Positions 1-39,997 of a DNA stretch of 39,997 nucleotides are shown here, piece by piece. The DNA comes from a virus. Both the position numbers and the translations under genes were made by a program. The stretch covers positions 1 to 39,997 of IMG/VR virus record IMGVR_UViG_3300047476_000208. The stretch is one strand, 5' to 3'. Each line of letters begins with the position of its first letter. Positions within the stretch are counted from its first letter, which is position 1. A model generated the notes under the pieces. The model was not told the origin of the DNA. It worked only from the letters and a program-made list of their open reading frames with translations, and searched no databases.

Positions 1-179
1 TCAAACTGATACGGTATTGCGTCTCTTGCCGCTGGACTTAGCTTGACATCTTCCCCGCCGGCTCCCATTGATGTGCTTACGAGGTCTCCGGGGCGTAGTT
101 GCGGGAACCTTTTTTGCAGCTGTTCCACGACCCACTTTTGCAGGTTTCGTCCTTTTGCTTTTGCTGACTGCGGCTTCAT
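1..179 (-). CDS. PD-(D/E)XK-like nuclease, truncated copy at window edge
   Basis: This is the first part of the gene that is complete at 39309-39647. It begins at ATG 177-179 and runs off the left edge because of the terminal repeat. See the complete copy for the description. Confidence 0.7.
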   Translation of the reverse strand, partial: MKPQSAKAKGRNLQKWVVEQLQKRFPQLRPGDLVSTSMGAGGEDVKLSPAARDAIPYQF

Positions 180-429
180 CTTTTGTTTCCTCTAACTGTT
201 GCGTCAAAATCCAAGACTTAGGAATGCTGATACGATTGTTGCATTCGTGATCAGATACAGTTCCTGCGACACAGATTGCATCGTCAGTTTCTCCAACAAG
301 AAAGCCTACTGTAACGCATTGTGCAATATCTACCTTGGGTTCGTCCCAGCCAGCATCGGCTTGAGCGTCAATCCAAGTAATCTTGATAACAGGACAATCC
401 TGTAACTTCACTTTACTGGCGGATGCCAT
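1..429 (-). CDS. Phage protein of unknown function with basic C-terminal tail (copy 1)
   Basis: It has 142 residues. An ATG at 429 (MASASK...) is preferred over one 27 bases upstream because GAGAGGAGAAG lies just before it. Residues 1-80 look like a compact folded domain, with a W-x-DA...GW start and an SIPKSW segment. From about residue 90 the chain is Lys/Arg/Pro rich and contains no acidic residues. That tail overlaps the downstream nuclease out of frame for 179 bases. The start overlaps the end of the exonuclease by 22 bases. I do not recognise the family. The tail could bind nucleic acid or could be read-through of a lost stop. The same gene is at 39469-39897. Confidence 0.7.
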   Translation of the reverse strand: MASASKVKLQDCPVIKITWIDAQADAGWDEPKVDIAQCVTVGFLVGETDDAICVAGTVSDHECNNRISIPKSWILTQQLEETKDEAAVSKSKRTKPAKVGRGTAAKKVPATTPRRPRKHINGSRRGRCQAKSSGKRRNTVSV

Positions 430-1085
430 ACTTGCTTCTCCTCTCTTAAAATCCATAATAAACGAGCATTTTCAAGCACTCTGGCTTCGTCGCCATCGTA
501 CGCTTTCAATACAGCTTCGTACATCTCTAATTCGGTATTGCAGTCTGCTAACAACTTCTTGGACTTAACAGGACCAACGCCCTGCAGTCCAATAATGTTG
601 TCAACCTTGTCGCCTGTAAGGATCTGAAGGTAGAAGTTACGGATCGCCTCTTCTTCGGTCACGAAGTACTTTTCTTCCCTGACGAAGTTGTAATGATTAC
701 CACGAATCATGTTGAGGTCTTTGTCAATGCTGACAATGATTGTCTCTTCTGGATCGTGGCGATAGGCTTCGATACCAATCGCATCATCCGCTTCCATACC
801 ATCTATTACTTCAAATCCCCAAGCTCTTTCCATGTATTCCCGAAGCAACTGAAAGTGATACGGCTTCGGTGCAACACGATTGCCTTTGTATGGCGCAGTC
901 TTAGCTATGTCGTGCCGGAAATTATCACGACCAGTAAGATAGCCCCATGCTTCGGTGATGCCGTCTTGTAATATTAGATTGTCCAAGAATTCGGATAGAC
1001 GAGCTAGCGCAAACTCTGCTGGGTCTCCTTCGGATGCGAATCCGAATCGATACACAAGAATATCGGCATCAACCAAGGCGATCAT
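408..1085 (-). CDS. 5'-3' exonuclease (T7 gp6-like, FEN/PIN family)
   Basis: This 225-residue metal-dependent exonuclease probably removes primers and trims DNA ends during replication and recombination. Visible metal-binding residues are D6 and D8 (VDADIL), the ADD group at 99-101, the DKD group at 121-123 and GDKVDN at 158-163. A helix-three-turn-helix with GLQGVGPVKSKKLL follows at about 167-180. Length and motif order match single-domain phage 5' nucleases. The ATG overlaps the stop of the SSB gene as ATGA, so translation is likely coupled. A partial second copy of its end lies at 39876-39997. Confidence 0.93.
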   Translation of the reverse strand: MIALVDADILVYRFGFASEGDPAEFALARLSEFLDNLILQDGITEAWGYLTGRDNFRHDIAKTAPYKGNRVAPKPYHFQLLREYMERAWGFEVIDGMEADDAIGIEAYRHDPEETIIVSIDKDLNMIRGNHYNFVREEKYFVTEEEAIRNFYLQILTGDKVDNIIGLQGVGPVKSKKLLADCNTELEMYEAVLKAYDGDEARVLENARLLWILREEKQVWHPPVK

Positions 1086-1501
1086 AATGGAATGTCATCC
1101 TCTTCAATTTCGTTCTCTTCGGCATTGCTGTATACCTTGAGATCGTTAATGATGATTTTGACCAAGGAAGGAGAAACGCCTTTCTTGTTTTTCCAACTCC
1201 ACTCATACGGCTTAATTAATGCAACTGCTTTTGAACCGTTACCGACAATATCAGTAATCTCGTTACCGGACTTGTCAACAGGCTTAATCTCGTAATTACT
1301 CTTGGCGGTAATGAACCAGCCCTTCTCAGGCTTGTCTTCACGATTGCGTGGCTCAAGTCCTGCGTCCTGCAGTGCTTTAACTGCATTGTCGCTAAGGTTT
1401 GTCAAGTCTACTTGAAACTTACCTGACATCTCATTCTTCTTATTGAAGAACGCCCATTGAACTTCTGCTTCTACTTTAATTGGCTTTTCAATATTTGCCA
1501 T
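1082..1501 (-). CDS. Single-stranded DNA-binding protein (T7 gp2.5-like)
   Basis: It has 139 residues and a good SD (AAGGAG) before the ATG. The body has alternating beta-strand segments typical of an OB fold. The last 12 residues are very acidic and end in DDIPL, like the C-terminal tail through which phage and bacterial SSBs recruit polymerase and helicase. It lies between DNA polymerase and exonuclease, as in T7-like replication modules. Its likely role is to coat lagging-strand template and organise the replisome. The family call rests on the tail, size and position; the OB fold is inferred. Confidence 0.85.
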   Translation of the reverse strand: MANIEKPIKVEAEVQWAFFNKKNEMSGKFQVDLTNLSDNAVKALQDAGLEPRNREDKPEKGWFITAKSNYEIKPVDKSGNEITDIVGNGSKAVALIKPYEWSWKNKKGVSPSLVKIIINDLKVYSNAEENEIEEDDIPL

Positions 1502-1538
1502 GATAACTCCTTGTTATACTGCGGTTAATAAATACAGC

Positions 1539-1739
1539 TTAGTGATGCCTTCCGGAGAAGGACTTCATTTCATCGATCCCATCCATCGTTTCTTCGACAA
1601 TGCCGTCTGCAGCTGCAATCAAGCAGTCTAGCGTTGTCTCTAAATCAACAGAGGTTCCGATAGAAAAGGTACGATCGGCATACAGGGTAATAATGATCTC
1701 GCCTTCAACTTCTTTATCTATTAGTGCGTCTCTTTCCAT
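1539..1739 (-). CDS. Small acidic protein of unknown function
   Basis: It has 66 residues. The ATG lies inside the last codons of DNA polymerase (19-base overlap), and the gene ends 37 bases before the SSB start. The composition is acidic, with a likely beta-strand start and an amphipathic helix at about 31-58. There is no recognised domain. Position in the replication operon and overlap coupling are the main support. Confidence 0.6.
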   Translation of the reverse strand: MERDALIDKEVEGEIIITLYADRTFSIGTSVDLETTLDCLIAAADGIVEETMDGIDEMKSFSGRHH

Positions 1740-3379
1740 GTATCACCTATCTTATATTCCCCAGTTAAGGGGCAACTCATTTTAAATTCCAATCCCGCAT
1801 TCTGTATTGCACGAACACCGGATTGACCTACTTCATCTGCATATTGCTCAGGAACTTCTATCTGCCACTCGTCATGAACATTAGCCACTAATTTAAAAGG
1901 TATTTTACGATTTGTCAAGTCTTTTTGTAATAATACCAATGCTTTCTTCATGGCTATCGCACCAGCGCCTTGCAAAAGCGTGTTGAGCGCCGAATGCTCC
2001 GACCGAACGAGTAGTTTACGACCGTCGAGACCGAGAAGGACTCCCCTCGCAGCATACGCTTTAGCCACTTTGTCTCTAAGCCTTTCGAGTTTCGGCGTGT
2101 TGCGTAGAAAATTAGTAATGAGCTTTTGTCCCTCTTTCGCTGAGCCTCCAACAATTTTCCCGATCTTGGCAGCTCCTGCACCATACAGGAAAGCATAGAT
2201 AAAAGTTTTAGCTTGGTTCCTCGTCTCCAATCCTGCTGCTGTTTGATTGGCTGTGTGTATGTCGCCCGATACAACTTCATTGGTATACGCATTATCATTC
2301 ATGTAGTGAGCCAGCATCCGCAACTCTAAACCGCTTGCATCGATACCTACTAACTTACATCCTTTCTCAACTGTCCAAAGATTTCTACATTCTGCACCGT
2401 AAATAGCGCCGGTGTTAGGCACTTGCGCCATGTTAGGACTATGATGCGTCATGCGTCCTGTCACAGCCCCATTGGTGATTACTTTGCCATGCACACGACC
2501 GTCAGACTGAGTATGTTCAATCCAGCTTTCAATCTGTGCAATACGCTTTTGTAGCATCAAGTATTCGGCGATTGCTTTCGCTTCGGGGAAGTCGAGACCT
2601 TCGAGCGTGGTTTCGTCGACGATGACGCTGCCTTTTTCGGTGAACTTTTCTGGCTTCCAGCCTTTCTCGATGAGCCTTTCTGCGATTTGCTGCCGGCTAC
2701 CGGGGTTGAACGGCTCGATGATGTCTTTGAGGGGCTTACCGGTTTTTTTGTGTGTGCGACCAGAAGTGATTCGGGGAGGAAAAATGCTCTGCATTTCAAC
2801 TGTAATAGCGTCCAACTTAGCTTTAAGTTCAGCCAGTAATTGCATAGCAACTGGTTCATTGAACTTGAAACCGTTTCGCTCTTGGATTGCGATGATTGCT
2901 TGTATGTCATGCTCTAACTCCTGTGATTGTGTTGAAAATTCTTGACGCTTTAACTCAGCTTCAAGGTAGTTATAAATCCTGTGTAATACTTCCACATCTT
3001 GCTTACAATACTGCACCATCTCATCAAACGATTGCGTCTGTAAATCAAAATCAGTGAACTCACTCTTCTGCACTCCCAGCAGTTTCCCTAGGTTTGCTAG
3101 ACTGTGTCCGCCTTCGAGACTTGGATTTAGTAATCGGCTTAGAACGAGTGTATCTCTTACTTTCTTCAATTTGATCTGACATTTCCACAACTTGTTCAGT
3201 AAGTAGAAATCGAATGCGATCCCATTGTGAGCCACTATCAAACTCGCTGCCTTTATGTATTCCGACAGGTCTTTTGCTTCTTTCCATATTTTTACCTCTT
3301 GTGTATCTAAATCCTTTGTAACAACGCACCAAATCTTGCTATGATCTAATGTGGTTTCGATGTCCAATAATAAGCGCAT
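1721..3379 (-). CDS. DNA polymerase I family replicative polymerase with 3'-5' exonuclease (T7-like)
   Basis: This 552-residue phage replicase carries proofreading motifs Exo I DIETT (6-10), Exo II VAHNGIAFDF (49-58) and Exo III YCKQD (124-128). The polymerase motifs are A DASGLELR (D347), B RNQAKTFIYAFLYGAG (from R387) and C VHDEW (501-505). The residue matching E. coli Phe762 is Tyr395, as in T7. It is shorter than T7 polymerase (704 residues), so a full thioredoxin-binding insertion is unlikely. No Shine-Dalgarno sequence precedes the ATG. Instead a promoter -10 box lies 6 bases upstream, which would give a leaderless message. Confidence 0.97.
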   Translation of the reverse strand: MRLLLDIETTLDHSKIWCVVTKDLDTQEVKIWKEAKDLSEYIKAASLIVAHNGIAFDFYLLNKLWKCQIKLKKVRDTLVLSRLLNPSLEGGHSLANLGKLLGVQKSEFTDFDLQTQSFDEMVQYCKQDVEVLHRIYNYLEAELKRQEFSTQSQELEHDIQAIIAIQERNGFKFNEPVAMQLLAELKAKLDAITVEMQSIFPPRITSGRTHKKTGKPLKDIIEPFNPGSRQQIAERLIEKGWKPEKFTEKGSVIVDETTLEGLDFPEAKAIAEYLMLQKRIAQIESWIEHTQSDGRVHGKVITNGAVTGRMTHHSPNMAQVPNTGAIYGAECRNLWTVEKGCKLVGIDASGLELRMLAHYMNDNAYTNEVVSGDIHTANQTAAGLETRNQAKTFIYAFLYGAGAAKIGKIVGGSAKEGQKLITNFLRNTPKLERLRDKVAKAYAARGVLLGLDGRKLLVRSEHSALNTLLQGAGAIAMKKALVLLQKDLTNRKIPFKLVANVHDEWQIEVPEQYADEVGQSGVRAIQNAGLEFKMSCPLTGEYKIGDTWKETH

Positions 3380-3385
3380 GATTAA

Positions 3386-3414
3386 ACTGTATACTAATGT
3401 TGGCTATTTGTCAA
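3386..3414 (-). promoter_or_regulatory. Sigma-70-type promoter upstream of DNA polymerase
   Basis: On the minus strand, TTGACA (3414-3409), a 17-base spacer and TACAGT (3391-3386) are seen. The -10 box ends 6 bases before the polymerase ATG, so the predicted start is at or next to the A of ATG. The -35 box overlaps the ends of both coiled-coil ORFs upstream. Confidence 0.7.
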
Positions 3415-3564
3415 GGTTATCAATTGATGTCTCAGCGCCTGTATCTCCGCCATTGCCATCACCAGTTCCGTTTGAGTCTTGATCAATTCGTCCTTGACAA
3501 TTCTCATCTGATGCCTTAGATCTTCGATGCACTGCTCTCGGTCTTCTGTCGTCCATGTTGTCAT
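3394..3564 (-). CDS. Small coiled-coil protein
   Basis: It has 56 residues, starting at an ATG preceded by GGAGG 6 bases upstream, a near-ideal ribosome binding site. The protein is one long heptad-rich helix, about residues 8-50. It lies almost wholly inside the preceding 112-residue ORF in another frame. The strong SD and coiled-coil pattern suggest this frame is the translated one here. Function is unknown. Confidence 0.65.
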   Translation of the reverse strand: MTTWTTEDREQCIEDLRHQMRIVKDELIKTQTELVMAMAEIQALRHQLITLTNSQH

Positions 3565-3742
3565 TTGATTCCTCCATTTCCATAGGTTGTTCCAATTGAA
3601 CAGGTTTAGCGGTGGACACTTCCACACCATTCTCCAACTCCTCGATATACTCTTCTAATAATTGAATGTATTGCTTTTGTTTCTCAAGTTCGTCAATACA
3701 TCCCCTAGCTAAATCAAATACTCTTTTACTTACATCATCCAC
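3404..3742 (-). CDS. Coiled-coil protein with low-complexity tail
   Basis: It has 112 residues from a GTG at 3742 that overlaps the end of the upstream membrane-protein gene by 13 bases. Residues 1-40 form a clear coiled coil (KQKQYIQLLEEYIEEL). From about residue 60 the sequence is hydrophilic and rich in Asp, Ser, Gly and Arg. There it overlaps the downstream small gene out of frame for 161 bases. The N-terminal half looks real, but the tail may be an unselected read-through. Function is unknown. Confidence 0.55.
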   Translation of the reverse strand: MDDVSKRVFDLARGCIDELEKQKQYIQLLEEYIEELENGVEVSTAKPVQLEQPMEMEESNDNMDDRRPRAVHRRSKASDENCQGRIDQDSNGTGDGNGGDTGAETSIDNLDK

Positions 3743-3945
3743 GAAATCATCCCTGAAATATAAAACAGAACAGCGACTAATTCAACAATCAAAAGCGGAT
3801 TGTCCCTTTGCTGCCATCCTGCCCAAGCCCACATCGCACTACCAACACCGCTTAACACAATGTTCATCGGATAGATATTAAAGCTAGTTAGTGCAATACC
3901 GGCTAGGCAGAGATAAGTAGCAATCCACTTAAATACTAGCATCAT
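3730..3945 (-). CDS. Small integral membrane protein
   Basis: It has about 71 residues from ATG-ATG at 3945/3942; a TTG at 3960 is the alternative. Two or three hydrophobic segments are visible: about 3-25 (containing LTSFNIYPMN), 28-42 and 50-68. A Trp-rich AWAGWQQRDN loop lies between them. The LTS-NIYP pattern recurs in small membrane proteins of aquatic phages, but no function is known to me. It overlaps the upstream gene by 17 bases and the downstream GTG by 13. Confidence 0.6.
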   Translation of the reverse strand: MMLVFKWIATYLCLAGIALTSFNIYPMNIVLSGVGSAMWAWAGWQQRDNPLLIVELVAVLFYISGMISWMM

Positions 3946-4258
3946 TGCGCCATTTGTCAATAGTTAAATCCAGCGCAGTGCCATCGACCCATTCCCATGT
4001 TGCCATCTTGTTATCACAGATAACGACAATCGGTGCATAGGCATTCGGTGGCACATCCCAAGCGGCATTGCGTAGCCAAAGATAGCGTTCAGCGTTATTA
4101 AAGATTTCTTTATTATCCTGAATCCTACTAAAGACATCTTTATTTAGCTCACGCAAACGCTCAATCTCATTACACAGATCGGTGATGATCTTGCGGGTAA
4201 CATGATACTCGTCATGCGTCGCATACTTCCTAGCCTTGTCTAAAAAATCTTCACTCAT
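3929..4258 (-). CDS. Conserved phage protein of unknown function
   Basis: It has 109 residues. Its ATG overlaps the primase-helicase stop as ATGA (4 bases). The N-terminal half is charged and helical (about 15-55, coiled-coil-like). The C-terminal half has the pattern RYLWLRN...W...DGTALDLTIDKWRN, a small domain I have seen in hypothetical phage proteins but cannot name. It is probably co-translated with the helicase. Confidence 0.7.
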   Translation of the reverse strand: MSEDFLDKARKYATHDEYHVTRKIITDLCNEIERLRELNKDVFSRIQDNKEIFNNAERYLWLRNAAWDVPPNAYAPIVVICDNKMATWEWVDGTALDLTIDKWRNDASI

Positions 4259-5853
4259 ATTGTTTCCTGTATCTCTAACATTCTTCCGGTTGATGGATTG
4301 TAAAGCAAATCACCAGCACCGCCAGTGTAACCACTAAAGCGATTCTTTAAAACCCTAACATGAGTAGTGTTTCTCTCGACCATGTCGGTAGCCTGTCCGT
4401 TGCGCTCTAGTCCGATCACGATGTCCGATAGCTGGGCGATCGAGCCTGAACCACGAAGCTGTGCCAGTGATGTTGCAGCGCCTTCCTCGTGTCCTTTGCT
4501 TTCCGGACGCTTTAGATGCGACACACAAAGCAGACTGATTCCGGTTTCCTGCACTAACATCCGCAAGCGAGTCATAATAGCATCAAGTGCCTTGCGTTCA
4601 TCGCCAACATCGCCACCGCTAACAATGATACTAATGTGATCCAAAACCACATAACCACATCCAAGTCCTTTAGCCATATAGCGAACCCGATTGACAATGT
4701 TATCAAGAGTGCTACTACCGAAATGATCAAAAAGATACAAACGATCAGTTCCCAAGGTGCGATTAAATCCATCTCTTAGTTCCTCCTCTGTTACATCCAC
4801 ATCTGGTAAGTGGATTGGTTTGTTCAATGCCAATGACATCAGCGATCTGGCAGTCTTACGCACACCTTCCTCCAAGAACATCATGCCGATATTGTCCTCT
4901 GTCTTGGATAGGATATGCCATACGATCTCACGCAAGAACTGTGATTTGCCCAAGCCTGACCCTGCGGTGATCATCACTAACTCGCCTTTACGAATGCCAT
5001 AGGTGAGTTTGTTGATACCTGCATAGGGATAATCTACTTCTGCCTTATCAATCGGCTTAGATACTACATCCCACAGCGTAGAACCTTGGATGATGCCATC
5101 AGGGACATACTGCTCAGCCCTCCACCAATCGTCCACGAACTCCTTGTCTGCCTTGATCTTGAGATAGTCCGATGCGTCTTTCAAACCTGTTCGCATCTTC
5201 ATCATCTTGACTTTACCGCCAAAGAGTTCCGCAACAGACTGCATTGCTTTTTGACCGGCTTCGTCACCATCAAAGCACAGCACGATATTCTCGAATGAAT
5301 CGATATACTCGTATTGCGTTTTGCAATCTTTTAGAGCTGCCGATGCGCCATTACGAATCGAGATCACCGGATACTTTGCGCCCATCATCTGAAACGCTGA
5401 TAATGCATCGAGTTCGCCCTCACAGATCGTTAAATAGCGTCCGCCTTTAGGGAAACAGTTTTGACCGAATAACATCGTAGTGCTAAAGTCACCAGCAATC
5501 GAGAATGATTTAGAGCTAACGAGCCTAGTCTTAATAGCAGATAGCACACCATCGTTATCGAAGTAAGGATAATAATGTTTATTAACATCTTGCTTAACTC
5601 CGTATTTTACGCAAACAGCCGAAGAAATACCACGATCACTGATAGCACTAGCAGTAGCATTGTCATAGAATTCCAAGTCCTTATTCATAGGTTTAATTTC
5701 TCGTTTAGTTAATACCGATCCGTTGCCGTTGTCGTGCGTATGGCAAACATGGCAGTAGGTATGATTATCCGAATAAAGCGAGTTACCATCGGACGAACCA
5801 CAGTTTGGACAGGCTATGTGTTTTACAAACTTCGATTTTAAGACTTCTTGCAT
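4255..5853 (-). CDS. Primase-helicase (T7 gp4-like, DnaB/Twinkle family)
   Basis: This 532-residue bifunctional enzyme would unwind the fork and make RNA primers. A zinc finger has C15, C18, C34 and C37. A TOPRIM domain has E145 (EGELDAL) and DGDEAG (195-200). The RecA-like helicase has Walker A GSGLGKS (298-304), Walker B VVLDH (402-406), the SHLKRP segment (445-450) and RFSGYTG (505-511), close to the nucleotide-contact loop of T7 gp4. Length (T7: 566) and domain order are complete. Its first 16 bases overlap the end of an HNH endonuclease gene, and its stop overlaps the next start. Confidence 0.96.
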   Translation of the reverse strand: MQEVLKSKFVKHIACPNCGSSDGNSLYSDNHTYCHVCHTHDNGNGSVLTKREIKPMNKDLEFYDNATASAISDRGISSAVCVKYGVKQDVNKHYYPYFDNDGVLSAIKTRLVSSKSFSIAGDFSTTMLFGQNCFPKGGRYLTICEGELDALSAFQMMGAKYPVISIRNGASAALKDCKTQYEYIDSFENIVLCFDGDEAGQKAMQSVAELFGGKVKMMKMRTGLKDASDYLKIKADKEFVDDWWRAEQYVPDGIIQGSTLWDVVSKPIDKAEVDYPYAGINKLTYGIRKGELVMITAGSGLGKSQFLREIVWHILSKTEDNIGMMFLEEGVRKTARSLMSLALNKPIHLPDVDVTEEELRDGFNRTLGTDRLYLFDHFGSSTLDNIVNRVRYMAKGLGCGYVVLDHISIIVSGGDVGDERKALDAIMTRLRMLVQETGISLLCVSHLKRPESKGHEEGAATSLAQLRGSGSIAQLSDIVIGLERNGQATDMVERNTTHVRVLKNRFSGYTGGAGDLLYNPSTGRMLEIQETI

Positions 5854-6284
5854 AAATAATCCTGTGCATTTTTTAGATTGTTCATATTGTCCTTAAAGTG
5901 ACCTAAAGCAACATTACACGACCAGCATAAAATTCCTCTGATTTTATTAGTAGTATGGCAGTGATCTATAACTAAATCTTCTTTACTAGAACAAATTTCG
6001 CAAGCATTGTTAGAAAGTTTTAAAAGTTGTTCATACTGTTCTAAAGTAATATTTCGCTTCCATAGTCTTTGCCGTAGATTTTCCTTTTCTCTTTCAGATC
6101 TGTTTGAGAACTTCTTCCTAGCATATAATGTCTTTCTCGTGTTGTCGCAGGGAATGCAATAAGTAGAAAGAATTGTATGTTCTTTATCTCTCCAATACCA
6201 TTGCGATACATCTTTAGTTTCTCCACATTTCGGACATTTTTTAATACGAATTCCATCCTCATTAAACTGTGATTTTCTTGGCAT
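5838..6284 (-). CDS. HNH endonuclease, endonuclease VII family (HNH-I)
   Basis: It has 148 residues. The ATG at 6284 is chosen over one 21 bases upstream because AGGAGG lies just before it. Cys pairs occur at the N-terminus (CPKCG...CIPC) and in the core (CEIC ... CWSC). The catalytic segment is VIDHCHTTNKIRGILC, the signature of recombination endonuclease VII-type HNH proteins. Codon use is visibly AT-rich against the neighbouring helicase, which suggests mobile cargo. It has its own promoter and ends 16 bases inside the primase-helicase gene. It is probably a free-standing homing endonuclease; Holliday-junction cleavage is possible. Confidence 0.88.
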   Translation of the reverse strand: MPRKSQFNEDGIRIKKCPKCGETKDVSQWYWRDKEHTILSTYCIPCDNTRKTLYARKKFSNRSEREKENLRQRLWKRNITLEQYEQLLKLSNNACEICSSKEDLVIDHCHTTNKIRGILCWSCNVALGHFKDNMNNLKNAQDYLCKKS

Positions 6285-6310
6285 ATAACCTCCTATTATT
6301 AGCATACATA

Positions 6311-6339
6311 ACTATAGCATACTTTAGTAGTTTTGTCAA
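6311..6339 (-). promoter_or_regulatory. Sigma-70 promoter with extended -10, upstream of HNH-I and primase-helicase
   Basis: On the minus strand, TTGACA (6339-6334), a 17-base spacer ending TGC and TATAGT (6316-6311) are seen. The leader would be about 20 bases and includes AGGAGG. It is among the best promoter matches in the window. Confidence 0.8.
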
Positions 6340-6500
6340 GTGTTTTTTGCTTTTCCGCCAGCATTTGGTTTAGTTTCCTTTACAGTTTTAGCTAATTGAA
6401 TTTGTTGCTCTAGTGCCTGAACCTTGGTTTTTAATTCCTGAATCTCTTTGCCAAGTTCGTTCACAGCCTCGATTACTTTAGGTAGTTGTAGTAGTGTCAT
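6336..6500 (-). CDS. Small coiled-coil protein (54 aa)
   Basis: The ORF is 54 residues with SD AAAGGA. It begins MTLLQLPKVIEAVNELGKEI, and residues 8-40 form a regular coiled coil followed by a Lys/Gly tail. It overlaps the upstream gene by 23 bases, and its stop overlaps the -35 box of the HNH-I promoter. Function is unknown. Confidence 0.65.
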   Translation of the reverse strand: MTLLQLPKVIEAVNELGKEIQELKTKVQALEQQIQLAKTVKETKPNAGGKAKNT

Positions 6501-6654
6501 TTTTTTCCTTTGCCTTTCTTGCTAAGTATTCTGCTTCTAATTTCCAGATCTCCATGCGTGGATCTGCTTCACGATATTGGCAATCGCCATAACTGCGATT
6601 ACCGCTAATGTTGTTTGCTTCTTTGATACCTGCAACAATTCCTTGAATGCTCAT
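6478..6654 (-). CDS. Small protein of unknown function (58 aa)
   Basis: The ORF is 58 residues. Its ATG overlaps the upstream stop as ATGA. It contains ANNISGNRSYGDCQYREADP followed by a charged helix and ends in five Thr. No domain is recognised; tight packing in the operon is the support. Confidence 0.65.
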   Translation of the reverse strand: MSIQGIVAGIKEANNISGNRSYGDCQYREADPRMEIWKLEAEYLARKAKEKNDTTTTT

Positions 6655-6893
6655 TTCTTTTTACCTTTCTTGGTTTCTGCTTCCTGTAATTCACGATGAT
6701 GATCCATTGCTCTCATTGAAATCATACAAACTTCATACGCATACTGTTTTACTGTGTCATGGATGAACCACATAGTGCCACTACGAATATCATCCGAATC
6801 TGAGGATGCAATCGTTTCTAATATACTAACAAAGTTCTGCATTTTATTCTCAATCATATCTAAATCATTACTCAAATAATAAAAATCACTCAT
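6651..6893 (-). CDS. Small helical protein of unknown function
   Basis: It has 80 residues with SD TAGGAG 8 bases before the ATG. Mostly helical, it contains two runs of heptad-like hydrophobics and a Lys-rich C-terminus (KKGKKK). Its stop overlaps the next start as ATGA. A 68-base non-coding gap precedes it. Confidence 0.7.
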   Translation of the reverse strand: MSDFYYLSNDLDMIENKMQNFVSILETIASSDSDDIRSGTMWFIHDTVKQYAYEVCMISMRAMDHHRELQEAETKKGKKK

Positions 6894-6961
6894 ATTTATA
6901 ACTCCTAGGTTGTAAAATGTAACATAAATATATCCTTATAGGTTATAAAGTAACGATAATG

Positions 6962-7192
6962 TTACCTTACATCTATAACGCCCTGAACCTTGACCCGCCA
7001 AGGATATTCCTTCTCAATCCAAAAACAACGATAAATTCCATTCTTTACACTAAGCCAAGCCTCATAAGTCTGATACTTGTCTGTTGTGTCATAACAATCC
7101 TCATGCGCCCATTCCATGCGACCGGCAATATAACCGACCAAGATCCCGAAGAAGAACGCTGATATAACAAAACCTCTCATCAAAATAGACAT
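6962..7192 (-). CDS. Small membrane-anchored protein
   Basis: It has about 76 residues from the ATG at 7192; an ATG at 7180, overlapping the upstream stop as TGATG, is an alternative. Residues 6-26 form one membrane segment (FVISAFFFGILVGYIAG). A charged, Trp/Tyr-rich soluble part follows and ends in EKEYPWRVKVQGVIDVR. Inner-membrane localisation is likely; function is unknown. Confidence 0.65.
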   Translation of the reverse strand: MSILMRGFVISAFFFGILVGYIAGRMEWAHEDCYDTTDKYQTYEAWLSVKNGIYRCFWIEKEYPWRVKVQGVIDVR

Positions 7193-7359
7193 TCGCCTAA
7201 CCTTTCCCAAGCCTCTTTAAATGGGTTTGGCTTGATTTTCTGATTGACCTTAACCCAAAAGCTAGGGTCTAACTTACAATGCGCCAGAGCCTCTTGCTTA
7301 CTAGCAAAACACCGCACAATTTCGTTATATTCGTCTCTAACCTCAAAACGGAGTTTCAT
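7180..7359 (-). CDS. Small protein of unknown function (59 aa)
   Basis: The ORF is 59 residues. Its ATG (7359) overlaps the upstream stop as ATGA. It begins MKLRFEVRDEYNEIVRCFAS, with a beta-strand pattern followed by KQEALAHC, like small phage proteins that carry a strand-helix repeat. Its RBS and start lie in the 38-bp duplicated cassette. Confidence 0.65.
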   Translation of the reverse strand: MKLRFEVRDEYNEIVRCFASKQEALAHCKLDPSFWVKVNQKIKPNPFKEAWERLGECLF

Positions 7360-7580
7360 TTCTCACTCGCTTTCTTTAGTATTGCTTTAGCAAATTCAAT
7401 CCATCCTTCATTGGAATCAATAAGGTTTACAACTGCATTACCTATTTCAATTATTTCCTCATCACTTAACTCTTTTAGCTCGTTACGCTCTCTGAGGATT
7501 CGTTCAATCTTCTGAAAGCAATACTCATCTCTAGGTATTGATGCAATTTCTTCTGCATTTAATCCTTGCCATGTTTTCAT
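7356..7580 (-). CDS. Small protein with LSDEEI motif
   Basis: It has 74 residues. Its start overlaps the upstream stop as ATGA. It carries the motif ELSDEEIIEI (residues 37-46) that recurs in three other small proteins of this cluster, and ends AILKKASEK. The motif may be a shared binding element, but no function is known. Confidence 0.7.
   Translation of the reverse strand: MKTWQGLNAEEIASIPRDEYCFQKIERILRERNELKELSDEEIIEIGNAVVNLIDSNEGWIEFAKAILKKASEK
7357..7394. repeat. 38-bp duplicated gene-junction cassette, copy 1
   Basis: It matches 7578-7615 at 36 of 38 positions. Read on the minus strand it encodes the end of one gene (AILKKASEK), the RBS, the ATGA overlap and the start of the next gene. 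A third, shorter match of about 17 bases begins at 8032. Confidence 0.85.
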
Positions 7581-7711
7581 CTCTCACTCGCTTTCTTTAG
7601 TATTGCTCTAGCAAACCGATAACCTAAATACAAACCAAAACTAACACACACTCCAAACCCAATAGAACCAACTAATGCTGATAAATATTCAGTTGTAATT
7701 GAACAGGTCAT
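7577..7711 (-). CDS. Small single-pass membrane protein (44 aa)
   Basis: The ORF is 44 residues. Its ATG overlaps the upstream stop, and its stop overlaps the next start (both ATGA). Residues 9-31 are hydrophobic (LVGSIGFGVCVSFGLYLGY), followed by RFARAILKKASER. The C-terminus matches the neighbouring LSDEEI protein at both DNA and protein level, so this gene may have arisen by joining a membrane segment to a duplicated 3' end. Confidence 0.65.
   Translation of the reverse strand: MTCSITTEYLSALVGSIGFGVCVSFGLYLGYRFARAILKKASER
7578..7615. repeat. 38-bp duplicated gene-junction cassette, copy 2
   Basis: This is the second copy of 7357-7394, 221 bases away. It covers the C-terminal codons (AILKKASER) of the 44-residue membrane protein, its stop, the RBS and the start of the next gene. 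Confidence 0.85.
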
Positions 7712-8034
7712 TTTAAAAACTCCTTTGCTTTATCCCATAATGGGTGTTTTCTATCTGAAATTCTGATTATTTCTTTTAAAACTGCTATTTCCTCATCACT
7801 TAACTCTCTTGGTGAAATATGTTTTGATTCTGTTGATAGTCTATATTTGTCGTCATACCATTGACATTTTTTAAGTGATTCATCTAAGCGATAAGACAAT
7901 AATTCATTTGTTTTCTTATGTGCTTCTATTTCTGCATACTGTGAGCGAATAGTTTTAACTGCATCTTTAACAAAAGAATCTCTATTGTTTTTTACTAGTG
8001 CTTCTAAACACTCTGCTAAATCTAATGGATTCAT
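7708..8034 (-). CDS. Coiled-coil protein with LSDEEI motif
   Basis: It has 108 residues. Residues 25-60 form a coiled coil, RELSDEEIAVL lies at about 76-86, and the end is charged. The start and stop both overlap neighbours as ATGA. It is likely a paralogue of the 74- and 124-residue neighbours. Function is unknown. Confidence 0.7.
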   Translation of the reverse strand: MNPLDLAECLEALVKNNRDSFVKDAVKTIRSQYAEIEAHKKTNELLSYRLDESLKKCQWYDDKYRLSTESKHISPRELSDEEIAVLKEIIRISDRKHPLWDKAKEFLK

Positions 8035-8405
8035 TTCTCACTCGCTTTATCTAATAACAATTGCGAAAAAGTCAAAATAATATAATTGATACTTCCATCT
8101 TTATTACGCATTTCAGGCAATAATTCCGTATTATCGGATTCGCACCAAAGTTCGTAAATTTCATCATCACTTAACTCTTTTAGTTGTGGTGAAACAAACT
8201 TTCCTGCTTCATACCAAGCCATAGTGCTTTTTTCCAATTCCGCTATTCTGGCTTTAAAACAAATCCTATCCTTATCCCATTGGTCTTTAGCCCAATGACA
8301 TTCTTTTTCCAATTCAGCTATGCGGTCTGCTTGTTGTTTAATTATTTCTTCAAGCGTTGGTGCTGAATACGCTTGTTGTGCTTTTGCTAATTCGTATGCG
8401 TTCAT
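8031..8405 (-). CDS. Coiled-coil protein with LSDDEI motif
   Basis: It has 124 residues. Two related heptad blocks (ADRIAELEKECHWAKDQW and KARIAELEKSTMAWYEAGK) occupy about 26-71. ELSDDEIYELW follows, and the chain ends LLLDKASEK. The ADRIAELEKE pattern is common in phage small coiled-coil proteins. The start overlaps the upstream stop as ATGA. Confidence 0.7.
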   Translation of the reverse strand: MNAYELAKAQQAYSAPTLEEIIKQQADRIAELEKECHWAKDQWDKDRICFKARIAELEKSTMAWYEAGKFVSPQLKELSDDEIYELWCESDNTELLPEMRNKDGSINYIILTFSQLLLDKASEK

Positions 8406-8566
8406 TCGTCAGCGTCCTCAGCAACAGCCCTCTGAACCAATCTATTGACCTTATCAGCAATAGCGACATCCAAATCAGCCATTACACGATCATAGCCGTA
8501 ATCACCGATTAGAGCGACCATATCCATTAGCGTAAAGTGATACCTAGCTTCTTCGTTGTGGTGCAT
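8402..8566 (-). CDS. Small protein of unknown function (54 aa)
   Basis: The ORF is 54 residues with a very strong SD (GAGGAGG, 5 bases before ATG). It begins MHHNEEARYHFTLMDMVALI and contains DYGYDRVMADLDVAIADKVNR, so it is probably one helical domain. It is the first gene after a 180-base non-coding region and could lead a separate leftward transcript. Confidence 0.7.
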   Translation of the reverse strand: MHHNEEARYHFTLMDMVALIGDYGYDRVMADLDVAIADKVNRLVQRAVAEDADE

Positions 8567-8609
8567 AAAATCCTCCTCGTAATAAATCCGACAATATCAC
8601 ACATCAGTA

Positions 8610-8637
8610 ATAAAAACAACGACATAAAAACAACACA
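8610..8637. repeat. ATAAAAACAAC tandem repeat in intergenic region
   Basis: Two near-identical 14-base units start at 8610 and 8624. The motif ATAAAAACAACAC occurs again in the main control region at 11613-11625. Finding the same motif in both non-coding regulatory regions suggests a protein binding site. Confidence 0.5.
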
Positions 8638-8643
8638 TTGCTA

Positions 8644-8672
8644 TTGACAAAATTCTAAATTCATGCTACTCT
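8644..8672 (+). promoter_or_regulatory. Rightward sigma-70-like promoter candidate in the leftward block
   Basis: TTGACA (8644-8649), a 17-base spacer ending TGC and TACTCT (8667-8672) are seen on the plus strand. It points against the surrounding genes, so it would make an antisense or non-coding RNA over 8680-9000, or else be inactive. Confidence 0.4.
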
Positions 8673-8699
8673 TATCTATATAGATAACTTCATAGTAGC
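8665..8699. promoter_or_regulatory. Palindromic operator-like element
   Basis: A perfect 16-base palindrome TTATCTATATAGATAA (8672-8687) is flanked by GCTACT (8665-8670) and its complement AGTAGC (8694-8699). It overlaps the -10 of the rightward promoter candidate and lies upstream of the leftward 54-residue gene. No other features were seen in 8567-8746 apart from the repeats. Confidence 0.45.
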
Positions 8700-8746
8700 T
8701 TTTAACTATGTATATAACATAAGAATTATTACTAAGTTGTTATACA

Positions 8747-8974
8747 TCATAGGTCTTCATTGTCATCATAGTCTGTATAGTCGCCATATTCATCAAAGAT
8801 TTGATCCATTGAGGGCATATCAGCCTCGTGTAGCAAATCCTTACGATCTATTGTCGGAATCAATACATCAAGCCCTGTGTAGCAATCCTGACACATATCC
8901 AAATAATTGCCGTCTAAGGTCTTTCGTGTTGATTCGTAATCGTTTAATAACTTATCACATATTGTGCAGTGCAT
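8747..8974 (-). CDS. Small zinc-finger protein
   Basis: It has 75 residues with SD AAAGGG. Two Cys pairs, CTIC near the N-terminus and CQDC at 28-31, with YESTRKTLDGNYLDM between them, form a likely zinc ribbon. The C-terminal third is very acidic (YGDYTDYDDNEDL). This pattern is familiar from small phage proteins. A role as a host or polymerase modulator is possible but not shown. Confidence 0.75.
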   Translation of the reverse strand: MHCTICDKLLNDYESTRKTLDGNYLDMCQDCYTGLDVLIPTIDRKDLLHEADMPSMDQIFDEYGDYTDYDDNEDL

Positions 8975-9039
8975 AAAACCCTTTCTATTCGATTAAAACA
9001 TAGTAGTTGATACCTACCCCTTACCTAGTCCTTAAAAGT

Positions 9040-9070
9040 GCCTCTAAAGCCCGTTAAACGAGTCCTAGAG
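9040..9070 (-). other. Hairpin after the 33-aa gene stop
   Basis: On the minus strand, CCTCTA and TAGAGG pair around a 19-base loop that contains CGTTTAACG. The stem starts at the stop codon of the 33-residue gene and is followed by CACTTTTAAGG. It could be a weak terminator or an RNA-stability hairpin. No strong U-run is present. Confidence 0.35.
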
Positions 9071-9166
9071 GTATTCCCAAGCATAGCATAGCATCACTCC
9101 TGTAAGGTGATAGAAAACATAGGCTAAAACTAAGTAAGTCATTCCCCAAAATAGTGCAGTCTTCAT
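9065..9166 (-). CDS. Tiny membrane protein (33 aa)
   Basis: The ORF is 33 residues, starting with an ATGA overlap with the upstream stop. Residues 4-29 form one hydrophobic segment rich in Tyr and Leu. It could be a small membrane effector. Support comes from packing and the membrane segment. Confidence 0.55.
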   Translation of the reverse strand: MKTALFWGMTYLVLAYVFYHLTGVMLCYAWEYL

Positions 9167-9312
9167 AGTTTCTCGCAGTTTATATATTTACCATCATTAC
9201 AAATAAAACACACTGCCGAGCCTGTTGGTGTGTCAATAATGACACTTCGGCAAGCATAAACAGACCCCATGTATGACATAAATGTCAATAAAATCAATAG
9301 TTTAGTCTTCAT
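9163..9312 (-). CDS. Small exported Cys-containing protein (49 aa)
   Basis: The ORF is 49 residues, with a signal-like start MKTKLLILLTFMSYMGSVYA followed at once by Cys21. Three more Cys lie in the short mature part (CFIC and a Cys near the end). VYAC is not a perfect lipobox (Tyr at -2), so either signal peptidase could act. A periplasmic or membrane-anchored role is likely; function is unknown. Confidence 0.6.
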   Translation of the reverse strand: MKTKLLILLTFMSYMGSVYACRSVIIDTPTGSAVCFICNDGKYINCEKL

Positions 9313-9460
9313 AGCTCATATTCCTTTCGTTTTCCTCTTTAATCATTTCGTAAAAGTCTGCATACCATTCCTCGAATTCGTGAGCGTCATAGGTCTCAGC
9401 AAAGATAGCATCATCTAGCCTCATCTGGTGAAATTCTAAGTAATAATCGAATTTGTTCAT
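9302..9460 (-). CDS. Small acidic protein (52 aa)
   Basis: The ORF is 52 residues with SD GAGGAG and an ATGA overlap with the upstream stop. It is strongly acidic and aromatic (EFEEWYADFYEMIKEENE) and probably helical. It overlaps the next gene by 11 bases. Function is unknown. Confidence 0.65.
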   Translation of the reverse strand: MNKFDYYLEFHQMRLDDAIFAETYDAHEFEEWYADFYEMIKEENERNMSYED

Positions 9461-9756
9461 TTAATTAACTCCTCAAAGTATGATTGTGGTTTTACTTCGC
9501 TTTTAGCACCTTCGAGCCATTCATCAATTCGCCTATGCACTACAGGCATGTCTAAATCAGTTTTAAAGTATTGATTTAGTTTCTTATCATAAATAGCGAC
9601 GGGACAGCGATAAGCAAGGAATAGACGCATTTCGTCGGTTTCAAATTCCACCATTTCGTCTACTTTAGCCCGTTTAAACATTTTTACTTTGAAATCGCCG
9701 TTTAGTAATACTTTACAGTAGTTATGATATGAAAAATAGTTTATTGATTTATTCAT
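9457..9756 (-). CDS. Phage protein of unknown function, paralogue of 10352-10603
   Basis: It has 99 residues from the ATG at 9756, which has AGAGAGG upstream and is chosen over an ATG at 9777. The C-terminal half matches the 83-residue protein at 10352-10603 in pattern: (F/L)-x-x-Y-x-x-PVA, then Y-(R/K)-T, then HRRIDEWLEG against RHINKWLDG, then (Y/F)F-x-x-L. The two genes are probable paralogues. Function is unknown. Confidence 0.7.
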   Translation of the reverse strand: MNKSINYFSYHNYCKVLLNGDFKVKMFKRAKVDEMVEFETDEMRLFLAYRCPVAIYDKKLNQYFKTDLDMPVVHRRIDEWLEGAKSEVKPQSYFEELIK

Positions 9757-9913
9757 GATTGTAAGCCTCTCTCGCATTGTGAATGTTTAGCCATAAATTA
9801 AATAATTCCCCATCAGATAAACGCCAAAGGTGTTTTTGATATTCGGGATTGGTTTTTCCATCAAGGTATCCGAGATCTTTCCAAATCTCATATTGCAGTT
9901 CACTTCGTGTCAT
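9749..9913 (-). CDS. Small protein with LSDGEL motif (54 aa)
   Basis: The ORF is 54 residues with SD AGGAG. It contains HLWRLSDGELFNLWLNIHNA, a variant of the LSDEEI motif of the cluster at 7356-8405. It overlaps the gene on each side. It is probably helical; function is unknown. Confidence 0.65.
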   Translation of the reverse strand: MTRSELQYEIWKDLGYLDGKTNPEYQKHLWRLSDGELFNLWLNIHNAREAYNHE

Positions 9914-10085
9914 TTTGTTTCACTCCTGCCACACATAGAATAACATGATCGCATTCAGGATCAAACCCAAAGTTTTTAGCTAAATCTTCCCAATCATGAG
10001 GCACTAGCGAAGACTCAATACGAATCCAACCGCCTTTAGGCAATACTGAATAACCATGCTTTACAACTTCTCGTTTAGTAATCAT
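9900..10085 (-). CDS. Small protein of unknown function (61 aa)
   Basis: It has 61 residues with GAGG upstream of the ATG. It contains GYSVLPKGGWIRIESS and ends CDHVILCVAGVKQNDTK, which suggests a small beta-rich fold with two Cys. It overlaps the next gene by 14 bases. Confidence 0.65.
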   Translation of the reverse strand: MITKREVVKHGYSVLPKGGWIRIESSLVPHDWEDLAKNFGFDPECDHVILCVAGVKQNDTK

Positions 10086-10087
10086 GA

Positions 10088-10252
10088 TTAAGCCTCATCT
10101 ATAAAGCCAATTGTAAAATCTGACCCATCAATGGCATCAGGGATTTCTACATTACCTAATAAAACCTTTTCGTGAGCATCTGCCTCGTTTTCTGCCTCGA
10201 CTTCGATTTCATAGTAAACAACTTCGCTTGCATTAACAATATATTTTTTCAT
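10088..10252 (-). CDS. Small protein, possibly DpnD/PcfM-like (54 aa)
   Basis: The ORF is 54 residues with SD TAGGAG. The first half, VVYYEIEVEAENEADAHEKV, has the strand-then-EA-helix pattern of small phage DpnD/PcfM-like domains. That assignment is tentative. The rest is acidic. Confidence 0.65.
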   Translation of the reverse strand: MKKYIVNASEVVYYEIEVEAENEADAHEKVLLGNVEIPDAIDGSDFTIGFIDEA

Positions 10253-10253
10253 T

Positions 10254-10349
10254 TTAAATTACTCCTATAGCGGTTAAGTGCCAAACAATTTGGGCAAACA
10301 CAAACAATACTACTCCTAAAATTACCATGTGCCAATTCTTTACTCGCAT
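10254..10349 (-). CDS. Tiny membrane protein (31 aa)
   Basis: The ORF is 31 residues with a near-perfect SD (AGGAGG, 7 bases before ATG). Residues 8-30 form a hydrophobic segment (MVILGVVLFVFAQIVW). It lies immediately downstream of the 83-residue gene. The strong RBS argues that it is translated. Confidence 0.65.
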   Translation of the reverse strand: MRVKNWHMVILGVVLFVFAQIVWHLTAIGVI

Positions 10350-10351
10350 GA

Positions 10352-10603
10352 TTAAGCCTCCTGAGTGTGAATGAATGAGCCGTTTACTAGATCATTAAAG
10401 AAACCCTGATCCGCTTGTATAGCTTGAACGCCATCTAACCATTTATTGATATGTCGGCTTGTGGTTTTTGACCATTTGTATGAAGTGCGGTAATAATTAT
10501 GGTTTAGCTTACACGCTACCGGTGTCTCATAGCTGAATAATACCTGTGTGCCATCATTTAAGACTAATTCGGTCATGTTTGACGCTATTGGTTTGATTCT
10601 CAT
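10352..10603 (-). CDS. Phage protein of unknown function, paralogue of 9457-9756
   Basis: It has 83 residues from the ATG at 10603 (GGAAAGG upstream). An ATG at 10636 would add 11 residues, but it lies 7 bases from the ribozyme cleavage site and lacks an SD. The body reads SYETPVACKLNHNYYRTS, then RHINKWLDG, then FFNDL, matching its paralogue. If the ribozyme cleaves, this gene lies on the 3' product, which begins with a 5'-OH. Confidence 0.7.
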   Translation of the reverse strand: MRIKPIASNMTELVLNDGTQVLFSYETPVACKLNHNYYRTSYKWSKTTSRHINKWLDGVQAIQADQGFFNDLVNGSFIHTQEA

Positions 10604-10637
10604 TTGTGATACCTTTCCAAAGTTAGGATACTGCATT

Positions 10638-10689
10638 GACTAAGACTGTCTCTCGACAGTTTCGGCTATTTAAGCCTCATCAGTTAGTC
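10638..10689 (-). ncRNA. Hammerhead self-cleaving ribozyme (type I)
   Basis: Read on the minus strand from 10689: GACUAA (stem I); the conserved core CUGAUGA; GGCU and AGCC pairing around UAAAU (stem II); GAA; ACUGUC and GACAGU pairing around a GAGA tetraloop (stem III, with A15.1-U16.1); the cleavage nucleotide C17; and UUAGUC, which closes stem I. All invariant core positions are present and all three stems pair without mismatch. Stem I is the open one (type I topology). Cleavage is predicted between 10644 and 10643. The stop codon of the upstream 77-residue gene is part of stem I, and the next gene starts about 40 bases past the cut. It would split the early polycistronic RNA. Confidence 0.92.
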
Positions 10690-10917
10690 TTGAATAATTC
10701 TATCAGAGTCAGTCTTAACACCTTCGGGAAATCTGTCTTTAAGGTGAGCCATGAATATAGCCATGTAAACCTCACACTCTAAAGAGTCATAAGCATAGCC
10801 GTGGCTTTCTGCGCCGTTTCTAGCGCCGTAAAACTTAACACCCGGAACAAAGCCTTTGACATCAGCTTTAGCTTGATTGAGGGCTGTTACTAAGGATTTA
10901 AATTCATTGTTTTGCAT
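10684..10917 (-). CDS. Small protein of unknown function (77 aa)
   Basis: It has 77 residues with SD AGGAGA. It starts with a helix (FKSLVTALNQAKADV), then GFVPGVKFYGARNGAESHGYAYDS and a second helix. The stop codon TAA forms part of stem I of the hammerhead ribozyme. It is the second gene of the leftward block. Confidence 0.7.
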   Translation of the reverse strand: MQNNEFKSLVTALNQAKADVKGFVPGVKFYGARNGAESHGYAYDSLECEVYMAIFMAHLKDRFPEGVKTDSDRIIQD

Positions 10918-10938
10918 GGTTTGATTCTCCTGTTAATG

Positions 10939-11115
10939 TTAATCGAGGTGTAAGTGATGGCTATTACCATCGTGATCGATGTCGGCATTCCGAGCCTCTA
11001 AAGCCACCAGAGTGAAGTTATCAGGGTCTTTTGACACGAACTGATTAGCAAGTGCCTCACTATCAAATGAGCCGTAAATTGAGCCGTTTTTGTCTTGAAC
11101 ATAAAAGTATTGCAT
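10939..11115 (-). CDS. First gene of the leftward block, small protein (58 aa)
   Basis: The ORF is 58 residues with SD AAAGGA. It begins MQYFYVQDKNGSIYGSFDSE, has a strand-helix pattern and ends in a His/Asp-rich tail. It is the first gene downstream of the leftward promoter, after a leader of about 390 bases. Confidence 0.65.
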   Translation of the reverse strand: MQYFYVQDKNGSIYGSFDSEALANQFVSKDPDNFTLVALEARNADIDHDGNSHHLHLD

Positions 11116-11292
11116 GGTGAATCCTTTCTTATCTACTGTTGATCAATACTGCTTACCCTCTATGCTGAGGCTTTGCCACCAATTCGTCTAATTGTATTTT
11201 TTAATCGTGTTGCGATTGTTAATAGTTTTTAGCTAATTCCTACGAGCTGTGCGATATTACTTTTAGTAATGTTTTGCTGTGTCTTTATACTT

Positions 11293-11304
11293 AGGGTTTA
11301 CCCT
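11293..11304. repeat. AGGGTTTACCCT motif, copy 1
   Basis: A 12-base self-complementary motif (AGGGT, TT, ACCCT), repeated exactly at 11397-11408. Hairpins CTCGA-AAA-TCGAG and AGGCG-AAAA-CGCCT lie between the copies. All are in the predicted leader of the leftward transcript. Confidence 0.5.
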
Positions 11305-11396
11305 CGAAAATCGAGATCGATAGCGTGGTGATAGTAACCCCTCAACTTAGGCGAAAACGCCTCTAAAGCCCTGTATTGCAGTCTAAACAGTATCTC

Positions 11397-11408
11397 AGGG
11401 TTTACCCT
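11397..11408. repeat. AGGGTTTACCCT motif, copy 2
   Basis: This is the second exact copy of the 12-base motif at 11293-11304, 104 bases away. Confidence 0.5.
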
Positions 11409-11515
11409 ATGTCTATGCACTATCATGGTGCTATGTAGTGTCAATCTAGGTTTACTATGTTGCACTAAATAGGTGCATCATCGCCTCATACATCCACGCT
11501 ATTGACCCTACAAAG

Positions 11516-11543
11516 CCTATAGTTTTTACCTATGATATGTCAA
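11516..11543 (-). promoter_or_regulatory. Leftward promoter of the early block
   Basis: On the minus strand, TTGACA (11543-11538), a 16-base spacer and TATAGG (11521-11516) are seen. The predicted start is near 11509. A second TTGACA at 11444-11439 lacks a good -10 box. Confidence 0.6.
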
Positions 11544-11566
11544 CTTAGCTTGACTGTTGCGTAGAA

Positions 11567-11625
11567 ACAACACTGTTGATCTATACAGTGCTGTTGTTCT
11601 ATACAGTGTTGTATAAAAACAACAC
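11567..11625. repeat. Iteron-like cluster of ACAACAC / GTGTTGT cores
   Basis: Core sites lie at 11567-11575 (ACAACACTG), 11586-11597 (CAGTGCTGTTGT), 11604-11612 (CAGTGTTGT) and 11619-11625 (ACAACAC). The middle two sit in an 18-base tandem repeat beginning TCTATACAGTG. The last two form a perfect 7-bp hairpin around ATAAAA. The cluster lies just upstream of the leftward promoter. It could be an operator array or an initiator binding site. Confidence 0.6.
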
Positions 11626-11686
11626 CGGGGGGAGGGTATGTGACTGTAATGTAATATTGGCGGAGCCGCTATAGCATACAAAATAG

Positions 11687-11723
11687 TAAAAAAGGACTAT
11701 ATTGCACTGCAATGTAAGTCTTT
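11687..11723 (-). terminator. Strong hairpin, leftward intrinsic terminator candidate
   Basis: Positions 11692-11706 pair with 11708-11723 with one bulge and two G-T pairs, around ATTGCA-C-TGCAAT. Read leftward, the stem is followed by CTTTTTT, the layout of an intrinsic terminator. A leftward transcript ending here would have to start between 11,720 and 12,140; I found no clear promoter for it. Confidence 0.45.
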
Positions 11724-11766
11724 GAAATTAAAAGAAGAAGTGACTATGTAAAATAATAATGAAAAT

Positions 11767-11862
11767 GGGACACAGCGAAGCTGGTCTACGAAGTGGAATC
11801 GGCGCACACGAAGTGGTCTCTAGCGTAGGGTAAGCGGAGACCTATCAAGCCGATGGAGTCCC
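11767..11862 (+). ncRNA. Candidate structured RNA element of unknown class
   Basis: A GC-rich island in AT-rich surroundings with nested complementary segments. GGGAC (11767-11771) pairs with GTCCC (11858-11862), ATCGGC (11798-11803) with GCCGAT (11849-11854), and GTCTC (11816-11820) with GAGAC (11837-11841). Three small hairpins have GAA loops: CAGC/GCTG at 11773-11783, CTAC/GTGG at 11786-11796 and CAC/GTG at 11807-11815. The second hairpin needs a G-U pair that works only in the plus-strand RNA. ACGAAGTGG occurs twice. The first loop contains GCGAAGC, known as an unusually stable DNA mini-hairpin, so a DNA role such as an origin is also possible. Confidence 0.5.
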
Positions 11863-11905
11863 GCACCGTAGGGTCTATGCTGTAAATAAAAAAGTAAGAA
11901 AGTAC

Positions 11906-11934
11906 TTGACAAAAATGAAAAAGTATGATATAGT
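11906..11934 (+). promoter_or_regulatory. Strong rightward promoter of the structural block
   Basis: TTGACA (11906-11911), a 17-base spacer ending TGA (extended -10) and TATAGT (11929-11934) are seen. The start is near 11941, leaving a leader of about 200 bases before terminase. It is the best sigma-70 match in the window. Confidence 0.85.
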
Positions 11935-11953
11935 TCGCACTATATAGAACTAT
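11930..11953. promoter_or_regulatory. Dyad overlapping the rightward promoter start
   Basis: ATAGTTC (11930-11936) and GAACTAT (11947-11953) form a perfect 7-bp inverted repeat with a 10-base centre. It spans the -10 box and the predicted start. It could be a repressor operator or a 5'-end hairpin. Confidence 0.5.
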
Positions 11954-11956
11954 GAC

Positions 11957-11984
11957 GATTCGTTAGGGATGATTCGTTAGCGAT
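11957..11984. repeat. 14-base tandem repeat in the rightward leader
   Basis: Two adjacent units, GATTCGTTAGGGAT and GATTCGTTAGCGAT, match at 13 of 14 positions. They lie 16-43 bases downstream of the predicted transcription start. Confidence 0.6.
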
Positions 11985-12086
11985 ATAGGATGATTAATAT
12001 TCTTCTCCTATAGAAACCTCTCCAATAGCGAAAACCCTATATAGTACAGCTGAAGGCTGGATTTTATAGAAAGCAGTTGATAATGT

Positions 12087-12106
12087 CGATTGCTTCGCAA
12101 CAATCG
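12087..12106 (+). promoter_or_regulatory. Leader hairpin before terminase small subunit
   Basis: CGATTG (12087-12092) and CAATCG (12101-12106) pair around CTTCGCAA, or alternatively as TTGC-TTC-GCAA. The hairpin lies 37 bases before the terminase start and may affect message stability or translation. Confidence 0.4.
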
Positions 12107-12142
12107 TTAATTTCTTCGTCTTCCCACTAAGGATAAAAGACA

Positions 12143-12577
12143 ATGTCTGATTCTGTCGAAATAAATACTTCTGTCGTTGAAGTTAAAAAGGAACGACCAA
12201 AGTTAGTTCGTCGTAAAGTAGGTCGTCCGCTAAAGAAGGACATCGAGGCGAAGAAAAAAGGTAACCGTGGCAAAGTCGGTAGACCCGCCGGAGACGCAGC
12301 AAGAATCAATGAGTTCAAAGCTCGCTTGCTTGGAACCTCCGGAGATAAGATTATTGAGACGCTGATTCATAAAGCGTTGGATGTAAACGATAAGGACAAC
12401 ATGGCGGCACTAAAGCTATGTGTCGATAGATTATTACCCCTGTCGGTATTCGATGCCGCTAAGAATAGTGGTTCAACACCGCAGATTAGCATTAACATCA
12501 CTGGACTGAATAGTCCTACCGTTGATGCTGATGTCGTCGATATGGGTGTCGTAGAGGAAGAAGATGACGAGTCTTAA
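12143..12577 (+). CDS. Terminase small subunit
   Basis: It has 144 residues with SD AAGGA. The N-terminal 55 residues are Lys/Arg rich and carry two GRP motifs (KVGRPLKKD and KVGRPAGD) resembling AT-hooks, suited to binding DNA. A helical region follows (about 59-105) and then an acidic tail ending EEEDDES. Position directly before the large subunit, with a 14-base overlap, and the size support the call. It would select viral DNA for packaging. Confidence 0.8.
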   Translation: MSDSVEINTSVVEVKKERPKLVRRKVGRPLKKDIEAKKKGNRGKVGRPAGDAARINEFKARLLGTSGDKIIETLIHKALDVNDKDNMAALKLCVDRLLPLSVFDAAKNSGSTPQISINITGLNSPTVDADVVDMGVVEEEDDES

Positions 12578-13823
12578 CTTCCAGCTGCTAAAGTGGCAGC
12601 AAGATGTCTTTAAGGACCAGACTCGCTTTAAAGTAATTGCTGCTGGTCGTCGCTGCGGTAAAAGTCGTCTAGCAACGATGATGCTGATTATTAAGGCTTT
12701 GGAAGCACCAGAAGGGTCGGCAGTGCTGTATGTGTCGCCAACGCTAGGACAGTCCCGTCAGATTATCTGGGACAGTCTCCTAGAGATTGGTAAGCCGGTA
12801 ATTAAGTCGGCACACATCAACAATCTGGACATCACGCTGATTAATGGTCGTAAGATTCATGTCCGTGGTGCAGATAACAGCGATACCCTTCGTGGTCTCA
12901 GTCTGTATTACGCAGTCCTTGACGAGTGTGCGTTTATTAAGCAAGACACTTGGGAAAAGATTATCCGAGCATCGCTCTCGGACCGTAAAGGTGAAGCGAT
13001 GTTTATCTCGACTCCATCCGGTCGTAATTGGTTCTACGAGATGTACAAGCTAGGCTTTGAAGGAGAAGATCCTGAATGGAAAGCATGGCATTTTACCACG
13101 AAAGACAATGAGACGATTGACCCGAAAGAGGTGGACGCTGCAAGAAAAACGCTCTCGTCGTTTGCCTTCAAACAGGAATACGAGGCTTCGTTTGACAATG
13201 CGGGTCAGGAGATCTTCAAAGAGGAATGGCTTCGTTATGATGAAGATCCGGGGCAGGGCGACTATGTTATTGCAATCGACCTTGCAGGATTTGAGGATGT
13301 GGCGAAGAACGCTGGCGCTTCAAAGAAACGCTTAGACGAATCCGCAATAGCGATTGTCAAGTTAGAAGATAATGGCGATTGGTTTGTAGAAAAGATTATC
13401 CACGGTCGCTGGGACATTAAAGAGACCGCAGGGAAGATTCTAAGGGCAGTACAGGAGTACCAGCCCATCGGAGTAGGAATCGAACGAGGGGCGCTAAAGA
13501 ATGCAGTATCGCCTTATTTAAACGATTTGATGCGTAAGTACAATGTGTATTTCCACATCACAGATTTGACGCATGGCAACAAAAAGAAAACGGAACGGAT
13601 TGCGTGGGCGTTACAGGGACGATTCGAGCATGGCAGGATCACCCTAAACAAGGAAGAAGACTGGAGAGAGTTAGTAGATCAGTTACTCCTCTTCCCAACC
13701 GCTAATGTACATGACGACTTAGTCGATGCCTTAGCGTATGTAGATCAGTTAGCGGTATCCAATTATCAGCAGGATTACGAAGATGATGGGTACGAGACTT
13801 TAGATGTTATTTCTGGATACTAA
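12564..13823 (+). CDS. Terminase large subunit (packaging ATPase/nuclease)
   Basis: It has 419 residues and is complete. ATPase motifs are Walker A GRRCGKS (28-34), Walker B VLDE (118-121) and coupling motif STPSGRN (149-155). The RNase H-like nuclease has D239 (AIDLAG), E307 (VGIERG) and D384/D385 with D388 (HDDLVDAL). It would drive DNA into the prohead and cut the concatemer. The compact size and motif spacing match terminases of small aquatic podoviruses. The start lies inside the small subunit gene. Confidence 0.97.
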   Translation: MTSLNFQLLKWQQDVFKDQTRFKVIAAGRRCGKSRLATMMLIIKALEAPEGSAVLYVSPTLGQSRQIIWDSLLEIGKPVIKSAHINNLDITLINGRKIHVRGADNSDTLRGLSLYYAVLDECAFIKQDTWEKIIRASLSDRKGEAMFISTPSGRNWFYEMYKLGFEGEDPEWKAWHFTTKDNETIDPKEVDAARKTLSSFAFKQEYEASFDNAGQEIFKEEWLRYDEDPGQGDYVIAIDLAGFEDVAKNAGASKKRLDESAIAIVKLEDNGDWFVEKIIHGRWDIKETAGKILRAVQEYQPIGVGIERGALKNAVSPYLNDLMRKYNVYFHITDLTHGNKKKTERIAWALQGRFEHGRITLNKEEDWRELVDQLLLFPTANVHDDLVDALAYVDQLAVSNYQQDYEDDGYETLDVISGY

Positions 13824-13831
13824 GGAAAAGT

Positions 13832-14077
13832 ATGTACGAAAAAGAAAACGAATATGTTCCACTAGATTTTGAGAATCTTAGTAAGAATCCTGCAGTTTGG
13901 GAAGTAATGAAGGAAGAGATGAACAATCTTGACGGCGAGTGCCTGATGAAGATTGTTTCTGCTGCTAAGATGGAAGGATTAAAAGATAAAGAAATCTTTT
14001 TACCAATGGAAGTAGTAGAAGTAGAATTTACTGATCCGTTTGACGATTCCGTTGAAGACAACTCTGAAGAAGACTAA
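13832..14077 (+). CDS. Acidic protein of unknown function
   Basis: It has 81 residues between terminase and portal, with SD AAGGAAA. It is strongly acidic, ending DPFDDSVEDNSEED, with a central helix (EEMNNLDGECLMKIVSAAKM). It could assist head assembly or portal function, but no family is recognised. Confidence 0.7.
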   Translation: MYEKENEYVPLDFENLSKNPAVWEVMKEEMNNLDGECLMKIVSAAKMEGLKDKEIFLPMEVVEVEFTDPFDDSVEDNSEED

Positions 14078-14085
14078 GGAAAATC

Positions 14086-16086
14086 ATGGCAGAATTTACT
14101 AAAGATGAACTCGCTCAGAATGAGTTTTATCAACCGACAGAAGCCGATAAAGAGATTGTCGATTTCGTTGTGGGTCACTGTGATCGCTGGCGTGATCATC
14201 GTGATACGAATTATCTTGAAGACTGGAAAGAATATGAAAGAATTTTTAGAGGTAAGTGGGCTGCAGAAGACCGCACTAGAGAATCTGAGCGCAGCCGTAT
14301 TATCTCCCCAGCGACTCAGCAAGCTGTGGAAACAAGACATGCAGAGATTTGCGAGGCTATATTCGGAAATGGAGAATGGTTTGACATCTCTGATGACCTT
14401 GCAGACCAACAGTTTATCGATGTTGAACTCCTTAAACTCCAGCTTAAAGAAGATTTAGAAAAAGAAAACATTCGTAAGGCTATCACTCATGTTGAGTTGT
14501 TAGCTGAGATTTACGGTACTGGTATCGGTGAGTTAACCGTTACCAAGAAGACTGAGATGTATCCTCAGACAATGCCAATGCCTGACGGTACAGCAGCCTA
14601 CGGAGTGATGGAGAAGGAGTATACCTGCGTCAAGCTAAATCCCATCAATCCAAAGAACTTCCTCATTGACCCCAACGCCACTAGTGTTGACGAGGCAATG
14701 GGTGTCGCTATCGAGTCCTATGTTTCCATTCATCAGGTAGTATCGGGTATGGAAAAGGGTATCTACAAGAAAGTAGATATTCAACCTTACGGACAAGATG
14801 ATGACTTAGAGCCAACACAAGAAGATGTCCAGTTTAAGGACGATAAAGTATTACTCATGAAGTACTACGGTTTAGTGCCTCGTGAATACATTGAACAATT
14901 GGAGACAAAAGAAGGTGAAGAAGTTGTTGACTTATTTCCGGAGGATAGCACTGCGGATCAGTATAGCGACCTCGTCGAAGCCATCGTTGTTATTGCTAAT
15001 GGCGACCTTCTCCTCAAAGCAGAAAAAACACCGTACATGATGAAAGACCGTCCTGTCGTAGCATATCAGGACGATACTGTACCGAACCGATTCTGGGGTC
15101 GTGGCACTGTAGAAAAAGCCTACAATATGCAAAAGGGCATCGATGCTCAGTTGCGTAGTCACCTAGACAGCTTAGCTTTGACAACCGCACCGATGATTGC
15201 AATGGACGCTACTCGTCTGCCTCGTGGCGCTAAGTTTGAAGTCAAGCCCGGCAAAGCAATCCTCACCAACGGTAACCCAGCAGAGATCTTGGTTCCGTTT
15301 AAGTTTGGCACTACCGATCCCGGTAACCTTGCAATTAGCCAGAACTTTGAGCGTATGTTGCTACAAGCTACTGGCACTGTCGATGCTTCTGGTCAGCCAA
15401 CTCAGTTTACTCGTGACGGCGCTGCTCAGTTCTCGATGTCGATCGCTGGTATCATCAAGAAGTATAAGCGTACCTTGACGAACTTCCAAGAGGACTTCTT
15501 AGTTCCCTTGATTCGCAAAGCTGCTTATCGCTTCATGCAGTTTGACCCTGAGCGTTATCCTGCTGTAGATTACAAGTTTATCCCAACAGCTACTTTGGGT
15601 ATCATTGCTAGAGAATACGAGCAACAACAGCTTATCGCCTTGCTCCAGACCCTCGGTCCTGATACGCCAGTGCTTCCAATGATCCTAAAAGGCATTATTG
15701 GTAGCTCTAGCTTGCCAAATCGTGCTGAAATGATGCAGCAATTAGACGCTATGATGCAGCCAAATCCTGAGCAACAAGCTCTCCAACAGGCTGAAACACA
15801 GCTCAAAACCGCTGCTGCACAGGCTGAAATCGCTAAGATTCAGTCAGAAGCGACTAGAAATAACGCTGCAGCTCAGAAAGATGTGGTTTCTGCTCAGTTA
15901 ATGCCTCAAGAGACCCAAGCGAAGGTCATTTCTGGCTTGTCGCAGAACATTCGTGGTCAAGACACCGACGGCGAGTTTGAGCGTAGAGCTAAGATTGCTG
16001 AATTAGCCCTCAAAGAAGAGGATATTAAGAGCAACGAGCGTATCGCTACGCTACAAATGTTACAAAAACAATCAAAAAGTGCTTGA
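14086..16086 (+). CDS. Portal protein (P22-like)
   Basis: This 666-residue protein would form the dodecameric DNA entry vertex. The N-terminal part contains WKEYERIFRGKW and SRIISPATQQAVETRHAE, typical of podovirus portals. A central segment VPNRFWGRGTVEKAYNMQKG (about residues 327-346) is highly portal-like. The C-terminal 150 residues are Ala/Gln-rich helices (about 560-660), matching a barrel domain. Length is close to P22 portal (725). It follows terminase and precedes scaffold and capsid. The -35 box of an internal promoter overlaps the stop. Confidence 0.92.
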   Translation: MAEFTKDELAQNEFYQPTEADKEIVDFVVGHCDRWRDHRDTNYLEDWKEYERIFRGKWAAEDRTRESERSRIISPATQQAVETRHAEICEAIFGNGEWFDISDDLADQQFIDVELLKLQLKEDLEKENIRKAITHVELLAEIYGTGIGELTVTKKTEMYPQTMPMPDGTAAYGVMEKEYTCVKLNPINPKNFLIDPNATSVDEAMGVAIESYVSIHQVVSGMEKGIYKKVDIQPYGQDDDLEPTQEDVQFKDDKVLLMKYYGLVPREYIEQLETKEGEEVVDLFPEDSTADQYSDLVEAIVVIANGDLLLKAEKTPYMMKDRPVVAYQDDTVPNRFWGRGTVEKAYNMQKGIDAQLRSHLDSLALTTAPMIAMDATRLPRGAKFEVKPGKAILTNGNPAEILVPFKFGTTDPGNLAISQNFERMLLQATGTVDASGQPTQFTRDGAAQFSMSIAGIIKKYKRTLTNFQEDFLVPLIRKAAYRFMQFDPERYPAVDYKFIPTATLGIIAREYEQQQLIALLQTLGPDTPVLPMILKGIIGSSSLPNRAEMMQQLDAMMQPNPEQQALQQAETQLKTAAAQAEIAKIQSEATRNNAAAQKDVVSAQLMPQETQAKVISGLSQNIRGQDTDGEFERRAKIAELALKEEDIKSNERIATLQMLQKQSKSA

Positions 16087-16111
16087 CATTTTAACAAAAC
16101 TGTGGTAATAT
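16083..16111 (+). promoter_or_regulatory. Sigma-70 promoter at the portal end, upstream of HNH-II
   Basis: TTGACA (16083-16088), a 17-base spacer ending TGG and TAATAT (16106-16111) are seen. The -35 overlaps the portal stop codon. The leader is about 108 bases and contains GAAAG/CTTTC hairpin arms. It would drive HNH-II and perhaps scaffold and capsid. Confidence 0.75.
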
Positions 16112-16225
16112 CAGCAGTAATTAGCATATTATAACATAGTTTGATTTGGCTAGGGTAGCTCCCGAAAAGAAAGTTCCTCACTTTCCTGCCTAATCAGTTT
16201 CTTGAGGAATTTAGTAGAGGGCTAA

Positions 16226-16615
16226 ATGAAACAATGCACTTTGTGTAAAGAAGTTAAGCCGTTTGAAGAGTTTAATAAAAATAAAAGATATAAAGACAGT
16301 CATTACAATCATTGTAAAAAGTGTCATTATGTAATTTATGGTAGAGATGCTCACTTTAGACGAACATACGGAATAACTGAAGAAGAATATAACAGTTTTG
16401 TTGAAAAACAAGACTATAAATGTAGTATATGCGATTTTAAAGTCACAAACCCTGATCGATGGGGTCGGCTTGTCGTAGATCATTGCCATGAAAGCGGGAA
16501 GATACGAGGATTTCTGTGTCAACCTTGTAATATGGCTTTAGGAAGCGCTAGAGACAATCCGACAATTTTACGAAAACTTGCGGATTACTTGGAGAACTTC
16601 TATGGCGATGGATAA
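16226..16615 (+). CDS. HNH endonuclease, endonuclease VII family (HNH-II)
   Basis: It has 129 residues. Cys pairs CTLC, CKKC, CSIC and CQPC surround the active segment VVDHCHESGKIRGFLC. The C-terminal half resembles HNH-I (5838-6284), so the two are related. It is inserted between portal and a small conserved gene and ends 14 bases inside that gene. AT-rich codon use in the first half fits mobile origin. It is likely a free-standing homing endonuclease. Confidence 0.88.
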   Translation: MKQCTLCKEVKPFEEFNKNKRYKDSHYNHCKKCHYVIYGRDAHFRRTYGITEEEYNSFVEKQDYKCSICDFKVTNPDRWGRLVVDHCHESGKIRGFLCQPCNMALGSARDNPTILRKLADYLENFYGDG

Positions 16616-16868
16616 ACAGTTGCAGACTTACTACGAAGAACGATGGAATATGATGGCTACCCAAGGATGGAAGCAGTTCCTTGAGGATGTGCAAGGTATC
16701 TTTGATGCCGTCAACAAAGTCGCTCCAATTCAGAACGAATTAGATCTGTACTTCCGTAAAGGACAATTAGACATCCTTCAATGGGTGCTAACTCTGAAAG
16801 AAAGTTCAGAACAGGCTTACGAAGCATTGCAGTTAGACTCGTCGGGAGACGCTCAGGATGCCTCGTAG
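16602..16868 (+). CDS. Small helical head-module protein
   Basis: It has 88 residues from the ATG at 16602 (GGAG upstream); an upstream in-frame ATG at 16578 lies inside HNH-II and is less likely. The protein is helical and ends acidic. The segment YYEERWNMMATQGWKQFLED and the position before the scaffold suggest a conserved minor head or assembly protein. Function is unknown. Confidence 0.7.
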   Translation: MAMDKQLQTYYEERWNMMATQGWKQFLEDVQGIFDAVNKVAPIQNELDLYFRKGQLDILQWVLTLKESSEQAYEALQLDSSGDAQDAS

Positions 16869-17091
16869 ACTATTTGATTTCCTCTGTGAAGAGGGACACC
16901 GTCAAGAAAACTTGGTTAGTTATGAGGTAGCCAAAGTTTCTTGTTGGTTGTGCGGTAAAGACGCACACAAGCAGATCTCTGCACCCCGTATTAGTCTCGA
17001 TCCTGTCTCTGGCGATCATCCGCAAGCGACAGCAAGATGGGCTAGACAGCGTGAAGAGAAACGCTTACGAGAGCGAAAGCTCAATTCGTGA
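16858..17091 (+). CDS. FmdB-like zinc-ribbon protein
   Basis: It has 77 residues. It begins RRLFDFLCEEGH, followed by CWLCG at 29-33, which resembles FmdB/zinc-ribbon phage proteins. The C-terminus is a very basic helix (RWARQREEKRLRERK). It overlaps the preceding gene by 11 bases. A nucleic-acid or assembly role is possible. Confidence 0.7.
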   Translation: MPRRLFDFLCEEGHRQENLVSYEVAKVSCWLCGKDAHKQISAPRISLDPVSGDHPQATARWARQREEKRLRERKLNS

Positions 17092-17160
17092 CGAAGACAA
17101 CCCTTATCGGACCTTTGTTATTTTATAAATCCTACAATCACTTTGTGACAGGAGCAATAT

Positions 17161-17976
17161 ATGGCTGCAAATTTTGTTGAACAAGACGAACTGCAAGAAG
17201 AAACCTTTGAGCAGATAGACCAACCAGCGGAACAACCTCAAGCAACTGAGACTCCTCCGGAAGAACCAAAAGAAGAACCCAAAGCTGAAGAATTACCAGA
17301 GAAGTATAAAGGTAAATCAGTCGACGACATCATTAGGATGCACCAAGAGGCTGAAAAGCTCATTGGTAGACAAGCACAAGAGGTTCATGAAGTTCGTAGT
17401 CTAGCTGACCAATTACTCAAGCAACAACTCGAATCTAAGCAATATAGCAAGCCAGTTGAAACAGTTCCAGAAGAAGATTTCTTCGCTGACCCGAAGCAAG
17501 CTGTCTTAAAAACTGTAGACCAGCACCCAGCAGTACTTGAAGCTAAACAAGCATCACTCGAACTAAAGAGAATGCAAACTGCACAGAAACTGCAGTCTAA
17601 GCATCCCGACTTCATGGAGATAGCGCAAAACGCAGACTTCCATGAATGGATCAAAGCAAGTCCAATTCGTGTTGATTTGTTTACTAAAGCTGATGCTGAA
17701 TTTGACTTTAACTCAGCTGATGAACTTTTGAGTACCTACAAGGCAATCAAATCAGTTCAAACCGCACAAGTTAAAACTCAAACAGCAGAAACACAAGCTA
17801 AAGCTCAAGAAACTGCATTAAGAGCTGCAGCAGTCGATACAGGCGGTAGTGGAGAGTCAAGTAGAAAGATTTATCGAAGAGCTGACCTTATCAAACTGAG
17901 AATGACAGATCCAGATCGTTATATGCAACTACAAGACGAAATTCTTGCTGCTTATAATGAAGGACGAGTCAAGTAA
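17161..17976 (+). CDS. Scaffolding protein
   Basis: It has 271 residues with SD AGGAG. It has the hallmarks of a scaffold: an acidic Glu/Pro/Gln-rich N-terminus (about 1-50), long helices (about 55-95 and 110-150), an Ala/Gln/Thr coiled coil (about 197-225) and a basic C-terminal helix ending EILAAYNEGRVK that could bind capsid. It lies directly before the major capsid gene. Confidence 0.85.
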   Translation: MAANFVEQDELQEETFEQIDQPAEQPQATETPPEEPKEEPKAEELPEKYKGKSVDDIIRMHQEAEKLIGRQAQEVHEVRSLADQLLKQQLESKQYSKPVETVPEEDFFADPKQAVLKTVDQHPAVLEAKQASLELKRMQTAQKLQSKHPDFMEIAQNADFHEWIKASPIRVDLFTKADAEFDFNSADELLSTYKAIKSVQTAQVKTQTAETQAKAQETALRAAAVDTGGSGESSRKIYRRADLIKLRMTDPDRYMQLQDEILAAYNEGRVK

Positions 17977-18003
17977 AACTTATTAATTTAGGAGATTTAT
18001 AAA

Positions 18004-18960
18004 ATGGCAACAGCAGCATATCCCGGCGGTAGTACTTCTATCGTCAACAAAACAGCAGCAGACAAGTTTATTCCTGAGATTTGGAGTGACGAAGTAATCG
18101 CTGCATACAAAAAGAACCTCGTATTGGCTAACTTGGTTAACAAGATGTCTATGCGTGGTAAGAAGGGCGATACTCTTCATATTCCTAAGCCAACTCGTGG
18201 CGTAGCTACTGCTAAAGCAGCTAACACCGCAGTTACCATCCAAGCTGACACCGAGACCGAAGTATTAGTCTCGATCGATCAACACTTCGAGTACTCACGC
18301 TTCATCGAGGACATCGTAGAAGTTCAGGCTTTGGCTTCCCTCCGTCGTTTCTACACTGACGACGCTGGTTATGCTTTGGCTAAGAAAGTTGACGATACCT
18401 TGTTTGCTTTAGGTAAGTCCTTTGGTAACGGTGATGGTTCCGACTGGACCCACAGCACCAGCTATTACATCGATACTTCTACTGGTTTAACTGCTTATGC
18501 AGAAGACACCGTAGTTGCTGCCGATGTATTCACTGACGCTGGCTTTCGTGCATTGATCAAGTTGATGGACGATGCTGACACTCCAATGGATGGTCGCTTC
18601 TTTGCAATTCCCCCATCACTGCGTGCAGCAATCATGGGTGTAGATCGTTATAACAGCTCTGATTTTGTTGATGGTCGTGGCGTTCAAAACGGTCAAATCG
18701 GTACGCTCTATGGTATCGACATCTATGTAACCAGCAACTGCCCTGTTATCGAAACTGACGCTAACAACAGCGTTGGTGGCGACATCAAAGCAGCTATCTT
18801 GGCTCATCGTGATACGATGGTTCTAGCTGAGCAAGTTGGTGTTCGTTCACAGACTCAGTACAAGCAAGAGTATCTCTCTACGCTGTACACCGCTGACACC
18901 CTCTACGGTGTTAAGACTGTACGCCCAGAGACTGGCTTCGTACTCGCAGTAAACGCCTAA
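18004..18960 (+). CDS. Major capsid protein (HK97 fold)
   Basis: It has 318 residues with SD GGAG. The start is rich in small residues, then KFIPEIWSDEVIAAYKKNLV, LVNKMSMRGKKGDTLHIPKP and a beta-rich body. This is the pattern of the major capsid group common in aquatic podoviruses. The coding sequence follows the scaffold and is followed by a strong terminator, as expected for the most abundant virion protein. Confidence 0.92.
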   Translation: MATAAYPGGSTSIVNKTAADKFIPEIWSDEVIAAYKKNLVLANLVNKMSMRGKKGDTLHIPKPTRGVATAKAANTAVTIQADTETEVLVSIDQHFEYSRFIEDIVEVQALASLRRFYTDDAGYALAKKVDDTLFALGKSFGNGDGSDWTHSTSYYIDTSTGLTAYAEDTVVAADVFTDAGFRALIKLMDDADTPMDGRFFAIPPSLRAAIMGVDRYNSSDFVDGRGVQNGQIGTLYGIDIYVTSNCPVIETDANNSVGGDIKAAILAHRDTMVLAEQVGVRSQTQYKQEYLSTLYTADTLYGVKTVRPETGFVLAVNA

Positions 18961-18973
18961 TATTGGCTTCAAG

Positions 18974-19004
18974 ACTCTCCGGCTTCGGCTGGGGAGTTTT
19001 GTTT
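18974..19004 (+). terminator. Intrinsic terminator after major capsid gene
   Basis: A 10-bp stem (18974-18983 with 18988-18997, two G-U pairs) is closed by a TTCG tetraloop and followed by TTTTGTTT. It is a canonical terminator located 14 bases after the capsid stop. Confidence 0.9.
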
Positions 19005-19034
19005 AAGTGCATTCGCTGAGTGTATTTAAACAAA
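18998..19034 (+). promoter_or_regulatory. 14-bp hairpin before the fibre gene RBS
   Basis: TTTGTTTAAGTGCA (18998-19011) pairs with TGTATTTAAACAAA (19021-19034) around a 9-base loop, with two G-U pairs. It follows the capsid terminator directly and ends just before AAGGAG of the fibre gene. It could be a processing or stability hairpin for read-through message. Confidence 0.55.
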
Positions 19035-19048
19035 TAAGGAGATAAATT

Positions 19049-20569
19049 TTGGCTATTTATCGTGGACCCGGCGGACCCGGCGATGCTGTCAACGATGCAG
19101 CAAGCGAAGTATTACTAGCCCTAGCCGCTAAAGACGCTGCTCAGGCTGCACAGGCAGCTGCTGAGGCTGCAGAGATCGCTGCTGAGTTAGCAGAGACTAA
19201 CGCTGAAACGGCTGCAACTAACGCAAGCAATAGTGCTACTGCTGCAGCGACTTCTGCAACAAACGCTTCAAATTCTGCTAGTGCTGCTTCAACATCTGCA
19301 AGCAATGCTGCGACATCCGCTACAAACGCAAGTAACTCAGCATCTGCTGCATCTACATCTGCTACGAATGCTGCTTCGTCTGCTTCCGCAGCAAGTACAT
19401 CTGCATCTAACGCAGCTAGTTCAGCCAGCAGTGCTTCTAGTTCTGCGTCTACTGCTACAACGCAAGCTACTAATGCTGCCAATAGTGCTAGTGCTGCAGC
19501 TACTTCAGCGACTAACGCTAGTAACTCTGCATCAGCAGCGTCTACTTCAGCCACTAACGCTGCTGCGTCTGCTACATCGGCTTCAAATAGCGCTAGTACT
19601 GCTACAACTCAAGCGACTAATGCAGCTAATTCAGCTTCTTCTGCATCGACTTCGGCAACTAATGCTGCAAGCTCGGCTACCGATTCAGCAGCTTCTGCAT
19701 CGTTAGCAAACGACTGGGCTACTAAAACAACTGGTCCAGTAGCTGGTGGTGAATATTCAGCTAAGTATCATGCTCAACAGGCAGCAACTTCAGCATCTAA
19801 TGCTGCTACATCGGCTACGAATGCAAGTAATAGTGCTTCTTCTGCGTCTACTTCGGCAACTAATGCAAGTAACTCAGCTAGTGCTGCAGCAACATCCGCT
19901 ACCAATGCTAGTAATTCTGCAAGTGCCGCAGCAACATCGGAGACAAATGCAGCAGCTTCGGCTACATCGGCTGCAGGGAGTGCCAGTACCGCTACAACGC
20001 AAGCAAGTAATGCTGCATCGTCTGCATCTGCAGCGAGTACCTCAGCTAGTAATGCAGCTTCCTCAGCATCTGCTGCATCTACTTCTGCAAGCAATGCAGC
20101 TACTTCAGCGACTAATGCTAGTAACTCTGCATCGTCTGCTTCGACTTCTGCAACAAATGCTTCTAATTCAGCTTCCTCTGCTGCTACCTCAGCTACTGCA
20201 GCTCAGTCTGCTCAGACCGCTGCTGAAACCGCAAGAGACCAGACCTTAACTGCATACGATAACTTTGATGATCGTTACTTAGGAGCTAAGACTTCTAATC
20301 CATCATTAGACAATGACGGTAATGCTTTGGTTGCTGGTGCTTTGTATTTTAATAGCACTGACGGAGCAATGCGTGTATATACTGGCTCTGTGTGGGTGGA
20401 TGCCTATGCTGCTGGTACTAGCTTCTTAGCCAAAGCCAATAACCTATCTGACTTAACTTCAGCATCAACAGCTAGAACTAATTTAGGTTTAGGAACTGCT
20501 GCAACAGCAAATTCAACGGATTTTGACCCAGCAGGAACTGCAGTAGCTCTCGCAATCGCACTAGGATAA
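19049..20569 (+). CDS. Tail fibre with long Ala/Ser/Thr/Asn repeats
   Basis: It has 506 residues. It uses a TTG start (residue 1), supported by AGGAG 8 bases upstream and the MAIYRGPGGPGD start. Residues about 30-220 and 245-390 consist of repeats built from ATNASNSASAAST-like units, as in phage fibre shafts. The two blocks are separated by LANDWATKTTGPVAGGEYSAKYHAQQ. The C-terminal 110 residues carry fibre-like segments (ALYFNSTDGAMRVYTGSVW; LSDLTSASTARTNLGLGTA). It would form a thin trimeric shaft. Confidence 0.85.
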   Translation: MAIYRGPGGPGDAVNDAASEVLLALAAKDAAQAAQAAAEAAEIAAELAETNAETAATNASNSATAAATSATNASNSASAASTSASNAATSATNASNSASAASTSATNAASSASAASTSASNAASSASSASSSASTATTQATNAANSASAAATSATNASNSASAASTSATNAAASATSASNSASTATTQATNAANSASSASTSATNAASSATDSAASASLANDWATKTTGPVAGGEYSAKYHAQQAATSASNAATSATNASNSASSASTSATNASNSASAAATSATNASNSASAAATSETNAAASATSAAGSASTATTQASNAASSASAASTSASNAASSASAASTSASNAATSATNASNSASSASTSATNASNSASSAATSATAAQSAQTAAETARDQTLTAYDNFDDRYLGAKTSNPSLDNDGNALVAGALYFNSTDGAMRVYTGSVWVDAYAAGTSFLAKANNLSDLTSASTARTNLGLGTAATANSTDFDPAGTAVALAIALG

Positions 20570-20572
20570 ACT

Positions 20573-20899
20573 ATGCCAAATACATTTAAAAACTTTCATT
20601 CTAAAAACGTAGGCACTTCAGCTACAACCGTCTACACAGGTCCTTCTGCTACTCAGTCAACCGTTATCGGTATGACCGTAGCAAACGTATCAAATGCCAA
20701 TATCAACGTGGATGTCTATCTCACGGTTGGTGGCGTGGATTATTTCCTCGTTAAAGGCGCTTTAGTCCCTGTAGGTGGCGCATTAGTTCCCATTGGTGGA
20801 GATCAAAAAGTGGTTGTGGAAGCTACCGATGCAGTTAAAGTAGTTTCTACAGCTGCCACAAGTGCTGATGTTAATTTATCGGTTCTGGAGATTAGCTAA
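20573..20899 (+). CDS. Small beta-rich structural protein
   Basis: It has 108 residues. It is beta-rich, with TVYTGPSATQSTVIGMTVAN and a GGALVPIGGDQKVVVE segment ending in a strand. This pattern is common in small virion decoration or fibre-associated proteins. It lies between two fibre genes, and its stop overlaps the next start. The exact role is unknown. Confidence 0.65.
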   Translation: MPNTFKNFHSKNVGTSATTVYTGPSATQSTVIGMTVANVSNANINVDVYLTVGGVDYFLVKGALVPVGGALVPIGGDQKVVVEATDAVKVVSTAATSADVNLSVLEIS

Positions 20900-21954
20900 T
20901 GGGATACTTAGGCACAAAGCCAAATGTGGCTACTGCTGTAGGCAACAATATCGTCACTTCTAATGCTATTCAGGATGGCGCTGTAGGCACTGCTGATATA
21001 GCCGATAGCGCAATTACTACAGCTAAAATTGCGGTTGGTGCTGTAGTAGAAGCTGATATTGCCGATGCTGCTGTAACTTCATCCAAACTTGCTAGTGGAG
21101 CTGCTATCTCCAATATTGGATATACTCCTGTCAATCTAACTGGTGCTACCATGACAGGAACTTTAAATGTTCCCACTCTGCAAATTGCTGGTAACACTCA
21201 AATGCCAATCAGAAGGGCTGGGGATGTTACTAGTGCTGCTAATTTAAACGATAATAGTTTGCGTAATTCTGTATTCTATTCTTTAAATGCAACAAATGCT
21301 CCACACGCTAACAATGGCGTTGGAATGTACTTGTCTTCTCACGGTTTAGGAGGATCAGGTGATAATGCGACAGACGAACGAGCAGCACAGTTATATTTTG
21401 GCGACACACCCGGTTCAGGACTATTTTATCGTGTAAAGCAAGGATTATCGGGTTGGCATCCTTGGGTTTCTTTATCATCTGGTATTAGAGCAGTTTATTT
21501 TTCAAGCACTAGTGAACATGTTTATACAAGTGATCAAAACGGATTTACTAGATTAGAAACTACGTTTACCAGAACTGGTGTTTCATCATCGAAATTTCTT
21601 GTTATTGCAACGGTAAACGGTGCTGCACTTGACGATGCTCATGGTCGTATTGAATTTTATGACGGATCAAATTGGACAACCCCTGATGCGTTTATTGGCT
21701 CTAGTGCTGCGAGAGGTTCATTTGGTGATTTTTCTATTACTCGTGTGGTAGAAGATAAACAAACACTACAATACACGGCTGTGTTTGTTCACGCACCTGC
21801 GTCTACAGCAACCACACTCGGATACAGAGTACGATTAATGGCAGAAAATACAAATGGTTTTTGGATGAATCGACCCACGGGAGATGATGGTGGCTTTAAT
21901 ACCAACACAGGACGTTCCACTTTATTAATTATGGAATTGACAGGGAACATATGA
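20899..21954 (+). CDS. Tail fibre / receptor-binding protein
   Basis: It has 351 residues. The N-terminus MGYLGTKPNVATAVGNN is followed by a stretch with repeated ADIAD/TTAKI/SSKLA turns (about 27-75), typical of fibre shafts. The segment IGYTPVNLTGATMTGTLNVP is a classic phage fibre motif. The C-terminal part (about 110-351) is beta-rich and may bind receptor. It overlaps the next gene by 4 bases. Confidence 0.82.
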   Translation: MGYLGTKPNVATAVGNNIVTSNAIQDGAVGTADIADSAITTAKIAVGAVVEADIADAAVTSSKLASGAAISNIGYTPVNLTGATMTGTLNVPTLQIAGNTQMPIRRAGDVTSAANLNDNSLRNSVFYSLNATNAPHANNGVGMYLSSHGLGGSGDNATDERAAQLYFGDTPGSGLFYRVKQGLSGWHPWVSLSSGIRAVYFSSTSEHVYTSDQNGFTRLETTFTRTGVSSSKFLVIATVNGAALDDAHGRIEFYDGSNWTTPDAFIGSSAARGSFGDFSITRVVEDKQTLQYTAVFVHAPASTATTLGYRVRLMAENTNGFWMNRPTGDDGGFNTNTGRSTLLIMELTGNI

Positions 21955-22310
21955 AACACAATGTTTTCAATTTAACAATCAAGGCGATTAAACAACTATC
22001 ACCAGAGCTTAGGTTTACATTGGCTGCTGCGAAAGATGAAAACAACCTAACTATTAATGCTGTTGATTGGAATACGTTTGTTGTTGCAGAGGGTTGTGAT
22101 GGAATTTATGTACCATCACAAGAAGAAGTTGAAACAAAGTTTGCTGAGTTAGCTTTGATTTACGATGCAAATGAATACCAACGTCTTAGAGCTTCGGAAT
22201 ATCCTTCATTCGCTGACCAATTTGACTTGCTTTATCATGGTGGATATGAGGCTTGGAAAACTGCAATTGATGCAGTCAAAGCTAAATACCCAAAATCTAC
22301 TAAGGAATAA
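21951..22310 (+). CDS. Fibre-associated protein (XkdW-like)
   Basis: It has 119 residues. Its C-terminal 45 residues carry the pattern YQRLRASEYPSFADQFDLLY, then WKTAIDAVKAKYPK, found in small tail proteins encoded next to fibres. It may act as a fibre chaperone or tail component. The ATG overlaps the upstream stop as ATGA. Confidence 0.7.
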   Translation: MKHNVFNLTIKAIKQLSPELRFTLAAAKDENNLTINAVDWNTFVVAEGCDGIYVPSQEEVETKFAELALIYDANEYQRLRASEYPSFADQFDLLYHGGYEAWKTAIDAVKAKYPKSTKE

Positions 22311-22313
22311 CTT

Positions 22314-23822
22314 ATGTCATACATTGGTAACGAGCCAGTTATCTCCGCAACAAGAACAGTAACTGAAATCTCAGCTACCGCTGGACAGACTACATTCACT
22401 GTTAATGGTGGCTATACGGTAGGATATATAGATGTTTTTGTAAACGGATCACAACTACAGACTTCAGACTTCACAGCTACTAACGGAACTTCTGTTACTC
22501 TCAACGCAGCAGCAATCGCAGGAGATGATATTCGTTTAGTGGCTTGGGGAACATTCAGTATTGGTTCAAATCAGACAAGTGAGTTTGCTGACGGTTCTGC
22601 TTCTGCTCCGTCCATTACTAATAGTGGCGACACTAATACAGGTATGTTCTTCCCTGCAGCCGACACTATTGCCTTCACAGAAGGCGGTGTTGAGTCAATG
22701 CGGATTGATGCGTCAGGTAATGTTGGTATTGGTACTAGTAGTCCTACACAAAAATTATCAGTCAGTGGCGGGATTGCCGCAACTGGGCAATTTGTACCTT
22801 CTAATGGAGCTACTGTTCTTGGTTACATTGGTAACGACAATTCTATTTCAGGCGGGACTGGAACTAACTTAGGAATTAGGTCAGACACAGCAACAACATT
22901 TGCTACTGGTGGTGCTACAGAACGGATGCGTATTGACTCTAGCGGTAATGTGGGGATTGGTACTAGTACGCTTGCCTTTGACACTGGCTCAGGTTTGCGT
23001 ATTCAAAGAGCTAATGCACCAGCAACTATTCGTCTTGTTCAAGATGGTAGCGGTGGGAGTGGTTTTGAATTGTCTGCTGCTAACTCAAATGCTCAACTTG
23101 ATTACAGAACAGGGGCTTTGCTGTTTTTGTCTGCTGGCACAGAACGGATGCGTATAGGCCCATCTGGTCAGCTAGGTATTGGCGGTGCAAACTACGGCTC
23201 ATCTGGTCAAATCCTAACATCCCAAGGCTCTGGCTCTGCTCCTACTTGGTCAACTCCATCATCAGGTGGCGGTCAACTTCAAGACGCACTATATCTTTCA
23301 GGAACTTCTACTTGGACTGCACCAACAGGCGTTACACGAGTAAGAGTAACTGTAATTGGTGGTGGCGGTGCAGGTGGAGCAGGTGGTAATAATGGCTCGG
23401 ATGGCGCACCGGGTGGGGTAGGTGGACTTGCTATTGGTAGTTATACAGTAACACCCGGCACAGGTTATACAGTTACAGTCGGTGGCGGTGGGTCAAGAAG
23501 TGGCGGCTCAGGTGGCACATCATCTTTTGGTGGATTTTTATCGGCTACTGGTGGTGGCGGTGGGCAAGGTAATGGTGGTTCATCAGGTGGAAATGGAAAC
23601 GGTTCGGGCGGCACTATTAGAAATAGAAATATTGGTTTCAATAGTGGGTCGCCTTGGAGTGGTGAATCAACGCAATGGAATATAGCAACACAGAGTTTTA
23701 GCATTGGCAGCCAGTATGGTGCTGGTCAAAATGGTGGTGGCGGGCCAGTATTTGATGGTAGTGGACAACCCGGTGGTGGTGGCATTGGCGGGCTTGTTTA
23801 TATTCAATGGGTAGGGAGTTAA
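22314..23822 (+). CDS. Tail fibre adhesin with glycine-rich tip
   Basis: It has 502 residues. The N-terminal domain (about 1-85) is beta-rich (QTTFTVNGGYTVGYIDVFVN). Three copies of the ERMRIDSSGNVGIGT-type fibre motif lie at about 135-285. The last 160 residues contain runs of Gly with short spacers and end VYIQW. Gly-rich tips of this sort form polyglycine helices and bind host receptors in some phage adhesins. This is probably a main host-range determinant. Confidence 0.82.
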   Translation: MSYIGNEPVISATRTVTEISATAGQTTFTVNGGYTVGYIDVFVNGSQLQTSDFTATNGTSVTLNAAAIAGDDIRLVAWGTFSIGSNQTSEFADGSASAPSITNSGDTNTGMFFPAADTIAFTEGGVESMRIDASGNVGIGTSSPTQKLSVSGGIAATGQFVPSNGATVLGYIGNDNSISGGTGTNLGIRSDTATTFATGGATERMRIDSSGNVGIGTSTLAFDTGSGLRIQRANAPATIRLVQDGSGGSGFELSAANSNAQLDYRTGALLFLSAGTERMRIGPSGQLGIGGANYGSSGQILTSQGSGSAPTWSTPSSGGGQLQDALYLSGTSTWTAPTGVTRVRVTVIGGGGAGGAGGNNGSDGAPGGVGGLAIGSYTVTPGTGYTVTVGGGGSRSGGSGGTSSFGGFLSATGGGGGQGNGGSSGGNGNGSGGTIRNRNIGFNSGSPWSGESTQWNIATQSFSIGSQYGAGQNGGGGPVFDGSGQPGGGGIGGLVYIQWVGS

Positions 23823-23825
23823 TAT

Positions 23826-24119
23826 ATGAAAAAGGCTTTAATTGATCCAAATTCAAGTGTTTTCCATACAGTCGCTTGGACTGAACAAATACCACATAAA
23901 CCAATTACAGAAGAATATCCTGACTCAGCAAGAGTTTGCGAAGTGATAGACAGTGATTTTCCTGTTGCAGAACCTTTATTTTGGGTAGACTGTGCTGATG
24001 ATGTTGTAGCCGATCAATTTTGGTATAACAAAACAAATCAGCAGATTCAAGTTGTTGTAAATATGAAGCCTCCACTTGTTGCTCTAAATAATCCTCCACT
24101 ACCAGCAGAAGAAGAATAA
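23826..24119 (+). CDS. Small fibre-associated protein
   Basis: It has 97 residues directly after the Gly-rich fibre. It begins MKKALIDPNSSVFHTVAW, has PLFWVDCADDV in the middle and a Pro-rich acidic end. Small proteins with this opening commonly follow fibre genes in phages. An assembly or cap role is inferred. Confidence 0.6.
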   Translation: MKKALIDPNSSVFHTVAWTEQIPHKPITEEYPDSARVCEVIDSDFPVAEPLFWVDCADDVVADQFWYNKTNQQIQVVVNMKPPLVALNNPPLPAEEE

Positions 24120-24189
24120 TATCATGGCACATAGAAGAACAAGCAGCCGAAATCGAAACACTCAAAGCTAATCAACAAGGAAGCGTATG
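24120..24189 (+). pseudogene. Possible remnant of a fibre-associated gene end
   Basis: Between two genes, one frame reads without interruption from 24126 to a stop at 24189 as WHIEEQAAEIETLKANQQGSV. This resembles the helical C-terminus of fibre-associated proteins. It has no start codon or RBS of its own and overlaps the next ATG. It may be the 3' relic of a replaced gene. Confidence 0.35.
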
Positions 24190-25254
24190 ACTAAAGCAAG
24201 AGACTTAGCCCAGATAGTTTCTAGTGGTGTATCTGAGGCATTCAAGAATAGAATCATCAATGGTGCGATGGTGATTGACCAGCGTAATGCTGGTGCTAGT
24301 TTTACAAATACTGGAAATCAGTTTGTAACAGATAGATGGTACAACCAAACAAGTAGTAATTCTGTTTACACAATTGGTCAAAATTTAAATAGCATTGCTA
24401 CTCCTGCTGGTTTTTCTAATTACCTTGGTTTTCAAGTCACATCTCCTGTAACTGTTTCTGCTGGAGCATATTATTTCCTTAGTCAATTTATTGAAGGTTT
24501 TAATACCGCAGATTTAAATTTTGGAACTGCTAACGCTCAAACTGTCACTTTGTCATTTTGGGTGCGCTCCAGTTTAACTGGTGCTTTTGGTGGTTCATTA
24601 CAAAATAATGCTCAAAATAGAGTTTATCCATTTCAATACACAATTTCAGCGGCTAATACTTGGGAACAAAAATCCGTAACCATTACTGGTGATACAACAG
24701 GAACATGGGTCGGAGCAACCAATGGTATCGGTTTGCGAGTTAATTTTGGTCTTGGTGTTGGAACAAATTGGACAGGTCCTGCTGGAGCATGGGGAACCAC
24801 AGGACTTTGGTCTGCTAATAGTTCTGTCAATGTAGTTTCAACAAACGGAGCAACTTTCTACATCACAGGAGTTCAGCTAGAGGTAGGCTCTACAGCTACT
24901 AGCTTTGATTACAGACCTTACGGAACTGAGTTAGCTTTGTGTCAGAGGTATTTTTTTATAAAAAACTCTACAACTGGAACAGGCTTTTCTTCAACTTTCA
25001 GAAGCTCAACTAGAAGTGAGTTTTGGGTTCAAGCTCCATCTCAAATGAGAGCTTCTCCAACTATTAGTTCTAGTGGGATATGGAATGTTGGTAATTGGGC
25101 TAGTAGTGCAGTTGTTAGTTCTTTTGGCATAAATCAGGCTGGAACAATTATGGGAACATATTTTGCTAACCATTCTAATCTGTCATCTTCTGGCATAGCA
25201 GGGGAAATGTATCCCGATACAGGTGGAACTATTTCTTTTAGTTCGGAGCTATAA
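24187..25254 (+). CDS. Tail fibre / carbohydrate-binding-like protein
   Basis: It has 355 residues. It contains FKNRIINGAMVIDQRNAGAS, then VTDRWYN, a jelly-roll-like beta body (WVRSSLTGAFGG; WEQKSVTITGDTTGTW) and FYITGVQLEVGSTATSFDYR. This domain type is frequent in fibres of aquatic phages and resembles carbohydrate-binding modules. The C-terminal 100 residues are different and probably bind receptor. Confidence 0.8.
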   Translation: MTKARDLAQIVSSGVSEAFKNRIINGAMVIDQRNAGASFTNTGNQFVTDRWYNQTSSNSVYTIGQNLNSIATPAGFSNYLGFQVTSPVTVSAGAYYFLSQFIEGFNTADLNFGTANAQTVTLSFWVRSSLTGAFGGSLQNNAQNRVYPFQYTISAANTWEQKSVTITGDTTGTWVGATNGIGLRVNFGLGVGTNWTGPAGAWGTTGLWSANSSVNVVSTNGATFYITGVQLEVGSTATSFDYRPYGTELALCQRYFFIKNSTTGTGFSSTFRSSTRSEFWVQAPSQMRASPTISSSGIWNVGNWASSAVVSSFGINQAGTIMGTYFANHSNLSSSGIAGEMYPDTGGTISFSSEL

Positions 25255-25461
25255 ATGTATAAACTACTTAAAAACTCACGAAATGATATTAATTGCGTCA
25301 TCCGCCTATCAGATGGTGCTTGCATCCCATTCGACCCAGCCAACACCGATTACCAAACCTTTAAAAAAGAAGTCTTAGCTGGTGCAGAACTGCAAGATGC
25401 CGATGGGAATGTGATGACACAAGAACAGGCTGAACAATTCATTAACACTCTACCACAATAA
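25255..25461 (+). CDS. Small fibre-module protein
   Basis: It has 68 residues and begins directly after the fibre stop. It contains VIRLSDGACIPFDPANTDYQ and EVLAGAELQDADG, a pattern seen in small tail proteins that carry a step-like domain. A fibre assembly or cap role is inferred. Confidence 0.65.
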   Translation: MYKLLKNSRNDINCVIRLSDGACIPFDPANTDYQTFKKEVLAGAELQDADGNVMTQEQAEQFINTLPQ

Positions 25462-25468
25462 TAATATC

Positions 25469-25675
25469 ATGGCAGACATCGATCCAGTAGAATACGGCAA
25501 GTTAGTTCAAGCTGTTGAGAACTTAGAATCCAAAGTCAGTACAATGGAGTACGACATCAAGAAACTCGTAGCAATGGCTGAGAGATCTAAAGGATCTTTG
25601 TGGGCTATCATGGGAGCTGCCTCAGTCTTTGGTGGTTTTGTAACTTGGATGGCTGACTTGGTATTTAAGAAATGA
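25469..25675 (+). CDS. XhlA-like coiled-coil membrane protein
   Basis: It has 68 residues. Residues 8-38 form a coiled coil (VQAVENLESKVSTMEYDIKKL), and 43-65 form one membrane segment (LWAIMGAASVFGGFVTWMA) with KK at the end. This layout matches the XhlA hemolysin/holin-like family. It could be a lysis accessory or a second holin candidate. It overlaps the next gene by 4 bases. Confidence 0.65.
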   Translation: MADIDPVEYGKLVQAVENLESKVSTMEYDIKKLVAMAERSKGSLWAIMGAASVFGGFVTWMADLVFKK

Positions 25676-26022
25676 GTAGATCACATTCGGTAGGACAGGA
25701 CTTAGTAGCAAATACTAAAACTGTAATGTTCACAGTTCCCACAAGGAACATGGCTAAGTGGTTGCTTTTGTTTGCAACAAATCACAGCACATCATCTAAA
25801 TGGATCAATGTTTGGTGGTACGATAAAAGTGAGAATACTGAGATTGAAATATTATCTCAATATCCTATTACTGCTAAGACATTCCTAAGAATTGACGGAC
25901 AGGCTTATGTAATGTTAGATGAAGGTGATGAGATTAGAGTACAGTCTGAGACAGGCTCAGTAACTACCTGTATTATCACTGTAGAACTAGAGCAACGCAG
26001 TACCGTACAACAGTTTAACTAA
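25672..26022 (+). CDS. Small beta-rich virion protein
   Basis: It has 116 residues. It is beta-rich, with KWLLLFATNHSTSSKWINVW and YVMLDEGDEIRVQSETG, resembling the small structural protein at 20573-20899 in style. It probably belongs to the tail or head-tail connection. The role is unknown. Confidence 0.65.
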   Translation: MSRSHSVGQDLVANTKTVMFTVPTRNMAKWLLLFATNHSTSSKWINVWWYDKSENTEIEILSQYPITAKTFLRIDGQAYVMLDEGDEIRVQSETGSVTTCIITVELEQRSTVQQFN

Positions 26023-26032
26023 GGAGAAGTAA

Positions 26033-26188
26033 ATGAAAAAGACTAAAGCAGAAAAGAAGATTAGCAAAGTAATGCGTGAGTATAAAGCTGGTGAATTAAA
26101 CATCGGTAAGTCTCCTAAGAAAGTTACTTCTCGTAAACAGGCGATAGCAATTGCCCTAAGTCAAGCTGGTAAGGCTAAAAAGAAATGA
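26033..26188 (+). CDS. Small basic protein, DUF6496-like (51 aa)
   Basis: The ORF is 51 residues with SD AAGGAG. The sequence contains KKISKVMREYKAGELNIG and VTSRKQAIAIALSQAGKAKK, the pattern of DUF6496 proteins. It is strongly basic and may bind DNA. First of three consecutive overlapping basic genes; its stop overlaps the next start as ATGA. Confidence 0.75.
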   Translation: MKKTKAEKKISKVMREYKAGELNIGKSPKKVTSRKQAIAIALSQAGKAKKK

Positions 26189-26334
26189 AACAGGGATTAT
26201 ACGCAAATATTCAAGCTAAACGCAAGCGTATCGCTGCTGGATCGGGCGAGAAGATGCGTAAGGTAGGCTCTAAAGGTGCGCCAACGGCTAAAGACTTTAA
26301 AGACGCTGCTAAAACAGCTAAAAAGAAGAAATAA
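26185..26334 (+). CDS. Small basic protein (49 aa)
   Basis: The ORF is 49 residues: KQGLYANIQAKRKRIAAGSG, then EKMRKVGSKGAPTAKDFKDA and a Lys tail. This sequence type recurs in phages next to DUF6496-like genes. It is probably a DNA-associated or minor virion protein. Its last base is the first base of the next ATG. Confidence 0.75.
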   Translation: MKQGLYANIQAKRKRIAAGSGEKMRKVGSKGAPTAKDFKDAAKTAKKKK

Positions 26335-26579
26335 TGGTTAAAAAGGTATATCAGAACCCTGAAGGCGGTTTAAACGCCAAAGGAAGGGCTTATTTCAAGC
26401 GAACTGAGGGCGCTAACCTCAAACCCCCAGTTTCTGCAAAAGAGGCTCAAAAGTCCCCTAAAGCAGCCAAAAGGCGTAAGAGCTTCTGTGCAAGGATGGA
26501 GGGCGTAAAAGGTCCGATGAAGGACAGTAAAGGTAGACCTACCCGCAAAGCCTTAGCATTAAAAAAGTGGGATTGTTAA
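26334..26579 (+). CDS. Small basic protein, possibly DUF6321-like
   Basis: It has 81 residues with the conserved pattern GGLNAKGRAYFKRTEGANLK, then SPKAAKRRKSFCARM, GVKGPMKDSKGRPTRKALAL and KKWDC at the end. It is widely found in phages with the two preceding genes. Two Cys residues and the strong positive charge suggest nucleic-acid binding; the function is not known. Confidence 0.78.
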   Translation: MVKKVYQNPEGGLNAKGRAYFKRTEGANLKPPVSAKEAQKSPKAAKRRKSFCARMEGVKGPMKDSKGRPTRKALALKKWDC

Positions 26580-26587
26580 GATTTTAC

Positions 26588-26616
26588 TTGACAAAATAGT
26601 CAAATTATGATAGGAT
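26588..26616 (+). promoter_or_regulatory. Promoter directly before the tail adaptor gene
   Basis: TTGACA (26588-26593), a 17-base spacer ending TGA and TAGGAT (26611-26616) are seen. The -10 box ends 5 bases before the ATG, so the message would be leaderless or nearly so. The only SD-like bases (AGGA) lie inside the -10 box. Confidence 0.65.
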
Positions 26617-26621
26617 AACGC

Positions 26622-27278
26622 ATGGCTTCGTATAATTATATTCAACTTGTTAATGATGTCCTAATCCGCTTGCGAGAGCCAGAGGCTTCTTCTGTCTCGG
26701 ATAACGCCTATGTAAAGCTCATAGCTCGTTATGTCAATGACTCCAAGCGTCAAGTTGAAGATTCCTATAACTGGAATTCTTTGACAGAAACATTGTCGGC
26801 AACAACAACGGCTGATGTATTTAACTATGTCCTTGTTGGTTCAGGACAACGCTTTCGTGTTATCGATGTTCTAAACGATACCGATAACTTTTTTGTTGAG
26901 AATGTTCCTACTGTATGGATGGATCAGCAGTTCTTGTTGACAACCCCGCAGAAAGGAAGTCCAAAGTATTATAACTTTAATGGAACTGATAACAACGGCG
27001 ATACTCAGGTAGATTTATTCCCTATTCCTAATGGGTCTTATAATCTACGCTTTAACTTAATAAAGCCACAAGAGCCACTTGTGAACAACGCTGATACGCT
27101 ATTGGTTCCGCACGAGCCAGTGATCTTAGGTGCATTGGCTAGGGCGCAAGCAGAGCGTGGAGAAGACGGCGGTGTTCAGTCCGGTGAGACCTATGTACTG
27201 TATCGCCAGAGTTTGTCGGATGCAATCTCGCTAGAGTCGAATCGTTATATTGAAGAAACCCAGTGGAACTGGATCTAA
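26622..27278 (+). CDS. Tail adaptor / tubular protein A-like (P22 gp4, T7 gp11 role)
   Basis: It has 218 residues. The helical start YIQLVNDVLIRLREPEASSV, then YVNDSKRQVEDSYNW, is typical of podovirus head-to-tail adaptors. A central FPIPNGSYNLRFNLIKPQEP strand region and a C-terminal helix YIEETQWNWI complete it. It would sit between portal and nozzle. It abuts the nozzle gene without a gap. Confidence 0.85.
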   Translation: MASYNYIQLVNDVLIRLREPEASSVSDNAYVKLIARYVNDSKRQVEDSYNWNSLTETLSATTTADVFNYVLVGSGQRFRVIDVLNDTDNFFVENVPTVWMDQQFLLTTPQKGSPKYYNFNGTDNNGDTQVDLFPIPNGSYNLRFNLIKPQEPLVNNADTLLVPHEPVILGALARAQAERGEDGGVQSGETYVLYRQSLSDAISLESNRYIEETQWNWI

Positions 27279-28904
27279 ATGGCTAGTCAATTCCTAACGC
27301 AGTCAATTGCTGCTCCGGGCTTTTATGGACTCAATCTACAAGAGTCCAGCATTACTTTGTCGTCAGGCTTTGCTCTAAAAGCACAGAACTGCATTATCGA
27401 CAAGTACGGTCGTATCGGAGCAAGACGAGGATGGGCAGCAGTTAACAGCTCAGTTAATACTGACTTAGGTGCTGCTAATCCTGTTGAGTTTATATTTGAA
27501 GTCGTTGATGGCGGTAGTAACCAAGTCATCAGCGCTGGTAATAACAAGTTATTTGTCGGTACAACGACAATGACTACTAAGACAGTACGTAATACTAATA
27601 ACAATGGCAACGCTACCTATACGATTACTGCTAACGACTGGCAAGGTGCTGCTCTATCGTATGGCGATGTAAGCGATTTCCAGCCTCATGTGTACTTAGC
27701 ACAGGCTGGTCATCCGATGTTAGTATGGCACGAACTTCCTGTGGCAGGAGGAGCTTTTGATGCTCACGATAGCGGTACATTTGGATTTCAGCGTGTAGGA
27801 GATGATGCTAAGTTACCATCTAATCACAGCACTTCTACGTTTGCACCCAGCTGGGTCTTGTCTGCTTACGGTAGAATCTGGTGTGGTGGTATCTCAGGAG
27901 ATACACAAACTGTGTACTTCAGTGACTTACTAGCTGGTACAGACTTCTTAAACGGATCTGCTGGATACTTAAACCTACAAGAAGTTCTTCCTAATGGAGA
28001 TCCTGTAGTAGCTGCTGCAGCGCACAACGGATATATTATATTCTTTGGTCGTAAGAATACAGCAATATATGCTAATCCATTAGATACAGCATCGTTGACC
28101 TTAGTAGAAGTATTAAACAATGTTGGCTGTATTGCTCGTGATTCAGTTCAGAGTATCGGTACAGATGTATTCTTCTTATCCGATGCTGGTGTGCGTAGTT
28201 TACAGCGAGTGATTCAAGAAAAGTCATTGCCTATGCGTGATGTCTCTAAGAATGTTCGTGATGAATTGATGTCGGCAGTAGCATCAGAAACAGATTTAAC
28301 CAAGATTAAGAGTATTTATTACGAAAGAGATGCAATCTATCTCTTGACTTTACCAACCACTAGGTTTACTTATTGTTTTGATACTCGTGGTTCGTTACAA
28401 GACGGCTCTGCTCGTGTTACAATTTGGGACAACATTGATCCGAAAGCCTTTTTTGTAACACAGAATAAAGAATTGTATATTGGTAAACCCGGATACATCG
28501 GGAAATACTACGGACATTCTGATAATGGAACTTCGTATCGTTTACAGTATTTTACCAATTACTTTGACTTTGATGCGTCAACTTCCTTGAAGATTCTAAA
28601 GAAGATTGGCTGGGTATTGATTGGTGGAACTAATCAGTCTGTTGCGGTAAAGTGGGGATTTGATTATACCGAAGGTTATCAAGCAACTACCTATAACTTA
28701 GATACTGCTGTCGTATACGAATACGGTATCGGTGAATACAACATCGCTGAGTATTCATCTGGGATTGTTTTAGATCGTTTCTCCGTGAATGCTGGCGGAC
28801 AAGGAACTGTAATGCAACTTGGCTTAGAAGCCGACATTAATGGTAATCCTTTATCGATTCAGAAGATTGATATTGGAATCAAAAAAGGAAAGACTTTAGT
28901 CTAA
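27279..28904 (+). CDS. Tail nozzle / hub protein (P22 gp10-like role)
   Basis: It has 541 residues. It begins with APGFYGLNLQESSITLSSGF and CIIDKYGRIGARRGW, a recurrent start of podovirus nozzle proteins. The body is a beta-rich propeller-like repeat region (about 60-440) with QPHVYLAQAGHPMLVWHE and YIIFFGRKNTAIYANP. It follows the adaptor and would extend the tail tube. Confidence 0.85.
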   Translation: MASQFLTQSIAAPGFYGLNLQESSITLSSGFALKAQNCIIDKYGRIGARRGWAAVNSSVNTDLGAANPVEFIFEVVDGGSNQVISAGNNKLFVGTTTMTTKTVRNTNNNGNATYTITANDWQGAALSYGDVSDFQPHVYLAQAGHPMLVWHELPVAGGAFDAHDSGTFGFQRVGDDAKLPSNHSTSTFAPSWVLSAYGRIWCGGISGDTQTVYFSDLLAGTDFLNGSAGYLNLQEVLPNGDPVVAAAAHNGYIIFFGRKNTAIYANPLDTASLTLVEVLNNVGCIARDSVQSIGTDVFFLSDAGVRSLQRVIQEKSLPMRDVSKNVRDELMSAVASETDLTKIKSIYYERDAIYLLTLPTTRFTYCFDTRGSLQDGSARVTIWDNIDPKAFFVTQNKELYIGKPGYIGKYYGHSDNGTSYRLQYFTNYFDFDASTSLKILKKIGWVLIGGTNQSVAVKWGFDYTEGYQATTYNLDTAVVYEYGIGEYNIAEYSSGIVLDRFSVNAGGQGTVMQLGLEADINGNPLSIQKIDIGIKKGKTLV

Positions 28905-28913
28905 GGATATAAC

Positions 28914-29690
28914 ATGGCAAATTATGTAAAGGCAACTAATTTTACAGCTAAAGATAGCTTACCATCAGGTAACTCCGGTAAGATTATTAAAGGCTCTGAG
29001 ATTGATACCGAGTTAACTGCAATCGCTTCTGCTATTTCATCTAAAGCAGATACAAACAGTCCAGCTCTTACTGGTACTCCTACTGCTCCTACGGCAGCAG
29101 CAACAACTAATACGACACAGATTGCCACTACTGCTTATGTTCGTGGAGAGATCAACTCTTTAGGCACTATTGGTACGATGGCTGCTCAGAATGCCAACGC
29201 TGTAGCAATTACTGGTGGAAGCATCGCTGGTATCACCGATTTAGCAGTTGCTGACGGAGGCACTGGTGCTTCTTCGTTTACCGCTAATGCTGTATTACTT
29301 GGTAACGGTACTTCCGCATTACAAACCGTTGCTCCCGGCTCTAACGGTAATATTCTAACTTCTAACGGAACTACTTGGCAATCCACAACTCCTGCTTCTA
29401 TTAAAGGCTTAGGTTTAGGCGGAGAAGTTTGGAATGATATGACAGGTAGTCGTAGTTTTAATACTCAATACACAAACAATCGTGCTTATCCTATTGCTGT
29501 GACTGCCAGAACAACTTGCTCAACAGGTTCAGCTATTGCTTTTATTGTTAATGGTGTAAATATTTTAGAATTTAGCTGGCAGTTTAATGGTTGCGGATCT
29601 TTTGGTGGTGGTTTTGTTATTGTTCCCCCAGGGCAGACTTATCAGTTAAATAGCGGACAAGGCTTAAATTTTTGGCGTGAGCTTTTTTAA
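28914..29690 (+). CDS. Tail fibre protein attached to the nozzle module
   Basis: It has 258 residues with SD AAGGA. The N-terminal domain MANYVKATNFTAKDSLPSGN, then KIIKGSEIDTELTAIASAIS, is a conserved tail-attachment region in aquatic podoviruses. KADTNSPALTGTPTAPTA and a GGTGASSF motif form the shaft. The last 90 residues form a distinct beta domain with GGFVIVPPGQTYQLNSGQ. It is the fibre most directly next to the nozzle gene. Confidence 0.85.
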   Translation: MANYVKATNFTAKDSLPSGNSGKIIKGSEIDTELTAIASAISSKADTNSPALTGTPTAPTAAATTNTTQIATTAYVRGEINSLGTIGTMAAQNANAVAITGGSIAGITDLAVADGGTGASSFTANAVLLGNGTSALQTVAPGSNGNILTSNGTTWQSTTPASIKGLGLGGEVWNDMTGSRSFNTQYTNNRAYPIAVTARTTCSTGSAIAFIVNGVNILEFSWQFNGCGSFGGGFVIVPPGQTYQLNSGQGLNFWRELF

Positions 29691-29696
29691 GGATAA

Positions 29697-29993
29697 ATGA
29701 TGAAACACTATAAAGACGCAGACAATAAACTATTTGGTATTGAAGAAGGGCAGCCAGTACCTGCTGGTTTAACCGAAATTACTAAAATTGAAGCCGAGCG
29801 TATTGGTAAACTAAATTATGAAGCACAGCGTGAAGCGGAAATTGCTAAGATGGACTATGTTCGTCAACGCTTGACTGCTTATCCTGAACTCGGTGAGTTT
29901 GTCGATGCTTGGGTTAAGAACGACACAGCAGCACTAGAAGAGTATCGTCAGAAGTGTTTAGAAGTAAAAGCTAAGTTTCCAAAACCATTTTAA
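29697..29993 (+). CDS. Fibre assembly-like small protein
   Basis: It has 98 residues after the nozzle-proximal fibre. It starts at ATG-ATG with SD AAGGA. It begins with HYKDADNKLFGIEEGQPVPA, then a long charged helix ending KAKFPKPF. The layout resembles the small chaperone-like proteins that follow fibres, such as that at 21951-22310. Confidence 0.7.
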   Translation: MMKHYKDADNKLFGIEEGQPVPAGLTEITKIEAERIGKLNYEAQREAEIAKMDYVRQRLTAYPELGEFVDAWVKNDTAALEEYRQKCLEVKAKFPKPF

Positions 29994-30008
29994 ATGGATT
30001 ATTAAGAT

Positions 30009-31181
30009 ATGAATAATATTAAACAAACCGCAGCTAAATTAGCCGAATATGGTCGCAATGGCGATACAATGCTGGCGCATATTACTCCACAGGAAGCGGG
30101 GTTGTTAAAAGGATTAGGCGGATCTGGTACAATTAATCCTAAAACTGGTCTTCCTGAGTACTTTTTGGGTAGCGTGGTTGGCGGACTTCTTGGAGGTATC
30201 GGTGGAGTAATCTCCGGTAGTAAAGCCTCTGATGCCGCTGCAGCACAAGCACAAGCAAATAGAGAAGCTGCAAATACAGCACGACAAATGGCTCAGTTTA
30301 GACCTATTGGTATTCGTACTGGGTTTGGTTCTTCTAACTTTACAGTAGATGATTTAGGTCGAGTAACTAATGCTGGATATACCCTTAGTCCAGAATTACA
30401 GACAATTTCTAATCGTTTGTTAACAGGCGCTGGTCAATATGATCCTACGCAGATTCAACAATTACTGATTCCGTCATTAGGTACAAGTGTATCTTCGCTA
30501 TTTAATCTCGGTCAAGGCTATCTTGCTGAGAATCCACAAGAAGCAGCCCAACAATTTGTAAACCAACAGACAGCTCTTTTAGCCCCTAGTCGTGCTGCAG
30601 AGTTTGGCAGAATTAATGCTCGAAACTTTGCTACTGGTAGAGGCGGTTTAGGTGTTAATACAGGAACTGGTGGAGCGCCTTCTAATCCTGCATTACAGGC
30701 ATACTATAATTCAATAGCACGACAAGATTTAGAACTTGCTGCTCGTGGACAAGAAGCTGGAAGAGAACAAGCTCGTTTTGGTGCTGGTCTCTTGTCAAGT
30801 GCTACAGAACTTGGTCGTCAGATTCCTTCAATCCAGTCTGGATCATTCTTGCCAATTGCAACTCAGTTAGAACTAGCAAGATCTATAGAAAGCATGGGAC
30901 AAGATCCATTCCGGTTAAGTTTAGAATTAGCTCGTTTACAGTCTGGTGCAAATACTCCAGCAGCGGATATTTACAGATCCGGTATGAATACTGCGGCAGC
31001 AAATCAGTTCAGAGCAGATTCGTTTAGTCCATTAGGTTCGTTCCTAAGCGGTGGCGGTAGTGGAGCTATTACAGGACTATTTAGCGGCTTTGGCGGAGGA
31101 GGCGGTGGCGGTATCGTTCCGGGAAGCGCAGCAGCGTTAGCCAGAGGCGGTAGTGAAGGTAGTTTAACTTGGAGAGATTAA
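30009..31181 (+). CDS. Internal virion / ejection protein 1
   Basis: It has 390 residues. It begins with KLAEYGRNGDTMLAHITPQE, a conserved opening of ejection proteins in aquatic podoviruses. A Gly-rich hydrophobic stretch at about 55-70 (VVGGLLGGIGGVISG) could enter the membrane. An Ala/Gln-rich helical body follows, and a Gly-rich end. First of three genes in the position of P22 gp7/gp20/gp16; it would be released with the DNA to form a conduit. Confidence 0.78.
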   Translation: MNNIKQTAAKLAEYGRNGDTMLAHITPQEAGLLKGLGGSGTINPKTGLPEYFLGSVVGGLLGGIGGVISGSKASDAAAAQAQANREAANTARQMAQFRPIGIRTGFGSSNFTVDDLGRVTNAGYTLSPELQTISNRLLTGAGQYDPTQIQQLLIPSLGTSVSSLFNLGQGYLAENPQEAAQQFVNQQTALLAPSRAAEFGRINARNFATGRGGLGVNTGTGGAPSNPALQAYYNSIARQDLELAARGQEAGREQARFGAGLLSSATELGRQIPSIQSGSFLPIATQLELARSIESMGQDPFRLSLELARLQSGANTPAADIYRSGMNTAAANQFRADSFSPLGSFLSGGGSGAITGLFSGFGGGGGGGIVPGSAAALARGGSEGSLTWRD

Positions 31182-31182
31182 G

Positions 31183-32313
31183 ATGGCGGAAAATATTGTA
31201 AACAGTTTATTTGGGATTGATCCAAACGCTCTTCAGCAACAACGAGCCGCTATCGATACTTCAAATGCTTATCGCTTTGCACAATTAGACCCATTTGAGA
31301 GAGCTAATATGGCTCTGTATCAATCTGGCGCTCAGATTGGTCGTGGAGTTACTCAGTTACTTGGCGGTGATGAGCAACTTAATCGTGCTACACAAGTACG
31401 ACAGTTAGCTTCGCAGTTTGATATGACCAGCGCTGATGGACTGCGTCAGTTTGCTCAGGCAGTTGCTCCGTTTGCTCCTGAAGTTGCTCAACAAGCAGTT
31501 CGTCGTTCTGATGAGATTATAACAACTGGATTAAAACAGGCTGAACTACAAACTCAATCGATTCGTAATATTGCTACTGCTAATCGAGAAAAAATTCAAC
31601 AAATTGGGCAGACACCTGACGGTCGTCAAGTATACCAAGCTGGAGACGAGCAATATGTTCTTTCTGAAGGCGGTCAGCGTGTTCCATATTATGGACGACT
31701 TGAAAGCAAAACGCCTAAGAATGAAATTAAAAATATTTTACCGGGTGCAAAAAATGTTTTAGATATAGATAAGAAAGATGCTGAAGATATATTAAAACAG
31801 AGAAATTCCTTAGAAAAATCTATTCCTTTACTAGAAAATTCAGTTGCTCAATTAGATCGAGGAATTATTGGCGGTACATTCTCTGATGCTAGAACAGCAC
31901 TTGCAACAGGACTGACCAGTATTGGTATTAAAGATCCTAACATTACGAAATATTTAGCTAATACAAAAACTTTCAATGCTAATCGTATAGAACTAGCAAC
32001 AGCAATTGCAAAACAATTAGGAGTTAATCCTACCGATAGAGACTTCCAAGCCTCTTTAGATAGGTTTGCGGCTGCAAGTGAAAATCCTGCATCATCCAAG
32101 ATTTTCTTAACTGAAATGCTTGCGTTAAAACGCCAGCAATTAACTGATGCTAATAATGCGTTAAATTATTTCAGACAAAATGAAGGTTCATTTGCTGGGT
32201 ACGATAGACCGCTTCCTCGTGCGTTTTCAACCACTGGAAATGAGTTATCATCTATGACTGACGAACAACTTCGTCAAGAAATTAATAAGCGTAAAAACCC
32301 ACAGAAAAAGTAA
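31183..32313 (+). CDS. Internal virion / ejection protein 2
   Basis: It has 376 residues and starts one base after the previous stop. It is helical, with repeated AQ-rich segments (about 55-150), then ILKQRNSLEKSIPLLENSVA coiled coil and a C-terminal helix SSMTDEQLRQEINKRK. The composition and position between the other two ejection proteins suggest the same process. Confidence 0.72.
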   Translation: MAENIVNSLFGIDPNALQQQRAAIDTSNAYRFAQLDPFERANMALYQSGAQIGRGVTQLLGGDEQLNRATQVRQLASQFDMTSADGLRQFAQAVAPFAPEVAQQAVRRSDEIITTGLKQAELQTQSIRNIATANREKIQQIGQTPDGRQVYQAGDEQYVLSEGGQRVPYYGRLESKTPKNEIKNILPGAKNVLDIDKKDAEDILKQRNSLEKSIPLLENSVAQLDRGIIGGTFSDARTALATGLTSIGIKDPNITKYLANTKTFNANRIELATAIAKQLGVNPTDRDFQASLDRFAAASENPASSKIFLTEMLALKRQQLTDANNALNYFRQNEGSFAGYDRPLPRAFSTTGNELSSMTDEQLRQEINKRKNPQKK

Positions 32314-32323
32314 GGATTATTAA

Positions 32324-34372
32324 ATGGCAACTTTGGAAGAATTAGAAGCCGAATTAGCTCGTCGTGAAAGAGATTCAAGATCTTTTACTGATCAGATTAT
32401 ATCAGGCGGAAAGGCTTTAGTTGGTGGAGCGCAATCTGGAGCAACTGGATTAGTAGCTTTTCCAGCCGAAGTAGCGAGTATTCCATTACAAGCAGCTGGC
32501 TCAGCAGCTCCGTTCGGGTTGTCTGCTTCGCCTACAGCAATAGCAAGAGAAAGATTTCAAATACCGCCAGAACCCCAATCAGGTGCAGAACAGTTTCTGT
32601 ATCGTTTTGGTGAGGGAGCAGCCCCGGCAATGGCGTTTGCAGCTCCTTCGTATTTAGCTGGTCCAGTAGTCGGTACTGTTGCTACAGGAACGGCAGGATT
32701 AATTGGCGGTTTGTCTAATGTCGCTGGTAAATATTTATTTCCAGAGTCGCCTACAGGACAATTAGCAGTCGGCGTTTTACCGGGATTGTTTTCAGGAATG
32801 GCAACACGAGTACGCCGCAATGTACCGGAAACAGGAACACCATCTGTATCTGCGGATACCGGTATTCCAATGACAGCTGGACAACGAACTGGTTCAGAAG
32901 CAGCTCTTCGTCAAGAAAAAGCTGTGTCTGTTAGTGAAGGCGGTGCGCCAATATTCAAACAGTTTAATTTAAACCAAGCCAATACTGCTGAAGATTTTGC
33001 TACTAAAATACAACAATTTAGTGCTAATCCTAATTTAACTGCTACGGATATTAACAAAGGAGTTATTGACGCTGTTAACTATCAAAACAATCGTTTAGTC
33101 AATCGATTTAGAGCGCAAAATAAAGTAAACTTTGGAGAAGCAAAGAAAGTAGCTGGTAATGAGCCTATTTTTGGTACTGATAATTTAAACACAACTTTAG
33201 ATAATCAAATTGCATTATATTCTAGCGATAAAATGCCAGCCGAGTTACGAGCTATTGCTGACAAACTGCGTGATTTAAAAGGTTCTATGACCAAGCAAGC
33301 AGAACCTTCTTTAATTGTAGGACCTGATGGTCAACCCGCAGTTGTTATTCCTGAACAAACACAAAAATTAACAATTGATGAACTTCAGAAAAACTTAGAA
33401 TCGTGGGGCAAAGCAGCTAAAAGCGGTGAATACTCTATGCCGGGTGGTACAGACAACATTTTCAAAGGCGTTGCTCCCGGCACTGTAAAAAACATTGCTC
33501 GTCAGGTTTTAAACGGATTTAAAGATGATTTAGATGTTGCTGTGTCGTCTGGTGTCAAAGGAGCAAAAGAACTCCAGAAAGCTAGAGATCAGTTTAGAGA
33601 CGGTTTAAGAGAGTTAGACGCTTATGCAGAAACTCCGTTTGTCAAGTATTTTATGAAAGACAATCCGTCAGCATTAGATGCAACTGAGTCAGTACAACGA
33701 TTAGCTCAAGCTACGCCAACAGAGCGTATTGTAATGTTAAACATCTTAGGTAATTCCCGTCCAGACATTGTCGCATCGCTGAGAAAAACACAGATGGACG
33801 AACTAGTAGCATCTTCGCAGGGTAATCCAGAAGCATTATTAAGTAGTTTACGAACAGTTATAAATCAAAAGTCGCAACAAGGATCAGTCGGCTTAAATGA
33901 CTTTTTCTTTCCTACTAAAGCAGAACAAGCTAAAGCTAAAGTATTGATTAGAGATTTAGAAAGCATTACTAGAAAACCAGTAGGAGCAGCAGAATCTATA
34001 CAGGCTCAAGTTCAAGGAATTACAACAGAAGCAGCTGCTGTTACTGGAGGATGGACTATTGGTAAAGCAGTGTCTGCAATTCAAGATACTGTAAATCTTG
34101 TGTCTGGAGCAGCCTCTAGTTCAGAGAAACTTGCATGGATGATGACGAATCCACAAGGCAGAGAAATGCTGCGTTACTTAGCAAATCAAAAAGTAAGTAA
34201 TAAGCCATTGCCACAAAAGTATGCAGATTCATTAAACTTTTTAGCAAAATATTCTGCAGTTGGAACAGTTCCCACAACTCGTGGTGCTGATTTATCAATG
34301 GAACCTTCTCTTCCTTCTAATATATCTTTAGATGATTTAGAGGCAGAGTTAAGACGCAGGGAAACACAATAA
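32324..34372 (+). CDS. Internal virion / ejection protein 3
   Basis: This 682-residue protein begins MATLEELEAELARRE and ends LDDLEAELRRRETQ, so the same short helix appears at both ends. Residues about 30-150 hold several hydrophobic Ala/Gly-rich segments that could insert in membrane. The centre is helical (about 195-470). The C-terminal end of the previous protein carries a related helix, suggesting that these motifs dock the proteins to each other. No lytic transglycosylase motif is visible. Confidence 0.75.
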   Translation: MATLEELEAELARRERDSRSFTDQIISGGKALVGGAQSGATGLVAFPAEVASIPLQAAGSAAPFGLSASPTAIARERFQIPPEPQSGAEQFLYRFGEGAAPAMAFAAPSYLAGPVVGTVATGTAGLIGGLSNVAGKYLFPESPTGQLAVGVLPGLFSGMATRVRRNVPETGTPSVSADTGIPMTAGQRTGSEAALRQEKAVSVSEGGAPIFKQFNLNQANTAEDFATKIQQFSANPNLTATDINKGVIDAVNYQNNRLVNRFRAQNKVNFGEAKKVAGNEPIFGTDNLNTTLDNQIALYSSDKMPAELRAIADKLRDLKGSMTKQAEPSLIVGPDGQPAVVIPEQTQKLTIDELQKNLESWGKAAKSGEYSMPGGTDNIFKGVAPGTVKNIARQVLNGFKDDLDVAVSSGVKGAKELQKARDQFRDGLRELDAYAETPFVKYFMKDNPSALDATESVQRLAQATPTERIVMLNILGNSRPDIVASLRKTQMDELVASSQGNPEALLSSLRTVINQKSQQGSVGLNDFFFPTKAEQAKAKVLIRDLESITRKPVGAAESIQAQVQGITTEAAAVTGGWTIGKAVSAIQDTVNLVSGAASSSEKLAWMMTNPQGREMLRYLANQKVSNKPLPQKYADSLNFLAKYSAVGTVPTTRGADLSMEPSLPSNISLDDLEAELRRRETQ

Positions 34373-34743
34373 TGGATCCATTAACAGCTCTAGCAGCCTT
34401 TGGTCCTTTAGTCGTTGATTTAGGCAAGTCTTTAATTGCTCGATTTGTAGCTCCTGAAGAGTTCAAACCAGCAACGATTGAACAGTATGTTCAGATGCGC
34501 CAAGTCGACCTAGATATGTTTAAGGCGATGAATGAGGCTGGCGGGTCTAACCCGTCTTATCCTTGGGTTGAGGCTGTAGTGAGGCTTATGCGCCCCTCTA
34601 TAGCACTCATTGTGCTTGGTACTTGGTGTTATATGGAAATTACAGGAGACGCTAGTGATACTGTTAGCAATTTTGCTTCTGCCGTTGGTTTTTATCTATT
34701 TGGCGACCGGACTCTCTTTTATGCCCGTAAAGGCTTAAAGTAA
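34372..34743 (+). CDS. Holin (GTA_holin_3TM-like)
   Basis: It has 123 residues and overlaps both neighbours by one base. Hydrophobic segments lie at about 1-28, 75-91 (ALIVLGTWCYMEI) and 95-112 (VSNFASAVGFYLFG). The polar middle contains YPWVEAVVRLMRP, typical of three-segment phage/GTA holins. Position directly before the endolysin supports pore formation in the inner membrane. Confidence 0.82.
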   Translation: MDPLTALAAFGPLVVDLGKSLIARFVAPEEFKPATIEQYVQMRQVDLDMFKAMNEAGGSNPSYPWVEAVVRLMRPSIALIVLGTWCYMEITGDASDTVSNFASAVGFYLFGDRTLFYARKGLK

Positions 34744-35111
34744 TGGGATTCGCTTTAGGTTCACGGTCAAAAGAACGCTTAGTTGGAGTTGATCCAAGGC
34801 TTGTTAAAGTAGTCGAAAGAGCCATCGAGCTAACTGAGGTAGATTTTACCGTCCTAGAAGGTCTTAGAAGCCCTGAGAGGCAAAAACAACTTGTCAGTGA
34901 GGGTTTCAGTCAAACTTTGAAATCAAAGCATCTGACGGGTCATGCAGTCGATTTAGGGGCATTGGTGAACGGTACTGTATCTTGGGACAAGAAACACTAT
35001 CACACAATCGCCGAAGCAATGAAAAAGTCCGCCGAGGAACTTAAAATCAACATCCGCTGGGGTGGTGACTTCAAGTCCTTCTTCGACGGACCGCACTTCG
35101 AGTTAATATGA
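34743..35111 (+). CDS. Endolysin, M15 family L-Ala-D-Glu/D-Ala peptidase
   Basis: This 122-residue single-domain peptidase cuts the peptide side chain of peptidoglycan. The zinc ligands H63 and D70 are in SKHLTGHAVDLG, and the third ligand is H118 in DGPHFEL. LEGLRSPERQKQL at 38-50 is the usual substrate-side helix start. Length and motif spacing match T5-like and VanY-like phage endolysins. It is the last gene of the rightward block and overlaps the holin stop by one base. Confidence 0.92.
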   Translation: MGFALGSRSKERLVGVDPRLVKVVERAIELTEVDFTVLEGLRSPERQKQLVSEGFSQTLKSKHLTGHAVDLGALVNGTVSWDKKHYHTIAEAMKKSAEELKINIRWGGDFKSFFDGPHFELI

Positions 35112-35271
35112 TACACTGGGTCTTAGGAGAACCAGCCGCTTCAGTCCCCGTGGGGAGTGCTGAAAAGGATTCTAATAATCCCTAGATCAATGACGAAATG
35201 AGACTCGTCATCGAAACTAGGAACATACTCAAACCCTACACTGAAGCCAGTAATAAAGTGTATGTTTATCA
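35112..35271. terminator. Hairpin-rich gap between convergent gene blocks
   Basis: Four stems are visible in 160 bases: TTCAG/CTGAA with inner CCCC/GGGG (35140-35164), GGATT/AATCC (35167-35181), CCTAG/CTAGG enclosing ATGACGA/TCGTCAT (35181-35221) and TACACT/AGTGTA (35237-35262). None has a long U-run, so factor-independent termination is only moderately likely. The location fits a two-way terminator. No tRNA is seen. Confidence 0.5.
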
Positions 35272-37176
35272 TCATTTTACTGGGCAAGCTCCGCTGGCAC
35301 ACTCGTCGCCACCTTCAAACAACGCTTCATCAACATGAGTAATAAGTTGTGTCGAAGCTACCAAAGCATCATACGCTTCTTTAGTAATCTCCTCCAAAGG
35401 CGCTTGGTGGAATCCGTGTTCGTTGTGTAATAAGAACGACAAGGACTTGTGATTGTTCTTGTAATTCTTGGCTAGATACTTCTTGATCTCAGGCAACTCT
35501 TCCTTGCGATAGTACACGGTGCAGGATACGCTATTGTCTGACCAGTTAGCCTGTAACCACTTCACTACTTCCAACTGATCGATAGCGGTCATCTCAGCAG
35601 CAATCTTCGTTCCTTCAGGATAGCAGAAGGGGAATGATACCACCATTGTGCTGTGATCCTCAGAACCATCAAAGTTACGCTGATACTCGACAGGATAGCC
35701 ATGCTCACGGCAGACTTGCACCAAAGGATGATCTGCAGCGATACGAATACGACGAATCATGTATTGTGAGTATGCTGGATGACAGCCTGAAGTAACTCCC
35801 GGCAACAATGATAAAGTCCCACTTGGCTTCACCGTGGTGAGCTTCACCGACTCAGGGAAGTTATGTGCATGGCTGTACTTAAAGTCAAACTCACGAAGAC
35901 GACGATAAGTATCGCTCAACCAGCTACGCTGCTCGTCAGTGGCTTGTAGCACACCAGTAACGCCAATACCCATCCGCATATTCTTGTGAACAATATCTTC
36001 CGTCTCTTTGAGATGGCAAGGAAGTGCAAGGCTATGCTTGTTAATCCGGTATAGCAACTGGCAAACATCCAATAACTGCTCTTTGCTCTCGATGTTAGGC
36101 AGATAGACTTCTGCTAAGCAACAAGTTTCATAAGCAGCCAAAGACTGTTCAGCACATGGATTGTAACCCATAACATCAGGATCAGGATAATCAGTCTCAC
36201 CAAGTCTACCAATCTTGCGGGAGAGTTTAAGATTGATAAGTCCATAAGGCTCGCCTTTTCCTTCGTAGCCGTCCCAGAAGTACTCGTGTAGGTCTTTAAT
36301 ATCATGGCAAACAACAGAATTATTAGACATAGCTCGCCAAGAAGGAATATTCCCCATGTCCCAGCGCTTAGCCAATAGATACTCGACATCGTCAGGATCT
36401 CCTATTGCAATTTGAGCAGAACGGCGTACATTACCAGCCACGACAATAGAACCGATAATGTTCATGATGTCAAGGCAGTCAATTGGACGCAACTTCTTAC
36501 CTGCTCGTTTCTCAAGAATGTTACTAATCTTAGCAATACCGTCGCATAAGTCTTCAGGACCAGAAGCAGTACCACCAAAGCCCTTGATCGGTGCGCCACG
36601 ACCACGAACAAGAATGGTGCTGTACGAGAAGGTTGGCTTCGTATCCGCTAGAAACGCCGCTTTGAGCGTTTTACCGAGGAGCTTGACCCACCCTTCACGG
36701 GAGTCAGGAACGATAAAATCAGCATCAGCGGTAGTAACACGAGTAGGAGCGCTAAAGTTAGGATTGACTTCAGGAAGTTTATCAACATATTGCCTCTGAA
36801 TGTTATAGCCAACGCCAGAGCCAAGCATCAGCAAGTCCATCGCCCAAGTAAAAGGACGAACAGGTTGATCAATAACAGTAAATGCACAGTTCTGCAAACT
36901 AGCCAGCCCTAAACGACCAACTGTGTCTGTCCCCATTTGCCACAGGAAGCGTCCAGCAACAGTGCCTTTCAGTTCCATTAAATACTTCCGAAGACGCTCT
37001 TGCTCATCTGCGTCAAAGTTACAACCTAACTGATCGTTAGCTGCTTTAATTACCCTTTCAACTGTATCTGTAAATTCTTCTGTTTTTGATTTTGGATCTG
37101 CTTCGTTTAATCTCCTTGCATAAGTGCGTTTATATGTTATGTATCCTACAGTACTAAAAGGTGTGTTATATGTCAT
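35272..37176 (-). CDS. Ribonucleotide reductase, class II (adenosylcobalamin-dependent, RTPR-like)
   Basis: It has 634 residues. The residues match the monomeric Lactobacillus-type enzyme: C97 (SLQNCAF) and C352/C353 as the redox pair, C341 and E343 in NPCAEQSL as thiyl radical and base, and C626/C631 in the C-terminal CASGACPVK shuttle. There is no radical-carrying small subunit or NrdD-type glycine loop. It reduces ribonucleotides to supply DNA precursors and needs vitamin B12 from the host. The start overlaps the upstream 51-residue gene as ATGA. Confidence 0.92.
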   Translation of the reverse strand: MTYNTPFSTVGYITYKRTYARRLNEADPKSKTEEFTDTVERVIKAANDQLGCNFDADEQERLRKYLMELKGTVAGRFLWQMGTDTVGRLGLASLQNCAFTVIDQPVRPFTWAMDLLMLGSGVGYNIQRQYVDKLPEVNPNFSAPTRVTTADADFIVPDSREGWVKLLGKTLKAAFLADTKPTFSYSTILVRGRGAPIKGFGGTASGPEDLCDGIAKISNILEKRAGKKLRPIDCLDIMNIIGSIVVAGNVRRSAQIAIGDPDDVEYLLAKRWDMGNIPSWRAMSNNSVVCHDIKDLHEYFWDGYEGKGEPYGLINLKLSRKIGRLGETDYPDPDVMGYNPCAEQSLAAYETCCLAEVYLPNIESKEQLLDVCQLLYRINKHSLALPCHLKETEDIVHKNMRMGIGVTGVLQATDEQRSWLSDTYRRLREFDFKYSHAHNFPESVKLTTVKPSGTLSLLPGVTSGCHPAYSQYMIRRIRIAADHPLVQVCREHGYPVEYQRNFDGSEDHSTMVVSFPFCYPEGTKIAAEMTAIDQLEVVKWLQANWSDNSVSCTVYYRKEELPEIKKYLAKNYKNNHKSLSFLLHNEHGFHQAPLEEITKEAYDALVASTQLITHVDEALFEGGDECASGACPVK

Positions 37177-37328
37177 TCTACTTCTTTCTCCAGTTGATCA
37201 GCTTTGTCTTCAATTAAATCAGTGAATCTCTCCACCAAATCTTCACTACTAATATCGAGCAACTCCAACAGATCTACTTCATCGATCTGCTTGAGTCGGT
37301 CTTTTATTTCTATGAGGGTTAATGCCAT
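37173..37328 (-). CDS. Small helical protein (51 aa)
   Basis: The ORF is 51 residues: MALTLIEIKDRLKQIDEVDL followed by LLELLDISSEDLVERFTDLI and a charged helical end. This sequence pattern is common in small proteins next to phage reductases. It may regulate or aid the replisome. A promoter -10 lies 12 bases before the start. Confidence 0.7.
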   Translation of the reverse strand: MALTLIEIKDRLKQIDEVDLLELLDISSEDLVERFTDLIEDKADQLEKEVE

Positions 37329-37340
37329 GTGGAACCTTTA

Positions 37341-37369
37341 AGTGTATCACGAATAATAAGTTTTGTCAA
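37341..37369 (-). promoter_or_regulatory. Sigma-70-type promoter before the reductase pair
   Basis: On the minus strand, TTGACA (37369-37364), a 17-base spacer ending TGA and TACACT (37346-37341) are seen. The predicted start is about 6 bases before the ATG of the 51-residue gene. The -35 box lies within the last codons of the DUF3310 gene. Confidence 0.7.
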
Positions 37370-37613
37370 TAGTATCGTAGTTCGCAATAAGAAATTCGAT
37401 GTAATGCTTAGCTTTTTCAAGGTCTTGCACACCGTTCTTGTATGGGAACCGAAGTGAGTACTTAATGACATTGGCTGTCCAAGGATCTAGCTTGTAAGCC
37501 ATGAAAATGTCCCAAGGCTGGATCTCAGCGACTTGGTAATGGTCGCCCCCAACCTGCTTACGATCGGGGCTTACGGACTCGTTTATGCGGTCTATATAGT
37601 CTTTTAACTGCAT
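37347..37613 (-). CDS. DUF3310 protein (phage nucleotide-kinase-like)
   Basis: It has 88 residues with the DUF3310 signature: VGGDHYQ, IQPWDIFMAYKLDPW, NVIKYSLRFPYKNG and DLEKAKHYIEFLI. The family is widespread in phages and sometimes labelled nucleotide kinase, although no kinase motif is visible. It lies next to the reductase, which fits a nucleotide-metabolism role. Its start is overlapped by 10 bases by the HNH-AP2 gene. Confidence 0.88.
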   Translation of the reverse strand: MQLKDYIDRINESVSPDRKQVGGDHYQVAEIQPWDIFMAYKLDPWTANVIKYSLRFPYKNGVQDLEKAKHYIEFLIANYDTIDKTYYS

Positions 37614-38107
37614 TGTTTCACCTTTCCATGATTAGCGAATTCTTTATGATATTTGTTTCGTGCTTCTTCGGCAGCTAGTCCTGCCAATTCTAAATCAAAA
37701 AATCTTCCTATTTTTTTATTTTTACCATTAACACTAATTTGAACCATCCATTTTTTATTTTCTTTATCCCAAGTTACTCCTTTATAACCACTGGTATTAG
37801 TTTTTGGTATTTTAGCATTCCTGCAATTTTGGGCATGAGTGGCTGGTCGTAAATTATTAATATTATTATTTAATTTATTTCCATCGATATGATCTAATAT
37901 ATCTGGAACATAGCCATGAAACATTAAAAAAATAATTCGATGTACTTTATAAAATTTTGATTTTATCGAAACAACTTTATAGCCTTGTTTTTCTATTTTA
38001 CCTGCTTTATCTCCAGCACGCACCCGCTGAGCAGGACGGATTTTCCAATAAAGTTCTCCATCTCTATATTCAAAAAGTTCTTTAACTAATTGCTGAGTTA
38101 TTTGCAT
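37604..38107 (-). CDS. HNH homing endonuclease with AP2 DNA-binding domain (HNH-III)
   Basis: It has 167 residues. The HNH part (about 45-95) contains VHRIIFLMFHGY, then DHIDGNKLNNNINNLRPAT, and is followed by NTSGYKGVTWDKENKKWMVQ, the start of an AP2 DNA-binding domain (about 105-160). This domain pair defines a common homing endonuclease type. Codon use is much more AT-rich than the flanking genes. Its ATG overlaps the exonuclease end and its stop lies inside the DUF3310 start, a seamless insertion. Confidence 0.92.
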   Translation of the reverse strand: MQITQQLVKELFEYRDGELYWKIRPAQRVRAGDKAGKIEKQGYKVVSIKSKFYKVHRIIFLMFHGYVPDILDHIDGNKLNNNINNLRPATHAQNCRNAKIPKTNTSGYKGVTWDKENKKWMVQISVNGKNKKIGRFFDLELAGLAAEEARNKYHKEFANHGKVKQCS

Positions 38108-38838
38108 AGTTTAACCTCAATTTTTCTTTTCTCAATAGCCTCTGTTCCTTGACTCCATGTACCACAAGAACGGCATTGATAACGCTGATAAGTTCCTGTT
38201 AATGATATTGCAGTTCCTCTGCGTTGTAAATGACTGCTTCCGCAAGTAGGACAGCCTTGTATATCGGAATACATATTATGATTTGGAGCATTTTTGATCC
38301 AAGGAAGCAGAGCGCCGTAAAGACTCTCAAGTAAAACCACATCTTGAATATTATACTTCTCCATCCGTTTCCACGCATCTTTATCTCCGTTCATGCACTT
38401 AACCCAAAGTTCGTGTCCCTCGTGTTCGTGCTTCTTACCAAGGTTGAGTCTCTGTGCTACATAATCCAGCTTGTTACTAGGAAACCTAAAGTTGCTACGA
38501 ACAACACGCAATAGGTCAATTTGTTTATAAGGCGATGGTGGATTAAAACTATGTAGTAAGAATTCCTTGTTAAGAGTAGGAATATCAAACTTAGTACCAT
38601 TATAGTGAACCACAGCGTCTGCATCGTTGAGAAGCCCATGAATTCCTTTCAGCATTGTTTTGGGTCGTGATTGATGAACAGAATCGAACTTGACTTCTTT
38701 CTCTCCTAACCACTTCGCTGCATAGCAAAGGACATAGGAGGACTCCATTAACTGATTGATGCTGACATTTTGCTGCCACAGACCCCAAACATGGGCTGTG
38801 TTAGGACTAGACTCAATATCAAGCAATAGGATTTTCAT
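38098..38838 (-). CDS. DnaQ/YprB-like 3'-5' exonuclease with zinc ribbon
   Basis: It has 246 residues from the ATG at 38838, which overlaps the upstream stop as ATGA. RNase H-fold exonuclease motifs are LLLDIESSP (D7, E9), VHYNGTKFDIPTLN and YNIQDVVLLE. The last 50 residues hold a zinc ribbon (CPTCG ... CRSCG). This layout matches YprB-type ribonuclease H-like exonucleases in phages. It may degrade host nucleic acid or assist replication and repair. Confidence 0.85.
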   Translation of the reverse strand: MKILLLDIESSPNTAHVWGLWQQNVSINQLMESSYVLCYAAKWLGEKEVKFDSVHQSRPKTMLKGIHGLLNDADAVVHYNGTKFDIPTLNKEFLLHSFNPPSPYKQIDLLRVVRSNFRFPSNKLDYVAQRLNLGKKHEHEGHELWVKCMNGDKDAWKRMEKYNIQDVVLLESLYGALLPWIKNAPNHNMYSDIQGCPTCGSSHLQRRGTAISLTGTYQRYQCRSCGTWSQGTEAIEKRKIEVKLCK

Positions 38839-39146
38839 GACCACTTCCGCATCTCTTCGAGTTCTTTATCGAAGTCATTAAAATCAAACTCTTCTTGATC
38901 TTGACCTTCACGACCTAGAAATGCTTCCCAAGCTGCTTTAGGAATAGCGTGATCATGTCCACGATCTGTCCAAATCGTTGAATCGGTAATAAACTTCATC
39001 TTTTGCGTAATGTCATAGCCGTACTTAGCTGAGACAACATCCGCACAAGCTAAGACAATATCTAGCCATGTGTGGTCTTCATCGAACTCAACTGTACGGC
39101 TAACTTCATCACTGTTATCACTTAGACTTACTTGCAGACTTAACAT
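38835..39146 (-). CDS. Protein of unknown function in replication operon
   Basis: It has 103 residues from the ATG at 39146, preceded by AAAGGAG; the longer ORF upstream is out of place. It has a beta-rich first part (MLSLQVSLSDNSDEVSRTVE), a middle SAKYGYDI and an acidic C-terminal helix with DFNDFDKELEEMRKW. The stop overlaps the exonuclease start as ATGA. Confidence 0.68.
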   Translation of the reverse strand: MLSLQVSLSDNSDEVSRTVEFDEDHTWLDIVLACADVVSAKYGYDITQKMKFITDSTIWTDRGHDHAIPKAAWEAFLGREGQDQEEFDFNDFDKELEEMRKWS

Positions 39147-39312
39147 TCTTAGCTCCTTTCGGTGGTGTAAACTGCTCGTTAAACTTATCAATCGTTGCTC
39201 TTAACATTGCATTAAATCCATACTCAATCATAAAGCAACGCTCTTCTTCAGTCATGTCGACCTGAAGGTCAGCGCCTCCGTCTTTACGCTCTTGCATCTC
39301 TACTACTTTCAT
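39118..39312 (-). CDS. Small protein of unknown function (64 aa)
   Basis: It has 64 residues with SD GAGG. The protein has an acidic helical centre (MTEEERCFMIEYGFNAMLRA) and a Lys/Ser tail. Its start overlaps the nuclease stop by 4 bases, and its end overlaps the next gene by 29. Function is unknown. Confidence 0.65.
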   Translation of the reverse strand: MKVVEMQERKDGGADLQVDMTEEERCFMIEYGFNAMLRATIDKFNEQFTPPKGAKNVKSASKSK

Positions 39313-39647
39313 TTGTTCCTCGCTATTAAATCAAAGAATACTTCTGCATCAACAACAACTAAAGGTTTCTTGCCATTTTGCTTGACAACAGCAACTGGTT
39401 CATGGTTGCCGTGTGTCTTTGCTTGTTCATAATAATTATAAACTGCTACTTTGGCAAGACTTTTACACTCAAACTGATACGGTATTGCGTCTCTTGCCGC
39501 TGGACTTAGCTTGACATCTTCCCCGCCGGCTCCCATTGATGTGCTTACGAGGTCTCCGGGGCGTAGTTGCGGGAACCTTTTTTGCAGCTGTTCCACGACC
39601 CACTTTTGCAGGTTTCGTCCTTTTGCTTTTGCTGACTGCGGCTTCAT
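39309..39647 (-). CDS. PD-(D/E)XK-like nuclease
   Basis: It has 112 residues. The N-terminal helix KGRNLQKWVVEQLQKRFPQL is followed by GEDVKLSPAARDAIPYQFEC and K, matching the D/E...(E)xK pattern of PD-(D/E)XK endonucleases such as Hjc-like resolvases. A strand KPLVVVDAEVFFDLI ends it. It lies beside replication genes and may resolve junctions or debranch replicating DNA. Its start overlaps the basic tail of the upstream ORF for 179 bases out of frame. A truncated copy is at 1-179. Confidence 0.78.
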   Translation of the reverse strand: MKPQSAKAKGRNLQKWVVEQLQKRFPQLRPGDLVSTSMGAGGEDVKLSPAARDAIPYQFECKSLAKVAVYNYYEQAKTHGNHEPVAVVKQNGKKPLVVVDAEVFFDLIARNK

Positions 39648-39897
39648 CTTTTGTTTCCTCTAACTGTTGCGTCAAAATCCAAGACTTAGGAATGCTGATA
39701 CGATTGTTGCATTCGTGATCAGATACAGTTCCTGCGACACAGATTGCATCGTCAGTTTCTCCAACAAGAAAGCCTACTGTAACGCATTGTGCAATATCTA
39801 CCTTGGGTTCGTCCCAGCCAGCATCGGCTTGAGCGTCAATCCAAGTAATCTTGATAACAGGACAATCCTGTAACTTCACTTTACTGGCGGATGCCAT
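39469..39897 (-). CDS. Phage protein with basic C-terminal tail (copy 2)
   Basis: This is the second copy of 1-429, created by the terminal repeat. Here the downstream nuclease is complete, so the 179-base out-of-frame overlap (39469-39647) is seen in full. See 1-429 for description. Confidence 0.7.
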   Translation of the reverse strand: MASASKVKLQDCPVIKITWIDAQADAGWDEPKVDIAQCVTVGFLVGETDDAICVAGTVSDHECNNRISIPKSWILTQQLEETKDEAAVSKSKRTKPAKVGRGTAAKKVPATTPRRPRKHINGSRRGRCQAKSSGKRRNTVSV

Positions 39898-39997
39898 ACT
39901 TGCTTCTCCTCTCTTAAAATCCATAATAAACGAGCATTTTCAAGCACTCTGGCTTCGTCGCCATCGTACGCTTTCAATACAGCTTCGTACATCTCTA
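39876..39997 (-). CDS. 5'-3' exonuclease, truncated copy at right edge
   Basis: It carries the C-terminal codons of the exonuclease that is complete at 408-1085, cut by the window end. It is not a separate gene. Confidence 0.85.
   Translation of the reverse strand, partial: EMYEAVLKAYDGDEARVLENARLLWILREEKQVWHPPVK

What the first reader, a model, noticed from the sequence alone, without database searches (positions are those of the whole stretch)
10638..10689. Complete type I hammerhead ribozyme in the phage early operon
The minus strand has every invariant hammerhead position: CUGAUGA, a stem II starting G-C, GAAA, a 6-bp stem III with a GAGA loop and A15.1-U16.1, C at the cleavage site, and a closed stem I. 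Stem I contains the stop codon of the upstream gene, and the next gene starts about 40 bases after the predicted cut (10644/10643). The RNA could self-process the polycistronic message and leave a 5'-OH on the downstream part, changing its stability. As I recall, type I (stem I open) is less usual in bacteria and phages than types II and III.
Basis: partly seen in the sequence, partly recalled or inferred. Interest (0 to 1): 0.95.

Follow-up and report, generated by a model that had tools for sequence, protein, structure and literature searches.

The report
Self-cutting RNA between phage genes
A short RNA that should cut itself (a type I hammerhead ribozyme) sits exactly between two genes of this phage, and near-identical designs sit between small genes in over a hundred other phage sequences, where they probably chop long messages into single-gene ones.

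Summary
Minus strand 10689-10638 is a complete type I hammerhead ribozyme (HHR): every core base, 6-bp stem I, 4-bp stem II, 6-bp stem III and a GUC cleavage site, cut predicted at 10644/10643. Chance is excluded: 2 such matches in 371 Mb of shuffled window. Rfam 15 misses it, but Rfam also misses the published PaP3 HHR. Copies covary in all three stems, cluster up to seven per contig on one strand, and sit at gene junctions: upstream stop codon in or abutting the ribozyme, next ATG 27 nt (median) after the cut. Neighbouring genes are not conserved, and at the window's own junction relatives mostly lack the ribozyme, so it is a modular, optional intercistronic element. Best explanation: it self-processes early polycistronic mRNA. 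Cleavage itself is not shown here. Phage hammerheads flanking small ORFs have been known since 2010-11, so this is a new member of a known kind, within a large compact subfamily absent from Rfam.

The parts
10684..10917 (-). Upstream gene, 77 aa, unknown function; its stop TAA (10686-10684) is the 3' part of the stem I 5' arm
   Evidence: ORF list; AGGAG before its ATG; no PHROG match, no relative in IMG/VR
10684..10689 (-). Stem I, 5' arm (GACUAA)
   Evidence: Sequence, fold
10677..10683 (-). Catalytic core C3-A9 (CUGAUGA)
   Evidence: Sequence
10664..10676 (-). Stem II hairpin, 4 bp, loop UAAAU (family loop U-N-A-N-U/G)
10661..10663 (-). Core G12 A13 A14
   Evidence: Sequence
10645..10660 (-). 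Stem III hairpin, A15.1-U16.1 plus 5 bp, GAGA tetraloop
10643..10644 (-). Predicted cleavage site: after C17 (10644), GUC triplet; downstream RNA begins at 10643
   Evidence: Hammerhead rule applied to the sequence (inference)
10638..10643 (-). Stem I, 3' arm (UUAGUC); 5' end of the downstream product
10604..10643 (-). 40-nt leader left on the downstream mRNA, with a conserved TCY-TAACTTT-RGA hairpin-like segment and Shine-Dalgarno
10352..10603 (-). Downstream gene, 83 aa, phrog_5643, unknown function; relatives in 65 viral contigs
10700..10722 (-). End of the upstream coding region; could pair with the stem III/stem I 3' side and compete with the ribozyme fold
   Evidence: Folding with longer flanks

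Best explanation
It is a catalytically competent type I hammerhead ribozyme, one copy of a large compact phage subfamily placed at the junction between two early genes. When the minus-strand operon is transcribed, the RNA folds and cuts itself after C17 (10644). The upstream message ends in the stem II/III hairpins with a 2',3'-cyclic phosphate; the downstream message starts with a 5'-OH and a 40-nt leader whose ribosome-binding site is free of ribozyme structure. The element is a modular, optional intercistronic processing site that works with any neighbouring genes. Shown: sequence, fold, covariation, recurrence, gene-junction placement, optional presence. Inferred: cleavage in the cell, the end chemistry, and the likely benefit (uncoupling and stabilising single-gene messages: hairpin-protected 3' ends, and 5'-OH ends that do not feed 5'-monophosphate-dependent RNase E decay).
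For: Complete core and fold; 2 strict matches in 371 Mb of shuffles. Of 127 IMG/VR matches to a core/stem II pattern, 125 complete a hammerhead against 9 of 2520 with shuffled flanks; stem I is exactly 6 bp in 124. The strongest mutual-information column pairs are the stem I and II pairs. 52 unique copies outside the pattern show the same features: 50 with 6-bp stem I, A next to stem I in 51 (5') and 47 (3'), loop II U in 48/48 and A in 46/48 of those with a 13-nt hairpin. Relatives of the same phage group carry it. Placement: upstream stop mostly at -9, -8, -3, +1 or +11 relative to C3; ATG-started ORF downstream in 165 of 170, cut-to-ATG median 27 nt, IQR 24-31. Adjacent copies on the same strand in 58 of 58 pairs, median spacing 634 nt; in the whole records examined with three or more copies they lie within one segment, e.g. 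seven within 5 kb of an 83-kb record. Flanking proteins fall into 229 clusters out of 330.
Against: No cleavage, transcript or 5'-end data here. In longer context the predicted MFE of this copy is an alternative fold 3.7-6.5 kcal/mol better than the hammerhead at flanks of 30-60 nt, though the hammerhead is again the MFE at 80 nt. Most orthologous junctions lack the ribozyme, so it is not essential. The tertiary contact that fast hammerheads need is suggested only by conserved bases.
Confidence: 0.8

Rival explanations
1. The ribozyme is active, but its main product is a circular or spliced RNA: a gene lying between two hammerheads is released with 5'-OH and 2',3'-cyclic phosphate ends, which RtcB or the reverse hammerhead reaction can join.
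For: Many contigs carry arrays about one gene apart; in some (L138, L188, L199) all stem I arms are identical, so one copy's core could pair with another's 3' arm, and within-contig stem I identity is 36% against 5% between contigs.
Against: Other arrays (L124, L194) use a different stem I at each junction, and stem III identity is enriched within contigs too, as recent duplication would give. The window has a single copy. Perreault et al. looked for such products and found none (PMC3088659).
Confidence: 0.08
2. The hammerhead is a selfish or recombination-borne module that spreads between phage junctions with little benefit to the phage; cleavage is tolerated because each gene keeps its own leader.
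For: Optional presence at one orthologous junction, unrelated neighbouring genes, same leaders in front of different genes with and without the ribozyme.
Against: Strong conservation and covariation across very diverse sequences, exact junction placement, and no mobility gene or repeat unit seen with it.
Confidence: 0.15
3. It is a switchable ribozyme: a segment at the end of the upstream gene pairs with the cleavage-site strand, and ribosomes translating that gene release it, so cutting depends on translation.
For: The alternative fold is strong in this copy and the upstream stop codon lies in stem I.
Against: No relatives of the upstream gene were found to test conservation; over the family the median gap between best fold and hammerhead is only 1.2 kcal/mol at 60-nt flanks; co-transcriptional folding may bypass it.
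Confidence: 0.1
4. A chance or decayed motif without catalysis.
For: Rfam does not call it; long-range misfolding is predicted.
Against: All core bases intact, chance about 2e-4 per window, covarying relatives; Rfam also misses the PaP3 hammerhead, reported active by Perreault et al..
Confidence: 0.03

Closest known systems
Bacterial and prophage hammerheads of Perreault et al. 2011 (PMC3088659), including type I, clustered around small genes; Pseudomonas phage PaP3
   Same: Same core, same three-stem fold, phage context, several copies flanking single genes; processing of long phage transcripts was already proposed and cleavage shown in vitro and, for A. tumefaciens, in E. coli
   Different: Here one uniform compact type I design (6-bp stem I bounded by A and A, U-N-A loop II) with measured stop/start geometry and an optional-presence comparison; PaP3's copy has a core variation and scores far lower in our model (34.7 bits)
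Rfam RF03152 RAGATH-1-hammerhead
   Same: Type I topology, CUGAUGAG...CGAAAC core, GUC site; best sub-threshold Rfam match (21 bits; 25.9-28.6 bits for L138)
   Different: Its model has an extra 5' hairpin and a 5-bp stem I and needs 56.3 bits; none of the 13 family loci scanned reaches any gathering score
Rfam RF00163 Hammerhead_1
   Same: Type I hammerhead
   Different: One L138 copy scores 19.9 against a cut-off of 34
Schistosoma and newt satellite type I hammerheads
   Same: Open stem I; loop II to stem I tertiary contact (review PMC6155905)
   Different: Those sit in repeats, with internal loops in stem I; here the contact would be at the end of a 6-bp stem I (inferred)

Membership tests
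Hammerhead ribozyme | Core C3 U4 G5 A6 N7 G8 A9, G12 A13 A14, A15.1-U16.1, H17 | tested here: met
   Sequence; N7 = U, H17 = C
Hammerhead ribozyme | Three stems around the core, G10.1-C11.1 pair | tested here: met
   Fold; covariation in relatives (rows were chosen for pairing, one search is an unselected test of stems I and III)
Hammerhead ribozyme | Loop II to stem I tertiary contact | tested here: inconclusive
   Conserved U-N-A loop II and A bases bounding stem I, no covarying contact pair found
Hammerhead ribozyme | Mg2+-dependent self-cleavage to 2',3'-cyclic phosphate and 5'-OH | not testable with these tools
   Needs in vitro transcription
Type I hammerhead | Stem I open, stems II and III closed by loops | tested here: met
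RAGATH-1-hammerhead (RF03152) | Gathering score 56.3 bits, extra 5' hairpin | tested here: not met
   21 bits in the window
Rfam Hammerhead_1 (RF00163) | Gathering score 34 bits | tested here: not met
   No gathering match in the window; 19.9 bits for a relative

The most novel reading that the evidence does not exclude
Tailed phages of many lineages use a standard compact type I hammerhead as a plug-in intercistronic processing site, several per early operon, dicing nascent polycistronic RNA into single-gene messages with a hairpin 3' end and a short 5'-OH leader: an RNA-only counterpart of RNase III or RNase E operon processing, mostly invisible to current annotation.
Probability: 0.5. Interest if true: 0.8.

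Novelty: new member of a known kind. Interest (0 to 1): 0.58.

Why it matters
What hammerheads do in phages and bacteria is described as an open question (PMC6155905). The uniform design and its fixed place between stop and start codons give a specific, testable role, and cultured phages that carry it (Pelagibacter phages HTVC019P and Jormungand, Flavobacterium phage elemoB) make the test possible. It also shows that Rfam thresholds leave a large ribozyme subfamily unannotated.

Tried and rejected
Rfam at gathering threshold gave nothing for the window or 13 family loci; treated as a sensitivity limit because PaP3 is missed too. A scan for the downstream leader motif (14 specified bases plus one N) returned almost only chance matches and was dropped. 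blastn of the region against cultured phages found nothing; short ribozyme queries found Pelagibacter and Flavobacterium phages. No relatives of the upstream gene. A link to a particular gene family was rejected: 229 clusters among 330 flanking proteins and few, mostly unnamed PHROG matches. A loop II-flank pseudoknot was looked for by mutual information and not seen. Bacterial genomes: only 22 pattern matches in GTDB contigs, 9 of them passing the completeness test and some of those weak (stem III of 3 bp), so the family looks mainly viral.

Full report
Observation. On the minus strand, 10689-10638 reads GACUAA CUGAUGA GGCU-UAAAU-AGCC GAA ACUGUC-GAGA-GACAGU C UUAGUC. Every invariant hammerhead position is present, stems I, II and III have 6, 4 and 6 pairs, and the cleavage triplet is GUC. 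The isolated RNA folds exactly into this structure (-16 kcal/mol, z -2.9). Nine thousand dinucleotide shuffles of the window (371 Mb) gave two matches of this stringency, about 2e-4 per window. Topology is type I: stem I is the open one.

Surroundings. The window is a tailed-phage contig (terminase, portal, major head protein, DNA polymerase, primase/helicase, ribonucleotide reductase) whose first 529 bases recur at its end, so the unit is about 39.5 kb. The ribozyme lies on the sense strand of a run of small minus-strand genes. The 77-aa gene 10917-10684 has its own Shine-Dalgarno and ends with the TAA inside stem I. The next gene, phrog_5643 of unknown function, starts at ATG 10603, 40 nt after the predicted cut; its orthologues start there, not at the longer ORF start listed mechanically at 10636.

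Relatives. Among 80 viral contigs with a related terminase, complete type I hammerheads occur in L003, L004, L017, L018 (two) and L040, none of type II or III; the family model adds two variants with an extra base before stem II (L026, L034) and a cut-off copy in L041. Of 127 matches with enough flank, 125 complete a hammerhead, with stem I exactly 6 bp in 124; with shuffled flanks 9 of 2520 do. This is an unselected test of stems I and III. In 69 aligned copies the pairs change on both sides at 14 of 16 positions; those rows were chosen for intact pairing, so the percentage paired there is not evidence by itself. In 174 copies the strongest mutual information falls on the stem I and II pairs. 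Conserved features outside the classical core are an A directly before stem I, an A directly after it, and loop II U-N-A; these also hold in 52 unique copies that do not match the search pattern. They probably mark the loop II to stem I tertiary contact, which is inference.

Placement. For 174 unique copies, the longest upstream frame ends mostly at -9, -8, -3, +1 or +11 relative to C3, that is, next to or inside the ribozyme, which offers stop codons in stem I, the CUGA core and often loop II. An ATG-started ORF of at least 30 codons begins within 110 nt of the cut in 165 of 170, median 27 nt, interquartile range 24-31. Neighbouring copies are always on the same strand (58 of 58) at a median of 634 nt, and in the whole records examined with three or more copies they lie within one segment, e.g. 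seven within 5 kb of an 82.7-kb record. The flanking proteins are small and nearly all different (229 clusters of 330; few PHROG matches).

Optional presence. Orthologues of the downstream gene were found in 65 viral contigs. Close relatives share the leader ...GCAGTATCYTAACTTTRGA... before the ATG. Most have TAGTAGTAAACTTAAAC or similar in front of it where the window and L341 (the same contig as L018) have the ribozyme; L372 has a variant with an extra U before stem II. So the element is gained or lost at a given junction without change to the leader.

Mechanism. Type I cleavage leaves the hairpins on the 3' end of the upstream message and only six former stem I bases on the 5' end of the downstream one. 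This fits the placement: the downstream ribosome-binding site is not burdened by structure, the upstream message gets a hairpin end, and the 5'-OH should not feed the 5'-monophosphate-dependent RNase E route (general knowledge of RNase E, not tested here). I therefore favour operon self-processing, at 0.8 for the ribozyme acting as a cutting site and clearly lower for any particular effect on stability. Rivals are circular RNA formation, a mainly selfish module and translation-dependent switching; the last rests on a competing fold with the end of the upstream gene that cannot be tested by comparison.

Known or new. Rfam does not call the window copy or any copy in 13 family loci, but it also misses the PaP3 hammerhead. 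Hammerheads of all three types in prophages and phages, often several around small genes, were reported by Perreault et al. 2011, who proposed transcript processing and showed cleavage for several (PMC3088659); the review PMC6155905 says the same and calls the function open. Literature searches found no later paper on this family, but the library holds no preprints and lacks most subscription papers, and the sequence sets of 2010-2011 could not be checked for these copies. I file the feature as a new member of a known kind; the compact subfamily and its geometry are the new part.

Noticed in passing
window 10628-10618 (-); L330-L389 upstream of the phrog_5643 gene: Leader segment TCC-TAACTTT-GGA, in relatives TCT-TAACTTT-AGA, looks like a covarying 3-bp hairpin with a 7-nt loop just before the Shine-Dalgarno; it occurs with and without the ribozyme and before different genes.
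   Followed up: partly
window 11150-11115 (-): Leader GATCAACAGTAGATAAGAAAGG before the gene at 11115 resembles the leaders that follow the ribozyme in L004, L018 and L200.
   Followed up: no
window 1-529 and 39469-39997: Exact 529-bp end repeat; the unit genome is about 39,468 bp.
   Followed up: yes
L323:2940-3016, L322:2989-3065, L321:2989-3064: Pelagibacter phages carry a hammerhead of this family upstream of the MarR-like regulator and integrase genes, followed by a conserved GTACATACTATGTG-type palindrome.
   Followed up: no
L026:1875-1943, L034:647-714, L372:1322-1389: Variant hammerheads with CTGATGATGGG..., an extra U between A9 and stem II; whether they are active is unknown.
   Followed up: no
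L404, L409, L411 (Polaromonas MAG): Family-model matches with an interrupted stem III on several contigs of one genome bin, possibly a chromosomal or prophage repeat.
   Followed up: no

Follow-up and report, generated by a model that had tools for sequence, protein, structure and literature searches.

The window, by which we mean the whole stretch of 39,997 nt analysed here, carries a control region between leftward replication genes and rightward packaging genes, which thus form divergent arms. The leftward genes encode a family A polymerase, a T7-type primase-helicase of the Toprim type, a 5'-3' exonuclease, a gp2.5-like SSB and endonuclease VII. To the right lie a putative terminase small subunit, for which we found no Pfam or PHROG match, a terminase large subunit and an SU10/P22-like portal. 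The minimum of the cumulative GC skew lies near 11 kb and coincides with the switch in coding strand. From left to right, the control region consists of upstream repeats, a G-tract (GGGGGGAGGG), 25 nt, GGAGCC, an A-run, an A-rich stretch and a GC-rich patch, followed by a sigma-70 promoter and then the putative small-terminase gene (Table 1).

Table 1. Features of the control region and the adjoining packaging genes, in window coordinates
Feature	Position	Strand	Remarks
Two iteron-like AGGGTTTACCCT copies	11290..11408		
Inverted and direct repeats abutting the G-tract (TGTTG..AACAACA; CTATACAGTG twice)	11555..11625		
G-tract GGGGGGAGGG, start of core	11627..11636	+	Fixed spacing in at least 120 viral contigs
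GGAGCCGCTA, 25 nt past the G-tract	11662..11671	+	Nearly invariant columns in 99 aligned loci
A-run ACAAAATAG (ACAAAAAAG in most relatives)	11678..11686	+	99-locus alignment
A-rich stretch with TTGCACTGCAA at 11702-11712; candidate unwinding region	11687..11766	+	
GC-rich modular element (patch plus 13 nt)	11767..11875	+	58-60% GC; modules conserved and reshuffled in relatives
Mini-hairpin CAGC-GAA-GCTG	11773..11783	+	Perfect stem
Mini-hairpin CAC-GAA-GTG, after GCGCA	11807..11815	+	Perfect stem
GCGG(A)GAC / GTC-CCGC, sole near-invariant helix	11834..11864	+	96.6% of cells paired, no covariation
Sigma-70 promoter TTGACA-17-TATAGT, rightward	11906..11934	+	11 of 12 consensus matches
Putative terminase small subunit	12143..12577	+	Named by position only, directly before terL
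Terminase large subunit	12564..13823	+	T4-type TerL

The patch at 11767-11862 had been singled out in an earlier note on this DNA as a GC-rich element in AT-rich surroundings containing two short sequences that each occur twice, and this description holds. Its GC content is 58.3%, against 26% in the preceding and 33% in the following 100 nt, and it lies at the GC maximum among 96-nt stretches of the intergenic region 10918-12142. In the whole window ACGAAGTGG occurs at 11788 and 11808, with two or more copies in 1 of 100 shuffles; CGTAGGGT occurs at 11824 and 11867, a result matched in 10 of 100 shuffles, and its second copy falls just beyond the end originally given for the patch. The element as we define it comprises GGGACA, mini-hairpin modules, GGAATCGGCGCAC, GCGGAGACC, GGAGTCCCGCAC and CGTAGGGTC. 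A coding function was rejected, as only short ORFs run across 11767-11862 and relatives differ by indels.

Searches of IMG/VR with blastn revealed many relatives, with 11640-11900 alignable in dozens of loci. A scan of viral sequences for the G-tract followed by GGAGCCTC, allowing gaps of 18-40 nt, returned at least 120 contigs; among the 120 listed, the gap was 24-25 nt in 113 and 23-26 nt in 119. In bacterial and archaeal genomes the 83 matches to this pattern were scattered over gaps of 18-40 nt, with 5 at 24-25 nt, as chance would give. The 142 core-bearing loci were reduced to 100 by collapsing identical 60-nt cores, and family counts exclude locus L151 and all loci from bacterial or archaeal genome contigs; sufficient flanking sequence was available in 94 loci for GNA hairpins, 97 or 82 for motif counts and the GC profile, and 90 for DnaA boxes. 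The patch forms the downstream GC-rich part of a non-coding control region that many uncultured phages have in common and conserve. In a phage isolate collection, neither 11500-12200 at the DNA level nor the putative small terminase subunit at the protein level had a match. Neither HTVC115P (both stretches, whole record) nor two Manatee Spring records (in the sections examined) contained the G-tract core or a consensus DnaA box, and they are not close relatives.

The GC contrast proved to be a feature of the family, since the profile of 82 loci passes from a peak at the G-tract through an A-rich valley to a second peak at the element and then to a valley at the promoter. The A-rich stretch has a family mean GC of 0.30-0.33 with an excess of A (82 loci), and 26% GC in the window (11667-11766). 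An AT-rich region thus adjoins the core, as in DnaA-dependent origins, and is a candidate for unwinding. Two loci, L198 and L226, retain the core but lack the GC-rich element, the small-terminase gene following at a short distance. In these and three further loci (L252, L223 and L238) the A-run side of the retained core resembles CCCCCTCTGAAAAAG, which is complementary to part of the G-tract.

Within the element, relatives present a mosaic of interchanged small modules. Both slots, after GCGCAC and after CCGCAC, could be parsed in 25 of the 100 loci, and these contained nine combinations, among which ACGAAGTGG and CGTAGGG each occur with both CGGAGGG and AGCCCTGCTGG. Exchange of modules by recombination would produce such combinations, and would also explain the two copies each of ACGAAGTGG and CGTAGGGT in the window.

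Upstream of the core, the related phages carry clusters of DnaA boxes. The consensus box TTATCCACA occurs 76 times in the 500 nt preceding the G-tract (90 loci, 44.8 kb) and is absent from a further 193.9 kb of DNA of the same loci, while 300 letter-permuted versions of the box averaged 0.52 copies upstream of the G-tract, with a maximum of 22. Boxes are present in 24 of the 63 loci outside the window's subclade, 21 of these 24 having at least two. None was found in the 29 window-like loci, nor in the window itself; the window-like loci carry other repeats at this place, AGGGTTTACCCT and TGTTGTATAAAAACAACA. TAAACCCTA is found in 27 of 90 upstream regions. We also observed that a hairpin precedes the G-tract in relatives at the place of 11555-11636, with arms that vary in sequence and remain complementary (TGTTG...CAACA versus GATAG...CTATC).

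The earlier note had drawn attention to small hairpins with a GAA loop, of the kind of the stable GCGAAGC DNA mini-hairpin. Across 94 loci, GNA triloops on stems of at least four pairs numbered 45 on the + strand against 15.3 in shuffles (sd 4.4), and 12 against 7.7 (sd 2.7) on the - strand. The roughly threefold enrichment on the + strand lends that suggestion modest support, but the excess at motif positions is small. After the 51 distinct motif sites, stems of at least three pairs were present in 47% of cases against 22% in shuffles (0 of 500 shuffles as high), whereas for stems of at least four pairs the figures were 14% and 6% (26 of 500 as high), so that the hairpins may not be the functional feature; no excess of the GNA loop was detected at these 51 sites. 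Small hairpins are therefore modestly favoured at motif sites. At the place of the hairpin at 11773..11783, relatives have AGTC-GTA-GACT or CAGAC-GAA-GTCTG, and by eye other stems differ in sequence at the same place with pairing kept (CACC-GCA-GGTG, CAGC-CCT-GCTG and TAGC-GAA-GCTA). Plain sequence motifs give a stronger signal than the hairpins. Of 97 loci, 73 contain GGGACA, and its 91 copies, none of them on the - strand, compare with 6.7 expected; the family-level excesses of GNA hairpins and of motifs such as GGGACA are inflated, as close relatives are not independent. On the - strand, GTC after the core is about twofold over expectation (728 versus 359, 97 loci), probably by way of GGGACA and TTGACA on the + strand.

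Three known classes of site were considered for the hairpin modules and set aside. T7-type primases use the sites TGGTC and GGGTC. A site of this type after each hairpin does not fit, as GGTC follows three hairpins here and often reads GGAC in relatives; the pentamers showed no clear enrichment, at most twofold (TGGTC 21 versus 10.7, GGGTC 8 versus 10.0). Promoters of N4-type virion RNA polymerases are GNA-triloop hairpins, but the longest ORF of the window has 682 aa, and a giant virion RNA polymerase is therefore not seen in this record. Finally, CsrA-type GGA hairpins were considered as a candidate, with ACAGGATG in some relatives, and dropped.

Taken together, we lean towards the view that the element is a DNA-level module of a replication origin, in this phage and in a large group of uncultured phages, and the patch is best read as a protein-binding or mini-hairpin module acting as DNA. 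In favour are the fixed spacing of the G-tract, the DnaA boxes, the divergent arms with their skew minimum, the replisome genes, the GC profile, the GNA hairpins and GGGACA. For this phage we infer origin activity from its relatives and the shared architecture. The suggestion in the earlier note of a DNA structure at an origin thus gains indirect support from the core of fixed spacing and from the clustered DnaA boxes of related phages; its mini-hairpin part has modest support, the excess at motif positions being small. Against an origin stand the lack of DnaA boxes in the window's own subclade, the constant position of the site upstream of the terminase genes, as for a packaging site, the absence of the element from L198 and L226, the small excess of anchored hairpins, and primase pentamers that are not clearly enriched.

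In such an origin an initiator, either DnaA or a phage protein, would bind the repeats that precede the G-tract. Opening of the DNA might then follow at the G-tract/GGAGCC/A-run core and the A-rich stretch, exposing a + strand that carries the GC-rich module. In this strand GGGACA, and GCAC followed by a small GNA-loop hairpin and GGGAC or GGTC, could provide binding or mini-hairpin sites, at which the T7-type primase-helicase of the phage, as the presumed binding protein, would be loaded or would prime.

The position of the site could also be that of a pac site, at which the small terminase subunit would bind the G-tract core, the motifs upstream of its own gene, or both, and headful packaging would start. 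Indeed, the small-terminase gene, named by position, could be matched in 92 unique loci, and in all 92 the core lies upstream of it on the same strand; the remaining 8 of the 100 loci, without a match, extend at most 683 nt beyond the G-tract. A T4-type TerL and an SU10/P22-like portal are compatible with headful packaging, long contigs span the site and break at scattered places, and contig ends are raised in its vicinity (16 of the 120 listed contigs, within 300 nt upstream of the G-tract). However, these nearby ends are scattered from 11 to 281 nt upstream, the element is absent from some relatives that have the core, and packaging leaves the clustering of DnaA boxes at the same place unexplained. 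We therefore consider a pac site rather unlikely. The scattered ends themselves perhaps stem from imprecise cutting during packaging, or from assemblies that broke off where the sequence is variable or repeated.

Alternatively, the motifs might form an operator array, at which activators or repressors would control the strong rightward promoter at 11906-11934. About 30 nt separate the end of the element from the -35 box, the sequence of short repeated motifs such as GGGACA is conserved, and a similar promoter follows in most loci (at 200-300 nt after the G-tract in 56 of 100 loci and at 300-400 nt in 26 of 94). Since such an array explains neither the fixed spacing of the G-tract nor the DnaA boxes, we regard it as unlikely as the principal function. 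Both a pac site and an operator array are compatible with the presence of an origin.

A structured non-coding RNA read from the + strand, the other possibility raised in the earlier note, is very improbable. The branched shape proposed there does appear when the + strand is folded as RNA, with GGGAC/GTCCC, ATCGGC/GCCGAT and GGTCTC/GAGACC helices and small hairpins, one of which contains the predicted G-U pair, and GNA hairpins are enriched mainly on the + strand. Compared with shuffled sequence, this RNA had a slight excess of stability (z = -1.90, 6 of 200 shuffles as stable), and the - strand less (z = -0.74, 40 of 200); with DNA parameters there was no clear excess (z = -0.86, 39 of 200 on the +; z = -1.21, 23 of 200 on the -). 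In relatives (83 loci with enough flank, 61 after removal of redundancy) the mean z of the element was -0.99 on the + and -0.81 on the - strand, an excess that is at most small because control windows, comprising other non-coding and coding sequence, scored nearly alike on both strands (-0.36 to -0.79 and -0.30 to -0.82, respectively), and that shows no clear preference for one strand.

Nor did the compensatory changes that a conserved fold predicts appear in relatives. In an alignment of 27 sequences, 25 of them distinct, the inner helices, ATCGGC/GCCGAT and GGTCTC/GAGACC with the GC/GC pairs that they enclose, paired no better than column shuffles (69.8% of cells versus 69.9%); the whole alignment held one double change in them, and no covariation above shuffles. 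The shape of the fold in the window therefore stands, but the conservation of its inner helices does not. The outer GGGAC/GTCCC helix lies outside this alignment and by eye is kept in many, not all, relatives. RNAalifold retained GCGG/CCGC alone, whose pairs are invariant and hence uninformative either way on structure; together with ATCGGC/GCCGAT, GCGG(A)GAC/GTC-CCGC would form a pseudoknot. Rfam gave no match at gathering score within the window. A search restricted to the sigma-70 consensus revealed no conserved promoter in the 500 nt before or the 200 nt after the G-tract (0-4 of 89-98 loci per 100-nt bin over the upstream 500 nt), the window itself having a weak match, 9 of 12, at 11728. 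As relatives are a mosaic of swapped modules and lack a conserved upstream sigma-70 promoter, the element does not look like a conserved folded RNA. A cos site, with its cohesive ends fixed at the G-tract, deserves hardly any weight: a GC-rich tract upstream of terminase genes and two contigs beginning 11 and 18 nt before it would fit, but the contig ends in this vicinity do not coincide, and the long contigs continue through the site.

Returning to the preferred reading, that of an origin, we compared the region with known systems. Origins of the oriC type in bacteria and phages resemble it in that, in related phages, clusters of TTATCCACA lie by a conserved GC-rich tract and an AT-rich stretch; unlike them, the window's subclade has no DnaA boxes, and to our knowledge a fixed G-tract/GGAGCC/A-run core is no part of oriC. 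The comparison with ColE1 used as query a string that we take to be the ColE1 origin, and which matched 4583 plasmid records. The G-tract, GGAGCCT and A-run follow one another in the ColE1-type R-loop origin, where the A-run is a cleavage site, and in mitochondrial CSBII as they do in the phages, a likeness that we treat as resemblance only; for CSBII the R-loop comparison is that of a passage in PMC6317783. In contrast to the 24-25 nt of the phages, the gap after the G-tract is 1 nt in ColE1. The phages also lack a conserved upstream sigma-70 promoter for a primer RNA, which argues against a ColE1 mechanism.

In RSF1010 oriV, initiator repeats are followed by a GC-rich part, an AT-rich part and small primase hairpin sites. 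The phage region has the same order of repeats, GC-rich sequence, AT-rich sequence and hairpins, a likeness of arrangement. A passage in PMC4538821 describes ssiA and ssiB as the recognition sites of RepB', an AEP-type primase, whereas the primase-helicase of this phage is of the Toprim type.

We recognised no described phage origin of the G-tract/GGAGCC/A-run kind in the open-access literature. It is conceivable, if quite unlikely in this specific form, that the region represents an undescribed type of phage origin, in which a ColE1/CSBII-like R-loop core would be joined to an exchangeable cassette of GNA mini-hairpins serving as single-strand priming sites and reshuffled by recombination. 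Such an origin would take in the G-tract, the fixed gap of 24-25 nt, GGAGCC and the A-run, and the large uncultured group with T7-type replisomes. If the origin reading is right, the G-tract, 24-25 nt and GGAGCCTC would constitute a signature with which to search for the region controlling replication in many uncultured phages, which have no close isolate in the collection searched, and would allow direct tests of how replication is started by phages with T7-type replisomes and no evident RNA polymerase. It would also mean that a patch foldable in a single genome need not be an RNA, but can be a mosaic of DNA motifs.

Finally, we noted further small hairpins in the terminase leader. In the window, 12047-12106 contains two terminator-like hairpins, one with a TTCG loop, in an insert that is absent in several relatives. 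In three other loci (L207, L220 and L142) the leader, downstream of the promoter, contains extra units of AATCTGCAC and a mini-hairpin, for example CCTC-GTA-GAGG.
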